DNA of 64,000 nucleotides from Natrinema salaciae (lineage in GTDB: Archaea > Halobacteriota > Halobacteria > Halobacteriales > Natrialbaceae), in contig NZ_FOFD01000002.1 of assembly GCF_900110865.1 (NCBI RefSeq), positions 554,835 to 618,834 on the forward strand, written 5' to 3'. The position numbers and the translations under genes are program-made. Below the pieces are notes generated by a model. The model was not told the DNA's origin and did not search any database. It saw nothing but the letters and a program-made list of their open reading frames with translations. Positions 1-64,000 of the stretch are shown here, piece after piece. How positions within the stretch are numbered: position 1 is the stretch's first letter; each line of letters begins with the position of its first letter.

Positions 1-2300
1 ATTCCGAGGGCCTCGTCGTACTCGCCGGGCGACTCGAGCATCGTCTCGTAGTCGACGCCGAGCGCACCGGCGACGCTCTCGCGCAGGCTCGGCGCGCCGG
101 GGTTCTCGAGGCGTGTGAGCGCGACCAGATACTCTGTCAGGCGCTCGCCTTCCGGCGGCTCGGACATCGTGTGCAGTCCCAGCCGGATCTGGGTCGTCTT
201 CACGTCGGTGAGGTACTCGTGGACGCGTTCGACGAGCTCGTCGACGTCGACCTCGTCGCCCTCGACGTCGCCTTCAGCGAGGGTCGAGCCGGCCTCGTCG
301 GGACCGCGGACGTCCGCCTTCTCGTCGATCGTCCCGGCGATACCGAGTTCGACGGCGAGATCGAGTTCCTCGACTTTCTCGCGGATGAGCGTCTCGAGGT
401 GGTCGCCGTCGTCGGCGCGGGCGTCTTCCATCCCGGCCTCGCGGTACTGATTGGCAAGCTCTTCGAGTTCCGAGAGTTCGTCGTACGTACCGGCGTTTCG
501 CATGACCGGCGTGAGGTAGTCGACGATGGCGGCGTAGGACCGGCGCTTGGCCTGCGTTCCTTCACCGGGGTTGTTGACGATGTACGGGTAGACGTTCGGA
601 ATATCGTCGATCAGCTGATCGGGTGCGCTCTCGCCGTTCAGTCCGACGGTCTTGCCGGGGAGCCACTCGAGGCTGCCGTGAGTACCCAGATGGACGACCG
701 CGTCGGTCTCGAACGTATTCCGAAGCCAGCCGTAGAAGGCGTAGTAGTCGTGTGGCGGCTGCAGATCCGAATCGTGGTAGACCTTCGAGGGGTCCATCCC
801 GAATCCGCGGGGCGGCTGCACCGTCACGAGCACGTTGCCGAACTCGACGCCGGGGATGGCGAACGGGCGGTCGGGGACCTCGCCCCACTCCTCGACGATG
901 TTCTCCTGAAAACGCTCGTCGGCATCGGCGAACCACGCTTCGTACGTGTCCGAGGAGACCACGTCGACCGAGAGGTCGCGAACGTCCGCCGGCGCGACCC
1001 ACCGGTCCTCGAGCGTGAGCTGTGCGGTCAGTTTCTCGACGAGGGTTTGGCCGTCCTCGGGCATCTCGTCGCCCACGTCGTACCCCCGAGCGTCGAGTTC
1101 CTCGAGCAGGTTGACCGTCGACTCGGGACTGTCGAGGCCGAACGCGGTCCCGATTCCGTCGTCGCTCGGCGGGTAGTTGTGGAGGACCACGGCGACCTGT
1201 TTCTCCTCGTTCGGCGTGTGCCGAAGTTCGGCCCAGTTGACCGCAAGGCGGGTCGCGTGGTCGATCCGGTCCGCGATCGGGAAGTGGTGTTTCGGCGCGG
1301 AGCCGATGCCGGCCTCGTCGTCGGTTCGCTCCTTGCCGGAAATCGGGTGCGTGATCACGTTCCCGTCGAACTCCGGCAGCGCGACCGAGAGGGCGAGTTC
1401 GAAGCCCATCACGCCCGTATCGCTGGATTCGTAGCGCGAGCGCGAGCGCATCGTGGTGATCGTCTGGAGGACGGGGACGCCGAGGCGGTCGAGGAAGACG
1501 TCCTCCGCACTGTTGCCTTCGTCGCTGGCACTGCGACCGCGCTCGTCCATCGAGAGGGAGAACATGAACGAGGAGAGCACGGCATCGACGATGGACCGTC
1601 CATCGTCGTCGATCAGCCAAGTATCCGTCACCCATTCAGCGTCTTCCTGCTCGTCCGTCTCCGTCGCCGGGTTGCAGAAGATCGGCAGAGCGTTCGCACC
1701 CTGTTCCTCGAGCGCCCGGACCTGCGCGTCCACGTACCGGGTGTTCTCGTGGGTCCAGTGGGACTCGTAGAACCAGACCGCGACCGTCGGCTTGTCGGGG
1801 TCGTGCGTCTCGAGCAAGTTCTCGTACTCGATCCCCGGATGGTCGGGGTGGTAGACGCCCTCCGTGGGGAGTTCGGTGGGCTCGTCGTAGTCGACGTCGC
1901 GACCCTCGTACTCGGCGGCAAGGAAGCGACACAGGTTCGCGACGTTGATCGTCCCGCCCGTCTCGAGATAGTCGTAGACCCGGTCGCGGTGGGCCGACGA
2001 AACCGTCGTGTCCTCGAGCGCGAACGCGTCCCCGGTCGCCTTGACGATCAGCGGGACGCCCGCTTCCGCGAGCGCTCCCGTCGCGTAGTCGTAGCCCGGC
2101 ATGCTATCTTCGGCACCGTGCAGCCAGAAGATCGCCGCCGCGGCGTCGTGCAATTCCTCGACGAACTCCTCGACGTCGGCCTCGTCCTCGAGATCGCTCT
2201 CCGAGCGGACCGCGAGTTCGATACCCTCGAGTCGCTCGGCGGCCTGCCCGATCGAGCCGAGTTCGTTCTCCGTCGCAGTGTATATCCCAATGCGTGTCAT
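1..2300 (-). CDS. cobN: Cobaltochelatase subunit CobN (N-terminal part, runs off window)
   Basis: Large subunit of the aerobic-type cobaltochelatase, which inserts cobalt into the corrin ring using ATP with an AAA/VWA partner. The reading frame opens at an ATG on the minus strand (2298-2300), giving MTRIGIYTATENELGS, and stays open to base 1: 766 codons are visible, while CobN proteins are usually about 1200-1300 residues, so the C-terminus lies outside. CobN-like stretches include the WLHGAEDSMPGYD region and a downstream segment on cobalt/magnesium chelatase pattern. It is divergent from the AAA/VWA chelatase gene only 34 bp away, which strongly supports the assignment over magnesium chelatase BchH. 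No chlorophyll genes are seen. The opposite strand carries long spurious open frames caused by high GC. Confidence 0.9.
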   Translation of the reverse strand, partial: MTRIGIYTATENELGSIGQAAERLEGIELAVRSESDLEDEADVEEFVEELHDAAAAIFWLHGAEDSMPGYDYATGALAEAGVPLIVKATGDAFALEDTTVSSAHRDRVYDYLETGGTINVANLCRFLAAEYEGRDVDYDEPTELPTEGVYHPDHPGIEYENLLETHDPDKPTVAVWFYESHWTHENTRYVDAQVRALEEQGANALPIFCNPATETDEQEDAEWVTDTWLIDDDGRSIVDAVLSSFMFSLSMDERGRSASDEGNSAEDVFLDRLGVPVLQTITTMRSRSRYESSDTGVMGFELALSVALPEFDGNVITHPISGKERTDDEAGIGSAPKHHFPIADRIDHATRLAVNWAELRHTPNEEKQVAVVLHNYPPSDDGIGTAFGLDSPESTVNLLEELDARGYDVGDEMPEDGQTLVEKLTAQLTLEDRWVAPADVRDLSVDVVSSDTYEAWFADADERFQENIVEEWGEVPDRPFAIPGVEFGNVLVTVQPPRGFGMDPSKVYHDSDLQPPHDYYAFYGWLRNTFETDAVVHLGTHGSLEWLPGKTVGLNGESAPDQLIDDIPNVYPYIVNNPGEGTQAKRRSYAAIVDYLTPVMRNAGTYDELSELEELANQYREAGMEDARADDGDHLETLIREKVEELDLAVELGIAGTIDEKADVRGPDEAGSTLAEGDVEGDEVDVDELVERVHEYLTDVKTTQIRLGLHTMSEPPEGERLTEYLVALTRLENPGAPSLRESVAGALGVDYETMLESPGEYDEALG

Positions 2301-2334
2301 CGCGTTTTTAAACCTCTGTTGTATTAGCTCAAGT
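2301..2334. promoter_or_regulatory. 34-bp divergent promoter between cobN and the chelatase AAA/VWA gene
   Basis: Only 34 bp separate the two divergent start codons. The spacer contains TTTTTAAA, about 25 nt before the plus-strand ATG at 2335, which fits a TATA box for the chelatase gene with a leaderless transcript. On the other strand CTAATACA lies about 25 nt before the cobN ATG. The two promoters must overlap, so both genes probably respond to one regulator. This is inferred from spacing only. Confidence 0.5.
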
Positions 2335-4533
2335 ATGGTTGCAAACGCCGGGGGCAAAAAGCTATCGTCGCTCCCCTTTCCGGCGATCGTCGGACAGGCG
2401 GAACTGAAGCGCGTGCTGCTCGCCGTCGCGGCCGACGACGGCCTCGACGGGGCCCTGATCGTCGGCGAGAAGGGAACCGCGAAGTCGACCGCCGTTCGAG
2501 CGCTCGTCGACCTCCTTCCCGAGCAGCGGGTCGTCGCGGACTGCCCGTACGGCTGTTCGCCGGACGAACCCGAGTTGCAGTGCGTGGACTGCCGCGAGCG
2601 CGATCCCGACGAACTGCCGGTGGAAACGCGACCGGTCCCGCTCGTCACCCTGCCGCTGGGTGCGACTCGAGACCGCGTCGTCGGCACCCTCTCGGTCGAA
2701 GACGCGCTGGCCGGGGAGGCCGACTTCGATCCCGGCCTGCTGGCCCGTGCGAACCGCGGCATCCTCTACGTCGACGAAGTCAACCTGCTGGACGACCACC
2801 TCGTCGACGTCGTTCTGGACGCCGCGGCGAGCGGCGTCAACACCGTCGAGCGAGACGGTATCAGCGTCTCCCACCCCGCGAACGTCACCCTCGTCGGGAC
2901 GATGAACCCCGAGGAGGGCGATCTGCGACCCCAGCTTCGGGATCGCTTCGCCCTCCAGGCGACCGTCGAGGGCTGCCGCGAGATCGACGATCGCGTCGAG
3001 ATCATCGACCGCGCACTCGAGGCCGACGGCGGCAGCGCGTCCGACCCGCGAACCGAGTACGCCGACAAGGTCGAGACCCTCCGCGACGAGCTGGCCGCCG
3101 CTCGAGACCGCCTCTCGACCGTTACCCTCCCTGCCGAGTTCAAAGAGCGGATCGCCCGACTCTGTCTCGAGGCCGGCGTCGACGGCCACCGCGGCGACGT
3201 CGCGACGGCGCGCACCGCCGTGGCGCTGGCCGCGCTCGAGGGCCGAGAGACGGTCGTCGAGTCCGACGTCCGCGAGGCCGCCACCTACACGCTCCCGCAC
3301 CGCCTCCGGAGCACGCCCTTCGAGGACGAACCGGACCTCGACGATCTGCTCGAGGATCGGTTCGACGAGGAGTCGTCGGGCGAGGAAGAAGGAGAGGGAG
3401 AGGGGGAGGACGGGGGTGATCGAGACGATGCCGGCGAGTCCGACGGCGACGAGGCGAGCGAGGACGAACCGGCCGCCGACTCCAGTGACGGAGACCGCCC
3501 CGGCGACAGCGACCGCACCGAGGGGGAGTCCAGTGGCGACGACGACTCGAGCGAGGGCAGTTCCGAACCCGACGGCGACGATGCCGGCGACGGAACCCGG
3601 CCCGTCTCGGCCGACCAGTCGCCCACAGACCCCGGCGACGAGCGGTCGGACGACGGCTCGAGCGAGGGGGAATCCGAGTCCGCGGGATCGTCCGGGGACG
3701 GGGACGACGAAACCGCCCAGCCGCTGGTCCCCGGCCAGCAACGGGCCGAAATCGGCGAGGCGGCCGCGCCGGATCTCGAGACGCCGACCGCCGACCGCGG
3801 CGAGGGCGCGACGGCGACGGGCACGCGTGCGAGGACGACGCCGAGCACCGATAACCGGGGCGCTCGCGTCCGTACCGAACCCGCGTCCGGCGAGGGGCCG
3901 ATCGACGCCGCGGCGTCGATCCGCTCGGCGGCGGCCCGCGGCGAGTCGCGGGTCCAAGAGCGGGACCTCTGCCGGTCCGTCCGGAGCGGCGAGACGTCGG
4001 TGACGATCGTCTTCGCCGTCGACGCCAGCGCCTCGATGCGGCCGGCGATGCGGACCGCCAAGGGCGTCGTCCTCGAACTCCTGCGCGACAGCTACGAGCA
4101 CCGCGATCGGGTCGCGTTCGTCGCCTTCGCCGGCGAGGACGCCGACGTCCTGCTCCCGCCGACCGACAGCGTCTCGCTGGCCGCCCGCCACCTCAAGGAC
4201 CTCCCCTCGGGCGACCGGACGCCGCTGCCGGCCGGTCTCGAGACCTCGCGACGGGTCCTCGAGCGCGCCGACACGGACGCGTCGGTCGTCGTCCTCGTGA
4301 CCGACGGTCGGGCGAACGTCGCGGACGGGAGCCCGACCGACGCGACGCGAACGGCGGCTCGAGCCCTCGCGAGCGACGATACCCGCGTCGTCGTGGTCGA
4401 CGCCGGCGACGACTCCCGCGCCGGCCTCTCGGAGTTGGTCGCCGGCGAAACCGACGGCGAACTGGTCGACCTCGCCTCGCTGTCGGCCGACACGGTCCGG
4501 GCGGCTGCCGAGAGTGCGGTCGACGAACCGTAA
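2335..4533 (+). CDS. Fused AAA ATPase / VWA chelatase subunit (ChlI-ChlD type), cobaltochelatase partner
   Basis: A 732-residue motor subunit for metal insertion into a tetrapyrrole. Residues 1-340 are a ChlI/BchI-like AAA domain with Walker A GEKGTAKST at about 44-52 and the ChlI-typical ILYVDEVNLLDDHLVD Walker B region. Residues about 345-480 form a very acidic Asp/Glu/Ser/Gly linker. The C-terminal third is a von Willebrand A domain with MIDAS signature DASAS near residue 562 and TDGRANVADGSPT. The start ATG at 2335 was chosen over an upstream in-frame ATG at 2101, because that one lies inside cobN and codes non-homologous residues. Divergent pairing with cobN indicates cobalt, not magnesium, chelation. 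Confidence in the family is high; the metal is inferred from context. Confidence 0.9.
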   Translation: MVANAGGKKLSSLPFPAIVGQAELKRVLLAVAADDGLDGALIVGEKGTAKSTAVRALVDLLPEQRVVADCPYGCSPDEPELQCVDCRERDPDELPVETRPVPLVTLPLGATRDRVVGTLSVEDALAGEADFDPGLLARANRGILYVDEVNLLDDHLVDVVLDAAASGVNTVERDGISVSHPANVTLVGTMNPEEGDLRPQLRDRFALQATVEGCREIDDRVEIIDRALEADGGSASDPRTEYADKVETLRDELAAARDRLSTVTLPAEFKERIARLCLEAGVDGHRGDVATARTAVALAALEGRETVVESDVREAATYTLPHRLRSTPFEDEPDLDDLLEDRFDEESSGEEEGEGEGEDGGDRDDAGESDGDEASEDEPAADSSDGDRPGDSDRTEGESSGDDDSSEGSSEPDGDDAGDGTRPVSADQSPTDPGDERSDDGSSEGESESAGSSGDGDDETAQPLVPGQQRAEIGEAAAPDLETPTADRGEGATATGTRARTTPSTDNRGARVRTEPASGEGPIDAAASIRSAAARGESRVQERDLCRSVRSGETSVTIVFAVDASASMRPAMRTAKGVVLELLRDSYEHRDRVAFVAFAGEDADVLLPPTDSVSLAARHLKDLPSGDRTPLPAGLETSRRVLERADTDASVVVLVTDGRANVADGSPTDATRTAARALASDDTRVVVVDAGDDSRAGLSELVAGETDGELVDLASLSADTVRAAAESAVDEP

Positions 4534-4594
4534 CGAGGACGAGAGCGTACCAACACCCCTTTGAAGACCCTCGGCCGTTATCCGACGAGAATCG

Positions 4595-6184
4595 ATGACG
4601 GGGGACGAGGCAGTCGCCGACGAATCGATCGGTGACACTATCGAATACGGAATCGACGAACAGCCGCCGCTGGGCGAGTCGGTGGTGCTGGGGATTCAGC
4701 ACTACCTGACGATGGTCGGCGCGAACATCGCGGTCCCGCTGATACTGGCGGGCGCGATGGAGATGCCGCCCGGCGTGACCGCCCGGTTCATCGGCACCTT
4801 CTTCGTCGTCTCCGGGATCGCGACGCTCGCTCAGACCACGTTCGGGAATCGGTACCCGATCGTACAGGGCGCGCCGTTCTCCATGCTCGCACCCGCGCTG
4901 GCGATCGTGGGCGTCGTGACCGCCGGCGGCGTCTCGGGGCAACCGAGCTGGGAGGCCGCACTGCTGCAGTTGCAGGGAGCGATCATCGTCGCCGCGATCG
5001 TCGAGGTCGCGATGGGCTACTTCGGACTGGTCGGGAAACTCCGGCGGTTCCTCTCGCCGGTCGTCATCGCGCCGACGATCGCACTGATCGGACTGGCGCT
5101 GTTCAACGCGCCGCAGATCACGACGGCAAACCAGAGCTGGTGGCTGCTCGGCCTCACGCTCGGGCTCATCTTGCTGTTCTCGCAGTACCTCGACGTCAGG
5201 CACAAGGCGTTCCGACTCTACCCGGTTATTCTGGCGCTCGTCCTCGCCTGGGTCGTCGCCGCAGCGCTCTCGATAGCGGGCGTGATCGGCACGTCCCATC
5301 CGGGATTCGTGGATCTCGGACAGGTGACGGATACCCGATTCCTGCTTCCGATCTACCCCTTCCAGTGGGGAACCCCGCAGGTGACGACCGCCTTCGTCGT
5401 CGGGATGTTCGCCGGCGTGCTGGCCTCGATCGTCGAGAGCATCGGCGACTACTACGCGGTGGCGAACATCGCAGGATCGGGCGCGCCGAGCGGGAAGCGG
5501 ATCAACCACGGCATCGGGATGGAAGGGCTGATGAACGTCTTCTCGGGCATGATGGGCACCGCCGGCTCGACCTCCTACTCCGAGAACATCGGCGCGATCG
5601 GCCTGACCGGCGTCGCCTCGCGGTACGTCGTCCAGATCGGTGCCGTCGTCATGCTGTTCGTCGGCTTCGTCGGCTACTTCGGCCAGCTGATCGCGACGAT
5701 CCCGGATCCGATCGTCGGCGGCCTGTTCATCGCCATGTTCGGCCAGATCGTCGCCGTCGGAATCTCGAACCTGCGCCACGTCGACCTCGAGTCCTCGCGA
5801 AACACCTTCATCATCGGCTTCGCCCTCTTCGTCGGGCTGGCGATCCCGGCGTACATGGGCAACTTCGAGAGCACGATCGCGTTCCGCGAAACCGTGGGTC
5901 TCGAGTCCGCGACCGAGTCGCTGGTCACCGCGCTCGGCGCCAGCGGGACGGGCACCGCAGCCCCGATCGAGGCCGCCGCGCAGGCCGTCGTCGACACCGT
6001 CTACATCATCGGCTCGACCGGGATGGCCGTCGGCGGCCTCGCGGCGCTGTTCCTCGACAACACGATCCCGGGCACCCGAGAGGAACGCGGCCTCGCCCAG
6101 TGGGACCGCATCACCGAAGACGAGTCCGAGTTCGAATCGTTCTGGGACCGCTGGGTCGGGGCGGAATCGACCCGCGAAAACTGA
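4595..6184 (+). CDS. NCS2 family uracil/xanthine permease
   Basis: A 529-residue inner-membrane nucleobase transporter of the nucleobase-cation symporter 2 family (UraA/PucJ/SLC23 type). The sequence is a run of hydrophobic helices with family landmarks: GIQHYLTMVGANIAVPLIL near the start, the ESIGDYYAVA motif with its conserved Glu in TM8, and GMEGLMNVFSGMMGTAGSTSYSEN followed by GA(I)GLTGVASRYV, which is the NCS2 signature region. Length fits the family. The ATG follows the chelatase gene by 61 bp on the same strand, with no obvious functional link. The sequence does not settle whether the substrate is uracil, xanthine or uric acid. Confidence 0.88.
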   Translation: MTGDEAVADESIGDTIEYGIDEQPPLGESVVLGIQHYLTMVGANIAVPLILAGAMEMPPGVTARFIGTFFVVSGIATLAQTTFGNRYPIVQGAPFSMLAPALAIVGVVTAGGVSGQPSWEAALLQLQGAIIVAAIVEVAMGYFGLVGKLRRFLSPVVIAPTIALIGLALFNAPQITTANQSWWLLGLTLGLILLFSQYLDVRHKAFRLYPVILALVLAWVVAAALSIAGVIGTSHPGFVDLGQVTDTRFLLPIYPFQWGTPQVTTAFVVGMFAGVLASIVESIGDYYAVANIAGSGAPSGKRINHGIGMEGLMNVFSGMMGTAGSTSYSENIGAIGLTGVASRYVVQIGAVVMLFVGFVGYFGQLIATIPDPIVGGLFIAMFGQIVAVGISNLRHVDLESSRNTFIIGFALFVGLAIPAYMGNFESTIAFRETVGLESATESLVTALGASGTGTAAPIEAAAQAVVDTVYIIGSTGMAVGGLAALFLDNTIPGTREERGLAQWDRITEDESEFESFWDRWVGAESTREN

Positions 6185-6277
6185 TCGCCGGCGTCGACTC
6201 GAGTGGAGCCCCGTTCGATTAGAACGGCGAGACGATGCAACCCGTCAGTGTAAGAGCGAGCGGACCGGAGATCGTGT

Positions 6278-7105
6278 ATGGCAGAACTCACGCTCGCGGA
6301 CGGGACGATCCACTACGAGACGACCGGCGACGGCCCGCCGTTGGTGTTCGTCCACGGCGGCTGGATGGACGGCACGGCCTGGGAACCGCAGGTCGAACAC
6401 TTCGACGACGAGTATCGCGTCGTGACGCTCGACGTTCGGGGCCACGGCGAGACCGGCGCGACCGAACCGGACCGGTACTCGATCGGCCTCTTCACCGACG
6501 ACCTCGAGGCGCTCTTCTCGGAACTCGCGATCGAGCGGCCGATCCTCTGCGGGCTCTCGCTCGGGTCGATGGTCGTCCAGGAGTACATGAACCGCCACCC
6601 GAACGGCGCATCGGGCGCGGTTCTGGGTGGCGCGGTGCGGTCGATGCCGCCGGTCGCGTTGCCGCCGGGGACCAAGTCGCTCTGGACGCCGCTGCCGGCG
6701 CTGTCCGCGTCGCTGTCGCTCTCGGGATCGGCGGGTACCTTCCGGTCGATGCTGTGTTCGATCCAGGCAACGACCGGCGAGCGCTGGCTGTCGGTCGACC
6801 CCCAGACCAGGGCCGACGCGATCGACGCAGTCGGCGACATCCCGTCGGCCGAGTTCCGGAAGATCTTCGGCGCGCTCTACCGGTACGAGCCGCCCGTGCT
6901 GACCGGCGTCGACACGCCGACGCTGATCGTCCACGGCGAGCAGGAAGCGCCGCTGGTCAAGCGACAGGGCCGACAGATCGCCTCGGCGGTCGCCGACGGC
7001 GATCGGCTCGAGCTCGCCGACTCGGGGCACCTCGTCAATCAGGACCGACCCCGCGCGTTCAACGCAGCGACGGCCGACTTTCTCGAGGAACTCCCCGCGG
7101 CGTAG
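6278..7105 (+). CDS. Alpha/beta-fold hydrolase
   Basis: A 275-residue cytosolic enzyme of the alpha/beta-hydrolase superfamily. It shows the oxyanion-hole segment VFVHGGWMDG, the strand-4 DVRGHGETG motif, the nucleophile elbow GLSLGS with catalytic Ser, an acid candidate in GVDTPTLIVHGEQEAP, and a late catalytic His in DSGHLVNQDRP. No signal peptide is seen. Substrate cannot be named; carboxyl-ester or lactone hydrolysis is typical for such proteins. It is an isolated gene, 93 bp after the permease. Confidence 0.85.
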   Translation: MAELTLADGTIHYETTGDGPPLVFVHGGWMDGTAWEPQVEHFDDEYRVVTLDVRGHGETGATEPDRYSIGLFTDDLEALFSELAIERPILCGLSLGSMVVQEYMNRHPNGASGAVLGGAVRSMPPVALPPGTKSLWTPLPALSASLSLSGSAGTFRSMLCSIQATTGERWLSVDPQTRADAIDAVGDIPSAEFRKIFGALYRYEPPVLTGVDTPTLIVHGEQEAPLVKRQGRQIASAVADGDRLELADSGHLVNQDRPRAFNAATADFLEELPAA

Positions 7106-7415
7106 GTCGCGAGCGGCCGTGTCGCCGTCCCGTTCGGATCGGTGACGGTGACGCGATTTACCGGTCCGCTCGCACGGGGCCGAGCCGCTCGAGCCGCCGG
7201 ACACGGGCCGTCCGCGAGCGCTGGCGGTTCGCGTCACACGGATCGCCACGGTGCCTGCGGCACGCGGACGGCCGTCGCTGCGACGAACCTATCCGGAGTC
7301 GAGAAATCCAGCGGTAGCGGCCCAACGTGCTTTGGCGATACCACAAAGTCCGCGACTGGCATAGGGGTATGCGGAATCGCAACTCACGTCGAATGGTACC
7401 CCTCCATCACCACCA
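7106..7415. other. Intergenic region, 310 bp
   Basis: No convincing gene is seen on either strand; short open frames lack haloarchaeal protein character. The last 100 bases probably carry the promoter of the MaoC-like gene. Confidence 0.5.
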
Positions 7416-8072
7416 ATGAGCAGTCAATGCCCGGACACAGAGAACACCGACTCAGTTCGCGCGGCCGAACAGTGGACCAGCATCTCGAAACACGTCGTCA
7501 ATAGCTACGTCGAAGCCAACAACGCGCTCCTCGCGGCGATGGGATTCGATCCCGCAGACGAGGAGCCGTCCGCGGCACAACCGGCACTCGAGACGACGAC
7601 CTCCGCGTCGACCGCCGAAATCGCCTTCGGCGACGAGAACTGGATCATGGAACGGTCGGCCGACGACTACGCCTCGCTCGGCGTCGGTGACTACGTCCGG
7701 TTCAGCAAACCGATCGCGGACGCCGACGTCACCGCGTTCGCACAGGTCTCCGGCGACACGAATCGACTCCACCTCGAGTCCGACTTCGCCGAAGGAACGC
7801 AGTTCGGCGGCCGAATCGCTCACGGGACGCTCGTGGCCGGCACGATCAGCGCCGCGCTGGCTCGCCTCCCCGGCGTGACGGTCTACCTCTCGCAGGACCT
7901 CGAGTTCACGGGACCGGTCCACATCGGTGAGACGGTCACCGCCGAGTGCGAAATCGTCGAAGACCTCGGCGGCGATCGCTACCGGCTGCACACGACGGTC
8001 AGCCGCGAGGACGAGGTGACGGTCATCGACGGCGAAGCCGTCGTCATCATCAACGAACTGCCGGCCGAGTAA
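7416..8072 (+). CDS. MaoC/PhaJ-like (R)-specific enoyl-CoA hydratase with N-terminal extension
   Basis: A 218-residue protein. The C-terminal 140 residues are a hot-dog-fold MaoC/hydratase-2 domain: DVTAFAQVSGDTNRLHLES carries the catalytic Asp and His of the D-x4-H hydratase motif, followed by FGGRIAHGTLVAGTISAAL. Members hydrate trans-2-enoyl-CoA to (R)-3-hydroxyacyl-CoA, often feeding polyhydroxyalkanoate synthesis. The first ~75 residues (TSISKHVVNSYVEANNALLA, then an acidic linker) are not part of the hydratase fold and resemble helical phasin-like segments of haloarchaeal PHA proteins; this is a weak inference. No PHA synthase lies in the window, so the pathway is unconfirmed. Confidence 0.82.
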   Translation: MSSQCPDTENTDSVRAAEQWTSISKHVVNSYVEANNALLAAMGFDPADEEPSAAQPALETTTSASTAEIAFGDENWIMERSADDYASLGVGDYVRFSKPIADADVTAFAQVSGDTNRLHLESDFAEGTQFGGRIAHGTLVAGTISAALARLPGVTVYLSQDLEFTGPVHIGETVTAECEIVEDLGGDRYRLHTTVSREDEVTVIDGEAVVIINELPAE

Positions 8073-8214
8073 CCGATGCCCGTCGGGCCGTTCGATCGGC
8101 ACGACCCGAGCAACGGTACCAAGCAGTGAGCCGCGCCCGACCGCTCTCGGATCGCCTGCGCTTCGCCCGAAGAGAACACAAAACACGTGCCACTCGAGTG
8201 AGAGCATCGTGACG

Positions 8215-9555
8215 ATGACAGACGATTCACACGTCGATTCGAGGAGCCCTCGGGACACCCACAGTCGCCGACGGGTCCTCCAGGTAGCCGCCGGCGCGGC
8301 CACCGCGACGGCCGGGCTCGCGGGCTGTCTCAGTCAAACCGACACCGCGAAAATACCGCTCGCGGAAACGGGACTCGAGCAGACGATTCCGGACGGCGTC
8401 GCCCAGTTCAGGCGCTCGCTCGAGCGCTGGGGATACTACCCCGAGGCGACGGTTCCCGACGAGGTCGAACGGGAGTGGCGGCTCGACCAGCTCAACACTG
8501 GTTCGCACAGCGCCGCGAAGGCCAGCGCCGTCCCCCTGCCGGACGGGGGCGTCGTCTTCCCGGGCGACACGGGATACCTGGTCGCCCTCGACGCCGACGG
8601 CACCGAGCGCTGGCGCGCCGGAACGGACACCGACGGACGCGGCATCCACGGCACGCCCGCCGTCGCCGACGGGCGAGCATACATCGGCGCGTACGACGGC
8701 ATCCTCTACGCCGTCGACCTCGAGTCGGGCGACGTCGACTGGCAGACGAAACTCGGCGGCTCTATCGGCTCGAGCCCGCTCTACCACGACGGACGGATCG
8801 TCATGGCGGTCGAGTATCCCGACCCCGAAGGGAGCACGTTCGTCGTCGACGCGGAAACCGGGGAGACGATCTGGGAGGACCCCGAGCACCGGCCCACCGA
8901 CCACCCCCACTCGACGCCGGCGGCCGATCCCGAGACTGGCCGGCTGGTCTGTGGGTCCAACGACGGAATCCTCTACGGCTGGTCCTACCCCGATCCCGAA
9001 TTTGCGTGGTCGTTCGAGACCGGGTCGGGCGACGACAACGACGGCGACATCAAGGGGCCGATCGCGACCTACGACGGCGGGGCCTACTTCGGCTCGTGGG
9101 ACCACAACGTCTACCGGGTGGCTCTCGAGGACGGCAGCGAAGACTGGTCGTTCCAGACGGGGAACCTGGTGATGTCGGGACCGGCGCTCGATCCCGTCCT
9201 GGATACCGTCTTCATCGGCAGCCACGACGGCAACCTGTACGCGCTCGACGCCCAGTCCGGCGAGCGACACTGGTCGTTCGAGACCGGCCGGCCGATCACG
9301 GGCTGTCCGACCGTCTGCGACGAGCGGGTACTCGTCGGCTCGAAGGACGGCAGCGTCTACGCGCTCGAGAAGCGCACCGGCGAACTGGTCTGGGAGGTCG
9401 ACAACGACGGCGTGGTCACGAGTACGCCACGCGTGATCGACGGCGGGATCTACTACGCCGAACGCGCGCCGAACCCGCCGGAGGACGGCGAGGACGCGTC
9501 CGACGAGGGCGTCGACGACGACGGCGGCGGCTACAAGCTCGTGGCCGCGGAGTGA
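8215..9555 (+). CDS. Tat-exported PQQ-type beta-propeller lipoprotein
   Basis: A 446-residue surface lipoprotein. The N-terminus has a twin-arginine motif (SRRRVLQVAAG) and a lipobox LAGC. The rest is a repeat of about 40 residues with signatures such as GYLVALDADGTERW, GILYAVDLESGDVDW, GNLYALDAQSGERHWSFETG and GSVYALEKRTGELVWEV, the blade pattern of PQQ/quinoprotein-dehydrogenase-like or BamB-like propellers. No dehydrogenase catalytic residues are recognised, so a binding or scaffold role is more likely than catalysis. An in-frame GTG at 8209 is an alternative start. A related protein is at 28883-30187. Confidence 0.88.
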   Translation: MTDDSHVDSRSPRDTHSRRRVLQVAAGAATATAGLAGCLSQTDTAKIPLAETGLEQTIPDGVAQFRRSLERWGYYPEATVPDEVEREWRLDQLNTGSHSAAKASAVPLPDGGVVFPGDTGYLVALDADGTERWRAGTDTDGRGIHGTPAVADGRAYIGAYDGILYAVDLESGDVDWQTKLGGSIGSSPLYHDGRIVMAVEYPDPEGSTFVVDAETGETIWEDPEHRPTDHPHSTPAADPETGRLVCGSNDGILYGWSYPDPEFAWSFETGSGDDNDGDIKGPIATYDGGAYFGSWDHNVYRVALEDGSEDWSFQTGNLVMSGPALDPVLDTVFIGSHDGNLYALDAQSGERHWSFETGRPITGCPTVCDERVLVGSKDGSVYALEKRTGELVWEVDNDGVVTSTPRVIDGGIYYAERAPNPPEDGEDASDEGVDDDGGGYKLVAAE

Positions 9556-9636
9556 GCGGGTGGGTCGGACCGTCCGATCGTCCGCCGCTCGGTCGCAGTC
9601 GACGCCGCAGAGACGGCTCGGCGGGGGAGACTCCGC

Positions 9637-10101
9637 TCACTGCGAGTTCGGCGGCAGCTGCACCGCTTCGAACCAGAACCGTTCGATCGTCTCGATCGTC
9701 GCCACGAGCTCGTCGTGGTCGGTCGGCTTCGTCAGGTAGGCGTTGGCGTTCGTCTCGTAACACGCCGCGACGTCCGCGCTGGCCGCAGAGTCCGTCAGCA
9801 TGATCACGGGCAGCCGCTGAAGCCGCGGCTCGTCGCCGAGCGCCTCGAGCACTTCGACCCCGCCCCGTCTGGGGAGGGCGAGATCCAGGAGGACGAGATC
9901 CGGGAGCGACGCGTCCTCGTAGTCGCCCTGCTGGGTCAGGAAGTCCACGGCTTCGTCTCCGTTCGTCACGACGTGGAGCGCCGTCGCTCCGTCGGTCGCG
10001 TCGAACGCCTCGCGCACGAGTCGGACGTCGCCGGGATTGTCTTCGACGAGCAGGACATCGACCGGTTTCGTCGGAAGCCGCCGATGCGTGGTGTCGGGCA
10101 T
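9637..10101 (-). CDS. Single-domain response regulator (CheY/Rcp1-like receiver)
   Basis: A 154-residue protein consisting only of a receiver domain. It has the acidic pair in VLLVEDNPGDVRL, the phosphoacceptor Asp in DLVLLDLALPRRGG, the conserved Thr in IMLTDSA, and the Lys in AYLTKPTD. The NPGD and RLVREAF pattern matches the Rcp1-like receivers that pair with bacteriophytochrome or PAS-type histidine kinases and are abundant in haloarchaea. There is no output domain and no kinase next door, so it likely acts by protein-protein contact with a distant kinase. Confidence 0.88.
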   Translation of the reverse strand: MPDTTHRRLPTKPVDVLLVEDNPGDVRLVREAFDATDGATALHVVTNGDEAVDFLTQQGDYEDASLPDLVLLDLALPRRGGVEVLEALGDEPRLQRLPVIMLTDSAASADVAACYETNANAYLTKPTDHDELVATIETIERFWFEAVQLPPNSQ

Positions 10102-10432
10102 GGTAGCAGAACGGGTGTGTCGGTCGCCGTGCTCACGACCGGGTTCCGATACGGTCCGTCAGCGACGAACCGCGATCCGTGGAGGGAGCACACGGGACCC
10201 AGTTCTCGCGTTGTCGGATACACAGCATCGACGGGCATAAGCGCTCGCTTCACTCGAATCCTCACACTCTCGCGCGATTTCGCGCCGTCGGTCGCGAGCG
10301 GTTCTCTCACGGCGGGAGACTTCCCGTCGGTCTCCGGTTCGCCTTGAGGACAGTCTCCGCCGTCAGTCATCGTCGCTCGTCGGTGACTACCAGCAGACCT
10401 ATAACGACCTCGCCCAGAACCTGTGGCCGACC
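10102..10432. other. Divergent intergenic region, 331 bp
   Basis: It separates the response regulator (minus) from the small gene at 10433 (plus). No believable gene is seen. CCTATAACG about 30 nt before the ATG at 10433 may be its TATA box. Confidence 0.5.
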
Positions 10433-10747
10433 ATGACCGAACGGCCGCCCTCCCCGTCCGCGCCGACGATCGGCCCCGCGATCGGCGACACCGGCCCCGA
10501 GGGCCGCGTCGTCGCGACGACCGCACAGTTGACCGCCTCGATCGAAGACACGCTCGGCTGTCGCCTCGACGAGCCGACGCTCGAGGACCTCCTGCTCGAG
10601 CTGGATCGCCACGACTACGTCGACTGGGTGAGCGTCACCCGGACCGGCGACCACGTCTGGGATCTCTCCGACGCGCCCGACCGGCTCGGCGAGGCCGTCG
10701 CCGCGGCCGTCGTCGAGCGCCTTGAGCCGTGGCTCTCGAGCGACTAG
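10433..10747 (+). CDS. Small conserved-looking haloarchaeal protein, unknown function
   Basis: A 104-residue acidic cytosolic protein with no signal peptide, membrane helix or cysteine cluster. Residues about 30-90 (TAQLTASIEDTLGCRLDEP, then LLLELDRHDYVDWVSVTRTG) read like a small winged-helix-like or alpha/beta domain, but no family can be named with certainty. Codon use matches the surrounding genes, and a TATA-like element precedes the ATG. It lies just upstream of the IS element, outside its left end. Confidence 0.6.
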   Translation: MTERPPSPSAPTIGPAIGDTGPEGRVVATTAQLTASIEDTLGCRLDEPTLEDLLLELDRHDYVDWVSVTRTGDHVWDLSDAPDRLGEAVAAAVVERLEPWLSSD

Positions 10748-10809
10748 ACGACCACCTCCCGAATCGTGGGATCGCGACTCCACTCCGATGGCTCGTTTAG
10801 CTGAATTGA

Positions 10810-10870
10810 GGCGCTAAGCCCCCTTCCTCAGCGAGCGCCGAAGGCGCGAGCAGGGAGGGGATACAGCGCC
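10810..10870 (+). repeat. Long imperfect hairpin at the left end of the IS element
   Basis: The 61-nt segment folds on itself: GGCGCT (10810-10815) pairs with AGCGCC (10865-10870), a CCCC tract near 10819 with GGGG at 10857-10860, and GCGCC with GGCGC around a GAA loop in the centre. Subterminal hairpins of this type mark IS200/IS605 ends and are recognised by TnpA as single strands. Confidence 0.65.
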
Positions 10871-10955
10871 GCTCGTTTTTAATGCACTCTACTATGGCAA
10901 TCTTACGATCCTACGTTCCGCAAGACTTAATCACACAATATTCGTAACTTATATT

Positions 10956-11081
10956 GTGGCAACTCGAAAGAACATCTCGAGCCGAGACTACCAAGAGGAT
11001 TGGATTCAAGAAAATCACCGAAACCTCTCCTCGTTCGTCCAAGGGAAACTCGACGAGCTCATTGAGGAACGCGAGAACTGA
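10956..11081 (+). CDS. 41-residue ribbon-helix-helix (CopG/Arc-like) protein upstream of tnpB
   Basis: A GTG-started frame of 41 codons. The pattern is a short basic strand (ATRKNIS), helix A (RDYQEDWIQENHRN) and helix B starting LSSFVQGKLDELIEE, which is the layout of a ribbon-helix-helix DNA-binding subunit. Its TGA overlaps the tnpB ATG (TGATG at 11079-11083), so the two are translationally coupled. Such a protein could repress the element or act with TnpB; that is inference. The AT-rich segment just upstream (TTATATTG) is its likely TATA box region. Confidence 0.7.
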   Translation: MATRKNISSRDYQEDWIQENHRNLSSFVQGKLDELIEEREN

Positions 11082-12318
11082 TGTACTACGCCTACAAGTA
11101 TCGTCTCGAGCCGTCCGACGCCCACCGAAAAGAATTGGACCGCCACCGCGATATCTGTAGGCAACTGTACAATCACACTCGCTACCGGCTCAACGAGTAC
11201 CAAGAGAACTACGCGAACTCCCGTCCATGACTACGCTTCGATCGGAGCTACCCGATCTCAAACAGTGGTGGGACGACCTCAACGACGTATACTCGAAGGT
11301 ACTCCAAACCGTCGTCGAACGGCTGTTCAACAACCTCAGTGGCCTTTCTGCTCTCAAGGAGAAGGGCTACAGTGTCGGGATGCTCAAGTGGAAGCCGCCA
11401 CGTGAGTTCCGCAGTTTCACCTACAACCAGTCTGGCTTCAAGCTCAACAAGAAGGGCGGTCAGACTGTACTATCACTCTCAAAACTCGCAGACATTCCAA
11501 TCCAACTGCACCGAGAGATTCCCGACGATGCCGCACTCAAGCAGGTCACGCTTAAGAGGGAACCGACCGGTGAATGGTTCGCCACATTCGGTGTCGAAGT
11601 TGACCGAGAGCCACCGGAGAAACCCGACCGTCCGAAGAACGCCGTCGGGATCGACGTAGGTATCCTGAAGTACGCCCACGACACGGACGGCCACGCGATC
11701 GAATCGGTCGACCTCTCGGACGAACGCAATCGGCTGGAACAAGAGCAACGCAAACTCTCGCGCAAAGAGCACGGGTCGAATAACTACGAGAAACAACGCC
11801 GTCGAGTGGCCGAGTGCCAAGCCGATCTGAAGCGAAAGCGTCGGGACTTCTTGCACAAACTCTCGAACCACTACGCTCGAGAGTACGATCTCGTCGCGGT
11901 CGAAGATCTCGATGCAAAGGGGCTAGTCGAACTCGACGGCAACTCTCGGAACCGTGCCGGAGCGGCGTGGGGGACGTTCCGCCGAATGCTCGAGTACAAA
12001 TGCGAACGCGAAGGGACGCACTTCGTCGCTGTCGACCCGGCCGGAACGACTAAAGAGTGTGCGGCGTGCGGTGTGTCGACTGACAAGCCGTTGTGGGTCC
12101 GCGAACACTCGTGTCCCTCGTGCGGGTTCACCGCTGATAGGGACTGGAACGCAGCTTGGAACATTCTTTCTCGCGGTATCAAGCAGGTAGGAGCGGGGCG
12201 CTCCGAATCAACGCCTGTGGAGACTGCGCTCCCTACGGGAACCCATTCGGTTCCTGCAAAGCGCGTCGTGAAAGCAGGAAGCCCCAGCCTCAAGCGCAAG
12301 CCGTCGGGCGAGCGGTAG
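11081..12318 (+). pseudogene. tnpB: TnpB (RuvC-like RNA-guided nuclease), broken by one frameshift
   Basis: Frame 1 from ATG 11081 encodes the TnpB N-terminus (MYYAYKYRLEPSDAHRKE...RQLYNHTRYRLNEYQENY) and ends at TGA 11225. The rest continues in another frame with ELPSMTTLRSELP and runs to 12318. Comparison of the two frames suggests loss of one base in TAC-G-CGAACTC near 11210 (expected ...NYGELPSMTT). The downstream part keeps all catalytic features: RuvC Asp in GIDVGILKYA, Glu in VAVEDLDAKG, the zinc finger CAAC...CPSC, and final Asp in DRDWNAAWN. An internal ATG at 11227 could give a 363-residue product lacking the first ~55 residues. A sequencing error cannot be excluded. Confidence 0.82.
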
Positions 12319-12345
12319 GGTGGGGTAGTTCACCTGCCGAATGGA
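12225..12345 (+). ncRNA. Possible TnpB guide (omega) RNA scaffold at the 3' end of the element
   Basis: In TnpB-only elements the guide RNA overlaps the 3' end of tnpB and the right end. Here the stretch with AGGAAGCCCCAGCCTCAAG through GGGTGGGGTAGTTCAC is GC-rich and can form short stems. The position is known from the family, not proven by a motif search. The guide would start in flanking DNA near 12346. Confidence 0.35.
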
Positions 12346-12710
12346 TTTATTCGTCCGACTAGATAACCGAGACCGAGGCAGACGAGAGCCACGGCAGCGA
12401 GCCTCGTGTTGCTGCCGGTCGGGATAACCCGCGTCTCGGAGTCGGTTATTTCGACGATCGCAGTCGGGGTGGCGATGACACCGCCACCCATCCCAGCGCC
12501 CGTACTCTCTCGATCTTCGTCGTCTGCATCTTCACGGTGCTCGTCACCGTCGGAATCCGTCCCGTATCCGCCTCCGAAGCCGTACCTGATCTTCGTGACA
12601 GGAATAATCGTTTTCCCGTTGCTCTCGATGGGACGACCGTACACGGACTCCACTGTCGCGCTCTCCTGGAGTCTGCTGATGACCGAGGTGAATCCTTTGC
12701 CGTCGTTCAT
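12330..12710 (-). CDS. GerW/YtfJ-family protein with C-terminal membrane anchor
   Basis: A 126-residue protein. The first ~90 residues match the GerW (YtfJ) pattern known from spore-formers: VYGRPIESNGKTIIPVTKIRYGFGGGYG, an acidic insertion, then GGGVIATPTAIVEI. A hydrophobic segment (LAAVALVCLGLGYLVG) near the end is a likely membrane anchor. Archaea make no spores, so the role here is unknown; such proteins are common in haloarchaea. The start ATG at 12710 was chosen because upstream in-frame sequence is a decayed protease gene. Its 3' end overlaps or touches the right end of the IS element. Confidence 0.8.
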   Translation of the reverse strand: MNDGKGFTSVISRLQESATVESVYGRPIESNGKTIIPVTKIRYGFGGGYGTDSDGDEHREDADDEDRESTGAGMGGGVIATPTAIVEITDSETRVIPTGSNTRLAAVALVCLGLGYLVGRINPFGR

Positions 12711-13065
12711 TACGCTGTACTGAGGATAGCGACCAATATGGCTCTGTTGCAGACTCGCGGGACGGTGGATGCGATGGATTCTCGAGCCCGTCCACACGGC
12801 ACCGTCCGACGGGGGACTTCGTCCGCGTTTGCGAGCCGCTCCCAGCCAGCGGTCGATGGAGTTGCTTCCCGCGTGGAAGACCGCAACCGCCAAGACACTC
12901 CCTCCAGTGCTGTCGTCCATCCAGATCCAGAGAATCGGTTCGGCGAGGCTCGAGGGCGATCTTCTCCACCTGTTGTGCCGTCGACTGATTTTGAGCAGCT
13001 ACCCCCGGACCGTCTCGGAGAGCGTACAGTTCGGTTATTTCCTCACGCATCCTACCCGCACCGAC
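12711..13065 (-). pseudogene. Decayed CPBP-family intramembrane protease fragment
   Basis: No intact gene lies in this 488-bp gap. On the minus strand, one frame (about 12990-12780) reads SLAEPILWIWMDDSTGGSVL then AVAVFHAGSNS, the C-terminal pattern of CPBP (Abi/CAAX-like) membrane proteases with the conserved H and N. In another frame at about 13046-13018 REEITELYAL resembles a worn EE(x)3R...YAL active-site motif. The two are out of frame, and a stop at 12999-13001 interrupts. An intact CPBP gene begins at 13199 on the other strand. The assignment rests on motifs alone. Confidence 0.55.
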
Positions 13066-13198
13066 AACAGCAGCTAGCCAGAACAATGAACCAGAACGTA
13101 AGCGCAGACTGGGTCTTCCGGTGTCCATTTCCAGAGAAAAGCGCAGGTAATGCGGTAACTGGTGACCGATTTCCCCCGTCAAACGGCGAGAACACGAC

Positions 13199-14071
13199 AT
13201 GACCGAGACAGCACAACTCCCGGTCGGCAATGGTCGTCTCGCCGTCGGCAATCCGTGGGTATTCTTTGCCGCGACGTTCGCCATCACGTGGTTCTTCTGG
13301 CTCGTGGCCATCGCCCTCGAGGTGAGTTTCAGCAGCGCCGCAGGACTCGTGTTGCTATTGGCGGGGCTCGTTGGCCCCGGAATCGCCGGTATCGGGTTCG
13401 TGTATCTCGTCTACGACGAGCGAGGGCGGGCGGACTTCTGGGACCGACTCACCCAGGTTCGGCGAATCGGTGTCCGGTGGATTCTCGTCATTCTTCTGCT
13501 CCCGCCGGCCGTGACGCTGGTCGCCGCGGGAGTCGATCTGCTGTTTGGTGGCCCAGGCGCAACGTGGGGCGAAGGGGTGCAGGAGTTCGGCAGTAATCCG
13601 CTTGCGATCCTCCCTGCGCTATTTTTCGCAACGCTCCCACCCCTCCTCGAGGAAGTAGGGTGGCGAGGCTACGCGTTGGACAGACTTCAGCTGAACTGGT
13701 CGGCACTGAGCGCCAGCTTGATTTTGGGAGTCGTCTGGTCGATGTGGCACCTCCCGCTGTTCTTCGTCGACGGGACGTATCAGCACGATGTCGTCGGGTT
13801 CGGTACGATGGGATTCTGGTTCTTCACGATCGGAATCGTTCCGCTCTCAGTGGTATTCACGTGGGTGTACAACCACACGTCGCGCAGCATCCTCGGCATC
13901 ATCCTGTTGCACGGATGGGTCAATTTCGTCGCCGAAACGCTCGAGGTTACGGACAGCGTCTACTACATCCACTGGATGCTGGTAGCCGTTCTCCTGACGG
14001 CAATCTGGGGGAGGAAGACCCTGACAGCTGCTGCAGACGTGCCGCGACCACCGCTTCCGACCGACCGGTAG
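13199..14071 (+). CDS. CPBP-family intramembrane glutamic protease
   Basis: A 290-residue protein with about eight hydrophobic helices. It has the family motifs: EEVGWRGYALDRLQ (the EExxxR glutamate pair), WSMWHLPLFFVDG (conserved H) and ILLHGWVNF (H and N of the last motif). Members include Rce1-like prenyl-protein proteases and bacteriocin-immunity proteins; the archaeal substrates are unknown. The ATG at 13199 follows the degraded paralogue on the opposite strand, so the locus has seen duplication or replacement. No partner gene is coupled. Confidence 0.87.
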   Translation: MTETAQLPVGNGRLAVGNPWVFFAATFAITWFFWLVAIALEVSFSSAAGLVLLLAGLVGPGIAGIGFVYLVYDERGRADFWDRLTQVRRIGVRWILVILLLPPAVTLVAAGVDLLFGGPGATWGEGVQEFGSNPLAILPALFFATLPPLLEEVGWRGYALDRLQLNWSALSASLILGVVWSMWHLPLFFVDGTYQHDVVGFGTMGFWFFTIGIVPLSVVFTWVYNHTSRSILGIILLHGWVNFVAETLEVTDSVYYIHWMLVAVLLTAIWGRKTLTAAADVPRPPLPTDR

Positions 14072-14168
14072 GTCCGTTGGAGTGACGGTCGTCTATCCGA
14101 TGCCAACCAGTGAAAAGTGAACAGGAGCCGGCTCAGTTCCCGTGTCCGATAAGACGTCCGACTGATAC

Positions 14169-14906
14169 TCAACGCGTCTCGGAGGTGATGTGAACGGTCC
14201 ACTCGAAGCTGCGTTCGTCACCGTCGCCGCGGCTCTCGGTGAGACTCCCGGTCACGCGCTGCGTTTTGGTGCGTTTGCCCTGCCACCGGACGGCGAATTC
14301 ATCGGTGTCCTGGCCCGTCTTCTCCGGGTGAGGACCGACCGTCCCGTTATCCTTCCTGTCCCCGCCCGGATCGTAGACCATCACATCGCCGCCGCCTGTG
14401 ACGTCGACGTGTGACCAGAGTTCGCGGAGTACGCCCGCTTCCCGCGGACGAGCGCCAGACCAGAGCCAGTACACGTAGTCGTCTTCCTCCAGCGACGACG
14501 ACTGCGCGTTCTCGTAGAGCGCGCCGTAGTTGTCTGACTCGGCGAGCGTCGTCCCTGCCGAATCGGTCACAGTCAGTGACTGCTCGCCGTCCCAGACGCG
14601 GTCTTCAAGCGCAATACCCGGTTGCAATTGCTGACTCAGGGCGGCAGCGTCGGGTTCGATCTCGTCGGCCGCTCGAGAGCCGTACCGTTCTGCCATCCGG
14701 TCGACGTACCGCTCGCGCTCGTCGTCGGTCAGTCCGTCACTGTCGGGGTCGACCATCATGGAGGCATCGGCCGTGGAGCCGGGCGATGAGAGGAGGTTCG
14801 ACAGAGTGGTCGTACACCCGGAGAGCGCTACAGCTCCCGACCCTGTGGCCAGAGCGAGGAACCGGCGTCTACTACCCGTGGTGTATCGCCTATCCACTAT
14901 ACTCAT
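14169..14906 (-). CDS. Tat lipoprotein of unknown function
   Basis: A 245-residue secreted protein. The N-terminus has the twin-arginine sequence GSRRRFLALATG and lipobox ALSGC. Residues about 52-65 (DPDSDGLTDDERERYV) form a thrombospondin-type-3-like calcium loop. The middle holds YVYWLWSGARPREAG and the C-terminus ends RSFEWTVHITSETR. No known family is recognised. A second copy of the C-terminal FEWTVH motif occurs in a fragment at 14992-15120, so a tandem paralogue once existed. An upstream TTG at 14909 is an alternative start. Confidence 0.72.
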   Translation of the reverse strand: MSIVDRRYTTGSRRRFLALATGSGAVALSGCTTTLSNLLSSPGSTADASMMVDPDSDGLTDDERERYVDRMAERYGSRAADEIEPDAAALSQQLQPGIALEDRVWDGEQSLTVTDSAGTTLAESDNYGALYENAQSSSLEEDDYVYWLWSGARPREAGVLRELWSHVDVTGGGDVMVYDPGGDRKDNGTVGPHPEKTGQDTDEFAVRWQGKRTKTQRVTGSLTESRGDGDERSFEWTVHITSETR

Positions 14907-14991
14907 CAATGATAATCCGACAACAGATGTCTGTTTCGATATTTCGAATATTCCAGGATTTGACTAAAAGGCAGGAGAGGGAGGCTATCAG

Positions 14992-15120
14992 CTACGAAGG
15001 TAGGGAGAGATTTTTGCCGACAAGGTGGACCGTCCACTCAAAGCCCCTTGTATCCCAGGTAGTCCCACGGTCGTCACTCCGTTCGACGTGGGAGTCCTGA
15101 ACGTCGGCGAGGTGGTTCAT
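14992..15120 (-). pseudogene. C-terminal fragment of a paralogue of the 14169-14906 lipoprotein
   Basis: A 42-codon frame ends with DTRGFEWTVHLVGKNLSLPS, echoing RSFEWTVHITSETR of the next gene, preceded by a comparable SHVERSDDRG stretch. There is no signal peptide or calcium loop. It reads as the remnant of a truncated tandem duplicate. It is directly upstream of the intact lipoprotein gene, same strand. Confidence 0.5.
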
Positions 15121-15332
15121 TACCGCCGCACCGTTGGCGCGCGGTTTCGGGAAAGTGTCAGATTCGGTTTGTTTATGCCGTCGAATTGTACCGGGTCGTC
15201 GGCAGCGTCGACGCTCGTAGCGGTCTCGTCATCACCGACGACGCGCCGAAACCGATCGGCAACGTGAGCACCACAGTGACGACAGGTCGAGTGAGCGACC
15301 GCTGACCAGGACGTGACCGTCACGCCGACCAC
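15120..15332 (-). pseudogene. Remnant of a small haloarchaeal zinc-finger protein
   Basis: This 70-codon frame contains CRHCGAHVADRFRRVVGDDE, close to the first half of small haloarchaeal zinc proteins that pair two CxxC motifs around an RVFGDN-like turn. The second CxxC is missing and the tail is low-complexity, so the gene seems truncated. It sits between the lipoprotein fragment and the tRNA, in a decayed patch. Confidence 0.4.
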
Positions 15333-15498
15333 CCCGTGTTTGCGATGAGAATCGCGCGACGTGACGGGTCCGCAAGTGGTTCCCGCGTTGTATCCGATTT
15401 TGACCCCCGATCTGAAATCGCCGAATGCGAAGAATTCGAGGGTATCGATAGCTCTACTCGACGGTTACGAATAGTTCCAAAACGGGCGGGAACGGGAT

Positions 15499-15572
15499 GG
15501 GCGCTACAGGATTTGAACCCGTGACAGCTTGGTCCGAAGCCAAGTACTCTGTCCAGACTGAGCTAAGCGCCC
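15499..15572 (-). tRNA. tRNA-Arg (anticodon TCG)
   Basis: Read on the minus strand, the 74-nt sequence starts GGGCGCTTAGCTCAGTC and ends AGCGCCC, giving a perfect 7-bp acceptor stem. The anticodon stem CTTGG/CCAAG closes the loop CTTCGGA with anticodon TCG. The T arm contains GGGTTCAAATCC. No CCA is encoded and no intron is present. A TATA-like CTTATACA lies about 30 nt upstream (15599-15606). Confidence 0.95.
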
Positions 15573-15717
15573 GCACCGTTTTGTTTTCAACGGGACTGTA
15601 TAAGTCACTCGATTTGCAGCGGTTGCGACAGTCAACGACACACCAGCCGTACATTCTCAGCCCGTGACAATCACCGACAGGGATCTTCCTTATGTAGACC
15701 CAACGGCTACCCGAGTT

Positions 15718-15900
15718 ATGACCGAGACCGAAGCCCCCGTTCCGGACGAGGCCCAGATCGGCGCGACGCCGCTCGAGTTGTTCGCCGCCGACGAGGATAG
15801 CTGGACGGCCGTCCCGGCTGATGCGACCGGAAACGAGCGGGTGACCAAGTGGCTCGAGATCGAGGCCGACGGGCTCTGCGATCTCGAGGCGTGGCGCTGA
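15718..15900 (+). CDS. Small acidic haloarchaeal protein (DUF7511-like)
   Basis: A 60-residue protein from ATG 15718; an in-frame ATG at 15664 is too close to the tRNA promoter to be likely. The core DSWTAVPADATGNERVTKWL followed by DLEAWR is a pattern seen in many short haloarchaeal proteins of unknown function. No cysteines or membrane segments. The family name is from memory and unverified. Confidence 0.65.
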   Translation: MTETEAPVPDEAQIGATPLELFAADEDSWTAVPADATGNERVTKWLEIEADGLCDLEAWR

Positions 15901-16077
15901 GACGCCGGCCCGCTGGAACGCAGTCGAATCCGAGAATCGGTTTGCACCCGGCATCGTCTTTTCCTCGGTGGTTCGAGGCACCGAACGCTGCAGGTTCGTC
16001 CGGACTGTGGGCCGAGCCGTCCCCGACCTCGGGGGCGGACCGTACCGTTTAACCGGGCCGCCTGACCACTCCAGCGT

Positions 16078-16935
16078 ATGACAGTCGGGGAGACCGGTCG
16101 CGGGTTGCTCGAGTTGACGCGGCCGGTGAACGTGATCGCGGCGAGCGCGCTGACGTTCATCGGCGCGTTCGTCGCGGGCGGCGTGACCGAGGCGCCGATC
16201 GCGGTCGCCGCGGCGGTCGGGGCGACGGCGCTGGCGGTGGGTGCGGGGAACGCAATCAACGACTACTTCGATCGCGAGATCGACCGGATCAACCAGCCGG
16301 AGAGGGCGATTCCCCGGGGGGCGGTGAGCCCGCGCGGGGCGCTCGCGTTCAGCCTCCTCCTGTTCGCCGGCGCGGTCGGGCTCGCGATCACCCTGCCCCG
16401 GCCGGCGATTGCCATCGCAGGCATCAATCTCCTCGCGCTGGTCGCCTACACCGAGGTTTTCAAGGGACTCCCCGGGCTCGGGAACGCGCTCGTCGCCTAC
16501 CTCGTGGGCAGCACGTTCCTCTTCGGGGCGGCGGCGATCGACGGGGCCGAGATCGGGCCGGCGGTCGTCCTCTTTCTCCTTGCAGCGATCGCGACCCTGA
16601 CTCGAGAGATCATCAAGGACGTCGAGGACGTCGAGGGCGACCGCGAAGAGGGGCTGAACACGCTCCCGATCGCGATCGGGGAACGGCGGGCGCTGGCGGT
16701 CGCCGCATTCTTGCTCGTGGTGGCCGTCGTCGCGAGTCCCATCCCATTCCTCCGTGGACACTTCGGCGTGTCCTACCTGTTGATCGTGGCCCCCGCCGAC
16801 GCCGTCATGCTCCTCGCCGCCTACGAGAGTTTCGAGGACCCGACCGTCGGACAGTCGCGGCTCAAGTACGGAATGTTCCTCGCCGCGCTGGCGTTTATCG
16901 TCGGGCGCGCCGCCCTCGAGTTTTCGAGCCTCTGA
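16078..16935 (+). CDS. Digeranylgeranylglyceryl phosphate synthase (UbiA prenyltransferase)
   Basis: A 285-residue membrane enzyme that adds the second geranylgeranyl chain in archaeal ether-lipid synthesis. It has the UbiA first Asp-rich motif NAINDYFDREIDRINQPERA near residues 59-78 and the second, DVEDVEGDREEGLNTLP, near 181-197, on a background of about nine hydrophobic helices. Length and the RAIPRGAVSP loop fit the archaeal GGGP geranylgeranyltransferase group rather than menaquinone or heme UbiA proteins. It stands alone; the essential function suggests constitutive expression. Confidence 0.88.
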   Translation: MTVGETGRGLLELTRPVNVIAASALTFIGAFVAGGVTEAPIAVAAAVGATALAVGAGNAINDYFDREIDRINQPERAIPRGAVSPRGALAFSLLLFAGAVGLAITLPRPAIAIAGINLLALVAYTEVFKGLPGLGNALVAYLVGSTFLFGAAAIDGAEIGPAVVLFLLAAIATLTREIIKDVEDVEGDREEGLNTLPIAIGERRALAVAAFLLVVAVVASPIPFLRGHFGVSYLLIVAPADAVMLLAAYESFEDPTVGQSRLKYGMFLAALAFIVGRAALEFSSL

Positions 16936-17097
16936 GCAGTTAGTTCGACCCGCCTCGTACAGACACGGTTGCTTCGTCGTCGTTCCGTTCGCGTCTCCCG
17001 TGTGTTGCACGTATGCAACGGAGTCGCACAGCCGCGCCACACGAGCAGCGGGTTTAATCCACTCGATCGGTAATAATTGATGAAAAAGTTCAACAGC

Positions 17098-17109
17098 TAT
17101 AATATATTC
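17098..17109 (+). promoter_or_regulatory. TATA box of the GH15 gene
   Basis: CTATAATATATT lies 21-32 nt before the ATG at 17130, in an AT-rich patch (17075-17110) that contrasts with the GC-rich flanks. This predicts a leaderless or near-leaderless transcript. Confidence 0.6.
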
Positions 17110-17129
17110 TGCCTGGCAGACGTATTCGG

Positions 17130-20100
17130 ATGCAACGGCGAAAATTCATCACGGGATTCACCGCTACCGGTGGGCTATCGCTGGTCGGCGTCGCGGAGGG
17201 GTCCCTCACGGCAGCGGAGACATCGTACTGGCCACACGGACGAAGAGAGGGGTTCGTGACGGCGTACGACCACGATGTCGCGATGTCGGACCTCCCGCGG
17301 GTCTGGTACACGATCACGGCAGGGGCGATCGCGGAGGTCAGGTTCCCGCGGCTCGATCTGGTCAACACGACCGCGGTAGAGTTCGTCGTCACCGACGGCG
17401 ACGGGTACGCGGCCCGGACGTACGACATCGACAAGACCGACAACGGGACCGACGTGGACCCGGTCGACCGGCAGGTGACGATGGTCGAGGAGGACGCGCT
17501 CGTGTTCGAACAGACGATCACGGACGGCGTCACCCCCGGACGCGACTGGACGCTCACCGTCGAATACATCGCCGATTCGGACGGTAACGCCCTCCTCGCG
17601 GACGTCACGTTCGACGCGGCGAGCGAGTACGATCTCTACGTGGCGGCGGACCTGGCCCTCGGCCACGGGACGAACGCCGATCAGGCGAGCCTGGCCGGAC
17701 CGACCGCGTCGAAGCGCATCGTCGGAACGGGCTCGAGCGACGAGTGGATCACGAAGCCGGACGGGAGTTCGTACGAGGTCGCGACGGCGCTGACCGCCAC
17801 CGACGGGTTCGACTGGGCGACCGTCGACACCGCCGGCGGCGAGATCGCGTCTCTGCTGTCGGGAACCGTCCCGCAGACGAGCTCCAGCGCGAGCGGGAAC
17901 GTCCAGGTCGCCGGCCGGTTGCTCTCAGGCGGCGGGGAGACGACGCTGGCGATGGGATTCGCCCAGGATGGAGACGCTGACGACGCGACGGCGGCGGCGC
18001 AGGACGCCCTCTCTCGAGGTTACGCCTCGGTGCGTGAGGCGTACGTGTCCGGATGGCAGTCCTATCTGGACGGCACCGATACGCCGGCGTCGGTCGCCGA
18101 GGACGCGGCCCTCCGCGCCCAGTACAACGCGAGCCTCATGTCGCTGAAGGCCGGCGAGAGCAAACACGAGGAGTTCCGCGGGGCGTCGGTCGCTGCGCCG
18201 ACCATTCCGTGGGGTCAGATCAAAGTGGCCGACTCGGCCGCACGGACGGGCTACGCTCACTGTTGGCCGCGGGATCTCTACCACGTCTTCACGGCTCTCG
18301 AGGCCGTCGGCGACGTCGAGGGCGCGACGCACGCGACGGAGTACCTCTTCGAGTACCAGCAGCAATCCGACGGCTCGGTCAAACAGAACACGACGTTCGA
18401 CGGAACGGAGCGGTGGGGAACCGTCCAGATGGATCAGGTCGCGTCCCCGCTCGTCATGGCCTACCAGCTCTTCGGGCGTCACGATATCGCGCCGAGCGAC
18501 GGCGACGTCTCGTACGACTACCGGAACGTCAGGCTCGGTGCCGACTACGTGGCCGACAATGGACCGCGATCGCCACAGGAACGGTGGGAGGAAAACGCCG
18601 GCTTCTCGCCACAGAGCATGGCCGCACAGATTGCTGGGTTGATCTGTGCGGCCGAACTCGCCGACCACGAGGGCCACGCCGCGGACGCAGACCGCTGGCG
18701 AAGCGCGGCAGACGACTTCTCGAGCCAGCTCGAGTCGTTGACCGTCTCGGACGACGGACCGTTCGGCGACCGGTACTTCGTTCGGGTGTGCCCGAACGGC
18801 GACCCGGACGGCTCGAGTATTACCCTCGCGAACGGCGGCGGGACCCATCCCGCCAACGAGGTCGTGGACCCGAGCTTCCTCGAGCTGGTTCGGTTCGGCG
18901 TCCGATCGGCGGACGATCCGCTCGTTCGGGAGAGTCTGCGCGTGGTGGACGATCGCATCCGGGTCGACACGCCGAACGGCCCGGGCTGGTACAGGTACAG
19001 TCACGACGGCTACGGACAGGAGGGCGACGGGAGTCCCTGGGACGGGACCGGCGTCGGCCGGCTGTGGCCGTTTCTCACCGGCGAGCGAGCGGAGTACGAA
19101 CTCCTCGCGGGCGGAACCGGTGATCTCTCGCCGACGACGCTCCTCGAGACCATGGCGAACTTCGCGAACGAGGGTCGAATGATCTCCGAACAGGTTTGGG
19201 ACCGGTCGGACGCAACCGAATACGACTGGGCGTTCGGCGAGGGGACCGGCGCTGCGACGCCCTTGCTGTGGTGCTCGGCGCAGTTCGTCCGCCTGGCCCA
19301 CTGTATCGACGCCGGACGACCCGTGGAGACGCCGTCGGCGGTCGCGGACCACTTCGACACGTCGCCCGGGAACTGTCCGTTGCTCTCCGTGGACGCACCG
19401 GACGACGTCGACGGCGACAGTGCGACGATCACTGGGACGACCGAGGCGGATTCGGTGCGGATCGAAACGCCCGGCGGTGACGTCCTCGAGCCGACCGTCG
19501 CAGCGGACGGCTCCTTCTCCGCCGACGTCCCGCTGGCGATCGGTGAAAATACCGTCACCGTCTCCGTCCGGGAGACGGACGGCGACGGCCGCTGCGAGGA
19601 GTCGGTCACCGTCGAACGGTTCGAACGCGTCCTCCGGTGGAGCGATCCGGCGGGCGACGACGTCGGCCCCGGCGACTACACCTATCCGACGAGGCCGGTC
19701 TTCGAGGACGGCGATTTCGACATCGTCGAGTTCACCGTTCGAGACCGAGGCTCGAGCTACCGGTTCGCGGCCACGATGGCTACCGAGCCGACGAACCCGT
19801 GGGAGTTCGATACCGGGTTCGGGAAGCAGTATCTGCAGTTCTACGTCCGCGACCCGTCGGCAACCGGCGGCTCGACCGAGGCCGCGCCCGGCGTCAACGC
19901 GACATTTGCGAGTTCGTACCACACACGCATCCTCGCTGACGGCGAGAACGGCGTCCGCGTGCAGGATTCGACGGGCGATCGGGTGGCGACTGGGAGCGTG
20001 ACGGTCGACGGCTCGGAGATCGGTGTCGAGGTTCCGAAAGACGCGATCGGCGACCTCTCGTCGGCGTCGGTCGCCGCGCTCGTGGCCGGCTACGACGGGA

Positions 20101-20888
20101 CGAACTCGGATTACACCCGCGCGGTCCGTTCCGAACGGAGCGAGTGGACCTTCGGCGGTGCGGCCAACGAGAACGCGCCGCAGATCCTCGATGTCATCAC
20201 CCCGCCGGGCGTTTCGCAGTCCGCCGCACTGGCGTACACGAGCGAGTCGCGAGCGTCGATCCCGCTCAGGCAGGTGTCCGACGGGAGCGGCGATCCGGCG
20301 GTGTTCGACGTCTCGAGCCTCGAGCACCCATCGTCGGCGACGGTCGGTGACGCGATCACCGTCTCTGCGACCGTGACCAACACCGGCGACGCCGAGGGAA
20401 CGGCGACGATCGAGTTGGCCGTTGACGGAACGGTCGCGGAATCGACGACCGTCACGCTGTCGCCGACCGCGAGTACGCCGGTCTCGTTCGAGTTCGACAC
20501 GAGCGGGCTGACGGACGGGAGCCACGCGGTCACCGTTTCGTCCGGAGACGACGCGACGTCCGGGTCGATCGACCTCGCCGGCGACGAGTCGGCACATCCG
20601 TTCGCCGTTCGAAACTTCGACGCCCCCTCGTCGGCTGCGGTCGGGGACCGGATCTACGTGAGCGCCGACATCGTGAACGAGGGCGACGAGCTGACGACGA
20701 AACCCGTCGAGTTCCGCGTCGACGGCGCGCTCCGCACGGAAACGTCGATCCAGCTTCACGAAAACTCCACGCGGTGGGTCCAGTTCGACCTCGATACGTC
20801 GGGGATGGCCGCGGGTGCGCACACTGTGACGATCTCGACGCCGGACGACAGCGCGTCGGGAAGCGTCCCTTTCACGGACGGCTCGTGA
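17130..20888 (+). CDS. Secreted GH15 glucoamylase/glucodextranase-like enzyme, multidomain
   Basis: A 1252-residue exported glycoside hydrolase. Start MQRRKFITGF is a Tat signal. Residues ~25-300 are a beta-sandwich N-domain (YWPHGRREGFVTAYDHDVAM, YTITAGAIAEVRFPRLD). Residues ~310-750 are the (alpha/alpha)6 GH15 catalytic domain, with YAHCWPRDLYHVFTALEAV and RWEENAGFSPQSMAAQIAGL. Next comes a small beta domain (~750-830), then a glucodextranase C-terminal-like binding module (YTYPTRPVFEDGDFDIVEF, residues ~835-1060), and finally two CARDB-like repeats (SSATVGDAITVSATVTNTGD and SSAAVGDRIYVSADIVNEGD). It likely releases glucose from starch or dextran outside the cell. No transporter genes adjoin it. 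Confidence 0.88.
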   Translation: MQRRKFITGFTATGGLSLVGVAEGSLTAAETSYWPHGRREGFVTAYDHDVAMSDLPRVWYTITAGAIAEVRFPRLDLVNTTAVEFVVTDGDGYAARTYDIDKTDNGTDVDPVDRQVTMVEEDALVFEQTITDGVTPGRDWTLTVEYIADSDGNALLADVTFDAASEYDLYVAADLALGHGTNADQASLAGPTASKRIVGTGSSDEWITKPDGSSYEVATALTATDGFDWATVDTAGGEIASLLSGTVPQTSSSASGNVQVAGRLLSGGGETTLAMGFAQDGDADDATAAAQDALSRGYASVREAYVSGWQSYLDGTDTPASVAEDAALRAQYNASLMSLKAGESKHEEFRGASVAAPTIPWGQIKVADSAARTGYAHCWPRDLYHVFTALEAVGDVEGATHATEYLFEYQQQSDGSVKQNTTFDGTERWGTVQMDQVASPLVMAYQLFGRHDIAPSDGDVSYDYRNVRLGADYVADNGPRSPQERWEENAGFSPQSMAAQIAGLICAAELADHEGHAADADRWRSAADDFSSQLESLTVSDDGPFGDRYFVRVCPNGDPDGSSITLANGGGTHPANEVVDPSFLELVRFGVRSADDPLVRESLRVVDDRIRVDTPNGPGWYRYSHDGYGQEGDGSPWDGTGVGRLWPFLTGERAEYELLAGGTGDLSPTTLLETMANFANEGRMISEQVWDRSDATEYDWAFGEGTGAATPLLWCSAQFVRLAHCIDAGRPVETPSAVADHFDTSPGNCPLLSVDAPDDVDGDSATITGTTEADSVRIETPGGDVLEPTVAADGSFSADVPLAIGENTVTVSVRETDGDGRCEESVTVERFERVLRWSDPAGDDVGPGDYTYPTRPVFEDGDFDIVEFTVRDRGSSYRFAATMATEPTNPWEFDTGFGKQYLQFYVRDPSATGGSTEAAPGVNATFASSYHTRILADGENGVRVQDSTGDRVATGSVTVDGSEIGVEVPKDAIGDLSSASVAALVAGYDGTNSDYTRAVRSERSEWTFGGAANENAPQILDVITPPGVSQSAALAYTSESRASIPLRQVSDGSGDPAVFDVSSLEHPSSATVGDAITVSATVTNTGDAEGTATIELAVDGTVAESTTVTLSPTASTPVSFEFDTSGLTDGSHAVTVSSGDDATSGSIDLAGDESAHPFAVRNFDAPSSAAVGDRIYVSADIVNEGDELTTKPVEFRVDGALRTETSIQLHENSTRWVQFDLDTSGMAAGAHTVTISTPDDSASGSVPFTDGS

Positions 20889-21199
20889 CGGTTCCCGTCG
20901 ACGACGCAGGTGACGCCCCTTGCCGATGATCGGTGGGACCGAACGCGAGCCGGTCCGTCCGCGACTCGAGGCCGAACGGAGACGGACTGTCTCGGCCGTC
21001 GTCCCTGGTTTCGCTGCGGTTTCAAAGCGTACGGCGGTGAAACCGAAGGAAATTCGCGTTGGCCGCCACCATGACCGATGGATGTTTAATCAAAAGTACT
21101 ATAAGCTGCTTCGCGTATTTGCATACAACACGCCGGACGCCAGAGTGGCCTGTGATCCGAACAATGGAGTCGCCATGGCGATGGATGTGAGTAATCCGT
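20889..21199. other. Intergenic region, 311 bp
   Basis: No gene seen. The stretch 21081-21110 (GTTTAATCAAAAGTACTATA) is AT-rich and may be the promoter for the KaiC-like gene, which would give it an unusually long leader for a haloarchaeon. Confidence 0.5.
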
Positions 21200-21832
21200 A
21201 TGTATGATCTCGCAGACGTCCTTCCGGATGTCGAACTCGATCCGGGGACGAACGTACTCGTCGCGGGCCCGCCCCTGACTGGAAAACGGCGGATCGCCTT
21301 CGATATCCTCGCGAGCGGTGCGAATCGCGGTGACGGCTCGATCGTCGTCACTACGAAAGACAGCGCCGACAAGGTCCTCGAGAGCGTCGGCGAGCACGTC
21401 GCCGAGGGCGTCGAGCCGGACATCGGGGTCGTCGACTGCGTCACCAAACAGCGTGGGATCGGAACGATCGACGACGACCCGCGGATCAAGTACGCGTCCT
21501 CGCCCGTCGACATGACCGGGATCGGCATCAAGCTCTCGGAGTTCCTCCAGGAGTTCTACGAGACGCGAGGGCTCACCCGGAACCGCGTCCTCTTGCACTC
21601 GGTTTCGACGCTACTGATGTACTCGGATCTCCAGACCGTCTTCCGGTTCCTCCACGTCTTCACGGGCCGAATCCAGAGCGCCGACGCGCTGGGCGTCTAC
21701 GTTATCGACTCGACGGCCCACGACGACCAGACCATGAACACGCTCAAACAGCTCTTCGACGCCGTCGTCGAACTCGAGGAGACGGCCGACGACGAGGAGC
21801 CCGCGATCAGGACTGCCGGCCTCACGACGTAG
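21200..21832 (+). CDS. KaiC/RadA-like RecA-superfamily protein with altered Walker A
   Basis: A 210-residue cytosolic protein. NVLVAGPPLTGKRRIAFDIL is the P-loop position but reads GPPLTGKR rather than GxxGxGKT/S. A strand VVDCVTKQR, a switch-like NRVLLHSVSTLLMYSD and ALGVYVIDSTAHDDQTM (Walker B-like region) complete the RecA core. Single-domain proteins of this kind are common in haloarchaea, often near signalling or gas-vesicle/motility genes, and have no firm function. Nucleotide hydrolysis is doubtful because the Thr/Ser after Lys is replaced by Arg. Confidence 0.75.
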   Translation: MYDLADVLPDVELDPGTNVLVAGPPLTGKRRIAFDILASGANRGDGSIVVTTKDSADKVLESVGEHVAEGVEPDIGVVDCVTKQRGIGTIDDDPRIKYASSPVDMTGIGIKLSEFLQEFYETRGLTRNRVLLHSVSTLLMYSDLQTVFRFLHVFTGRIQSADALGVYVIDSTAHDDQTMNTLKQLFDAVVELEETADDEEPAIRTAGLTT

Positions 21833-21929
21833 ATCGGACACTCTCGACGCCGTCTCGCTCGTCACAGTCGGTTCGGACGACTCGACTCCGAGATGGTTAC
21901 TTTTACACCTCGAACCCGTACGCTCGCGT

Positions 21930-22340
21930 ATGCCAGTCGAATCCGCGGACGAGATCGAGGAGATTCTCGAGTACGAGACGATCGCCGTCGTCGGCTGCTC
22001 GAGTACCCCGGGGAAGGCGGCCCACGACGTGCCGAAGTACCTGCTCGATCACGGCTACGACGTGATCCCGGTCAATCCCTTCGCGGACGAGATCTTCGGT
22101 CGCGAGGTCTACGACTCCCTCACGGACGTCCCGGACGGGATCGACGTGGTCTGTATCTTCCGTCCGAGCGGGGAAGTGAGCGAGATCGTCGACGCTGCAC
22201 TCGAGCGCGACGACGTGCGGGTGATCTGGACGCAGCAGGGCATTCGCGACGACGAGGCGGCAGCTCGCGCGGAAACCGAGGGTCGAGCGGTCGTCCAGGA
22301 CCGGTGTATGAAGGTGCAACACCGGCGGCTCGCGGCCTGA
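21930..22340 (+). CDS. CoA-binding domain protein (YccU-like)
   Basis: A 136-residue single Rossmann-fold protein of the CoA_binding_2 family. The glycine-rich TIAVVGCSSTPGKAAHDVPKYL, then GYDVIPVNPFADEIFGREVY and a late IWTQQGIRDDEAA with a CMKVQHRRL tail match bacterial YccU/YneT. Related domains form the N-terminus of ADP-forming acyl-CoA synthetases; the free-standing version has no proven reaction. A probable binding protein for CoA or a nucleotide in the cytosol. Confidence 0.88.
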   Translation: MPVESADEIEEILEYETIAVVGCSSTPGKAAHDVPKYLLDHGYDVIPVNPFADEIFGREVYDSLTDVPDGIDVVCIFRPSGEVSEIVDAALERDDVRVIWTQQGIRDDEAAARAETEGRAVVQDRCMKVQHRRLAA

Positions 22341-22355
22341 GCGGGGCTGGAGCCG

Positions 22356-23516
22356 CTACGAAGGCGGCGTCGATGCTGTTCGAAGCGACGTCAGCGCGTC
22401 GTCGATCGTCGTGTGCAACAGGTCGTCGAGGATCGACTCGAGGTGTCGCAGTCGGATCGCCGTTCGAGCGACGGGGTCGTCGGGGAGGTCGGAGATGGTC
22501 GACGCGAACTCGTCGATGTCGATGTCGACATCGTCGCCGACGCCGGCCGGGAACCGGTTCTCAGCGATGCGGTCGGCGATGTAGCGACGCGTCGAGCGCT
22601 CGTCGCCGGTCACGCCGTCGCGAATCGCTCGCCGCTCGGCCGGCGAGACGGTGTCGGTGATCGGCACCGAACACACCGACTCGCAGTACCACGCCAACGC
22701 TCGAGCGGCGGCGTCGAGCAGCGCTTCGGGAGACCGAGCGAGCGATGCGGACAGCTCGGACGCGGCGGTTTCGATCGCGGCTCGTCGGGCAGCGACGAGA
22801 TCCGCGAGTCGGTCGGGAACGTCCGACGCGAGGACGGCGTCGATCAGGGCCTCGGTCGATCGGTACTCGTCGGGATCGCCGTCGAACCAGACGAGCGGGA
22901 GGGTCGTGATGCCGTTTTCGACGTCGTCCGGCAGATCCGCGAGATCGTCGATAACGGTCAGGACGAAGAGGCCGTTCGTCGCGATCGTTCGGACGGAGTC
23001 GAGTTGCTCGTCGGAATAGCGACCGGTGGCCGCCACGAGGTCGGCGGCGAGATCCCCCCAGACGCAGCCCCGCTCCTCGACCCGGTCGATCGCGTCGTCG
23101 ACGGTCGCCGTCGCCGCGTCGAACTCCTCCTCGGCGAGCTGGCCCGACCCGATCTCGCGGACGGTTTCGAGCGCCGGTGTCAGGTCGACACCGCTCGGTG
23201 ACTCGGCGGCGGCCTCGAGGACGGCCGTGAAGACGAGATCTCCCGTCGAGACGTGCTCGTTCAGCCGTCGTTTGCGGTCCGCGCCCCACCTGTCGGCGTC
23301 GTCGATCGCGTCGTCGTGGAGCGCGCTGGTCACGAAGAGAGCGGTCGGTATCGACGCGAGCGTTTCGGCGACGCGCTCGTCGCCGGTCTCGAGAACGGTG
23401 AAGAAGTACGTGAACGCGCCGAGCAGACCGCCCTGATCGGCGTAGGCGTCGACGGTCGTCCGAAGGGCCGGCGGGAGGTCGTCTTCGAACTGGAAGGCGT
23501 TCGACAGCCGGTTCAT
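22356..23516 (-). CDS. Divergent polyprenyl synthetase-like protein
   Basis: A 386-residue all-helical protein of the trans-isoprenyl diphosphate synthase fold. The first Asp-rich motif is ALHDDAIDDADRWGADRKRR (residues 66-84) and the second is VIDDLADLPDDVENGITTLP (188-207), the latter very like the DDxxD...GKxTLP of true synthases with Asn in place of Lys. The C-terminal ~150 residues differ from catalytic family members. It may make a C15-C30 prenyl chain or be a terpene-synthase-like variant; activity cannot be judged. The ATG at 23516 was chosen; an upstream open frame runs through the next gene in the wrong frame and is spurious. Confidence 0.75.
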   Translation of the reverse strand: MNRLSNAFQFEDDLPPALRTTVDAYADQGGLLGAFTYFFTVLETGDERVAETLASIPTALFVTSALHDDAIDDADRWGADRKRRLNEHVSTGDLVFTAVLEAAAESPSGVDLTPALETVREIGSGQLAEEEFDAATATVDDAIDRVEERGCVWGDLAADLVAATGRYSDEQLDSVRTIATNGLFVLTVIDDLADLPDDVENGITTLPLVWFDGDPDEYRSTEALIDAVLASDVPDRLADLVAARRAAIETAASELSASLARSPEALLDAAARALAWYCESVCSVPITDTVSPAERRAIRDGVTGDERSTRRYIADRIAENRFPAGVGDDVDIDIDEFASTISDLPDDPVARTAIRLRHLESILDDLLHTTIDDALTSLRTASTPPS

Positions 23517-23575
23517 AGCCTCCCTTTCCAGTGAAATTTTTATGAGTGTACTGGTTACCGACTCGACTGCGCCGC

Positions 23576-24556
23576 CTACGACGTCCACTCCTCGAACGAG
23601 CGATAGATCCCCTTCGAGAGGTAGCGCTCGCTCGAGTCCGGGAAGATCGTGACGACGGTCTCGTGGGGCACGTCGAGGTCGCCGTCGGCGATCCGTTCGG
23701 CGACTCGTTTCGATGCCACGCTCGCGGCACCCGCGCTCGAGGCGACCAGATGTCCCTCTTCGCGGGCGAGCCGTTTGAGTTCCTCGTGGGCGTCGCGATC
23801 GGAGATCGAACGGACGTCGTCGACCAGTTCGGGGTCGAACAGCTCGTTGGTCGCGGTGTCGTGGGTGCCGATCCCCTCGGTCTTGTACTCGTCCTCCGTG
23901 CGCTCGTCGCCGAGGAGTTCGCCGTACACCGATCCCTCGGGTTCGACCGCGACGATGTGGGTGTCGGGATCTCGCTCGAGCGCGTAGCGGGCGATCCCCA
24001 TGAGCGTGCCGGCGGTGCCACAGCCGACGACGACAGCGCCGACCCGTCCGTCGAGCGCATCGAAGATCTCGGGGGCGGTCGTCTCGGAGTGGGCCTCGGC
24101 GTTCAGCGGGTTCGAGAACTGCTGTGGGACCGCGGCCTCGTCGAGTTCGTCGGCCAGTTCGTGAGCGCGCGCGATCGCACCGTCCATGCCGTCCTCCGTG
24201 GGGGTGTTGATGACCTCGGCTCCCAGCGCCGCCATCAACTGCTGTTTCTCCACGCTGAACCGTTCGGGAACGACGAAGACGGCCTCGAGTCCGAGCTGCT
24301 GGGCCGCGATCGCCAGCCCGATGCCCGTGTTCCCGGCCGTCGGCTCGACGATCGTCCCGCCCGACGCGATATCGCCTCGTTCGAGCATCCGTTCGAGCAT
24401 ATACCGGCCGATGCGGTCTTTCACGCTCGCGCCGGGATTGAAGCTCTCGAGTTTCGCGTAGATCGATACGTCTCCGGGCCCGTCCCGGAGGCGGACCAGC
24501 GGCGTTCGACCGATCGTCTCGAGGACCGAATCCACCGGCTGCTCGTGGGTCGTCAT
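23576..24556 (-). CDS. PLP-dependent cysteine synthase family protein
   Basis: A 326-residue beta-family PLP enzyme. ESFNPGASVKDRIGRYM holds the PLP lysine (K46), TAGNTGIGLA the substrate loop, and VGCGTAGTLMG the phosphate-binding glycine loop. A closing FPDSSERYLSKGIY is typical of O-acetylserine sulfhydrylase and cystathionine beta-synthase cores. Activity is therefore cysteine synthesis from O-acetyl- or O-phosphoserine, or homocysteine-dependent cystathionine formation; sequence reading cannot separate them. Upstream of the prenyl synthase-like gene by 59 bp on the same strand, so co-transcription is possible. Confidence 0.86.
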   Translation of the reverse strand: MTTHEQPVDSVLETIGRTPLVRLRDGPGDVSIYAKLESFNPGASVKDRIGRYMLERMLERGDIASGGTIVEPTAGNTGIGLAIAAQQLGLEAVFVVPERFSVEKQQLMAALGAEVINTPTEDGMDGAIARAHELADELDEAAVPQQFSNPLNAEAHSETTAPEIFDALDGRVGAVVVGCGTAGTLMGIARYALERDPDTHIVAVEPEGSVYGELLGDERTEDEYKTEGIGTHDTATNELFDPELVDDVRSISDRDAHEELKRLAREEGHLVASSAGAASVASKRVAERIADGDLDVPHETVVTIFPDSSERYLSKGIYRSFEEWTS

Positions 24557-24777
24557 CGTGCTGGCAAATGTTGCCTCCGTTGTTAGGTCTTACCGTTACG
24601 ACCGGAGCGACGTGAATTCGAACGGCGACCGGCGAAACGCAATCGATGTCGAACGGGTGACGGGGAACGATGGCCGATATCGAACGGCCGACGAGTCGGA
24701 ACCGCCGCTCCCGACGCTCACGCCGCTCGAAGACGCCGGAAGAGCGGGCCACCGCGGTCCCGAGACCACACTACGCC

Positions 24778-25101
24778 TCACTCGGCGGTCGCGTCCGTCG
24801 ATTCGGCCGGCTCGCTCGCCGTCGATTCGTCGGCGGCGGCCTCGTCCTCGAGTTCGGCTTCGTCGATCGCCGCCTGGGCCAGGATCTCCTCGCCGTCGAT
24901 CCCCTGCTCCTCGGCGATCGCGAGCAGCAGCGCGCGCTGCTCGGTGAGCTGGTGGTCCATGCGCGTGACCGTGTCGTGTGTCTCGTCCATCTCCTCTTCC
25001 AGTCCGGTGATCCGCTGCTGGAGTTTCTGTACCTGCTTGTACATCGCTTCGGCCCGATCCGAGAGGCTCTGGATCTTCTTGGCAGTACTTCCGAGTCCCA
25101 T
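24778..25101 (-). CDS. Coiled-coil haloarchaeal protein (DUF5798-like)
   Basis: A 107-residue protein. Residues 1-60 form a long helix with heptad character (AKKIQSLSDRAEAMYKQVQK, then LQQRITGLEEEMDETHDTVT), followed by a short Ala/Glu-rich acidic tail. There is no membrane segment. It resembles a small family of haloarchaeal coiled-coil proteins of unknown role; a scaffold or chaperone-like function is only a guess. Divergent from the Hsp20 gene at 25241. Confidence 0.7.
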   Translation of the reverse strand: MGLGSTAKKIQSLSDRAEAMYKQVQKLQQRITGLEEEMDETHDTVTRMDHQLTEQRALLLAIAEEQGIDGEEILAQAAIDEAELEDEAAADESTASEPAESTDATAE

Positions 25102-25240
25102 ATCCGAACGATGTGTCGGGTAACTAATGGGCCTTTTCCTCGCTTACTCGCGACGGGACGTGGTAGACATCAAGTAACATGATTCGACAAATTTATTACG
25201 AACCGCGGACAATTATCTCCTGGATACGAGGTGATCAGCC

Positions 25241-25609
25241 ATGGTGCGAGCGAGCCCACCAAGCACCTGGATGCAAGGCCTCGACCTGCCATCACAGCTG
25301 TTCGGTGACACCGGAGGCAGCGACTACGAACTGTACGAGGAGGACGACGAGTTCGTCCTCACGATCGACATGCCGGGCTTCGAGACCGAGGAGATCGATC
25401 TGGCGTGGGACGACGGCGTCCTGAACGTCGCCGCCGAACACGCCGACGAGAGCCGGGGTCGGAAGAAGACCTACCACCGTCGGTTCCGGTTCCCCAAGAC
25501 CGTCGACGAGGACGAGATCGACGCCGAGTACACGAACGGCGTCCTCGAGGTCCGGCTCCCAACGGCCGCGTCGACCGTCCAGGGTAAGGAGATCCCGCTC
25601 GAGGGATGA
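25241..25609 (+). CDS. Hsp20/alpha-crystallin small heat-shock protein
   Basis: A 122-residue ATP-independent chaperone that holds unfolding proteins. The alpha-crystallin domain covers residues 27-115: EDDEFVLTIDMPGFETEEID, WDDGVLNVAAEH, and the closing YTNGVLEVRLP (the A-x-x-x-N-G-V-L signature). The N-terminal arm is short (~25 residues) and the C-terminal tail has no I-x-I motif except KEIPLEG. The region before the ATG has AATTTATTACGAACC at 25190-25204, a possible TATA area. Heat- or salt-induced expression is likely from family knowledge. Confidence 0.9.
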   Translation: MVRASPPSTWMQGLDLPSQLFGDTGGSDYELYEEDDEFVLTIDMPGFETEEIDLAWDDGVLNVAAEHADESRGRKKTYHRRFRFPKTVDEDEIDAEYTNGVLEVRLPTAASTVQGKEIPLEG

Positions 25610-25963
25610 CCGGTCCGGACGGTCCCTGAACGCGCCGTCTCTCCGCGACGCGGACGAATCGACGCCCGGGTTCACCCGGCGAACGACCATCCCGTCGACG
25701 CGTGCACGCGCACGCGTCGATCGGTCGGTTTCTGTCTCGAGTTCGTCGTGTCCAGTCCGCACGCGTCGACGAGCGCCGCGACTGAAACGAGTATCCATGC
25801 GACTCCGCGTCAAACCACTCAAGCGGAAGGACGCAGGGAGCGGTCTGGCAGCGATCGCGAGACGATGGCCCGCCGGCCCCTCACCGGCGGACCGCGTCGT
25901 CCTACGGTGCGGTCGAACACAGTATTAAGAGGATTCGGTATCGAACGAAAGGCATCGAGTACT
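25610..25963. other. Intergenic region, 354 bp
   Basis: No gene is supported; an in-frame upstream extension of the G8 protein from 25748 lacks a signal-like start. AGTATTAAGAGG at 25921-25932 is a likely TATA box, about 32-43 nt before the ATG at 25964. Confidence 0.5.
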
Positions 25964-28738
25964 ATGACGGACGGTGACGACGCGTCGGACCGCGATGGTG
26001 CGACCGAGAGACGGACGTTACTGAAGGGGATCGGGCTCGGGGCCGTCGGGACCGGAACGCTCGGAGCCGGACTTCGATACCGCGGTCGGCTGCTGGGTGC
26101 CGCCGAGTCGGCCGAGACGGCGAGCGTCGCGGAACTCGTTCCCGAAAGCGAGGTAACGCATCGCGCGACAGGGGGGCGGTGGACCGCGGCGTCGGCGTGG
26201 GAAGACGACGTTCCGGACGACGGAGCCGACGTACAGATTCCCGCGGAGACGACGGTCACGGTCGACCACGAGTCCGACGCGCGGCTCCGGACGATCCGGA
26301 TCGACGGAACGCTTCGGTTCGATCCGACGGCGGACACCCACCTCGCCGCGGACACTATCGTCGTAATGGGCAGCGGTCGACTCGAGGCCGGAACGGCCGA
26401 CGAACCGATCGGCGGCGATCCCGAGGGCGGCTCGGCCGCGATCACGTTCACCGATCGCGCGCCGATCGATACCGACTGGGACCCCGATCGCCACAGCCGC
26501 GGCCTGCTCGCGCTCGAGGGCGCGACCGTCCGCATGCACGGCGCGGAGACGACCCCGTTTACTGCGCTCGCTGAACCGCCCGAACGCGGCGACGCCGCGC
26601 TCCGCCTCGCGGAGCGGCCGACCGGCTGGCACGCCGGCGACCGACTCGTCGTCGCGGGCGTGAACCCGGACCGAGACGAGGACGAGCGCGTGACCGTCGC
26701 GGGGATCGACGGATCGACGGTCGAACTCGAGGCGTCCCTCGAGTACGATCACGTCCCGCCGCGAGACGACCTCGAGACGTACGTCGCTCACCTCGAGCGG
26801 CCGATCCGGTTTCAGTCCGAGACGGATCGGATCCCGCGGCGGGGGCACGTGATGTTCATGAGCCGGGACGTGACCGTTCGCGGCGTCGAGTTCCGCGAAC
26901 TCGGCCGGACGGACAAGTCCCGACCCGTGACGAACCCCGACAACGGCGTCCCGCCCGAAGACGCCGAGCCGAACCCGAAGGCGCGCTACGCCTGCCACTT
27001 CCACCGCACGGGGACCGAGACGGATCGCGACCCCGCGGTCGTCGACGGCTGCGTGGTTCAGGGGAGTCCCGGCTGGGGCTTCGTCAACCACCGCAGCTAC
27101 GTCCACTTCACGAACAACGTCTCCTATCGCGTCTTCGGGTCCGGATTCGTCGCCGAGGTCGGCACCGAGACCGGCCGGTTCGAGGGCAACTTCGCCCTCC
27201 GTTCGCGAGGGACCGGCAGACTCACGGACCACCGCCAGTTCCACGAGGACCGCGAGGGCGCGATCGACGACTTCGGCCACGGCGGCTACGGTTTCTGGTT
27301 TCAGGGGCCCGCCGTCGCCGTCGAGGACAACGTCGCCGCCGGCCACCGCCACTTCGGGTTCGTCTACTGGACCCGCGCCAAGCCCGACGCGACGGTCCCG
27401 GCGAACGAGATCGGCGGCGTCACCGGCGTCCGCGCCAACCTCCCGCTCGAGCACGTCGACGGTCAACCGGAGTTGAAGCGATCCGACCGCGTCGAGGACG
27501 GGATGGTCCCCTCGAGTTACGTCGCACTGCGGTCGTTCAGAAACAACACCGTCTTCGCCTCCGGCGGCGGCCTCGACGTCTCGCGCCACCAGTTCGGCAA
27601 CCATCACGACCGGGTCGAGGAGTACAGCGTCGTCGAGGACTTTACCGCGTACAACATCGGCGGGCTCACGAGCGCGTGGGGCTCGCTGCGGGTTCCGAAC
27701 CACGGCGGCGGACAGGGCGGTGCAAACGGGATTTCGATCCGCTACAGCGCGAACGTCGCCCTTCGGGACGTTCGGTTGATCGCCGGCGACGGCGACGCCC
27801 GCGGCGTCGGCATCAACCGCAATCACGCGCCGGTCAACGTCCGCCTCGAGGGCGGCGAAATCGCCGGCTGGACGGTCGGCGTCCGAGCGCCGTCCCGCGG
27901 CGAGTGTCCGATCCGCGGCGTCGCCTTCGACAACTGGATCGACGTCCAGACCGTCGACGGGATGGACCGCAAGTGGACGCCGGCGCGGCGGATCGAGATC
28001 GACGACTGCTCGTTCGAGGACGGCGGTCGCGAGCAGGTCCACGCGGGTGCGCATCTCGAGCGGGACCTCTACGCGCTGTTCAGGCCGGACGGCGGGGTCA
28101 GCGTGGACGGCGACGAACTCGCCGCGCCGGTTCAAGCGCCCGCGTTCGAGCCGTACCCCACCGACGACGATCTGGCAGCGGTCGAGCCGAGCGGGGACGC
28201 CCTGTCCGAGCTGACCGACGTCGACCCCGCCGCCCTCGTCGGCGAGTCGAATCGGGCGTTACACGAGGCGTACGGGATCAGCGCCGGCGGGACCCTCGCG
28301 ACGGCGACGACGGCTTCCCGTCCGACATCCGAGGACGGGATCGTCGCGCGGGTCGTCTCCGCCCGCGGGTCGATCTCGCAGCGCGGCCGACTGCGACGCG
28401 GCGAGCGATCGTACGTCTACGACGAGACCGCGTTTCGCGCCGTCCCCGGCACGTACGCCGGCCTCGAGTACGTCCGCCCGGAACGGGAAGACCACCAGGG
28501 CGAGCGCCGGTCGTTCCTCGGCCTGGAACTGACCGCGCCCGCCACGGTCTACGTGGCCTACGACGACGAGGTCGATCCCCCCACGTGGCTCGCCGACTGG
28601 ACCGACACCGGCGATACGCTCGGCACCGACGACGGAACCCGCCGGATCTACGCCCGGGAGTTCGACGCCGGCACCGCCTGGCTCGGCGGCTGTCCGAACA
28701 CGCACCGCATGTACACGCCGTTCGTCGAGCCGGTCTGA
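25964..28738 (+). CDS. Tat-exported G8-domain / right-handed beta-helix protein (CEMIP/TMEM2-like)
   Basis: A 924-residue secreted protein. The N-terminus (TERRTLLKGIGLGAVGTG) is a Tat signal. Residues ~70-195 match the G8 domain: GGRWTAASAWEDDVPDDGAD, VTVDHESDARLRTIRIDGTL, HLAADTIVVMGSGRLEAGT. A long parallel beta-helix follows (~270-720), with RGHVMFMSRDVTVRGVEFRE, KARYACHFHRTGTE and FTNNVSYRVFGSGFVAEVGT, the last two paralleling segments of animal CEMIP and TMEM2. CEMIP-type proteins are linked to hyaluronan breakdown, so a polysaccharide-cleaving or -binding role is plausible but unproven. The last ~150 residues form a separate beta domain. Next gene is a beta-propeller lipoprotein. Confidence 0.82.
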   Translation: MTDGDDASDRDGATERRTLLKGIGLGAVGTGTLGAGLRYRGRLLGAAESAETASVAELVPESEVTHRATGGRWTAASAWEDDVPDDGADVQIPAETTVTVDHESDARLRTIRIDGTLRFDPTADTHLAADTIVVMGSGRLEAGTADEPIGGDPEGGSAAITFTDRAPIDTDWDPDRHSRGLLALEGATVRMHGAETTPFTALAEPPERGDAALRLAERPTGWHAGDRLVVAGVNPDRDEDERVTVAGIDGSTVELEASLEYDHVPPRDDLETYVAHLERPIRFQSETDRIPRRGHVMFMSRDVTVRGVEFRELGRTDKSRPVTNPDNGVPPEDAEPNPKARYACHFHRTGTETDRDPAVVDGCVVQGSPGWGFVNHRSYVHFTNNVSYRVFGSGFVAEVGTETGRFEGNFALRSRGTGRLTDHRQFHEDREGAIDDFGHGGYGFWFQGPAVAVEDNVAAGHRHFGFVYWTRAKPDATVPANEIGGVTGVRANLPLEHVDGQPELKRSDRVEDGMVPSSYVALRSFRNNTVFASGGGLDVSRHQFGNHHDRVEEYSVVEDFTAYNIGGLTSAWGSLRVPNHGGGQGGANGISIRYSANVALRDVRLIAGDGDARGVGINRNHAPVNVRLEGGEIAGWTVGVRAPSRGECPIRGVAFDNWIDVQTVDGMDRKWTPARRIEIDDCSFEDGGREQVHAGAHLERDLYALFRPDGGVSVDGDELAAPVQAPAFEPYPTDDDLAAVEPSGDALSELTDVDPAALVGESNRALHEAYGISAGGTLATATTASRPTSEDGIVARVVSARGSISQRGRLRRGERSYVYDETAFRAVPGTYAGLEYVRPEREDHQGERRSFLGLELTAPATVYVAYDDEVDPPTWLADWTDTGDTLGTDDGTRRIYAREFDAGTAWLGGCPNTHRMYTPFVEPV

Positions 28739-28882
28739 CGGATATCGAACCCCCGTGGTCGGTCGCGAACGACCCGCCAGGACGCCAGCGACGGTCGACC
28801 CCGCGACTCGAGCGCCGATCTCGAGGTGTTTTCGAACCGACACCACCCGGCTATATATTTCGCCAGTCGCTATCACGGACCG

Positions 28883-30187
28883 ATGAATTTCGGGACCGAA
28901 TCGCCGATCGACGGGGGGAACCGCCGCGACCTGCTCGCTGCCGCGGGGATGGCGCTGCTGGGTGGGTTAGCGGGCTGTCTCGGCGCGTTCGAAGACGACG
29001 GGGACGAGACGGATCCGACGGGCGACGAACGCGAGTCGACCGAGTCGGCCGGGTCGACGGCGGCGTTGCGGGAGCGGCTGGCCGACGCCGATCCGTACCG
29101 AATGCACCAGTACGGTCCGGCCCACGCCGGCGCAGCGCCCGGACGCGGTCCGACCGCCGACGTCGATGCCGCCTGGACGTTTCGCGAGGGTGCCGACGAC
29201 TCGTTGTACGGAATCGGACCGCCGGCGGTCGTCGACGGAACGGTCTACGTCGCGGAAGGCCACTCGGTCGGCGACGGCGCGGAGACGGTCGTCTACGCCC
29301 TCGACGGCGCGACCGGCGAGATCGAGTGGGAGTGGCCCTATCCCGGAACCAACAGCTTCGGGGCGACGGTCGTCGCCGAGGGCGCGGTCGTCGTGAGTAT
29401 CGGCACGTCCGTCGTCGCGCTCGAGGCCGACTCGGGGACCGACCGCTGGCGGGTCGACCGGGACTTCTCCGATCCGCTCACGGTCGCCGACGGGACGGTC
29501 TACGCGATCGATACCACGTACGCCGACCCGCCGACCCTCGTCGCGATCGACCTCGAGACGGGCCGCGAGCGCTGGACCGCCGCCCTCGCGGACGGGCGAC
29601 CGAACTGGCCGACGCCGCCGGCGGTCGCCGACGGGACGGTCTATCAGGGCGGGCTCGAGCTCGTCGCGCTGTCGGCGGCCGACGGCGAGCGGCGGTGGTC
29701 GCGCGACCTCGAGCACGCGATTACTGGCGCACCGACCGTCGTCGACGATGGCCTCTACGTTCCCGTCGGCGACGGAACCGTCGCGGCGTTCGACCGTGAC
29801 GGGAGCCGACGCTGGCGGCAGTCGGTCGACCGCGCCGGCCGAGGATCGGGGCTGGAACCAGTCACCTCTCCGGCGGCCGCCGACGGGACACTGTACGTCA
29901 CGAACTCGTGGCAGCTCACCGCGCTCGAGGTCGGTACCGGGACGGAGCGGTGGACGACCGAGGTCGGCGGCAGCGATCCGCCGATCGTCGCCGACGGCGT
30001 CGTCTACGTGAGCGGGCTGAACACGATGGAGGCGTACGACTGCACCGACGGGACGCTCCTGTGGAGATACCGCTCCGACGCGACGAGCGCCAGCGGCGAC
30101 CGGATCGCACCGGTCGCCGGCGGGACCGTCTTCTACCCCAGCGCGGGGTTGCACGCCCTTCGCGGCACGGACGAGTCCCCCGACTGA
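28883..30187 (+). CDS. Beta-propeller (PQQ/BamB-like) lipoprotein
   Basis: A 434-residue surface lipoprotein. The signal region GNRRDLLAAAGMALLGGLAGC contains a twin-arginine pair and lipobox LAGC, then an acidic linker. Residues ~90-430 are repeats such as VYALDGATGEIEWEWPYPG, VVALEADSGTDRWRVDR, LVAIDLETGRERWTAAL and LTALEVGTGTERWTTEVGG, forming six or seven blades. No catalytic residues are apparent. It is 144 bp after the G8 gene and could share its polymer-binding context. ATG 28883 chosen since an upstream in-frame ATG adds residues before the Tat motif. Confidence 0.87.
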   Translation: MNFGTESPIDGGNRRDLLAAAGMALLGGLAGCLGAFEDDGDETDPTGDERESTESAGSTAALRERLADADPYRMHQYGPAHAGAAPGRGPTADVDAAWTFREGADDSLYGIGPPAVVDGTVYVAEGHSVGDGAETVVYALDGATGEIEWEWPYPGTNSFGATVVAEGAVVVSIGTSVVALEADSGTDRWRVDRDFSDPLTVADGTVYAIDTTYADPPTLVAIDLETGRERWTAALADGRPNWPTPPAVADGTVYQGGLELVALSAADGERRWSRDLEHAITGAPTVVDDGLYVPVGDGTVAAFDRDGSRRWRQSVDRAGRGSGLEPVTSPAAADGTLYVTNSWQLTALEVGTGTERWTTEVGGSDPPIVADGVVYVSGLNTMEAYDCTDGTLLWRYRSDATSASGDRIAPVAGGTVFYPSAGLHALRGTDESPD

Positions 30188-30312
30188 GACCGAACCGCGG
30201 TGACCGATCCGTTCGTCCCCTCGCGGCGCTTCGTCCACCGGGTCCCGCGCGAACTCGGTGCCGTCGGGCGGTCGGGGAGACGAAAGGCCCTTAAGGTCAG
30301 CCGCCCAAGGAC

Positions 30313-30625
30313 TGGATGGACTAGGTCGGGCAGTTAGGCCCTGCTCGCTACCCGCGCTATGGTCTTTAGCGGGGACCGAACACCGCGGGCGTCCGGTCAG
30401 ACCGACCGGGGCCTCGGGAGCCAACAGAGAAGCCTCGTCCGTCGGGGACAGCGGTCCGCGATGGCCGTCCGCAGGGACGACCCATCGCGGTTAGTCGGCG
30501 ACAGCCCATCAGGCGCGGAAGCGAGCAGTGGACCGCCGGACACCTGTCGCTCGACGGGTCGCGGGGTGGAGAAGGCAACCGAGATTCCCCCGGCCGGAAC
30601 GTCGGGCAACCGCGGCCGTCCGCAT
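30313..30625 (+). ncRNA. ffs: Archaeal SRP RNA (7S RNA)
   Basis: About 310 nt with the archaeal signal-recognition-particle RNA layout. The 5' part has CTAGGTCGGGCAGTTAGGCC, which parallels the conserved start of archaeal 7S RNAs. The helix-8 core AGGCGCGGAAGCGAGCAGTG (30511-30530) has the GGAA tetraloop and the asymmetric AGCAG bulge bound by SRP54. CCGCGG (about 30388) and CCGCGG (30610-30615) can close the long helix 5. GGAC/GTCC may form helix 1. TTAAGG at 30291-30296 is a plausible TATA element. Exact ends are estimates. Confidence 0.8.
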
Positions 30626-30772
30626 TCATACCGGACGATAGTTTCCGACGAGCGCCGCGTGTCGCGCCGCCGCTCCACACAGCGGACTATATTTCTCCCG
30701 ACCGACCGCCAGATCCCAGCCCGAATACTGCAACAGAAAAGACTACTATCATCCTCCGAAATTACCCCAGCA

Positions 30773-31573
30773 ATGACAACGCGACGACTCGTGGCTGTCC
30801 TCGGCATCGTCCTCGCGAGTGTCCTCCTGAGCGGTTGCGTGGCACTCGACACGCCCCCGGACGGTGACGAGGGGCCCGATGTCGATCCCGAAGCGGTATT
30901 CGAGGGCGCGTACGTCCACGCCGACGACCTCGAGGACGTGCAGGGCAACCGGACGAGCGAAGTGACCAACGGCACGGTGACGGTGACGGAACGCCTCCGG
31001 GTCCACGAACGGCCGTACGTCGACGAACGAACCGAAGTGCTCAACGCGTCCGATCCGGAGACAATTGGGAACCTCTACGTGTCGAACGCGACGAAAAACT
31101 GGTTCTACTACCCCGACTCGCAGGTCGCCCAGTACTTCGAACCCGACGAGCCGTTCGAGAGCGAATCGGTCAAAGCGAACCGGACGAAGATGGCCGAACG
31201 GCTGCTCGAGCAGTACGACATCGAGTATCGCGGCACCGAACGGGTCGCGGGCCGCGAAACCTACGTGCTCGACGTCGAGGCGAAAAACGAGACCGTCGAG
31301 GAGGGGATTTCGGCGATCGTCGGCGACACCAAGTACGTCTACGCCATCGAGACGAGTAGTCCGCGGCGGGAGCTCGAGACCGTCGAGCAAACGCTGTGGA
31401 TCGACACGGAGTACGAGTATCCGCTGCGGGAGAAGGTGGTGTTCGAGGAACCGAACGGGGAGCGGATCGTCCTGACCGAACGGTTCGAGTCGGTCAGTTT
31501 CAACACCGGCCTCGAGGACGAGACGTTCGCGTTCGAGCCGCCGGCGAACGCGACCGTTCAGGACATCTCCTGA
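30773..31573 (+). CDS. LolA-like outer-surface lipoprotein
   Basis: A 266-residue lipoprotein. The N-terminus is a Sec-type signal with lipobox LLSGC (residues 18-22). The body is a half-barrel-type sequence (VHERPYVDERTEVLNASDPE, YYPDSQVAQYFEPDEPFESE, RETYVLDVEAKNETVEEGIS, then TLWIDTEYEYPLREKVVFEE) matching the LolA/LppX/MucB-like fold used to carry or sense hydrophobic molecules. Haloarchaea lack an outer membrane, so it probably sits on the cytoplasmic membrane outside face. The ATG at 30773 was chosen because earlier in-frame codons overlap the SRP RNA. Confidence 0.75.
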   Translation: MTTRRLVAVLGIVLASVLLSGCVALDTPPDGDEGPDVDPEAVFEGAYVHADDLEDVQGNRTSEVTNGTVTVTERLRVHERPYVDERTEVLNASDPETIGNLYVSNATKNWFYYPDSQVAQYFEPDEPFESESVKANRTKMAERLLEQYDIEYRGTERVAGRETYVLDVEAKNETVEEGISAIVGDTKYVYAIETSSPRRELETVEQTLWIDTEYEYPLREKVVFEEPNGERIVLTERFESVSFNTGLEDETFAFEPPANATVQDIS

Positions 31574-31610
31574 GTCGCCGCGACACCGACCGATCGGCGG
31601 ATCGGTGCCG

Positions 31611-32534
31611 CTACTCGGCCGGCTCTACGATGCTCTTGCCCGTCCCGAACTCGAGGCCGCCCTCGAGCGTGCGGACGGGGTAGGGGATGTCGATGCCCTC
31701 CTCGTCGAAGCGTCGTTTGACCGCAGTGACGTACTCGCCTCGCGTTCGGACGAAGTCCGCTCGAGACGGGTTCTCGATCCAGAACCGCGACTGGAGGCCG
31801 ACGTCGGAGTCGCCGAGTTCCGTCAGTCGGACCGACGGTGCGGGATCGTCCATGATGTCGGGGTGGCGCTCGGCTTCGTCGACGATGATGTCGGTCGCCC
31901 GTTCGATGTCGTCGTCGTAGCCGATCCCGAAGACGAACTTCAGGCGGAGCTTGTCGGCGTCGACGGGATTTTTGAGCACGTCGTCGGTGAGCGCCGAGTT
32001 CGGCACCGTCAACAGCTCGTTGTCGAACGTTCTGACGCGGGTCACGCGGAGGCTGATGTCCTCGACGACGCCCGAGTAGGTGCCGTCGTCCCACTCGATC
32101 CAGTCGCCGATGCGGAACGGCTTGTCGGTGTAGATGAACACGCCCGCGACGAAGTTCGAGATCACGTTCTGCATCGCCAACCCGACCGCGAGCGCGCCGG
32201 CCGCCGCGATGCCGGCCATCGACACGAGGAAGTTCCCGAAGCCGGCGAAGCCGAACGCGATCGCGAGCGCGAGGAATCCGACCCCGAACTTGGTCAGCAT
32301 CAACAGCGGGTTCTGCGCGTGTTCGTCCAGCCCTCGCTTGTCCATGGCCCGCTTGATCAGCGGCAACACGAGGTGTCGGCCGAGTATCCAGATCGCGACG
32401 AACCCGACGACGAAGCGGATCGCCCCCTCGGCGGCCCCGGCCTGCGCCGCGGTGAGTCCCGCGTCAGCCAGTTCGTTGCCGATCGGACCGAGGTCCTCGC
32501 TCTGGAGTGGGACCGGACCAGCCCCGACACTCAT
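31611..32534 (-). CDS. Mechanosensitive channel of the MscS family
   Basis: A 307-residue membrane channel that opens under tension in hypo-osmotic shock. Three hydrophobic helices are seen; the third is glycine/alanine-rich (MAGIAAAGALAVGLAMQNVI), the pore helix pattern. The soft beta domain follows (FIYTDKPFRIGDWIEWDDGT, VEDISLRVTRVRTFDNELLT, VPNSALTDDVLKNP) and the C-terminal vestibule. Its ATG overlaps the stop of the yhbY-like gene by 4 nt (ATGA), so the two are translationally coupled, with rnp4 upstream. Confidence 0.92.
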   Translation of the reverse strand: MSVGAGPVPLQSEDLGPIGNELADAGLTAAQAGAAEGAIRFVVGFVAIWILGRHLVLPLIKRAMDKRGLDEHAQNPLLMLTKFGVGFLALAIAFGFAGFGNFLVSMAGIAAAGALAVGLAMQNVISNFVAGVFIYTDKPFRIGDWIEWDDGTYSGVVEDISLRVTRVRTFDNELLTVPNSALTDDVLKNPVDADKLRLKFVFGIGYDDDIERATDIIVDEAERHPDIMDDPAPSVRLTELGDSDVGLQSRFWIENPSRADFVRTRGEYVTAVKRRFDEEGIDIPYPVRTLEGGLEFGTGKSIVEPAE

Positions 32535-32779
32535 CGATAGACCACTGCCGTGTGACCGCGCGTCTCGACCAGATCGGCGCTGACGCGGTCGGCGAGATCG
32601 GCTGCCGTTTCCTCGGTCGAACTCCCCGCTCGAGCGGCGCGGAGGAATTTCACTTTCACGAGGTCCCGGTCCGAGAGCTGATCGTCGAGTTCGTCGACGA
32701 CCGACTCGATGCCGCTCTTGCCGACCCAGACGGTGACGTCGAGATCGTGTGCGCGCCGCTTGCGTTCCTGTGTATCCAT
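32531..32779 (-). CDS. YhbY-family CRM-domain RNA-binding protein
   Basis: An 82-residue single CRM domain. The AHDLDVTVWVGKSGIESVVD stretch has the GxxG-type loop, and DLVKVKFL the second conserved strand. CRM proteins bind ribosomal precursor or group II intron RNA. The 4-nt overlap with mscS and position after rnp4 form a three-gene cluster. The start was set at ATG 32779; upstream in-frame sequence lacks homology. Confidence 0.88.
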   Translation of the reverse strand: MDTQERKRRAHDLDVTVWVGKSGIESVVDELDDQLSDRDLVKVKFLRAARAGSSTEETAADLADRVSADLVETRGHTAVVYR

Positions 32780-32891
32780 AGCCCCGAATAGCGAAGCGAG
32801 CCGTTTCAATCTTCGCGATTCGGAATCCGATCCCGAGACGATACCGATCGAGCGGAAACCGGCCGTCGTCGCGCCGCGGGCGTGACGGCGG

Positions 32892-33170
32892 TTACTCCTC
32901 GTAAGGATATCTGGCGTGGGCACCGCAGTCACAGGTGATCACGACGTGACCGTCCTGTAATCTGACGCGGGCGTTCTTCCCCGGTCGGAGGTACGCGTCG
33001 CAGCGATCGCACGTGAATCGGCGAAACTCCCGCGGAAGCGTCAACCGGTTTCGCTCCGCGACCCGCCGCGCGAGGCGAACGTAGTATCGGGCGCGGTCGA
33101 TTTCGCCGTCCGCTGCCGCCGCTCGAGCGAGTTCGTGAAGCCGCTCGATCCGTTCGGCGGCGATATCCAT
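32892..33170 (-). CDS. rnp4: Ribonuclease P protein component 4 (Rpp21)
   Basis: A 92-residue zinc protein of the archaeal RNase P holoenzyme, which matures tRNA 5' ends. Two N-terminal helices (AAERIERLHELARAAAADGE, YYVRLARRVAERNRLTLPRE) precede a zinc ribbon of four cysteines: CDRC and CDC in FTCDRCDAYLRPGKNARVRL and VITCDCGAHARYPYEE. Length and motifs are typical. Same strand as yhbY and mscS downstream, separated from yhbY by 112 bp. Confidence 0.92.
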   Translation of the reverse strand: MDIAAERIERLHELARAAAADGEIDRARYYVRLARRVAERNRLTLPREFRRFTCDRCDAYLRPGKNARVRLQDGHVVITCDCGAHARYPYEE

Positions 33171-33333
33171 ACCCCTCGTTTCGTCGGTTCCCGTATTGAT
33201 GTTGCGCTCCGCCGACGGGACAACCGTCCGCGGTCGTCGAGCGGATTGTCAACTACTCTCGCGGCATCCTACAGCTGAGGCGAAAGTGCGGCTGATTGAA
33301 AAGATTCTTTACCCTACTACGCATTCGGTTGTA

Positions 33334-33357
33334 GTGCACAGTATTGTTACATATTGG
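33334..33357 (+). promoter_or_regulatory. Conserved promoter block of the first permuted SBP gene
   Basis: This 24-nt block (starting GTGCACAGTATTGTTACATA) lies 25 nt before the ATG at 33383. A near-identical block is found at 36145-36168 before the second SBP gene, with the same spacing. The TTACATAT part is the likely TATA box and GTGCACA a possible operator half-site. Confidence 0.65.
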
Positions 33358-33382
33358 TTGAAAAGCGGTGCTATACAACGGT

Positions 33383-35182
33383 ATGAATTGGTCCTCTCCC
33401 CCATCCGACGACGGCGTTAGCAGGCGTTCGTTTCTGGCCGCCGGTGCGGCCAGTGCGGCGATCACGACGAGCGGTTGCGTCGATCGCGTGCAAAGCGTCG
33501 TCGACCAGACCGAAACCGAACAACTCTCGCTGTCCATCACGACGCTTCCGGCGGACGCGGACAGACAGAACGTCCGGATCGCCCGACAACTCGAGGAGAA
33601 CCTCGAGCGGGCCGGAATCGCCGTCTCGCTGGATACGCGATCGCGGTCGGAACTGCTCGAGGCAGTCCTGCTCGAGCACGACTTCGATTGCTACGTCGGC
33701 CTCCATCCGGCCGACTACGATCCCGACTTCCTCTACGAGGCCCTCCACTCCACGTTCGCGAGCGAAGCCGGTTGGCAGAACCCCTTCGGGTTCACCAACA
33801 TGTACCTCGACACCCTCCTGGAGAACCAGCGGCGATTCGACGGCGAGAAACGCAAGCAACACATCGAGTCCGTCCTGCAGGCACTGGCTCAGGAGAAGCC
33901 CTTCGAACCGATCTGCTTTCCCGACGAACACCGCGTCGCCGGGACCGATCGGTTCGACGGCTGGGACGAGGGCAGCCTCGCCACCCGCCACGGCTATCTC
34001 GGCCTCGAGCCGGCCACCGGTGTCGAGGAACTGCACGCCCTCGTGACCGACAGCCGGATGACGCGGAATCTCAATCCGCTGTCGGCGACGATTCGAAACC
34101 GCGGGACGACCGTGGATCTGATCTACGACTCCCTCGGGACCGAACACGAGGGTGAGATCCGACCGTGGCTCGCCCGGTCCTGGGAGTTCGCCGAAGCGCC
34201 GACGGATTCGGCGTCCGACTCACCGGACCGGGACGCGACGCGGACGGTGACGATCACGCTTCGAGAAGCGTGTCAGTTCCACGACGGCGAACCGGTAACC
34301 GCCGAGGACGTCGCCTTCACCTATCGGTTCCTCGAGGACACGTCGCTGGGGCGGGCGTCGATCCAGTCGCCGGCACCGCGGTATCAGGGCCATATCGGCG
34401 TGATCGACGAGATCACGGTCGAAGACGACTACGAGCTGACGATCACCGTAACCGGTGGCCGGGAGGCCGCCAGACGGGTATTTACCGTTCCGATACTGCC
34501 CGAACACGTGTGGCGCGACCGGGTCGACCAGCGCACTGCTGACGGCGAGGTAACCGCACAGCAAGGGCGGTGGGGCATCGTCACCGGAAGCAATATGCCG
34601 CCCGTGGGAAGCGGTCCGTTCCAGTTCGACAGTCGAAGCGAAGACGAGTCCCTCGTCTTCCAGCGCTTCGAGGATCACTTCACGCTCCGCGAGGACGTCG
34701 ACCTGCCCGAACCGACCGTCGATCGACTGCGGTTTACCGTCGATCCCGGGAGCATCTCGTCGATCGGTCGGGTCGAGGACGGCGGTGCGGACGTGACGGC
34801 GTCGATGCTCAACGCCCACTCGCTGGGTGCGATCCCCGACTCCGATGCCGTCCAAAAGCTGTCGTCGCCATCGCGGATGTTCTACCACATCGGGTTCAAC
34901 GTTCGCAACTCCCCCTTCAGTAACTCGCACTTCCGTCGGGCGGTCACGCAGCTGATCGACAAGAGCACGATCGTCGAGGACGTGTTCTTCGGGAACGCGA
35001 CGCCGGCTTCGACGCCGGTGACCGGCGAGTGGGTTCCCGACAGTCTGGAGTGGAACGGAGCGGATCCGGTGACGCCCTTCGCCGGCTCGGACGGGCAACT
35101 CAACGTCGAAGCCGCGAAGGCGGCGTTCGAACGAGCCGGGTTCCGGTACGATGATAACGGCAGACTTCTTGGGGGCTACTAG
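33383..35182 (+). CDS. Solute-binding lipoprotein with circularly permuted SBP_bac_5 fold
   Basis: A 599-residue exported lipoprotein (SRRSFLAAGA Tat motif, lipobox TTSGC at 28-32). Residues ~47-222 match what is normally the C-terminal lobe of a peptide-binding protein: SLSITTLPADADRQNVRIAR, then YDPDFLYEALHSTFASEAGW and EKPFEPICFPDEHRV. From ~222 the canonical start appears (TDSRMTRNLNPLSATIRNRG), then HDGEPVTAEDVAFTYRFLED (~299), NVRNSPFSNSHFRRAVTQLI (~505). The protein ends at AFERAGFRYDDNGRLLGGY, exactly where the first block should follow. No ABC permease or ATPase is nearby. ATG 33383 preferred over 33368. A PAP2 gene starts 5 nt downstream. Confidence 0.85.
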   Translation: MNWSSPPSDDGVSRRSFLAAGAASAAITTSGCVDRVQSVVDQTETEQLSLSITTLPADADRQNVRIARQLEENLERAGIAVSLDTRSRSELLEAVLLEHDFDCYVGLHPADYDPDFLYEALHSTFASEAGWQNPFGFTNMYLDTLLENQRRFDGEKRKQHIESVLQALAQEKPFEPICFPDEHRVAGTDRFDGWDEGSLATRHGYLGLEPATGVEELHALVTDSRMTRNLNPLSATIRNRGTTVDLIYDSLGTEHEGEIRPWLARSWEFAEAPTDSASDSPDRDATRTVTITLREACQFHDGEPVTAEDVAFTYRFLEDTSLGRASIQSPAPRYQGHIGVIDEITVEDDYELTITVTGGREAARRVFTVPILPEHVWRDRVDQRTADGEVTAQQGRWGIVTGSNMPPVGSGPFQFDSRSEDESLVFQRFEDHFTLREDVDLPEPTVDRLRFTVDPGSISSIGRVEDGGADVTASMLNAHSLGAIPDSDAVQKLSSPSRMFYHIGFNVRNSPFSNSHFRRAVTQLIDKSTIVEDVFFGNATPASTPVTGEWVPDSLEWNGADPVTPFAGSDGQLNVEAAKAAFERAGFRYDDNGRLLGGY

Positions 35183-35187
35183 AAGCG

Positions 35188-36051
35188 ATGCTCGCCGAGG
35201 TGCTGATCCAGCTCGCTATCGTTATCGGGATTCTCCTCCCGATATCGATAGCCGTCTTTATCGGTCGTAAGCGCCTCGTGCGGACGTACGCGGAGTGGCG
35301 GAGCCGGCTCAGAAAGACCGCCCCGATCATCGCCGTGTTGCTCGTCGTCCTCCTGATCAATCGCGTCGCCAGACAGCGGGCCCCGCGACTCTCTCGAGAG
35401 GTCGGGCTCCACCTCACCTCGCTGTTTTACAACGTCGAGGGGGAGTTCATCCTGATCTTCCAGTCGATCGCGTCTCCCGAGCTAAATGCGTACTTCACGT
35501 CGATCTACGTCTACGGCTACACGTTCCTGCTCATCTTTCCGGTCATCGCGTACTTCACGCTCTCCGATACGCGGATATTCCGCCGGTTGCTGGCGGCCTA
35601 CGCGCTCAACTACGCGATCGGGCTCGTCCTCTACATCTTCATCATCGCCTACGGGCCCCGAAACCTGATGCCCGCGGAGGTCGCGCCGACGATGCTGTAC
35701 GATACCAATCCGCAATATCAGTATCTCACCCGCGAGGTCAACAGCAACACCAACGTCTTTCCGTCGCTGCACACGTCGCTGTCGGCGACCGTCGCCGCGT
35801 TCGCGACGATGACGCGGTCGGAGTTCCCGAAGTGGTTCCCCGTCGCGGTCGTGCTTGCAGCCAGCGTCGCGATTTCGACGATGTACCTCGGAATCCACTG
35901 GGGGATCGACGTGACCGCCGGCCTGGTGCTCGCGGCCGCCTGTGTCGTCCTCTCGGACCACCTCATCGGCCGCTGGTCGATCTCGGAACTGTTCGAAGAT
36001 CACGTCCACCGGATCGAGGATCGGCTTCCCTGGCCGAAGCGAGACGACTGA
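35188..36051 (+). CDS. PAP2 / Aur1-like membrane phosphatase or phosphotransferase
   Basis: A 287-residue integral-membrane enzyme with about six helices. PSLHTSLS (residues 192-199) is the second PAP2 motif in the Aur1/IPC-synthase form, and STMYLGIHWGIDVTAG (~230-245) the third, with catalytic His and Asp. The first motif is degenerate (AYGPRNLMPAEV). Enzymes of this group remove or transfer phosphate head groups of lipids at the outer membrane face. It begins 5 nt after the SBP gene and is very likely in one operon. The role with the SBPs is unknown. Confidence 0.83.
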   Translation: MLAEVLIQLAIVIGILLPISIAVFIGRKRLVRTYAEWRSRLRKTAPIIAVLLVVLLINRVARQRAPRLSREVGLHLTSLFYNVEGEFILIFQSIASPELNAYFTSIYVYGYTFLLIFPVIAYFTLSDTRIFRRLLAAYALNYAIGLVLYIFIIAYGPRNLMPAEVAPTMLYDTNPQYQYLTREVNSNTNVFPSLHTSLSATVAAFATMTRSEFPKWFPVAVVLAASVAISTMYLGIHWGIDVTAGLVLAAACVVLSDHLIGRWSISELFEDHVHRIEDRLPWPKRDD

Positions 36052-36144
36052 CCGCCGACCGACGACGGGACCGGCCTCGGCCCGTCGACGGCCGCAATCG
36101 CGAGCCAGTGTCGAGACGCATCGATATTTCTACGGGCTCGAGCG

Positions 36145-36168
36145 GAGCACAATACTGTTATATCGTGG
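36145..36168 (+). promoter_or_regulatory. Conserved promoter block of the second permuted SBP gene
   Basis: The block starting GAGCACAATACTGTTATATC ends 26 nt before the ATG at 36195. About 19 of 24 positions match the block at 33334-33357. TTATATC is the likely TATA box. Confidence 0.65.
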
Positions 36169-36194
36169 CTCTGCAACTATGAGAAACGAACGAA

Positions 36195-37979
36195 ATGAAC
36201 GGGAGACGGGCCGCCCAGAACCGCAGGAGTCGCAAAAGTGACGACGGGACCCTGAACCGGCGGGCGATGCTGGCAGCGACGGCCGGGCTGACGGTCTCGA
36301 GCAGCGGTTGCCTTCGGCAGGTCCGGGAGATCGTCCTCCCGAACAACGTCAAGCAGCTCTCGCTGTCCATCACGACGCTTCCGGCGGACGCGGATCGGGA
36401 GAGCGTCCGGATCGCCCGTCAGCTCGAGGAGAACTTCAAGGCCGTGGGGATCGACGTCTCGCGCGACATCCGTTCGGAGATCGACTTCCGGCGGACGGTG
36501 CTCTACAACCACGATTTCGACATCTGGATCGGGCGTCATCCGGGCGGAACCGACCCCGACTACCTCTACGAGGCGCTGTACTCCCGATTCACCGACGAGT
36601 CTGGATGGCAGAACCCGTTCGGGTTCACCAACCAGAACGTCGACGAACTCCTGGAAGCGCAACGTCGCGCGGAAGGCGAGGAGCGTCGCAAGGCCGTCAC
36701 GGAGGTGCTCGAGGCGATCGCGTCCGAACAACCGCTCGTCCCGATCTGTGTCCCCGAAGAACACCGCATGGTCAACGCGGATCGGTTCGACGGCTGGGAA
36801 GACGGCCACCTCGCGACGCGACACGGCTATCTCGGCCTCGATCCGGACGTGGACGTCGAGTCGCTCGGCGTCGCACACACGGACGCCAGACCGACGGAGA
36901 ACCTCAATCCGATCGCGACCGACTACCGTGGTCGCGGAACGATCACCGACCTGTTGTACGATTCGCTGGGAACGCAGGACGGGACCGGCGCGATCCAGCC
37001 GTGGCTGGCGCGGTCCTGGGAGTGGGACGGGGACACGGCCGACGTTCGCCTCCGACCGGACTGCGAGTTCCACGACGGGGTCCCCGTGACCGCCGAAGAC
37101 GTCGCGTTCACGTATCGGTTCTTGCAGGACGTCTCGCTCGGGAACCACGAAGCGCCGTCGCCCGCGCCCCGCTATCGAGGGCAGATCGACGCCGTCGAGG
37201 CGGTCGACATTCGCCGGGACGATCGGCTCGAGATAACCGTCGATACGAACCAGACGGTCGGTGAGCGTGCGTTCCTCGTGCCCATCCTTCCGGCCCACGT
37301 CTGGCGCGAGCGGACGAACGACGTCATAGGGCCGGGCGGTCCCACGATCGCCCAGGGGACCACGCAGGCGATCGTCGCGGATAACATGCCGCCCGTCGGG
37401 AGCGGGCCCTTCCAGTTCGCAGACGCGACCGAAGGCGACCGACTCGAACTCGAACGCCACGAGATGCATTTCACGCGGCGAACGACCGACGAACTCCCCG
37501 AACCGACGATCGACGAGTGTACGTTCGCGATCCATCCGGGCAGCGCCGGTGCAGCGCGGGTCGTCGCGGACGGCAGCGCGGACGTGACGAGTCTGCCCCT
37601 CGATACGAACGTCCTCGGCGATATCGACGAGTCCGGCAGCGGTCAGTTGCGCGAGTCGACGTCGTGGACCTTCTACGTGCTCGGGTTCAACGCGCGCAAA
37701 GCGCCGTTTAACAACTACCGGTTCCGGCGACTGATCGCGCAGTTGATCGACAAACAGTGGCTGACAGACGAGATCTTCTACGGCCACGCTCGCCCCGTCG
37801 CGACCCCCGTTACCGAGGAGTGGGTGCCCGAGAGTCTCGAGTGGGACGACCACGACCCCAAAACGCCGTTTCTGGGCGCTGACGGGGATGTCGACGTCAG
37901 GGCGGCCCGCTCCGCGTTCGAAGACGCCGGCTTTCGGTACGACGATCGAGATCGACTCCGCGTCAGACACGAGAATTGA
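36195..37979 (+). CDS. Second circularly permuted SBP_bac_5 lipoprotein (paralogue)
   Basis: A 594-residue paralogue of the gene at 33383. The signal has NRRAMLAATAG and lipobox SSSGC (35-39). The same order is seen: SLSITTLPADADRESVRIAR first, GTDPDYLYEALYSRFTDESG, SEQPLVPICVPEEHRMV, then the canonical N-lobe start TDARPTENLNPIATDYRGRG (~230), HDGVPVTAEDVAFTYRFLQD, NARKAPFNNYRFRRLIAQLI, ending AFEDAGFRYDDRDRLRVRHEN. Over 30 nt around 36360 are identical to the first gene, so the duplication is fairly recent or converted. Ligand unknown. It has its own promoter, 143 bp after the PAP2 gene. Confidence 0.85.
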   Translation: MNGRRAAQNRRSRKSDDGTLNRRAMLAATAGLTVSSSGCLRQVREIVLPNNVKQLSLSITTLPADADRESVRIARQLEENFKAVGIDVSRDIRSEIDFRRTVLYNHDFDIWIGRHPGGTDPDYLYEALYSRFTDESGWQNPFGFTNQNVDELLEAQRRAEGEERRKAVTEVLEAIASEQPLVPICVPEEHRMVNADRFDGWEDGHLATRHGYLGLDPDVDVESLGVAHTDARPTENLNPIATDYRGRGTITDLLYDSLGTQDGTGAIQPWLARSWEWDGDTADVRLRPDCEFHDGVPVTAEDVAFTYRFLQDVSLGNHEAPSPAPRYRGQIDAVEAVDIRRDDRLEITVDTNQTVGERAFLVPILPAHVWRERTNDVIGPGGPTIAQGTTQAIVADNMPPVGSGPFQFADATEGDRLELERHEMHFTRRTTDELPEPTIDECTFAIHPGSAGAARVVADGSADVTSLPLDTNVLGDIDESGSGQLRESTSWTFYVLGFNARKAPFNNYRFRRLIAQLIDKQWLTDEIFYGHARPVATPVTEEWVPESLEWDDHDPKTPFLGADGDVDVRAARSAFEDAGFRYDDRDRLRVRHEN

Positions 37980-38079
37980 GCGCGGCGACAGCCGCGCGCG
38001 TCACGACCGCCGCCGCGGTATCCACGTCGCTGCACGCGAGACGAAAGCAGCAAAAACGAGTCGAACGGCCGAACGGCCG

Positions 38080-38457
38080 TTACTGGTCCTCGAGCGCGTC
38101 GGCGATGCGCTTCAGCGCGCGGGTCTGGTCGCGCATTTCGTCGCGAAGCTGTCGGACCTCGCGGACGAGTTCCTCGTTGCTCTCGTCCTGCCCGCCGGCA
38201 CCGGGACCGCCGGGGCCAGCGCCCGGACCGCCGCCCATCATGCCGCCCATCATCTGTGCGAACGGGTTGCCGCCGCCCATGCCGCCGGGGCCGCCGGGGC
38301 CGCCACCGCCGCCGCCGAACGGACTCTCCGGGGGTTCTCCCTCGCCGTCGCCCTCTTCGGCTCGCTTCTCGCGGATCTCCTCGACTCGTTCGCGGAACGA
38401 TTTCTCCTCGCTGTCGTCGCCTGCGTCTTCGTCGGGGGAGTCGTTTTCGTCCGTCAT
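38080..38457 (-). CDS. Gly/Met-rich acidic protein with C-terminal coiled coil, unknown
   Basis: A 125-residue protein in three parts: acidic N-terminal helix (KSFRERVEEIREKRAEEGDG), a Gly/Pro/Met-rich centre (GGPGGMGGGNPFAQMMGGMM) and a coiled-coil tail (NEELVREVRQLRDEMRDQTR). No cysteines or membrane segments. An in-frame ATG at 38496 is an alternative start. No family recognised; a flexible linker or assembly protein is possible. Confidence 0.65.
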   Translation of the reverse strand: MTDENDSPDEDAGDDSEEKSFRERVEEIREKRAEEGDGEGEPPESPFGGGGGGPGGPGGMGGGNPFAQMMGGMMGGGPGAGPGGPGAGGQDESNEELVREVRQLRDEMRDQTRALKRIADALEDQ

Positions 38458-38564
38458 ACCATCGGATTCTGTAGCGTCGGGGAAAAGGGTTGCCATGTTT
38501 CGGATACCCGTTCGTCGGCCCCTGCTTGCAGAAGACGGACCCGGAACGAGCCGGTATCGTCCGT

Positions 38565-38915
38565 ATGGCCGACGATCCGACCGACCGAGAGCCGATCGTC
38601 AGCGAGGGACCGTTCGCGATCGTCGACGCGAGCGACGACGAGCCGGCGGCGTATCGACTCGTCTCGAGGGCCACCGACCCGGCCGACGCGGCCGAGCGCC
38701 GGCCCGGCATTCCGATCGACGATACCGAAATCGACGATCTCGCAGCCGTCGTCTCGCGGCTGCGGGGGCTGAAGACGGACGTAGCGGAGTCGCCGGAGCC
38801 GGCCGAGCTGACCTGCCACGAGTGCGGCACGGCGTGGACCTACACCGGGTCGGACGAACACGCGTCGTGCCCGAACTGCGAGACCGAGGTTCCCGTCGAA
38901 GGGATCGGCCCGTAG
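38565..38915 (+). CDS. Zinc-ribbon haloarchaeal protein, unknown function
   Basis: A 116-residue protein. The first ~75 residues are acidic without landmarks; the C-terminal part has a CHECG...CPNCE pair (LTCHECGTAWTYTGSDEHAS, then CPNCETEVP), a single zinc ribbon. Divergent from the Gly-rich gene by about 107 bp. Cytosolic, possibly nucleic-acid- or protein-binding. Confidence 0.7.
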   Translation: MADDPTDREPIVSEGPFAIVDASDDEPAAYRLVSRATDPADAAERRPGIPIDDTEIDDLAAVVSRLRGLKTDVAESPEPAELTCHECGTAWTYTGSDEHASCPNCETEVPVEGIGP

Positions 38916-38968
38916 CCCCCGCGTGAGCAATCCGCGACGGGACCGGCGATCGCGGACGGCGGGGCCGG

Positions 38969-39730
38969 CTACGGCGACCCGAACGATCCCAGCGACGACT
39001 GGAGGTCCCTGTCCGTCGGGCCCGCCTCGAGGTCGTGGCCGACGAGATCGCGCATGTCGACGGCGTAGGTCGTCCCGCCGTTGGCGAGGACGAGGAGTCG
39101 CCCCTTGACGCCGACGACCGTCCCCGAGGCGATCGTCTCGCGGACCGGCCGAGCCTCGAGGTCGAGTCCGTAATCGAGGGCGAACTGGTCGATGACGTCG
39201 AACGCCGCGAGGACGGACTCCCAGCCGTCCGCGTCGACGTCGGCCGCCAGCGCAGCGACTTTCTGGCCGGTTCGAACGCGATCGACCAGTCGCGTCGCGA
39301 TCTCGGCCTCGAGTTCCCGCGCGATTCGGCCGTTCGAGACGGTGTGGACGTGGGCCGCGCGGTCGGCGCCCTGCTCGCACAGACGGGTCTCGAGCCGGCG
39401 GTGCTTCGTGACCCCGACCTTGAACGTGTCGGGGGCGAACGCCGCGATGTAGACGGCGTGCGCCTCGTAACAGTCCATCTCGTCTTTCAGGCAGGTCCCC
39501 GTACAGCGGGCACACACCCACGTATTCGTGTGGTAGTCGCAGTAGGGCGCTGTCGATCGCTCGCAGGAGACGTGCTCGCCGTCGTCGATGGTGCCGGCGC
39601 AGTGGCGCTCCCCGAGCGAGTACGCGAGGTCGTCACCGGACTCGAGCGGGTGGCGGTCGACGCCACCGCTGCCGTCGCTCATCAGCAGCGCCGCCCCGCG
39701 ACCGCTCGGTTCGTAACCGACCAGTTGCAC
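38969..39730 (-). CDS. DUF2797 family protein (GIY-YIG-like)
   Basis: A 253-residue protein. Cysteine-rich stretch ERSTAPYCDYHTNTWVCARC is followed by DCYEAHAVYIAAFAPDTFKV and GVTKHRRLETRLCEQGADRA, the GIY-YIG-like core of DUF2797. The C-terminal part contains GVKGRLLVLANGGTTYAVDM. Function is unknown; the fold hints at nuclease or nucleic-acid binding. GTG 39730 was chosen because VQLVGYEPSGRG is the family-type N-terminus and TCTATTTG lies about 30 nt upstream; a GTG at 39787 is the longer option. Confidence 0.82.
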   Translation of the reverse strand: MQLVGYEPSGRGAALLMSDGSGGVDRHPLESGDDLAYSLGERHCAGTIDDGEHVSCERSTAPYCDYHTNTWVCARCTGTCLKDEMDCYEAHAVYIAAFAPDTFKVGVTKHRRLETRLCEQGADRAAHVHTVSNGRIARELEAEIATRLVDRVRTGQKVAALAADVDADGWESVLAAFDVIDQFALDYGLDLEARPVRETIASGTVVGVKGRLLVLANGGTTYAVDMRDLVGHDLEAGPTDRDLQSSLGSFGSP

Positions 39731-39876
39731 GCCCGCAAGTTCGTGTCCGGGACAAATAGACGTAGCGCTCTCGACTATCGTCGACACTCGTCGACAGGGA
39801 CCGGGTAACGGTTACTACGAACGGATACATACCGGTGGGACGGTGACAGATCCGTTCTGTTCCTAAATTACTCGAA

Positions 39877-39895
39877 TTTATATAAATTATATAAG
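39877..39895 (+). promoter_or_regulatory. Strong TATA region of the PhoD gene
   Basis: TTTATATAAATTATATAAG stands out as pure AT in GC-rich DNA, 37-55 nt before the ATG at 39932. Confidence 0.65.
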
Positions 39896-39931
39896 ATATT
39901 GTATCGGTGCCGTGAGGAATGAACCGCAGGT

Positions 39932-42067
39932 ATGACGGAACGACACACCGGCGGACGAGACGAGTCGACGACGAACGATCGGCGGACGTTCCTCCAGGCG
40001 ATCGGGCTGGTCGCGGCGTCGTCCGGCCTCGTCGGAACCGCGAGCGCGGACCCCGGACGGGACGGTATCGACGGCTCGAACGATGGCGGGGACGGCGGCG
40101 GTCTCGTCCCGCTCACGCACGGCGTCGCGGTGGGCGACGTTACCGCGACCACCGCGACCGTCTGGGCACGCGCGGACCGCGACGCGACCGTTCACGTCGC
40201 GTACAGCCACGACCAGGGGTTCGACGGCGTCGGCTACGATCGGACGGCGGTCGACGTCGAGACCGATCACACCGGCCACGTCAGACTCGAGGAACTCGAG
40301 TCCGGGACCCGGTATCGCTATCACGTCTGGGCCACGCGGGCGGCGGAGACGTACCGGCCCCTGGACGACCGAGACGACGGACGCGGCCCCCGCGGCGAAG
40401 CGGAACGCGGCGACCACAGCGGCGACGAGTCGATCGAAGCGTTGCTTCCCGATGCCGTCGAAAGCGGGACGTTCGTCACAGCGCCGGCCCCCGACGAGGA
40501 GGAGCGCGTCACGTTCGCCTGGAGCGGCGACACGTGGGGGTACGGGGACGACCCCGTCGAGCCGCCGTTCCCCGGACTACAGACGATCGCACAGCGAGAA
40601 CCGGACTTCTTCCTCTATCACGGGGACACGATCTACGCCGACGCGCAGACGCCGGCCGGGAAGATCACCGCGAACACCCCTCTCGACGAGGCCCTCGAGA
40701 TCTACCGGGACAAGTACAAGGAGATGCGCGATCCCCCCGAAGAGATCGCGGAACGGACGAATCTACAGGAACTGCTCGAGACGACGTCGGTGTACACCGT
40801 CTGGGACGACCACGAGGTCATCAACAACTTCGCCGGGCCGATCGAGCCGTTGATGCCCGAGGGGCGGCGGGCCTTCCGCGAGTACTGGCCGCTCGACCGG
40901 GACGACGAGGCCGAACCCGGCGAGTCGAACCGATTCTACGATTCGTTCCGCTGGGGGAAACACGTCGAACTGTTCGTCATCGACACCCGCCAGTATCGCG
41001 ATCCGAACGTCGAACTCGGCACGAAGACGCTGCTGGGTCGCGAGCAACTCGAGTGGCTGAAGGGCGCGCTCGCCGACTCCGACGCGACGTGGAAGCTGCT
41101 CGCCTCGCCGGCCCCGCTGGGGTATCCGTCCGACTCGTGGGCGACCCCTGCGGATCGAACCGGCTACGAGGGGGAACTGCTCGAGCTCGTCGAATACGTC
41201 CGGACGGAGTCGGTCTCGAACCTCGTCGTCGTCGCCGGCGACGTCCACAAGTCGGTCGTAGGAGGGTACGATCCCGACGACGACGGTACGTTCGAGTTCG
41301 TCGAAGCCATCGCCGGGCCGCTCGGCGCGCCGGCGGGCGAACCCGACGACCTCTATCCGGCCCTCAATCCGACCGAGTTCTTCGCGAAGGGCGAGTACAC
41401 CAACTTCGGCACCGTCGACGTCGACGAATCGGGCGAAACGCTGACGGTCGGTATCTACGACGAGCGGGGTACCGAGCAGTTCACCAAGACGTTCCACGCC
41501 GACGAGATCAACGCGGGGGACGGCCCGGAACCGCCGAGTCGCATCGAGAGCACGTTCGACGAGGACGGCGACGGCTGGCTCATCTCGCAAAACGGCGGAA
41601 GCAACCGTCCCGTCTACCGTGCGACTGGCGGCAATCCCGGCGGCCACGTCAGCGACGAGGAGAATCAGGGTGGTGTCGCCTGGTACTACCAGGCCCCGTT
41701 CAAGTTCCTCGGCGACCGCGAAGCGTTCTACGGCGGCACCCTCTCCTTCGATCTTCGACAGGCGCGGAGCGACCGGCAGTTCGACGCCGACCCCGTCGAG
41801 GGAGGAGACGTCCTGCTCGCGAGCGGTGACACGAAACTCGTCTACGAGTTTCGCGGCCCCGAGAGCACGCCGGGCGAATCGTGGACGGCCTTCGAGGTGC
41901 CGCTGTCGGCCGACGCCACCTGGATCGATCTGACGAGTCGAGACCCGATCGCGACCGAAGCGACGTTCCGCGCCGTCCTCGCCGAGCTGGACACCCTCCG
42001 AATCCGTGGCGAGTACCGGGCGGGCGACGACACGAGCTACCTCGACAACGTCGTCCTCTCCCGGTAG
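39932..42067 (+). CDS. PhoD-type alkaline phosphatase fused to a laminin-B (laminin IV) domain
   Basis: A 711-residue secreted phosphodiesterase/phosphatase. Signal: NDRRTFLQAIGLVAASSGLV (Tat). Residues ~58-125 are the PhoD N-terminal beta domain (LTHGVAVGDVTATTATVWAR). The metal core has FAWSGDTWGY (~195), LYHGDTIYAD (~227), VWDDHEVINNF (~289) and VVVAGDVHKS (~432). From ~545 the sequence EDGDGWLISQNGGSNRPVYR, APFKFLGDREAFYGGTLSFD and LDTLRIRGEYRAGDDTSYLD matches the laminin IV/B domain, which is not part of ordinary PhoD. The fusion may anchor the enzyme to surface polymers. It probably helps phosphate scavenging. Confidence 0.87.
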   Translation: MTERHTGGRDESTTNDRRTFLQAIGLVAASSGLVGTASADPGRDGIDGSNDGGDGGGLVPLTHGVAVGDVTATTATVWARADRDATVHVAYSHDQGFDGVGYDRTAVDVETDHTGHVRLEELESGTRYRYHVWATRAAETYRPLDDRDDGRGPRGEAERGDHSGDESIEALLPDAVESGTFVTAPAPDEEERVTFAWSGDTWGYGDDPVEPPFPGLQTIAQREPDFFLYHGDTIYADAQTPAGKITANTPLDEALEIYRDKYKEMRDPPEEIAERTNLQELLETTSVYTVWDDHEVINNFAGPIEPLMPEGRRAFREYWPLDRDDEAEPGESNRFYDSFRWGKHVELFVIDTRQYRDPNVELGTKTLLGREQLEWLKGALADSDATWKLLASPAPLGYPSDSWATPADRTGYEGELLELVEYVRTESVSNLVVVAGDVHKSVVGGYDPDDDGTFEFVEAIAGPLGAPAGEPDDLYPALNPTEFFAKGEYTNFGTVDVDESGETLTVGIYDERGTEQFTKTFHADEINAGDGPEPPSRIESTFDEDGDGWLISQNGGSNRPVYRATGGNPGGHVSDEENQGGVAWYYQAPFKFLGDREAFYGGTLSFDLRQARSDRQFDADPVEGGDVLLASGDTKLVYEFRGPESTPGESWTAFEVPLSADATWIDLTSRDPIATEATFRAVLAELDTLRIRGEYRAGDDTSYLDNVVLSR

Positions 42068-42138
42068 GCTCGCGTCTCGGGTTCGTTTCCGCACCGATAT
42101 GGCAAAGATCTATCAGCGGCGGGGACAACACTCGAGCC

Positions 42139-42486
42139 ATGACGCTCGACGGATCGCTCGAGACGGCAGCCGACGGGACCAGAGACGCCGTAATGCTCGT
42201 GTTCACCGTGACGAACACGGGCGACGAGGCGGTCGACCTCCAGTTTTCGGACGCGTGCAAGGCCGAATTCGTCCTCGAGGACGACGAGGGGGCGGAGGTC
42301 TGGCGGTTCACCGAGGGGCGCATGTTCGCACAGGTGCTGAGTTCCGAAACGATCGCTCCCGGCGAGGAAGCGACCTACGAAGCGGAGTGGTCCGATCCCG
42401 TGCCGGGCGAGTACACCGCGGTCGCCGAGTTGCGAGCGCAGTCGGCGCGCTGTGAAGCGCGGACCTCGGTTTCCGTTCCGTCGTGA
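42139..42486 (+). CDS. BsuPI-related proteinase-inhibitor-like protein
   Basis: A 115-residue Ig-like beta-sandwich resembling BsuPI, the intracellular proteinase inhibitor of Bacillus. Key stretches are VMLVFTVTNTGDEAVDLQFS, FVLEDDEGAEVWRFTEGRMF and TIAPGEEATYEAEWSDPVPG. No signal peptide, so it is cytosolic as in Bacillus. No protease gene is adjacent. ATG 42139 fits the domain start. Confidence 0.78.
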   Translation: MTLDGSLETAADGTRDAVMLVFTVTNTGDEAVDLQFSDACKAEFVLEDDEGAEVWRFTEGRMFAQVLSSETIAPGEEATYEAEWSDPVPGEYTAVAELRAQSARCEARTSVSVPS

Positions 42487-42581
42487 CGCCACCGGCGCGA
42501 GCGGCGCGTCCTCGGTCTCCAGACCCGGCGACGCGGACCGGCAGCGAAGTCCCTATACCGTCTCCATCCTAAGCGCCGCCC

Positions 42582-43487
42582 ATGCAAGCGCTGGTCATCG
42601 CGGCACACGGATCGCACCTGAATCCGGACGCCTCGGATCCGACCTACGCCCACGCGGACGCGATCCGCGAAACGGGCGCGTTCGACGAAGTCCGCGAGGC
42701 GTTCTGGAAGGAAGAACCGCACTTCCGCGAGGTGATCCGCACCCTCGAGTCCGACGAGGTGTTCGTCGTTCCCCTGTTCATCAGCGAGGGCTACTTCACC
42801 GAACAGGTCATCCCGCGAGAACTGCGCCTCGAAGACTGGGATCCCGAGCAGTGGGAGTCGGACGGGACCAGCGCGTCGCAGGCTACGCTCGAGGCGAGCG
42901 ACGTGGGGAAGACGATCCACTACTGCGGGCCGGTCGGGACACACGACGCGATGACGGACGTGATCGTCCAGCGGGCGGAGACCGCGACGGACGATCCGAA
43001 CGTCGGCGACGGAGTCGGGCTCTCCGTCGTCGGCCACGGAACCGAGCGCAACGAGAACTCCGCGAAGGCCATCGAGTACCACAGCGACCGCATCGCCGAG
43101 CGCGACCGGTTCGACGAGGTGAAGGCGCTGTTCATGGACGAAGCGCCGGAGGTGGACGACGTGACGGACTACTTCGAGAGCGACGATATCGTCGTCGTCC
43201 CGCTCTTTATCGCCGACGGCTACCACACGCAGGAGGACATCCCCGAGGACATGGGGCTGACCGAGGACTACCGGCTCGACTGGGACGTGCCGGCCGACGT
43301 CGACGGTCACCGGATCTGGTACACCGGTGCCGTCGGTACCGAGGACCTGATGGCCGACGTCGTCCTCGAGCGGGCGGCCGACGCCGGAGCCGACATCGGC
43401 GACGCCCGCGAGGCGGTTCGCGAACTCGCCGCCTCGGTCGCCGAGACCGAGGCCGAGACGAACGCCGGAGCGGGCGCGGGGGACTGA
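42582..43487 (+). CDS. cbiX: CbiX-type sirohydrochlorin cobaltochelatase, two-domain
   Basis: A 301-residue ATP-independent chelatase that puts cobalt into sirohydrochlorin (anaerobic cobalamin route). Two CbiX domains in tandem: ALVIAAHGSHLNPDASDPTY with EVFVVPLFISEGYFTEQVIP, then LSVVGHGTERNENSAKAIEY with DIVVVPLFIADGYHTQEDIP. His residues in HGSH/GHGTER are the metal-handling positions. Its stop is 4 nt before a DR2241-family gene. Together with cobN at the window start, both cobalt-insertion types are present. Confidence 0.9.
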   Translation: MQALVIAAHGSHLNPDASDPTYAHADAIRETGAFDEVREAFWKEEPHFREVIRTLESDEVFVVPLFISEGYFTEQVIPRELRLEDWDPEQWESDGTSASQATLEASDVGKTIHYCGPVGTHDAMTDVIVQRAETATDDPNVGDGVGLSVVGHGTERNENSAKAIEYHSDRIAERDRFDEVKALFMDEAPEVDDVTDYFESDDIVVVPLFIADGYHTQEDIPEDMGLTEDYRLDWDVPADVDGHRIWYTGAVGTEDLMADVVLERAADAGADIGDAREAVRELAASVAETEAETNAGAGAGD

Positions 43488-43490
43488 CGC

Positions 43491-44666
43491 GTGCCGGTGG
43501 CGACGGCAACCCTCGACGCGCTGCTCGAACGCGCAGCGTCGGGCATCGCGTTCGACGGCTTGCGAATCGACGAAACGGACGGCGAGTACGTCCTCGAGAC
43601 GCCGGCAAACGAGTGGACCGATCTCGACGAATCCACCCTCGGGCAGGCGCTCGAGTCGGCCGAGGAGTACGTCACGAACTGGCGCTACTGGCAGGAGACC
43701 GTCGGCGGCGAGGGGACCGCCCGACGCGCGTTCCTCCGGTGGTGCGAGCGGGCCCCGCTCGCGGACGCCGAGGCGGGTGACGCGTCCGCCCCCTGGAACG
43801 ACGACGATGACGGCGGTGATCCCGTCGGCGCTGACGCGACCGCACTCGCGGTCCCCGAACGTTACGACGCGCTCCGCGACGGGATCGATCGCGAGTGGGG
43901 ACAGCTCGCGATTACGGCTCGCTTCGTCGACGTCGACGATCCCGACGGCGAACGCGTTTACGACCTGTGGCACGTCGACGACGCCGACAGCGACATCGCC
44001 GACCTCGAGGTCTACGACGACCCGCGGGACGCGCGGGAACTCGCGACCGAGGACGAGGACGGTCGCTACCGGCCGCTGAAGACCGCACCGACGCTGTCCG
44101 CGGGCTGGGCGTTTACCGGCCTCTCGGGCGACGACCTCGTCGAGACGGTCGAGTTCTTCTATCCAGCGACGGTCGCCAACTGGCACCGGGAACTGCGCGG
44201 GACCCTCGACGTCGACCACTGGCTCGAGACCGCCGAGCGACAGACCGGCATCTACGACGTCGTCGACGAACTCCCCCGGGAGGCCGTCGAGTGGCTGACC
44301 GAGGCCTGCTGCGTCGACTCCCAGTGTCTGCGCCGGCGGGAGTGGCAGTACGAGGCGGGCGACGACCTCGACGGCGACGGCGGCGACGGTCCGTTCCCCT
44401 GTCGGGAACCGTGCTCGCTCGTGATCGCCGCCGCTCGCAAGTGGGCCACCCTCGAGTCCGAGGACGAACACACCTACGAACTCGAGTTGACGACCAGCGA
44501 GCTGAACCAGCTCGAGGAGCTGATCGACGCGGTCGCGGATGGTCGCACCGACGAGATCCGCGAGGCCGACGTCTACGACGGTGCGAACCGCTACCGAGCC
44601 CGCTATCTCCGGGCCAAGCGGTTCGACGACGAGGGAGGACTCGAGGCGACGCGGGTCGACGAGTAG
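43491..44666 (+). CDS. DR2241-family protein, probable iron-sulfur partner of CbiX
   Basis: A 391-residue cytosolic protein starting at GTG 43491. Residues ~110-140 hold an acidic insertion; the core includes GWAFTGLSGDDLVETVEFFY and VEWLTEACCVDSQCLRRREW, with a second pair in FPCREPC. These four to five cysteines (ACC...C...C...C) can bind a [4Fe-4S] cluster. In haloarchaea such genes follow cbiX, as here with a 3-nt gap, so a role in cobalamin/siroheme synthesis is inferred. Reaction unknown. Confidence 0.78.
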   Translation: MPVATATLDALLERAASGIAFDGLRIDETDGEYVLETPANEWTDLDESTLGQALESAEEYVTNWRYWQETVGGEGTARRAFLRWCERAPLADAEAGDASAPWNDDDDGGDPVGADATALAVPERYDALRDGIDREWGQLAITARFVDVDDPDGERVYDLWHVDDADSDIADLEVYDDPRDARELATEDEDGRYRPLKTAPTLSAGWAFTGLSGDDLVETVEFFYPATVANWHRELRGTLDVDHWLETAERQTGIYDVVDELPREAVEWLTEACCVDSQCLRRREWQYEAGDDLDGDGGDGPFPCREPCSLVIAAARKWATLESEDEHTYELELTTSELNQLEELIDAVADGRTDEIREADVYDGANRYRARYLRAKRFDDEGGLEATRVDE

Positions 44667-44737
44667 TCGTCTAGCCGCCCACGACCAGCCGTCTCACGGC
44701 CACAACCTTCGTGTTCGGGGAGTCGCACACTCCGGTC

Positions 44738-45142
44738 GTGAACCGTCGCGAACTACTCGCTACTGCCACAGGGGTCGCCCCCGTCCCGGCGGTCGCCGGG
44801 TGCTCGAGCGCGGCGGACGACGAAACCGGCTATACCTATACCCTCACCCTATCCGACGTCGACGAGAGACCGGACCGGCCCCTCGATTTCGACGCGGCGG
44901 GGCTGGCCGGCGGGCAGGCGGCCATTCTCGACGAAGCGGTCCGATCCGGCACCTACAGCGAGGAACACGTCAACTGGGACACGCTCCCGGGACGCGCGGG
45001 GATCACGATGGAGTTTCGGACGGTGATCCAGCTGATCGCCCGCCACGTCGACCGCGATCCGCAGGTCGATCACGAGACGTCGTTCGGAACGCCGTGTCGG
45101 TACGGACGGACGGCCTACCGAGCGACGATCGACGTCGCGTGA
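44738..45142 (+). CDS. Small Tat lipoprotein, unknown function
   Basis: A 134-residue protein. GTG 44738 gives NRRELLATATGVAPVPAVAG then lipobox Cys (AVAGC). The mature part (ETGYTYTLTLSDVDERPDRP, FRTVIQLIARHVDRD) has no known domain. A further upstream in-frame GTG at 44711 would add 9 residues. Single gene, 71 bp after the DR2241 gene. Confidence 0.6.
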   Translation: MNRRELLATATGVAPVPAVAGCSSAADDETGYTYTLTLSDVDERPDRPLDFDAAGLAGGQAAILDEAVRSGTYSEEHVNWDTLPGRAGITMEFRTVIQLIARHVDRDPQVDHETSFGTPCRYGRTAYRATIDVA

Positions 45143-45160
45143 GCGGGCCGGGTCGGTCCG

Positions 45161-45751
45161 CTACCGAACCAGCAAGAACAGGGCGACGAGGAGACCGGCG
45201 ACGACGACCGCGATCCCCGCCGTCGCGACCGGGCCGCCGATCGTCGCCGTCGTCACCGCCGCGATACCGACCGCGACGACCCCGAGCGCGAGAACCGCGA
45301 GCGCTCCCGCATCGAGCCCGCTGACGGCGGAGACTCGGTCGAGAATCCGCTCGAGCGGCGTCGGGTCGGGGTCCGGTCGGCGGGGTTCGGCGAGCCGTTC
45401 GTCGACGTCGACGCCCGGCGGCCCGGGGACGACGGTGACGGCGATCGAGACCGATTCGGAGCCGTACCCGGTCAGCACTTCGAGCCGGCCGTCGACTGGG
45501 GCGTCGACGGCGTCGGTGTCGACGGTGACCGGCACGGCGGTGACGGCGTCCGGTTCGACGTAGTGGTTCGAGCCGTCGACCGATGCGATCCGCTCGAGGT
45601 CACCGTCGAGCCGACAGTGGACGTGTGCAGGCGTCTCGTGGCCCGTCAGGTGGAGCGCGAACGACTCGCTGGTCTCGAGGGCGTCGGTCGCCACCTCGAG
45701 CGCGTCGGCGGCCCTGCGGTTGACGTGGACGGTGACCTCGGTCCCGGACAT
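45161..45751 (-). CDS. Haloarchaeal membrane protein (DUF7524-like)
   Basis: A 196-residue protein. Residues 1-120 form a soluble beta domain (TEVTVHVNRRAADALEVATD, then FALHLTGHETPAHVHCRLDG), and the C-terminal 50 residues hold two membrane helices (ALAVLALGVVAVGIAAVTTA and IAVVVAGLLVALFLLVR). Orientation unknown. It lies 15 bp downstream of the Trm112-like gene. The family number is from memory. Confidence 0.65.
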   Translation of the reverse strand: MSGTEVTVHVNRRAADALEVATDALETSESFALHLTGHETPAHVHCRLDGDLERIASVDGSNHYVEPDAVTAVPVTVDTDAVDAPVDGRLEVLTGYGSESVSIAVTVVPGPPGVDVDERLAEPRRPDPDPTPLERILDRVSAVSGLDAGALAVLALGVVAVGIAAVTTATIGGPVATAGIAVVVAGLLVALFLLVR

Positions 45752-45766
45752 AATCAGGTGGGCCGC

Positions 45767-45961
45767 TCAGGCCGGGGTCTCCTCGCGCATGTCCGGCGGC
45801 AGCAGGTTCGGAATGCCGTCCTCGATCGGATAGGTCTCGCCGCATTCGGTACAGACGAGGTCGCCGCCGACGACCTCCTCGTCGTCGTACTCGGCGTCCT
45901 CGAGTTCCAGGTCGTGTTTGTCGAGCGGACAGCAGAGAATGTCCAGTAACGACTCCTTCAT
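45767..45961 (-). CDS. Trm112-like zinc protein (methyltransferase activator family)
   Basis: A 64-residue zinc-binding protein. LLDILCCPLDKHDLELED and DLVCTECGETYPIEDGIPNL carry the CP...C..C cysteines of Trm112/YcaR. Archaeal Trm112 activates several rRNA, tRNA and protein methyltransferases by forming heterodimers. ATG 45961 was chosen; a longer in-frame start adds nine non-homologous residues. Confidence 0.85.
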   Translation of the reverse strand: MKESLLDILCCPLDKHDLELEDAEYDDEEVVGGDLVCTECGETYPIEDGIPNLLPPDMREETPA

Positions 45962-46066
45962 ACTACGTAGGCTTACCGCCTCCAGCAAAAGGTTTCGGGA
46001 ACACCGCTCGGTCGCGAGCGGCGTGTCGTCACGCGAACCGGCGATCGATGGACGCTCGCCGAGCGG

Positions 46067-47446
46067 TTACTCGTAGGGGTTCTCCACGACGACGGTCTCC
46101 TCGCGGCCGGGGCCGACCCCGACGGCGTAGACCGGCGCGTCGAGTTCGTCCGCGATGTACTCGAGGTAGGTCCGGGCGTTCTCGGGGATCGCCTCGTACC
46201 CCTCGTCCGCGACCGCGGCCCAGTCGACGTCGGACCAGCCGTCGAACGATTTGAAGGTGGCCTCGCAGCGCCCCCACGCTTCGGTCGTCGACGGCATGGT
46301 AAGCGTTTCCTCGCCGTCCAGTTCGTAGCTGTGGCCGACCTTGACCTCGTCGAGACCCGCCAGCACGTCGACGTGATTGACCGCGAGGCCCGTAAAGCCG
46401 TTCACGCGCGCGGAGTGGCGGAGCATCGGCATGTCGAGCCAGCCGACGCGGCGGGGACGGCCGGTGACGGTCCCGTACTCGCCGCCTTCCTCGCGGATGT
46501 ACGTCGCGAGCTCCTCGTTTCGGCCGTCCGTCTCCTCGTCGTATCCAGGCGTATCACCGACGACGCCGCCCAGTTCCGTCGGGAGCGGTCCGCTCCCGAC
46601 TCGCGTAAGGTAGGCTTTGACGATGCCGATGATCTCGCCGTCGCCGATGACGCCGGGACTGAGGCCCGTCCCCGCCGCCGCACCGCCGGCGGTCGGGTTC
46701 GAGGACGTGACGTACGGGTAGTTGCCGTGGTCGATGTCGATGATCGTTCCCTGTGCGCCCTCCAGGACCACGTTCTGTCCGTCGGCCATCGCGTCGGTGA
46801 GAAACGCGCTGGCGTTGACGGTCATCCCCTCCTCGTCGAGGCGACGGCCGAACTCGCTGAACTCCTCGAACAGCGCCTCGACGTCGAAGGCGTCGGGGTC
46901 GTCGAGGTCGTCCACGTCGACGCCGTAGACGTCTTCGACCAGCGCGCGCTTCTCGGGGACGACGTACTCGAGTCGCTCCCGCAGGATGTCCGGGTCCAGC
47001 AGATCTCCGATCCGGACGCCGCGGCGACCGGCCTTGTCCTCGTAGGTCGGTCCGATACCGCGGCCGGTCGTCCCGACCTCCTGATCGGACTCGCTTTTGA
47101 CTTCCTCTTCGATTCCGTCGAGAACGCGGTGGAACGGCATGATGACGTGGGCGCGCTCTGCGACGCGGACGTCCGGGTCGAGCCCCTTCTCCCGGAGCGT
47201 GGTGATCTCGTCGAACAGCGTTCGAGGATTGACGACGCAACCGTTGCCGAGGACGCCGATCTTGCCCCGGACCGCTCCCGACGGGACGAGCGACAGTTCG
47301 TACTTCGTCCCGTCGTGAACGACGGTGTGTCCGGCGTTGTCGCCGCCCTGATAGCGGGCGACGACGTCGGCGGCGTCGCCGTACAGATCGACGACGCCAC
47401 CCTTCCCTTCGTCGCCGAGTTGCGACCCGACGATAGTGACGGTCAT
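46067..47446 (-). CDS. purA: Adenylosuccinate synthase
   Basis: A 459-residue GTP-dependent enzyme that joins IMP and aspartate in AMP synthesis. VTIVGSQLGDEGKGGVVDLY (GDEGKGK-type P-loop with catalytic Asp), RYQGGDNAGHTV (catalytic His), GRGIGPTYEDKAGRRGVRIG and TGRPRRVGWLDMPMLRHSAR are the family signatures. Length is slightly above the bacterial ~430. ATG 47446 fits the standard N-terminus; a long upstream extension is spurious. TATATC and ATAAAT elements near 47575-47595 may be the promoter. Confidence 0.95.
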   Translation of the reverse strand: MTVTIVGSQLGDEGKGGVVDLYGDAADVVARYQGGDNAGHTVVHDGTKYELSLVPSGAVRGKIGVLGNGCVVNPRTLFDEITTLREKGLDPDVRVAERAHVIMPFHRVLDGIEEEVKSESDQEVGTTGRGIGPTYEDKAGRRGVRIGDLLDPDILRERLEYVVPEKRALVEDVYGVDVDDLDDPDAFDVEALFEEFSEFGRRLDEEGMTVNASAFLTDAMADGQNVVLEGAQGTIIDIDHGNYPYVTSSNPTAGGAAAGTGLSPGVIGDGEIIGIVKAYLTRVGSGPLPTELGGVVGDTPGYDEETDGRNEELATYIREEGGEYGTVTGRPRRVGWLDMPMLRHSARVNGFTGLAVNHVDVLAGLDEVKVGHSYELDGEETLTMPSTTEAWGRCEATFKSFDGWSDVDWAAVADEGYEAIPENARTYLEYIADELDAPVYAVGVGPGREETVVVENPYE

Positions 47447-47839
47447 AACAGCGGCGGATTCTTGCCGGGCCGATAAACAGATTTCGGTATACGGGTACTC
47501 GCGCGTGCTCGCACGAATAGCAAGAAAACGGAACTCGAGGTCAAGACGGGACGTGGGCCGACCGCTTCCCGGCGGTATATCTACCAGTATAAATGCGAGT
47601 AGCCCAAACGATCGGGAGAGACGCCCCCCTCGACCCCCGATCGCCAAAGCCCGCCTCCGAGATCGAGGTCGCGGGTCGCGACGCGCGGCGGCACCGACTG
47701 AATCCGAACTCCCGCCGATCGCTCGGGTTGGGCGATCGGAAACGTTAACTACTGACAGGAACGTACACTCAGTTGAGAGTGGACCCGTCAGTCGCCGAGA
47801 GTAACTTTTAAAAGGTCCAAAGACAAGTTAACAAATGCC
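47447..47839. promoter_or_regulatory. Divergent intergenic region with TATA box of the wHTH gene
   Basis: A 393-bp gene-free gap. CTTTTAAAAGG at 47805-47815 is a palindromic TATA box 25-35 nt before the ATG at 47840, predicting a leaderless transcript. GGTATATCTACCAGTATAAA at 47573-47592 may serve purA. No gene seen. Confidence 0.6.
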
Positions 47840-48145
47840 ATGATAGATAGACTTGAGAAGGAAGTCGATATGCTGGAACGTCATCTCCAGGTCCTGAAGA
47901 TGGTCATCGAGAACGAGCCGATCGGGATCGTCAAAATGTCGAACGAAACGGGCTACCCCCACCACAAGGTTCGCTACTCGCTTCGGGTCCTCGAGGAGGA
48001 GAACCTGATCGAGCCCTCGAGCCAGGGTGCGATCAAGACCGAGCGCACCGCCGAGTTCGTCGACGAACTCGACGGCAAGATCGACGACATCGTCGACAAG
48101 CTCGACGGGATGAAGATCGAAGACGTCGCCGAGATCGAAGGCTAG
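47840..48145 (+). CDS. Small winged-helix transcriptional regulator
   Basis: A 101-residue protein. A first helix ([20 protein letters not shown]) leads into a winged helix: [40 protein letters not shown]; a C-terminal helix ([20 protein letters not shown]) could dimerise. This matches the archaeal COG3432-type predicted regulators. The palindromic TATA box suggests autoregulation but no operator is proven. Divergent from purA. Confidence 0.8.
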
Positions 48146-48461
48146 TCTCTCGTCCGGTTCGGACGCTGTCGCCCGCCCCGCGATCGATAGCCGGCATTGC
48201 GCCGGCGAACCGAACTCTTTCCGCCGTTTTCCGCCGCTCCAGCGATTCGCTCGCCCGGTCGCCGTCGACCACGGGAGGACGGGAACGACCGACACGAGAC
48301 GACCCATCGAACACGCTCCGATAGCCACGGTCGCGGAGCCGTTCGGGTCCCTCGGACCCCGCGGCCCTCCACCTCCAACGCCGCTCCCCGGACCGATCGG
48401 GATCGCGATCCGAGAGAAGACAAAGCTTGGCTTTATCAGTCCGGAGGGCGACGGTCGAGAT
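48146..48461. other. Intergenic region, 316 bp
   Basis: No gene seen. CTTGGCTTTATCAGTC (48426-48441) before the prefoldin ATG at 48462 may hold its promoter. Confidence 0.5.
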
Positions 48462-48854
48462 ATGCAAGGAAATCTGCCGCCCGAGGCACAGGAGAAAATC
48501 GAGCAGTTACAGGACCTGCAGGAGACGGCACAGGAAGTCGCCGTCCAGAAGCAGGAAGCCGAATCGAGCCTCACCGAGGCCCAGAACGCCCTCGACGAAC
48601 TCGAGAACATCGACGAGGAGACGACCATGTACCGCAGCGTCGGCGAACTCCTCGTCGAGACCGAGTACGATCAGGCCGAAGAGGACCTCGAGGACAAAGT
48701 CGATACGCTCGAGATCCGCCTCGAGACCCTCGAGAAGCAGGAAGGGCGCGTCCAGGACCAGTTCGAGAGTCTCCAGGAGGAACTCGAGGACCTGCTCGGC
48801 GGCGGCATGGGCGGTCCGGCCGGCCCCGGCGGCCCGGGTGCTGGCGGCGCATAA
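48462..48854 (+). CDS. pfdB: Prefoldin subunit beta
   Basis: A 130-residue chaperone subunit. Two long coiled-coil helices ([20 protein letters not shown] and [20 protein letters not shown]) flank a beta hairpin ([16 protein letters not shown]), the beta-class prefoldin layout. The Gly-rich tail ([14 protein letters not shown]) is usual in haloarchaea. Prefoldin holds nascent proteins for the thermosome. It is followed without a gap by the DUF3194 gene. Confidence 0.94.
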
Positions 48855-49112
48855 ATGCCGACCGACGAGCCGTCTGACGAGACCGTCGTCCAGACGGCCT
48901 CGGACGCCGCGGAAGGCGTCATCTTTTCACAGTACAAACAGTCCGACGTGCGCGATTACGACGTGACGGTCGTCTTCGAAGACGGCGTCCTCGAGGTCGA
49001 CGTCTACCTCAACGCGCCCGCGGACGAGGAGGAGGAGGCCGACCCCGAACGGGTCGCCGACGACGCTGCGCTCGCGGCGCGGCACGCAGTCGACGACCTG
49101 TTCGCGGAGTAG
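48855..49112 (+). CDS. DUF3194 family protein
   Basis: An 85-residue protein whose ATG directly follows the prefoldin stop (TAA-ATG). EGVIFSQYKQSDVRDYDVTV and FEDGVLEVDVYLNAP match the family commonly coupled to archaeal pfdB. Function unknown; likely linked to translation or chaperone work by context. Confidence 0.87.
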   Translation: MPTDEPSDETVVQTASDAAEGVIFSQYKQSDVRDYDVTVVFEDGVLEVDVYLNAPADEEEEADPERVADDAALAARHAVDDLFAE

Positions 49113-49262
49113 CCGTCCAAGTCCGGCGGCCGGCCGATTCGGTTCTCGGTTCGGAGCTGCGTTCGATCGACGAGCCCCGGGCTCGAGTCGCGACGGACAT
49201 CGCTCGTCGGAGTCGTGTTCGGTGACCGGCCGTCCCGTCGTCTCCCGCCATCGGGCGAGACG

Positions 49263-49706
49263 CTACTGCTGCAGGCGACCGCTCCCGACGTATGCGAGGC
49301 CGAGGCTCCCGACGAGAATCAACACGCCCGGGACGACGTCCGGAAGCGAGACGAGACGGTCCCCGAAGTAGCCCGTCGCGAGGACCGCTACTGCGACAGC
49401 TGACGGGAGCGGCTGCGCGGCCAGCTGCCGACCGAAGACCCTGACTGCCCAGTAGGCCATCTCCAGCTTCGAGGCGACGACCGCCGCGAGCGGACGGGTT
49501 CCGTCCGGATTCTCGGCCGGCTCGAACCCCTCGAGCTCGTCGCGGCCGACCCGGACGATCTCGCCGGTGGTGACTCGCCGGCCGTCGGCGTTCCCCACCC
49601 GGAGCAACGTCACGGTCTCGTCGCTCGTTCCGACGACGCGGTAGATGCCACTCGGGTAGTCGCTGTCGGTCGGTCGGACGTGATCGCGCAGTGTGGGCGC
49701 TGGCAT
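49263..49706 (-). CDS. Membrane-anchored haloarchaeal protein, unknown function
   Basis: A 147-residue protein. N-terminal soluble part (SGIYRVVGTSDETVTLLRVG, VTTGEIVRVGRDELEGFEPA) looks like a small beta barrel; two hydrophobic helices follow (PLPSAVAVAVLATGYFGDRL and VVPGVLILVGSLGLAYVG). It lies 4 bp after the LUD operon on the same strand and may be its last gene. Start ATG 49706 chosen; a longer frame overlaps the upstream gene. Confidence 0.68.
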   Translation of the reverse strand: MPAPTLRDHVRPTDSDYPSGIYRVVGTSDETVTLLRVGNADGRRVTTGEIVRVGRDELEGFEPAENPDGTRPLAAVVASKLEMAYWAVRVFGRQLAAQPLPSAVAVAVLATGYFGDRLVSLPDVVPGVLILVGSLGLAYVGSGRLQQ

Positions 49707-49710
49707 ATCG

Positions 49711-52053
49711 TTACGGTCGGGTGCCGGGGGCGAGCAACTCGATCGGATGCGGCACGTCCCGCTCGAGCAGCACCTCGAGTTGCTCACCACACGAGGTTCC
49801 CGACGCTACGACCGTTTCCGCGCCCTCGACCTGCCCCGCCAGTCGCTCGCCGACCGCCACGCTGAGGTCGTAGTACTCCCGCTTGTAGCCGAACGAGCCG
49901 GCCATCCCACAGCACTCTGCAGTCGACGTCTCGGGTGCGTAGCCGCAGCGCTCGAGGACGGCCACCGTGGGCGCTTCGAGGTCGAGCGTCCGCTGCTGGC
50001 AGTGCGAGTGGTAGGCGACCGGCTCGGCGCCGTCACCGGTCGACAGGACGTCGGGATCGGCACCGTTCTCGAGGAGCCCGTAGACGTACTCGCAGATCTC
50101 GTAGCTGCCGTCCCGGAGGCGCTCATACGAGCTCTCGGGCAACAGTCGCTCGTACTCGCGGTGGATGGCCGCCAGATCGGACGGTTCGACGACGACCACG
50201 TCCCGGCCGGCGTCGAGGTCCTCCGCCAGCGCGGCGTAGAGCCGGCTGGCCTGCCGGTCGGCCGTCGCGACCATCCCCTGGGAGAGCGCCGCGCGCCCGC
50301 TCTCGGGCAGGTCGGGGACCGAAACTGGGACGCCAAGCGCCTCGAGCGTCCGGACCGCGGCCTTTCCCCGCTCCGTGTCGACGTAGTTCGTGTAGACGTC
50401 GGGGTAGAGAACGGCCTCGCGGTCGGCGTCGGTCCCGCCTCGAGCTGTTACCCGACCGGTCGAGGCGTCCGCACCGCCTTGCGGTACTCGCGGTTCCGCC
50501 GCTCGCTTTTTCGAGGCGGCTTCGCCGCCTCGCTTCTCGAACCAGTCGACGAGCGATTCCCGCTGGAAGGTCGGGAGATCGCGCCGGCGATCGATTCCGA
50601 GGGCGTGCTCGAGCGCCGCGCGGACGGGACCGGCGTCGGCGAGCCAGTTCGAGACGGGGGCGGTCGCGCTGGCGGCTTTCGCGACCGCGCCGATGTTCCC
50701 GAAGAAGCGCTTGCCGGGGTCCACTCCGCGTCCCTCGGTATCGGGCGTGAGGCCGTCGACGAGGAAGTCGTAAGCCTCGGGGTCACCAGTGTGGTTGATC
50801 CGGTCTCTGACCACGGTATTGATCCAGGGGATGTCGATCTTCACGGGACAGGCGTCGACACAGCGCGTGCAGCCGGTACAGAGGTCGTTGAACTCGGCCG
50901 CGGACTCCTGTCCGTGGACGCCCGCCTCCCAGCCGGTGGCGATCCCGCCCGAGTAGGTCTCGCCGCCGAAAGCGTGGCCGCCGACGGCCTGGAAGTTCGC
51001 ACAGGAGTTCGAGCAGGCCCCACACCGGATGCAGTACAGCGTCTCCCGGAGCTGATCGTCCTCGCGCATGTCCATGCGGCCGTTGTCGAGCAAGACGAGG
51101 TGGAACTCGCGGTCGGCATCGGCCGCGTCGTCCACCGCCCCGTCGTCGGCCGTGATCGGCTCGTCCGGCCGATCGAAATCCAGCGTCGGCGACTCCGTCG
51201 GCGGCGAGAGCATCGTCACGTACTGGGAGATCGGCTGCCCCGTCGCGCTCTTGGCGATGATGTCGACGAACGGCTCGAGGTCCGACAGCGTCGGGAGCAG
51301 CTTCTCCACACCCGCGACCGCCACGTGGGTGTCGGGCGTAACCGCACACTTGCGGGCGTTCCCCTCGTTCGTGACGAGGGCGATCGTCCCGCTGTCGGCG
51401 ACGACGAAGTTCGCGCCGGTGATCCCCACGTCCGCGTCCGTGATGATCTCGCCGAGATGATCCCGGGCGAACCGGGTCAGTTCCGCCGCGGTCTCGAACG
51501 GTTCGTCGGGGTCGAACCGCTCGTTGAACAGTTCGGCGATCTCCGGTCGAGAGATGTGCATCGCCGGCCCGACGATGTGCGAGGGGGTGTCGTCCGCGAC
51601 CTGCAGGACCCACTCCCCGAGGTCGGTCTCGGTGACGTCGATCCCCGCGGCCTCGAGCGCCTCGTTGAGGTCGATCTCCTCGGTCGTCATCGATTTCGAT
51701 TTGACGACCGACGGCGTCTCACCGCCTCCGGCGATTCCGTTCGCGTCGGTCCGGCGCTCGACCACGTCGGCCACGTACGCGTTCGCGTCCGCCGCGTCGT
51801 CCGCGACGTAGACGGTGCCGCCGTTTCCCTCGACGGCATCCCGGACCGTCTCGATCAGGTCGGGGAGGCGGTCGATGGCGTCTTCCTTGATCGCTCGCGC
51901 GTCGGTCCGCAACTTCTCGATGTCGTCGGTATCGTCGTAGGTCTGATACCGACGAGCGTTCGAGGCGCTCGCGTGGGCGTGGATCGCCGGCCCCTCGGTC
52001 TCGAGGAGGTGTCGAATCCGATCCGCCCGCTCGGATCGCGTGCGCTGTGCCAT
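49711..52053 (-). CDS. Fused lactate-utilisation protein (LUD domain + 4Fe-4S + CCG domain)
   Basis: A 780-residue oxidoreductase combining LutB and LutA-type parts. Residues ~60-300 are the LUD domain (GVEKLLPTLSDLEPFVDIIA). Next are two [4Fe-4S] motifs: CIRCGACSNSCANF and CTGCTRCVDACPVKIDIPWI. Residues ~520-780 are a CCG/heterodisulfide-reductase-like domain (HSHCQQRTLDLEAPTVAVLE, ECCGMAGSFGY, ASGTSCGEQLEVLL). LutABC-type complexes oxidise lactate to pyruvate. Separate genes encode these in Bacillus; here LutA and LutB are one chain. The LutC-like partner is just upstream. Confidence 0.87.
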   Translation of the reverse strand: MAQRTRSERADRIRHLLETEGPAIHAHASASNARRYQTYDDTDDIEKLRTDARAIKEDAIDRLPDLIETVRDAVEGNGGTVYVADDAADANAYVADVVERRTDANGIAGGGETPSVVKSKSMTTEEIDLNEALEAAGIDVTETDLGEWVLQVADDTPSHIVGPAMHISRPEIAELFNERFDPDEPFETAAELTRFARDHLGEIITDADVGITGANFVVADSGTIALVTNEGNARKCAVTPDTHVAVAGVEKLLPTLSDLEPFVDIIAKSATGQPISQYVTMLSPPTESPTLDFDRPDEPITADDGAVDDAADADREFHLVLLDNGRMDMREDDQLRETLYCIRCGACSNSCANFQAVGGHAFGGETYSGGIATGWEAGVHGQESAAEFNDLCTGCTRCVDACPVKIDIPWINTVVRDRINHTGDPEAYDFLVDGLTPDTEGRGVDPGKRFFGNIGAVAKAASATAPVSNWLADAGPVRAALEHALGIDRRRDLPTFQRESLVDWFEKRGGEAASKKRAAEPRVPQGGADASTGRVTARGGTDADREAVLYPDVYTNYVDTERGKAAVRTLEALGVPVSVPDLPESGRAALSQGMVATADRQASRLYAALAEDLDAGRDVVVVEPSDLAAIHREYERLLPESSYERLRDGSYEICEYVYGLLENGADPDVLSTGDGAEPVAYHSHCQQRTLDLEAPTVAVLERCGYAPETSTAECCGMAGSFGYKREYYDLSVAVGERLAGQVEGAETVVASGTSCGEQLEVLLERDVPHPIELLAPGTRP

Positions 52054-52054
52054 C

Positions 52055-52561
52055 TTATCGGTCCTCCAGGAGGATCACGTGGACGTCTCCCGGCCCGTGA
52101 ACGCCGTGGACGAGGTCGCCCATGTCCGCCGTCGCGCTCCGGCCGGTCGCGAAGACGACGCTGTCTCGACCGGCGTCGAAGCCGTCCGCGAGACGGTCGA
52201 ACCCGGCGCTGAGATTCGGCACGACGTCGCTTTCGGCGACGACCGCGACGTGGCGTTCCGGATAGAGGGCGATCGGCTCCGCGCCGTCCGCCGTCGATTC
52301 GATGGCGACCGTTCCGTACTCCGCGATCGCGAAGCCGACCGGCGTGACGCCCGTCCGGGCGGCCTGGAGATCGGCGGTCGTCGGCGCCGTCGTCACCGCG
52401 TCGGGAAGCGATACGCCGTCGAACGGGAGCGGCGCGCCGACGGCCGGCAGTTCGACGATCCGCTCGATCCGTTCGCTCGCGTCGGCGGCCGCGACGCGCT
52501 CGAGTCCCACCTCGAGTCCCTCGAGTGCGCGTTCGAACCGACCGACTGTGTCGACTGTCAT
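52055..52561 (-). CDS. LutC-like LUD-domain protein
   Basis: A 168-residue LUD-domain protein. VGFAIAEYGTVAIESTADGA, LYPERHVAVVAESDVVPNLS and SVVFATGRSATADM then VHGPGDVHVILLEDR are the LutC/YkgG pattern. Its stop is 1 nt before the ATG of the fused LutAB gene, so the two form an operon. Start ATG 52561 fits the domain. Confidence 0.85.
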   Translation of the reverse strand: MTVDTVGRFERALEGLEVGLERVAAADASERIERIVELPAVGAPLPFDGVSLPDAVTTAPTTADLQAARTGVTPVGFAIAEYGTVAIESTADGAEPIALYPERHVAVVAESDVVPNLSAGFDRLADGFDAGRDSVVFATGRSATADMGDLVHGVHGPGDVHVILLEDR

Positions 52562-52848
52562 CGTCTCCCACGTCCCGCCGGACGGGCAAGAGACTGATGG
52601 TCGGTTCGGTGTCACTTCCGAACGGCGACTCGACCGGCACCGGCCACAGGAATTGGCCACCTGGCCGGCGATCGGCGGCCGCGGACAGTCGCGACCACCC
52701 TCGGGAGCGGTCTCGGCCGGTTCGGCCCTCCGAAATCGGCACCGAGGCGTTCCGCGCGGGGACGGCTCCGTTATTTTCGCCCGCGACATGTCGGGTGCCA
52801 TTGTGTCAGCTACTTCGAGCCGTTCGGAAAACGTGCGGTGTGGTTTCC

Positions 52849-53277
52849 ATGACAGAACCAGAACTCGGCACCCACGAGTGGTGGGAGTCGTACAAGGAGA
52901 CGGTAAACGGCGATCCGGAAATGGACGTCAGAGGGCACGACAAATTTTCCGAGAACTTCTACGTCCAGATGGGCGACGAGCGGGTCCTCATCGAGATGGA
53001 CGGCGGCGAGATCGAGAGCCTCGTGCCGAACCCGACGATGAATCACCAGTGGTCGTTCGGCGTAGAGGGCGACCGCGAGGCCTGGGAGCAGTTCGTTCGG
53101 GAGACGCCACCCGCGTTCAACCACGAGATCATCGCCTCGCACTATCGAACCGCGGTCCGCAACGAAGACGGCCACCTCGAGTTGACCGGCGACAACAAGA
53201 AACTCTTCCAGCATCTGCGCGCGTTCCAGCGGACGCTCGATCTGATGCGGGTCGCACACAACGACGGAGGGAGCTGA
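52849..53277 (+). CDS. SCP2-like (sterol-carrier-type) small protein
   Basis: A 142-residue protein. The core YVQMGDERVLIEMDGGEIES, HQWSFGVEGDREAWEQFVRE and a C-terminal helix (NKKLFQHLRAFQRTLDLMRV) fit an SCP2-type lipid-binding fold. No signal peptide. Stop and the next start are 1 nt apart (TGA-G-ATG), so it is translationally coupled to the hydrolase. It may bind a hydrophobic substrate for that enzyme; this is inference. Confidence 0.7.
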   Translation: MTEPELGTHEWWESYKETVNGDPEMDVRGHDKFSENFYVQMGDERVLIEMDGGEIESLVPNPTMNHQWSFGVEGDREAWEQFVRETPPAFNHEIIASHYRTAVRNEDGHLELTGDNKKLFQHLRAFQRTLDLMRVAHNDGGS

Positions 53278-53278
53278 G

Positions 53279-54244
53279 ATGGCGGCGACCTACCGGCCGG
53301 GCGACGTCGAACCGATCAGCGGATCGTACGTCCACGTCGAAGTCGAGGGCGTCGACCACCGGATCTATTTCGAGGAGAATGGCCCCGAGGACGGCATCCC
53401 GCTGCTGTGCCAGCACACCGCGGGGAACAACTGTCAGGAGTGGCGACACCTGCTGACGGACGAGGAGATCACGGACGAGTTCCGCGTCATCGCCCACGAT
53501 CTGCCCTATCACGGGAAATCGGTCCCACCGACCTCGCGGGAGTGGTGGACCGAGGACTACACGATGACGGCCGAGCAGTTCACCGAGACCCTCGTCAACC
53601 TCGCCGACGCCCTCGAACTCGAGGACCCGATCTACATGGGTTCGAGCATGGGCGGGAACATCACGCTCGAACTGGCCGACTGGTATCCCGAGCGATTCCG
53701 GGCCCTGATCGGCCTCGAGTGTGGTGCCCACAGCCCCGGATTCTACATCGACTGGCTCGATCACCCCGAGGTCAACACCACCGAGGTCAACGCCTACGCC
53801 TGCTGGGGGCTCATGGCACCCCAGAGCCCGGAACGGACCCGCCGCGAAACGATGTATCTCTACGAACAGGGCGCGACGGGCGTGTTCAAAGGCGACCTCT
53901 ACTACTACTCCGTCGATCACGACTACCGCGACAAACTCGAGCAGGTCAACGCCGACGAGTGTCCGCTCTACATCGCCAACGGCGAGTACGATTACCTGAC
54001 CACGCCGGAGGACGGCCGCCAGACGGCCGAGGGCGTCGGCGAAGGCGCGACCGCGATCGAGTTCGCCGAGATCGGCCACTTCCCGATGAGCGAACACCCC
54101 GAGCTGTTCAACGCCTACATCAAGGAGGTGCTCGCCGACGTTACCGGCGACCGAGACGAAGAGCTTCCCGACGTCCTCGAGCCCGACGACGTCGGTATCG
54201 AGCTTCACCAGCAGGGACCGGCGCGCGAGAAACCGCCCGAATAG
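53279..54244 (+). CDS. Alpha/beta hydrolase coupled to the SCP2-like protein
   Basis: A 321-residue hydrolase. LLCQHTAGNNCQEWRHLL is the oxyanion loop (His-Thr replaces the usual HG), VIAHDLPYHGKSVPP follows, nucleophile elbow YMGSSMGGNITLEL with catalytic Ser, acid candidate in ANGEYDYLTT, and His in IGHFPMSEHPELF. A long lid insertion (~170-230, WGLMAPQSPERTRRETMYLY) separates strands. Substrates are unknown; SCP2 coupling suggests a bulky lipid or acyl ester. Confidence 0.82.
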   Translation: MAATYRPGDVEPISGSYVHVEVEGVDHRIYFEENGPEDGIPLLCQHTAGNNCQEWRHLLTDEEITDEFRVIAHDLPYHGKSVPPTSREWWTEDYTMTAEQFTETLVNLADALELEDPIYMGSSMGGNITLELADWYPERFRALIGLECGAHSPGFYIDWLDHPEVNTTEVNAYACWGLMAPQSPERTRRETMYLYEQGATGVFKGDLYYYSVDHDYRDKLEQVNADECPLYIANGEYDYLTTPEDGRQTAEGVGEGATAIEFAEIGHFPMSEHPELFNAYIKEVLADVTGDRDEELPDVLEPDDVGIELHQQGPAREKPPE

Positions 54245-54416
54245 ACGCCGACCACCGGCCGCGCTTCGATCGTTCGAACCGCGTCCCGACCTCCGTTCGT
54301 TTTCTTCCGACGACGGCGCACCTCGTGACCCCGTCTCGAGACCGCGACCGACCGTCGCCGCTGGACGAGACGCAAGACCTATATTGTATGTGTCTAGTGT
54401 CCACGTGACACACTTC

Positions 54417-54554
54417 ATGCCAGAATCGACGTCCGCTCCCGGTCGCTACGCCGAACGAGAGAGAGACGACGGTGCCGTTCGCATCTTCGATACGACGAAC
54501 GACGACGCCTGGATCGAATCGGACACGACGCTTTCGATCGCCTGGCAGACCTGA
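54417..54554 (+). CDS. 45-residue conserved-looking haloarchaeal protein (DUF7331-like)
   Basis: A tiny gene starting at ATG 54417. The core RYAERERDDGAVRIFDTTND followed by DAWIESDTTLSI matches short haloarchaeal proteins with a D-x-x-x-D-A-W-I pattern. CTATATTGTATG at 54379-54390 sits about 27-38 nt upstream as a TATA box. Function unknown. Family name from memory. Confidence 0.62.
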   Translation: MPESTSAPGRYAERERDDGAVRIFDTTNDDAWIESDTTLSIAWQT

Positions 54555-54749
54555 GCGTCGCCCGCTCCGCTGTGACTCCGCCGCCGCGACCGCGCTTCGA
54601 GAACGGACGCTCGGAGCCGATTCCCTCGAACGCGTCCGGTATCGACGGCTATTCGCCGACCCGATCGTGTCGTCGGCACGAAAAATCAGTGGTTCGGCCG
54701 CTCGTCCGATTCGTTCGTCCTCTCTATCGGATCGCGACTGAGCGGCGTC

Positions 54750-57700
54750 TCAACCGACGATCGGGCTCGCGGCGGTGCCGATGCCGATTTCGGCTCCGAT
54801 GCCGGTGATCACGTCCCAGATGTCCGAGATGTCGTCGGGGAAGTCGCCCGTGTCCGGCTGTTCGGGACCGTCCGCGTCCGGTTCCTCGATGGCGACGGTC
54901 GCGCCGTCGTACGCCGCGTCGAGCGGTTGGGTCTTCCAGAAGAAGGTCCGCTCGTCGACGCTCGAGGCCGCCGAATCGAACTCGAACGTCGCGTCGTCAC
55001 CGGCGCCGTCGACGACTTCGAACTCGGCGCTGAACGCGTCGACCGGCATCTCGCTCTGTCCCGGCGGGACCCACGCTCGATCGACGATCAGGATGCCATC
55101 GTTCGCGATGTCGACGACCTGCCAGCCCGGTCGGTCGATGCTCTCGAACTCGAGGGCGTCGGCATCGTACCGGAGAACGAGCGTGTACGCGCCGATCTCC
55201 GTCTCATCGCCGGGGAGGAATTCGGTCTCGGCGTCGGCGGTCACACGTTCGATGTCGACGTCGACGGTAACCGTCTCACCGACCGCGACGGTCTCGTCGT
55301 CGACCGTCGCGTCGACGACGACGTCGGCATCGATCTCGTCGTCCTCCTGCTGGAGCGTGACGTCGACGGTCGCGGTCGCGCCGGCGTCGACCGCGACGTC
55401 CTCGCTGGCGTCCTCGTATCCATCGGCCGAGACGGCGAGCGTGTACTCGCCGGCCTCGAGTTCGAGGGCGTAGGAACCGTCCTCGTCGGTCGTCGTCTGC
55501 TGGTCGCCGACGGTGACCGTCGCGTCGGCGATCGGTTCACCGTCGGTGTCGGTGACGGTCCCTTCGACGGTGCCGGTCGTCGGCTCGGGTTCGAGCACCA
55601 CGTCTGCGGTCGTCGCCGCGTCGGCCTCGACCGTGACGGTCCGGCTCGCATCTTCGTACCCCGCGGCCGAGACGGCGAGCGTGTGCTCGCCAGGCTCGAG
55701 CTCGATGGCGTAGGAGCCGTTCTCGTCGGTCGTCGTCTGCTGGTCGCCGGCGGTGACCGTCGCGTTCGCGATCGGCTCGCCGTCGGCGTCGGTGATCGTT
55801 CCCTCGACGGTGCCAGTCGTCGGCTCGGGTTCGGATACGTTCTCGAGTTTGTCCGCGGCGGCGTTCAGGTTCGGCTGCACCGTGAACTCGACGAGGTCGG
55901 CCGCGTTGTGCAGCGACTCGTTTGCGAGTGCGGCGTCGTCCGAAATGTCACCGTACTCCTCTTCGATGCGTTCGCCTTCCGCTCGAGCCTCCTCGGGCGT
56001 GGTGACGTCGGCGGGGTCGACGATCGGCGAGACGATGTCCGGGGCTCGTGCGTTGATCACGCCGACGACGGTCTCGAAGATGGCGGCCTGTCGGTCGTCG
56101 GCGTCGTCACGCAGGCGGTCGGCTTCCGCGGCCGCTTCCGCCGCGTCGGTCGCCTCGACCGGAGCGACGGCTTCGACATCGTCGAACTCGTCGTCGATCT
56201 CGGCCGTCTGATTGTCGACCTTGTCGTTGAACGCCTCGAGCGCCGCGTTCGTTTCGGCGATCTCGTTTTCGTTGACGCTCTCCACGATCTCGGCGATCGG
56301 GTCCGAGCCGTCGTCCTCCTGCTGGAGCGTGACGTCGGCAGTCGTCGTCGCATCGGCCTCGACCGTCACGTCTTCGCTCGCGTCCTCGTAGCCGTCAGCC
56401 GAGACGGTAACCGTGTAGTCGCCAGCCTCGAGTTCGAGGACATAGCTACCGTTGGCGTCGGTCGTTGCCTCCTGATCGCCGGCGGTGACTGTCGCGTTGG
56501 CGACTGGTTCGCCGTCGGCGTCGGTGACCGTGCCCTCGACTGTGCCGGTAGTCGACTCGAGTTCGAGGGTGACGTTGACGGTCGTCGTCGTACCGGCGTC
56601 GACCGTCACGTCTTCGCTCGCGTTCTCGTAGCCGTCAGCCGAGACGGCGAGCGCGTACTCGCCCGGCTCGAGCACGAGCGCGTAGCACCCGCTCTCGCTG
56701 GTCGTCGTCTGCTGGTCGCCGGCGGCGACGGTCGCGTTGGCGACCGGCTCGCCGGCAGCGTCAGTGACCACGCCTCCGATCGTTCCAGTAGTCGATTCGG
56801 CATCGAGCGTGACGTCGACGGTCGCGGTCGCATCGGCCTCGACCGTCACGTTTTCGCTCGCGTCCTCGTAACCGTCAGCCGAGACGGCGAGCGCGTACTC
56901 GCCCGGCTCGAGTTCGAGTTCGTAGGAGCCGTCGGCGGCGGTCGTCGTTTCCTGATCACCGGCCGTGACGGTCGCGTTGGCGACGGGCTCGCCGTCGGCG
57001 TCGGTGACGGTCCCGGCGACCGTTCCGGTTGCTGGCTCGTCGCCCCCGAGCGACTCGAGTTTGTCCGCAGCGCCGTGGAGAGCGGGATCGAGGTCGTTCT
57101 CGATCAGATCGGCGGCGTCCCGCAGCGATTGGGCCGCCTGCGTGGCGAGACCCCCTTCCTCTTCGAGGCGGTCCGCGACGTCGCGTGCGTCGGCCGGCGA
57201 CTGGATCTCACTTCGGTTGACGTCCGCGACGCCACCGTCGTTGATCACCGTCACGACCTTGTCGAAGATCGCTACCTCTCGATCGTCGGCGGCGACACGA
57301 AGGCGGTCGGCCTCGTCGTGGGCTTCCGAGACGGTCTCAGCTTCGACCGCGTCGACGTGGCTGACGTTCTCGACGTCGACGCCGAGGAGTCCGGCCTTCT
57401 CCTGAAGCTGGCTGTTGAAGGACGTGAGCGCGTCGTTCGCGGCCGGGATCTCGTTCCCGTTGACGCTCTCGACGACCTCACCGACCGAGTCCGATCCGCC
57501 GTCACCCTCCTGCTGGAGCGTGGCGTCGGCGGTCGTCGTCGCAGTAGCCTCGACCGTCACGTCTTCACTGGCGTTCTGATAGCCCTCGGCCGAGACGGCG
57601 AGCGCGTACTCGCCCGGCTCGAGTTCGAGTTCGTAGGAGCCGTTCTCGTCGGTCGTCGTCTGCTGGTCGCCGGCGGTGACCGTCGCGTTCGCGATCGGCT

Positions 57701-59045
57701 CGCCGTCGGCACCGGTGACAGTCCCGGCGACCGTTCCGGTTGCTGGCTCGTCGCCCTCGAGCGACTCGAGTTTGTCCGCAGCGCCGTTGAGGGCGGGATC
57801 GAGATCGTTCTCGATCAGGTCGGCGGCGTCCCGCAGCGATTGAGCCGCCTGCGTGGCGAGGCCGCCTTCCTCTTCGAGACGGTCCGCGACGTCGCGTGCG
57901 TCGGCCGGTGACTGGATCTCGCTGCGGTTGACATCCGCGACGCCACCGTCGTTGATCACCGTCACGACCTTGTCGAAGATCGCCACCTCTCGGTCGTCGG
58001 CGGCGGCCCGGAGGCGGTCGGCCTCGTCGTGGGCTTCCGAGACGGTCTCGGCCTGAGCCTCGTCGACGTGAGTGACGTTTTCGACGTCGACGCCGAGGAG
58101 TCCGGCCTTCTCCTGAAGCTGGCTGTTGAACGACGCGATTGCGTCGTTCGCGGCCGGGATCTCGTTCCCGTTGACGCTCTCGACGACCTCACCGACCGAG
58201 TCCGATCCGCCGTCACCCTCCTGCTGGAGCGTGACGTCGGCGGTCGTCGTCGCATCGGCCTCGATCGTCACGTTTTCGCTCGCGTCCTCGTAGCCGTCAG
58301 CGGTGACCGTCAGCGCGTGCTCGCCCGGCTCGAGTTCGAGTTCGTAAGAGCCGTTCTCGTCGGTCGTCGTCTGCTGGTCGCCGGCGGTGACCGTCGCGTT
58401 CGCGATCGGCTCGCCGTCGGCACCGGTGACGGTCCCGGCGACCGCTCCGGTGGCCGACTCGTCGCCCGTGAGCGACTCGAGTTTGTCCGCAGCGCCGTTG
58501 AGGGCGGGATCGAGGTCGTTCTCGATTAGATCGGCGGCGTCCCGCAGCGATTGGGCCGCCTGCGTGGCGAGGCCGCCTTCCTCTTCGAGACGGTCCGCAA
58601 CGTCGCGCGCGTCGGCCGGCGACTGGATCTCGCTTCGGTTGACATCCGCGACGCCACCGTCGTTGATCACCGTCACGACCTTGTCGAAGATCGCTACCTC
58701 TCGATCGTCGGCGGCGGCACGAAGGCGGTCGGCCTCGTTGTGAGCCTCCGAGACGGTCTCAGCTTCGACCGCGCCGACGTGGCTGACGTTTTCGACGTCG
58801 ACGCCGAGGAGCCCGGCCTTCTCCTGAAGCTGGCTGTTGAACGACGCGATTGCGTCGTTCGCGGCCGGGATCTCGTTCCCGTTGACGCTCTCGACGACCT
58901 GACTCGGGTCGTCGCTCTGTGCATCGATACGGTCAGCGGTCGGTACTGTGTCAGCACCCATTCCTGCAACCCCGAAGGGGGCAGCAACGAGTGACAGAAC
59001 GACAAGGGCAGCGAGTGTCGTTGCCCGTATATGTTTCTTTCTCAT
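54750..59045 (-). CDS. Large secreted modular protein: helical modules, carboxypeptidase-regulatory-like repeats and a cohesin domain
   Basis: A 1431-residue exported protein (MRKKHIRATTLAALVVLSLV signal). Four helical modules (SQLQEKAGLLGVDVENVSHV, VINDGGVADVNRSEIQSPAD, GLATQAAQSLRDAADLIEND) alternate with seven carboxypeptidase-regulatory-like beta domains (GTVTGADGEPIANATVTAGD, YELELEPGEHALTVTADGYE) in the order H-P-H-P-H-PPP-H-PP. Residues ~1238-1400 form a cohesin-like domain (VDATVDDETVAVGETVTVDV, YTLVLRYDADALEFESIDRP), then an acidic tail. Modules 1-3 are nearly identical in DNA; module 4 has diverged. No PGF-CTERM or membrane anchor ends the protein. Possibly a surface scaffold or adhesin. 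A GTG at 59054 is the longer start. Confidence 0.83.
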   Translation of the reverse strand: MRKKHIRATTLAALVVLSLVAAPFGVAGMGADTVPTADRIDAQSDDPSQVVESVNGNEIPAANDAIASFNSQLQEKAGLLGVDVENVSHVGAVEAETVSEAHNEADRLRAAADDREVAIFDKVVTVINDGGVADVNRSEIQSPADARDVADRLEEEGGLATQAAQSLRDAADLIENDLDPALNGAADKLESLTGDESATGAVAGTVTGADGEPIANATVTAGDQQTTTDENGSYELELEPGEHALTVTADGYEDASENVTIEADATTTADVTLQQEGDGGSDSVGEVVESVNGNEIPAANDAIASFNSQLQEKAGLLGVDVENVTHVDEAQAETVSEAHDEADRLRAAADDREVAIFDKVVTVINDGGVADVNRSEIQSPADARDVADRLEEEGGLATQAAQSLRDAADLIENDLDPALNGAADKLESLEGDEPATGTVAGTVTGADGEPIANATVTAGDQQTTTDENGSYELELEPGEYALAVSAEGYQNASEDVTVEATATTTADATLQQEGDGGSDSVGEVVESVNGNEIPAANDALTSFNSQLQEKAGLLGVDVENVSHVDAVEAETVSEAHDEADRLRVAADDREVAIFDKVVTVINDGGVADVNRSEIQSPADARDVADRLEEEGGLATQAAQSLRDAADLIENDLDPALHGAADKLESLGGDEPATGTVAGTVTDADGEPVANATVTAGDQETTTAADGSYELELEPGEYALAVSADGYEDASENVTVEADATATVDVTLDAESTTGTIGGVVTDAAGEPVANATVAAGDQQTTTSESGCYALVLEPGEYALAVSADGYENASEDVTVDAGTTTTVNVTLELESTTGTVEGTVTDADGEPVANATVTAGDQEATTDANGSYVLELEAGDYTVTVSADGYEDASEDVTVEADATTTADVTLQQEDDGSDPIAEIVESVNENEIAETNAALEAFNDKVDNQTAEIDDEFDDVEAVAPVEATDAAEAAAEADRLRDDADDRQAAIFETVVGVINARAPDIVSPIVDPADVTTPEEARAEGERIEEEYGDISDDAALANESLHNAADLVEFTVQPNLNAAADKLENVSEPEPTTGTVEGTITDADGEPIANATVTAGDQQTTTDENGSYAIELEPGEHTLAVSAAGYEDASRTVTVEADAATTADVVLEPEPTTGTVEGTVTDTDGEPIADATVTVGDQQTTTDEDGSYALELEAGEYTLAVSADGYEDASEDVAVDAGATATVDVTLQQEDDEIDADVVVDATVDDETVAVGETVTVDVDIERVTADAETEFLPGDETEIGAYTLVLRYDADALEFESIDRPGWQVVDIANDGILIVDRAWVPPGQSEMPVDAFSAEFEVVDGAGDDATFEFDSAASSVDERTFFWKTQPLDAAYDGATVAIEEPDADGPEQPDTGDFPDDISDIWDVITGIGAEIGIGTAASPIVG
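56780..58900 (-). repeat. 711-bp tandem repeats inside the cohesin-protein gene
   Basis: The landmark GCGGCCGGGATCTCGTTCCC occurs at 57439, 58150 and 58861, spaced exactly 711 bp (237 codons). Each unit encodes one helical module plus one regulatory-like beta domain. Copies are nearly identical over long stretches, indicating recent unequal exchange or conversion. Confidence 0.85.
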
Positions 59046-59434
59046 GGCTTTCACGCCGGGTGAGAAGTCAACAACTGTGTGATTGTATTTTGTCCCGGAT
59101 ATAACTGTAACTTTTAACTTCTATCGGCTAGCGATCGGCCGTTTGGATTCCAGTTCGCGGACCGATACAGGTGGGAGAATTGCTCACAGCGGCAATTCGA
59201 TTCCGACGCGAACCGCGTACGCTACCGAACAAGGTTCCGCCGACGGGGATGTCGCTGGCTCGCTCGAGAAGGGGCCTCGGTCGGCGACGGCGAAAACGGC
59301 CGTTCCGAGGACCGGGCGTCAACCCTGGGCCGGTCAGCGGTCGCAGCCACTCGTTCACTCGGTGGCCATCGCCCCGTCGAAAACGCGTCCGTCGTCCGAC
59401 GCGATCGTAACGAAAGATGGAGTTCGAATCGGCC
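59046..59434. other. Intergenic region, 389 bp
   Basis: No gene seen. The first 75 bp are AT-rich (GTTATATC on the minus strand near 59095-59102) and should contain the promoter of the cohesin-protein gene. Confidence 0.5.
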
Positions 59435-59620
59435 TCACTCCGAGACCGTCAGTTCGCCGTAATCGAACGCCTCGCCGAGTCCCGACAGGCTGTCGAGTTC
59501 GTCCTGTTCCTCGCGGAGGGTCTGCTCGAGTTCCTCGAGCGCGTCGACGAGGCGCTGTTCGGTGTAGTACGCGTGTTTCAGGCCGTCTACGAAGAGATCT
59601 TCGGTTGAATCTACGGTCAT
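59435..59620 (-). pseudogene. Truncated DUF892/YciE ferritin-like protein
   Basis: A 61-residue frame. MTVDSTEDLFVDGLKHAYYT and EQRLVDALEELEQTLREEQD match the start of DUF892 ferritin-like stress proteins, which normally exceed 150 residues and have four helices. Here the rest is lost: the tail SGLGEAFDYGELTVSE is not family-like and no continuation is seen in other frames. It could be a deletion remnant or a naturally short form. Confidence 0.6.
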
Positions 59621-59714
59621 ACGTGCTTGTCAACGTGGAGCGCGCTGCTCCGAATAAGCGGGCTGCTTGCACCTGAGGAGCCGGATTCGGATGCTCCAGC
59701 GTCAGAACTGGCCG

Positions 59715-60278
59715 TCAGCGGGACGAGTCGGCTTCGCAGATCGCCAGAAAGTTCTCGAAGACCTCGTCGCCCTCCTCGGTGTGGGCCACCTCGGGGTGCC
59801 ACTGGACGCCGTAGAGATCGCGGTCGGTGTCGCTCATCGCCTCGACGTCGCAGACGTCGCTTCGGGCCGTGAGTTCGAATCCATCGGGGAGTTCCTTGAC
59901 CTCGTCGGCGTGACTCGCCCAGACGCGGGTCTCCGGGTGCAGGGAGCCGGTCAGCGGGTCGTCAGCGTCGACGATGTCGACGCTGACGTCGGCGTAGCCG
60001 CCGTACTCGCCGCTGCCGACGCGGCCGCCCAGCTCCGCGGCGATCAGCTGCATTCCCAGGCAGATACCCAGAACCGGCATCTCCGCCTCGAGGTACTCGG
60101 CGGAGTTCCCGATCCGATCCATGTCCGGACCGCCCGAGAGGACGACGCCGTCGGCGTCGACGTCTTCGGGGGGCGTGTCGTTGTCGATCAGCTCCGTGTC
60201 GACGCCGAGGTCGCGAAGCGCCCGGCGCTCGAGGTGGGTGAACTGTCCGTGGTTGTCCACCACGACGATCTTCGTCAT
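59715..60278 (-). CDS. guaA: GMP synthase, glutamine amidotransferase subunit
   Basis: A 187-residue class I glutaminase that feeds ammonia to the separate archaeal GuaAb ATP-pyrophosphatase subunit (not in this window). Nucleophile Cys in MPVLGICLGMQLIA, His in YGVQWHPEVAHTEEG with the Glu two residues on. VVDNHGQFTHLERRALRDLG is the archaeal N-terminus. ATG 60278 was chosen over 60299 because ITKIVVVDNHG-type starts are usual. Confidence 0.93.
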   Translation of the reverse strand: MTKIVVVDNHGQFTHLERRALRDLGVDTELIDNDTPPEDVDADGVVLSGGPDMDRIGNSAEYLEAEMPVLGICLGMQLIAAELGGRVGSGEYGGYADVSVDIVDADDPLTGSLHPETRVWASHADEVKELPDGFELTARSDVCDVEAMSDTDRDLYGVQWHPEVAHTEEGDEVFENFLAICEADSSR

Positions 60279-60431
60279 TGCGTCCTCGTAGCGGGTCACT
60301 CGGTAAAAGCAGTCCGAAAACTGCGCTCGACATCGGGCGGTCGGCGGCGGTCTCCGCGCCCCTTGATAAACGACGAACGACTCGAGGCCGGGGTTTTTCA
60401 GTGCTCACTACAATCCGAGCGTAGAACCAGT

Positions 60432-60653
60432 ATGAACCGGCCGAGTGTGGACGCAGGCGATATGCGGTGGGGGTGGACCTGTCCGCGGTGCGAGACGGAC
60501 GCCTCGGTCTCGAGTGATCCGGCCTCCGAGACCTTCCGATGGGAGTGCGACGACCACTCGTGCGAGGCGGTCGGCTTCGGCTTCACCTCGCGGCGCAGGG
60601 CCCGACTCGCTCTCCGAGAGTACCGCGAACGGTATCAGAACGTCTACCGGTAG
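60432..60653 (+). CDS. Small zinc-ribbon protein
   Basis: A 73-residue protein. WGWTCPRCETDASVSSDP and RWECDDHSCEAVGFGF supply two cysteine pairs (CPRC, C...C) for a zinc ribbon, and the C-terminus is basic-helical (SRRRARLALREYRERYQNVY), suggesting nucleic-acid contact. Divergent from guaA. No family name assigned. Confidence 0.68.
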   Translation: MNRPSVDAGDMRWGWTCPRCETDASVSSDPASETFRWECDDHSCEAVGFGFTSRRRARLALREYRERYQNVYR

Positions 60654-60734
60654 GCGCTCGCGCTGTGGCGGAAACCGCAGTTCTCGAGCAGGGGTTCCGG
60701 TACGCTTATGCGTTCGTCACCGGATGAAAACCAC

Positions 60735-60875
60735 ATGGCAGTCGATCTCAGCGAATTCGAGCATCCGTCGTGGCTCACTGCGGCAGGAACGGGTATCGGG
60801 TACGGACTGATCCTCGCGGTGTTGACGCTGGCCCTGTTCGTCGTGCCGTGGCTCGTCTTCATGGCCCTGTTCTAA
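60735..60875 (+). CDS. 46-residue single-helix membrane protein
   Basis: ATG 60735 starts MAVDLSEFEHPSWLTAAGTG, then one or two hydrophobic stretches (YGLILAVLTLALFVVPWLVF). The codon use and clear stop (TAA 60873-60875) support a real small gene, of a kind often missed. Function unknown. Confidence 0.6.
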   Translation: MAVDLSEFEHPSWLTAAGTGIGYGLILAVLTLALFVVPWLVFMALF

Positions 60876-61049
60876 CGCGGTGTCGTGGGTCCGTTCCGAG
60901 CGGTGACTCGCGAGACGACCGTCTTCTATCCGCCATCCGGCTCGAGTAGCCCGAAATCGGCGCGCTGAGAAGTGAGTGGGGTTCGGTCGCCATCGCTCGA
61001 AGAACGAAAATCGAATCGAAAGATCGGCGTCGACCTCGCGTCGAAACGC

Positions 61050-62267
61050 TCAGGCGAACGTCTTCGAGACGTCCTCGGTCTCGTCGGACTCGGCCTGAAC
61101 CTTGTCCCAGGCGTTGCGGAAGTCCTCCATCCGGATCTCGGTGCGGTCGTCGCGGATGGCGAACATGCCGGCCTCGGTACAGACGGCCTTGATGTCGGCC
61201 CCGGACGCTTCCGCCGCGTCGGTCGCGAGTTCGCCGAAGTCGACGTCGTCGGCGACGTTCATGCCGCGGGTGTGGATCTCGAAGATGATCTCGCGACCCT
61301 CCGCGTTCGGCTTGGGTACCTCGATCAGGCGGTCGAACCGGCCGGGACGGAGGATGGCGCGGTCGAGCATGTCGAAGCGGTTGGTGGCGGCGATGATGCG
61401 GATCTCGCCGCGCTCCTCGAAGCCGTCCATCTCGGAGAGCAGCTGCATCATCGTCCGCTGGACCTCGGCGTCGCCGGAGGTCTTGGACTCCGTTCGCTTG
61501 GCGGCGATGGCGTCGATCTCGTCGATGAAGATGACGGCGGGCTCGTGCTCGCGGGCCACGTCGAAGAGGTCGCGGACGAGCTTCGCACCCTCGCCGATGA
61601 ACTTGTGGACCAGTTCCGAGCCGGCCATCTTGATGAAGGTGGCGTCGGTCTGGTTGGCGACGGCCTTGGCGAGCATCGTCTTCCCCGTCCCCGGCGGCCC
61701 GTACAGCAGGACGCCGCTCGGCGGGTCGATCCCGACGTCGTCGAACATGTCGGGCTTCTCCAGGGGCATCTCGACGGTCTCGCGAACCTCTTGCATCTGC
61801 TCCTCGAGGCCGCCGATGTCCTCGTAGCTGACCGCGGGGCTCTCGGTGACTTCCATCACGCGAGCGCGGACGTCGGTCTCGTTGGAGAGCGGCTTGACGA
61901 TAGACAGCGAGTTGTTGACCGCGACCCGCGCGTCCGGCTCCAGGTCCTCGCGCATCTCGTCGGTGACCTCGGTCAGGGCCTCCTGGTTGTTCCCGTGCTG
62001 TTTGATAATGACGCCTTCGTCCGTGACCTCCTGGACGGTGGCGACGAACAGCGGGGACTGCTTGAGTTTCTTGTTCTCGTGCGTGAGTCGCTCGAGCTTC
62101 TGCTGGTACTTGTTGTTCTCGGCGTTGGCGTCGAGGAGCTTGTCGCGCATCTCCTCGTTTTGCGTCTCGAGGATCTCCAGCCGTTCCTCGAGCGCCTGGA
62201 TTTTCTCCTGTTGGGACGCCTCGTCCTCGTCGTATGGGAGGTCGACGTCGTCCACGGTGTCGCTCAT
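61050..62267 (-). CDS. pan: Proteasome-activating nucleotidase (PAN)
   Basis: A 405-residue AAA ATPase that unfolds proteins into the 20S proteasome. An N-terminal coiled coil (QEKIQALEERLEILETQNEE) and OB domain (LFVATVQEVTDEGVIIKQHG) precede the AAA core: Walker A YGPPGTGKTMLA (190-197), Walker B AVIFIDEIDAIA, SRH-type arginines in LDRAILRPGRFDRLIEVPKP. The C-terminus ends SKTFA, with Phe where the proteasome-docking HbYX motif has Tyr. ATG 62267 is the usual start. Confidence 0.95.
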   Translation of the reverse strand: MSDTVDDVDLPYDEDEASQQEKIQALEERLEILETQNEEMRDKLLDANAENNKYQQKLERLTHENKKLKQSPLFVATVQEVTDEGVIIKQHGNNQEALTEVTDEMREDLEPDARVAVNNSLSIVKPLSNETDVRARVMEVTESPAVSYEDIGGLEEQMQEVRETVEMPLEKPDMFDDVGIDPPSGVLLYGPPGTGKTMLAKAVANQTDATFIKMAGSELVHKFIGEGAKLVRDLFDVAREHEPAVIFIDEIDAIAAKRTESKTSGDAEVQRTMMQLLSEMDGFEERGEIRIIAATNRFDMLDRAILRPGRFDRLIEVPKPNAEGREIIFEIHTRGMNVADDVDFGELATDAAEASGADIKAVCTEAGMFAIRDDRTEIRMEDFRNAWDKVQAESDETEDVSKTFA

Positions 62268-62393
62268 CACCCGACCTTTGGGCACTGGTTCATAAGAGAC
62301 TTCGGGTAGGTGCACCTCCAAACGAAATATAACTGAAATGCATTAAATTGAATAGAAAATATTATTACCTCGTATTCGGAATGGGGAGATAGC
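62268..62393. promoter_or_regulatory. Divergent AT-rich promoter region of pan and a wHTH gene
   Basis: The spacer is rich in AT (GAAATATAACTGAAATGCAT, AATAGAAAATATTATTACC). TATTTC on the minus strand near 62323-62330 could serve pan, and AAAATATTATT near 62356-62366 the plus-strand gene at 62394. Confidence 0.6.
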
Positions 62394-62663
62394 ATGAGTG
62401 CTTCAGAGTCGTTTCGACGGGAGACCAGCGAGCGGGGGACGTGGGACGACGTTCGTGACCTGCCTCCGAGCGCGAAACTCGTCGCGAAAGTTCTCGAGTA
62501 CAACGACACGATGACCCAGCAACAGATCGCCGACGAGACGCTCCTGCCGTCCCGAACGGTCCGATACGCCCTCAACCGACTCGACGAGGAAAACGTCATC
62601 GACTCGCGCTTTTCGTTCTCCGACGCCCGCAAGCGGCTGTACAGCCTCGAGATCGAATCGTAA
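62394..62663 (+). CDS. MarR/TrmB-like winged-helix protein
   Basis: An 89-residue regulator. PSAKLVAKVLEYNDTMTQQQ, IADETLLPSRTVRYALNRLD and EENVIDSRFSFSDARKRLYS form a complete winged helix with the recognition helix at PSRTVRYALNRL. No ligand domain. Divergent from pan, so it may regulate it or itself; this is inference. Confidence 0.82.
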   Translation: MSASESFRRETSERGTWDDVRDLPPSAKLVAKVLEYNDTMTQQQIADETLLPSRTVRYALNRLDEENVIDSRFSFSDARKRLYSLEIES

Positions 62664-62847
62664 TAGACGTTCGGCCCCTCGTCACTGCGTTCTCCTCGCG
62701 TGGGTTTTCTCCGCGTTCTCTCGGAAACGGCTTCCATTCGTTTCAGTCGAGAGTGCGGTTTCGAAGCGTGGCTAGTACTCGTCCGCGGAGAGTTCGCCGA
62801 TCCGGTGTGCCTCGTTCGCGATCGACTCTACCGCCAAAGCCGGTCTC

Positions 62848-64000
62848 TCACCCATCGTTGTTCTGTTGCTCGGGAAGCCCCTCGATCAGCGGTTCCGTCG
62901 AGAGCGCGAAATCGTCGATCAGGAACTCCGTGTCCTCGGCATACGTTGGGTTCGACCAGCCCAGGAGGTAGCCTTTGTTCCAGCCCTGGGGTTTGCTCGG
63001 ATCCTCGGGCGGGCTGAAAACGTAGTCGGTTCTCTCCGCAACCAGTTCGACCGCGGCTTCGTCCTCCCAGCGACGCCACCACTGCATGACGCCGTCGGCC
63101 TCACCCGGAGCCGAGCTCATCGTCAGCCGATGGACCGAATACATCCACCGACCCTGATCCCGGGCGGGGACGATGAAATCGTCGATTCCCTTGGTGTGGC
63201 TATACGACTGCCCGTCATCTCGCTCGGCCAGGCTCCCGGATACCGTCGCCCTCGCCGACCCGGGTTCCTCGTCGTGCGATGACCAGAGGTTGAACACCCC
63301 CGTGGGCCCGGTTCCGTGGATCGAGTAACCGTCCGTCCACACGGCGAGGAACTTGTCGTTGGTCGGGGATCCCCCACCACTCGCCTGCGAGTAGTTGTGT
63401 GGAACTCTGATCCAGAAACCAATCCAGATCTCGGGATAGCCAGTGGCGTCGTCGTTCATCCAGAACCGCTGTTCCGCCCAGGATTCGCCCGCGGGGTACC
63501 GAAACCGCAGCGACCGTCGTCCGCTCCGAGGCCGCCAGTCGCGACCCTCGGCGAACACGTCTTGCTCGCCGTTACTCCAGATGCTTCGCCCGCCGTCGGG
63601 CCACTCGTCCTGGACGACCGACGTCCGGTTATTCGACTGCCAGTAGAAGCCGTCCCTGTTCAGGTCCAACGAGAGCGTGTTCGCTTCGGCCATACTCCCG
63701 CTCTCGAAGTCGTCGAAAAACAGGGTCGGTTCCCGCAGCTCACCGGGCCCGTCGCCGCCCGTGCCATCTCCCGTGCCGGTCACCTGCACGGAGTCGACAC
63801 GGTAGGTCGTTTTCGGATCGGTGGTACGTGCCGTGATCACGATCCGCAGCGTGTCACCGGCGGCGACCGTCGCTTCGACCGTCTCACCCTCTCGGGACAC
63901 GTCGTCAGCGTACGTCGCAACGACCGTCTCGTTCCCGTCCAGCAGGTACGAGACAGTCAGCGTCTCACCGACTCGCCCGCACTCAGTATCCGCATCCGCA
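62848..64000 (-). CDS. Partial secreted protein with concanavalin-like jelly-roll domain
   Basis: At least 384 codons; the N-terminus lies beyond the window (frame open to base 64000, reading ...CGRVGETLTVSYLLDGNETV). A Ca-binding-like/beta domain (GDTLRIVITARTTDPKTTYR) is followed by FFDDFESGSMAEANTLSLDL, RYPAGESWAEQRFWMNDDAT and IWIGFWIRVPHNYSQA, then HKLTMSS-like and DTEFLIDDFALSTEP stretches typical of LamG/polysaccharide-lyase-7/20-type sandwiches. A polysaccharide lyase or carbohydrate-binding protein is likely, but catalytic residues cannot be assigned. Confidence 0.7.
   Translation of the reverse strand, partial: ADADTECGRVGETLTVSYLLDGNETVVATYADDVSREGETVEATVAAGDTLRIVITARTTDPKTTYRVDSVQVTGTGDGTGGDGPGELREPTLFFDDFESGSMAEANTLSLDLNRDGFYWQSNNRTSVVQDEWPDGGRSIWSNGEQDVFAEGRDWRPRSGRRSLRFRYPAGESWAEQRFWMNDDATGYPEIWIGFWIRVPHNYSQASGGGSPTNDKFLAVWTDGYSIHGTGPTGVFNLWSSHDEEPGSARATVSGSLAERDDGQSYSHTKGIDDFIVPARDQGRWMYSVHRLTMSSAPGEADGVMQWWRRWEDEAAVELVAERTDYVFSPPEDPSKPQGWNKGYLLGWSNPTYAEDTEFLIDDFALSTEPLIEGLPEQQNNDG

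Follow-up and report, generated by a model that had tools for sequence, protein, structure and literature searches.

Circularly permuted cluster C solute-binding lipoproteins encoded beside a PAP2-superfamily enzyme in Natrinema salaciae and other Halobacteria

The window analysed here, a 64,000 bp stretch of the Natrinema salaciae genome, encodes two lipoproteins, P0001 and P0002, that are, with hardly any room for doubt, complete SBP_bac_5 (cluster C) solute-binding proteins (SBPs) in circularly permuted form. P0001 (bp 33368-35182; a 604 amino acid open reading frame with an alternative ATG start at bp 33383) and P0002 (bp 36195-37979; 594 amino acids) are 53% identical, and between them, starting 5 nt past P0001, lies the gene for a 287 amino acid PAP2-superfamily membrane enzyme (bp 35188-36051); all three genes and the features within them are on the forward strand. 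Natrinema records are the nearest named relatives of this locus. A profile search for PF00528 and PF08352 genes found none in the window, and P0001 and P0002 have no Opp/Dpp permease or ATPase neighbours. The SBP family to which the two belong, called class A below, is one branch of the main haloarchaeal group that has their breakpoint.

Order of the two blocks in P0001 and P0002

Both proteins open with a Tat-like signal that contains RR and with a lipobox, TSGC37 in P0001 (bp 33368-33478 through Cys37, as read from the sequence) and SSGC39 in P0002; the Pfam TAT_signal match to P0001 is weak and under the cut-off, and the RR and the ..GC lipobox are present in the class A homologues listed. 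The lipobox is followed by SLSITTLPADADR...DPDFLYEAL and then by the canonical early block of the fold, and the chain ends at AGFRYDD. In P0001 the late block, in first position, spans residues 45-198 (bp 33500-33961; AppA alignment and HMM) and the early block, in second position, residues 226-604 (bp 34043-35179; PF00496 and HMM). The corresponding blocks of P0002, in the same order, are residues 54-205 (bp 36354-36809; HMM positions 368-516 and h384-523) and 229-590 (bp 36879-37964; PF00496 positions 2-283 at residues 267-585, and h61-381), where h denotes a position in a 532-position canonical haloarchaeal HMM built on 50 collinear proteins.

Pfam profile PF00496 matches P0001 with 171.2 bits and P0002 with 152.2 bits (curated cut-off 32.4), and it is matched by all 60 aligned class A members. 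Each protein is matched in two stretches whose order is swapped: the best stretch in P0001 is profile 1-284 at residues 263-598, and in P0002 the two are 287-363 at residues ~48-131 and 2-286 at residues ~267-588. The canonical HMM gives the same picture: residues 38-190 of P0001 correspond to h368-518 (9e-15) and residues 227-593 to h59-381 (5e-50), and in P0002 residues 54-197 correspond to h384-523 (5e-15) and residues 231-581 to h61-381 (5e-47). Among solved structures, chain residues 42-318 of Bacillus subtilis AppA (1xoc) align with residues 254-563 of the P0001 query and chain residues 353-501 with residues 45-198, and a profile of 60 relatives aligns in the same swapped manner with CtaP and Clostridioides difficile AppA. 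When the mature proteins were rotated in silico, the best single alignment rose from 165.5 to 222.5 bits for P0001 and from 155.5 to 215.7 bits for P0002, gains of 57-60 bits, whereas three canonical control proteins from the same genome gained at most 1.7 bits. Each rotated protein yields one collinear match, its two original matches being complementary, with none of the fold missing. The first-pass annotation had placed the late lobe straight after the lipobox, the canonical early block second and the chain end at AGFRYDD; Pfam, the canonical HMM, AppA and the rotation bear this out.

An AlphaFold model of the permuted SBP is confident across both blocks (mean pLDDT 90.7, pTM 0.89). Foldseek, which aligns in sequence order, matched it to cluster C proteins only, over ~400 columns with a TM of about 0.45, a value to be expected when an in-order alignment reaches only part of the fold. 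The chain is cut after the helix AAKAAFERAGF, before the following strand and ~160 residues ahead of the canonical C-terminus. Judged by where the OppA domains end, this position presumably falls within lobe II, which would then carry the new chain ends, and the anchor would thus shift from lobe I to lobe II.

Two readings in which no permutation took place can be set against these results. In one of them an unrelated N-terminal domain would precede a truncated SBP_bac_5 domain, as might be supposed from the fact that the best Pfam stretch spans profile 1-284 only; a match of the late lobe to the first block is, however, seen in both proteins (9e-15 and 5e-15), phmmer and profile searches carry that match to solved structures, and the rotation gain is large, so this reading is highly improbable. 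The first-pass annotation would have been refuted by such a domain or by a full-length collinear SBP_bac_5 match, and no match of that kind was found for the unrotated proteins either. The other, an assembly or gene-fusion artefact that joins a late block from an upstream gene to an early block from a downstream one, has nothing in its favour except that proteins of this kind are seldom reported, and it deserves practically no credence: each paralog is an uninterrupted reading frame with its own Tat/lipobox signal, and the same order is found in dozens of genera, in independent assemblies that include complete chromosomes. A homolog search showed the order to be fixed across Halobacteria, and orthologs match collinearly over residues ~17-601. 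The first-pass annotation was thus correct in stating that the order is not an assembly error.

P0001 and P0002 resemble the cluster C proteins OppA, DppA, AppA and NikA in possessing both blocks, in the FHDG..TAEDV, GSGPF and DPD motifs and in their export as lipoproteins, but differ from them in being permuted and in having a PAP2 gene instead of ABC genes nearby. Annotated records name these SBPs plain ABC transporter substrate-binding proteins, so the permutation is hidden in standard annotation. Permuted SBPs have a precedent: TpMglB-2 (Tp0684) is a natural circularly permuted, glucose-binding lipoprotein of "Type Ic / Cluster Bc" whose relatives, according to its authors, are likely to be tethered in the majority of the organisms that have them (PMC4990184). 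It has a cluster B sugar-binding fold, a different breakpoint and a home in other phyla, and its permutation is not homologous to that of the window proteins, whose structural and profile matches are all cluster C and which fall outside Cluster Bc. The first-pass annotation knew of no described permuted cluster C binding protein, and for that cluster the statement stands in the open literature searched, although a permuted cluster B protein was already known; the same literature, exclusive of preprints and most subscription papers, yielded neither SBP-PAP2 pairs nor an archaeal Aur1.

Permuted SBP_bac_5 proteins in Halobacteria and Alphaproteobacteria

Of the ten SBP_bac_5 genes in the N. salaciae genome, six are canonical; the other four are permuted, at three different breakpoints. 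The two permuted genes outside the window, P0003 (C7:23752-25581) and P0004 (C7:32491-34140), are cut at h~466 and h~360, respectively, and each is followed by a complete permease-permease-ATPase-ATPase operon; permuted SBPs are thus compatible with ordinary importers. In a survey of 22 evenly drawn Halobacteria genomes and the window's own, 62 SBP_bac_5 reading frames are canonical, 35 are permuted (35 of the 97 that can be classified) and two are unclear. At least four breakpoint zones are found among the haloarchaeal permuted SBPs.

A tree built from 106 de-permuted sequences requires eight changes of the permuted/canonical label. So does a tree of just the early block, which runs collinearly in every protein and was not rotated. 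A single permutation event for all of them is rejected (AU p 1e-31 with rotated sequences and 5e-38 with the early block alone). Some permuted proteins have close canonical sisters: for P0003 these are L141-L143, at 52-56% identity, and for the P0004 group L169. Label changes alone do not separate gain from loss, but the differences in breakpoint speak for separate events; at least six permuted groups can be counted. One Halobacteria genome carries a pair of SBP domains within a single reading frame (L249, L253), and a fused duplicate of this kind could be the sort of source from which a permutation is cut. None of 75 PF00496 matches from the same phylum outside Halobacteriales is permuted within the Pfam-covered range, a range in which later breakpoints are missed; one candidate from a non-Halobacteria archaeon (G085, Pfam range 11-284) proved canonical on checking.

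The initial conclusion that permutation is confined to Halobacteria was overturned by alphaproteobacterial matches in plasmids. Five such permuted proteins (L270-L274) come from Nitratireductor, Microvirga, Maritalea, Roseomonas and Ketogulonicigenium; unlike P0003 and P0004, they share the class A breakpoint (h382-399), and they gain 38-70 bits on rotation (0.4 bits for a canonical Rhizobium control). Four of the five lie in complete, annotated permease/ATPase (ABC) operons, and the Microvirga record is unannotated. They group with the haloarchaeal A381 clade (held-together tree, +28 log units; p-AU 0.857), and because these bacterial members fall with the haloarchaeal group of the same breakpoint, the A381-type permutation probably arose once and then crossed between domains. 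As judged from their sequences they have signal peptides and no evident lipobox, which weakens the idea that permutation serves to relocate the anchor. Neither these bacterial members nor the independent permutations in Halobacteria, the two further breakpoints in the N. salaciae genome or the PAP2 partner figured in the first-pass annotation.

The PAP2 partner and its link with class A

The gene between P0001 and P0002 encodes an Aur1/PgpB-like protein that matches PF14378 (PAP2_3) with 56 bits (cut-off 27) and PF01569 with 45 bits (cut-off 27.2). The Foldseek matches nearest to its AlphaFold model (pLDDT 90.4) are Aur1/IPC synthase (E 4.7e-4, TM about 0.5) followed by LpxE and PgpB (E up to 1e-2), and in sequence profile searches PgpB is nearest (1e-6; AUR1 0.008). 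It shares with Aur1, LpxE and PgpB the fold and the C2/C3 His, His and Asp residues; it differs from them in being only ~17-18% identical over the aligned part, archaeal, and encoded with a binding protein. The active-site motifs are PSLHTS (bp 35761-35778, with His195) and TMYLGIHWGID (bp 35878-35910, with His237 and Asp241). In 43 PAP2 partners compared, PSLH, S197, GPRN, T231, M232, L234, H237, W238 and D241 are invariant, all three catalytic residues are thus kept, and T196 is present in at least 90%; PSLH and H(Y/W)..D are also typical of Aur1-type PAP2_3 proteins. Unlike standard PAP2 enzymes, these 43 partners do not have the C1 motif KX6RP or the C3 Arg, and have GPRN and Thr231 instead. 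Such non-standard C1 and C3 Arg positions occur in part of the PAP2_3/Aur1 branch, and in spite of them the invariance of PSLH, TM.L..HW..D and GPRN suggests that the partner is probably an active enzyme, with a chemistry made uncertain by those same two departures. By homology its active site should face outward, on the side of the lipoprotein.

The association between class A and PAP2 is very close. In one scan all 16 class A loci have a PAP2 neighbor, whereas among the 40 permuted loci that are not class A, 39 adjoin a permease gene and the remaining one has neither in view. Among named genomes the PAP2 gene is directly downstream on the same strand in 76 of 78 class A loci, and the commonest spacings in 112 pairs (-1 nt in 44, +5 nt in 26 and -4 nt in 22) suggest translational coupling. 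As raw counts that ignore shared ancestry, 49 of 79 evenly drawn genomes combine class A with a strong PAP2 match, and the other 30 lack both. PAP2 immediately follows 61 of the 70 class A SBPs in these genomes; nine are left, of which eight are the unpaired SBP of an SBP-PAP2-SBP array like that in the window and one, in genome G058, has its PAP2 elsewhere. Distances in the SBP and PAP2 trees are correlated (r = 0.90, 94 pairs), and in 18 tandem double units 153 of 153 quartets are congruent, so duplication took in the pair as a whole. In Natrinema a second class A SBP stands without a PAP2 of its own, and the gene neighborhoods suggest that the second PAP2 was lost there. MscS and YhbY neighbors are common to near relatives only, and neighbors other than PAP2 change outside Natrialbaceae.

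It is quite likely that the SBP and PAP2 proteins are functional partners, and the partnership may well be physical, although genes may also lie side by side because they are co-regulated, with no contact between their products. P0001 and P0002 could instead be orphan SBPs, ordinary apart from the permutation, whose ABC importer, to which they dock, is encoded elsewhere, with PAP2 only a co-transcribed neighbor, for example in a phosphate response. Related permuted SBPs do serve importers, the SBP_bac_5 fold is kept in class A, and a PhoD-like phosphatase gene also lies nearby within the window, so a class A SBP could feed a distant importer in this way. Such an arrangement nevertheless seems unlikely, given that over many genera PAP2 is almost the sole partner gene, often overlaps the SBP gene, is duplicated with it and has a matching tree while the other neighbors vary, and that all seven oligo_HPY (Opp/Dpp-type) ATPase pairs of the genome have an SBP of their own.

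Proposed action of the pair and its significance

The favored account is as follows. In both SBPs a short linker connects the old N- and C-termini, and the new ends presumably lie in the second lobe, so that the lipid anchor would hang off the opposite lobe. Class A probably descends from permuted SBPs of ordinary Opp/Dpp importers, because its sister groups, which share its breakpoint, are ABC-linked; the importer would then have been replaced by the PAP2-superfamily enzyme of the same operon. Most likely the SBP closes on an extracellular ligand and then either presents it to the PAP2 site or switches that site on, and the outward-facing site might dephosphorylate or transfer a lipid head group. 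The general scheme, a permuted Tat-exported lipoprotein that has exchanged its importer for PAP2 and acts with an Aur1/PgpB-like enzyme, appears to be the probable one, and each specific form of SBP-PAP2 action, taken singly, is rather doubtful. The chances seem about even that Halobacteria possess a two-gene envelope system, made by partner exchange, in which a tethered permuted SBP controls or feeds an Aur1/PAP2-type enzyme, in a family, SBP_bac_5, that has been repeatedly permuted around it.

Circular permutation of proteins is usually viewed as an evolutionary accident that seldom happens. In this one archaeal class about one-third of a large receptor family is permuted; the breakpoints fall into at least four zones and some canonical sisters are close, which makes both the route to permutation and its consequences directly testable. 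The SBP-PAP2 pair suggests that the receptor of an importer can take on another role, the control of a membrane enzyme that modifies lipids or releases phosphate.

Permuted and canonical binding proteins elsewhere in the genome

In addition to the permuted pair in the window, the N. salaciae genome (G000) encodes two permuted SBP_bac_5 lipoproteins, P0003 (G000:C7:23752–25581, which is L119:7753–9582) and P0004 (G000:C7:32491–34140, L119:16492–18141), whose breakpoints differ; each is the first gene of a complete Opp/Dpp operon. A canonical SBP_bac_5 gene (L122, G000:C2:788622–789686) is an orphan with regard to partner, and no permease or ATPase match lies near it on that contig.

PAP2 paralogues and a PhoD-like phosphatase

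The PAP2-superfamily gene that directly follows P0001 in the window has a solo paralogue (274 bits) at G000:C3:343978–344754, with no permuted SBP adjoining it, and similar solo copies are present in other genomes. The PhoD-like phosphatase encoded at positions 39932–42067 of the window carries a Laminin_B domain (PF00052, 3e-15) at its C-terminus, a feature that appears unusual for an archaeon.

Bacterial permuted proteins and tandem domains

Alphaproteobacterial plasmids carry permuted SBP_bac_5 proteins (L270, L271, L272, L273 and L274) with the same breakpoint as the window's family; several have hydantoinase, racemase or M28 peptidase genes as neighbors, together with ABC genes. In a Halobacteria genome (L249 and L253; G039:C1, about 2361000–2367000), a single reading frame of >1,100 amino acids contains two tandem SBP_bac_5 domains, a possible intermediate type for permutation via duplication.
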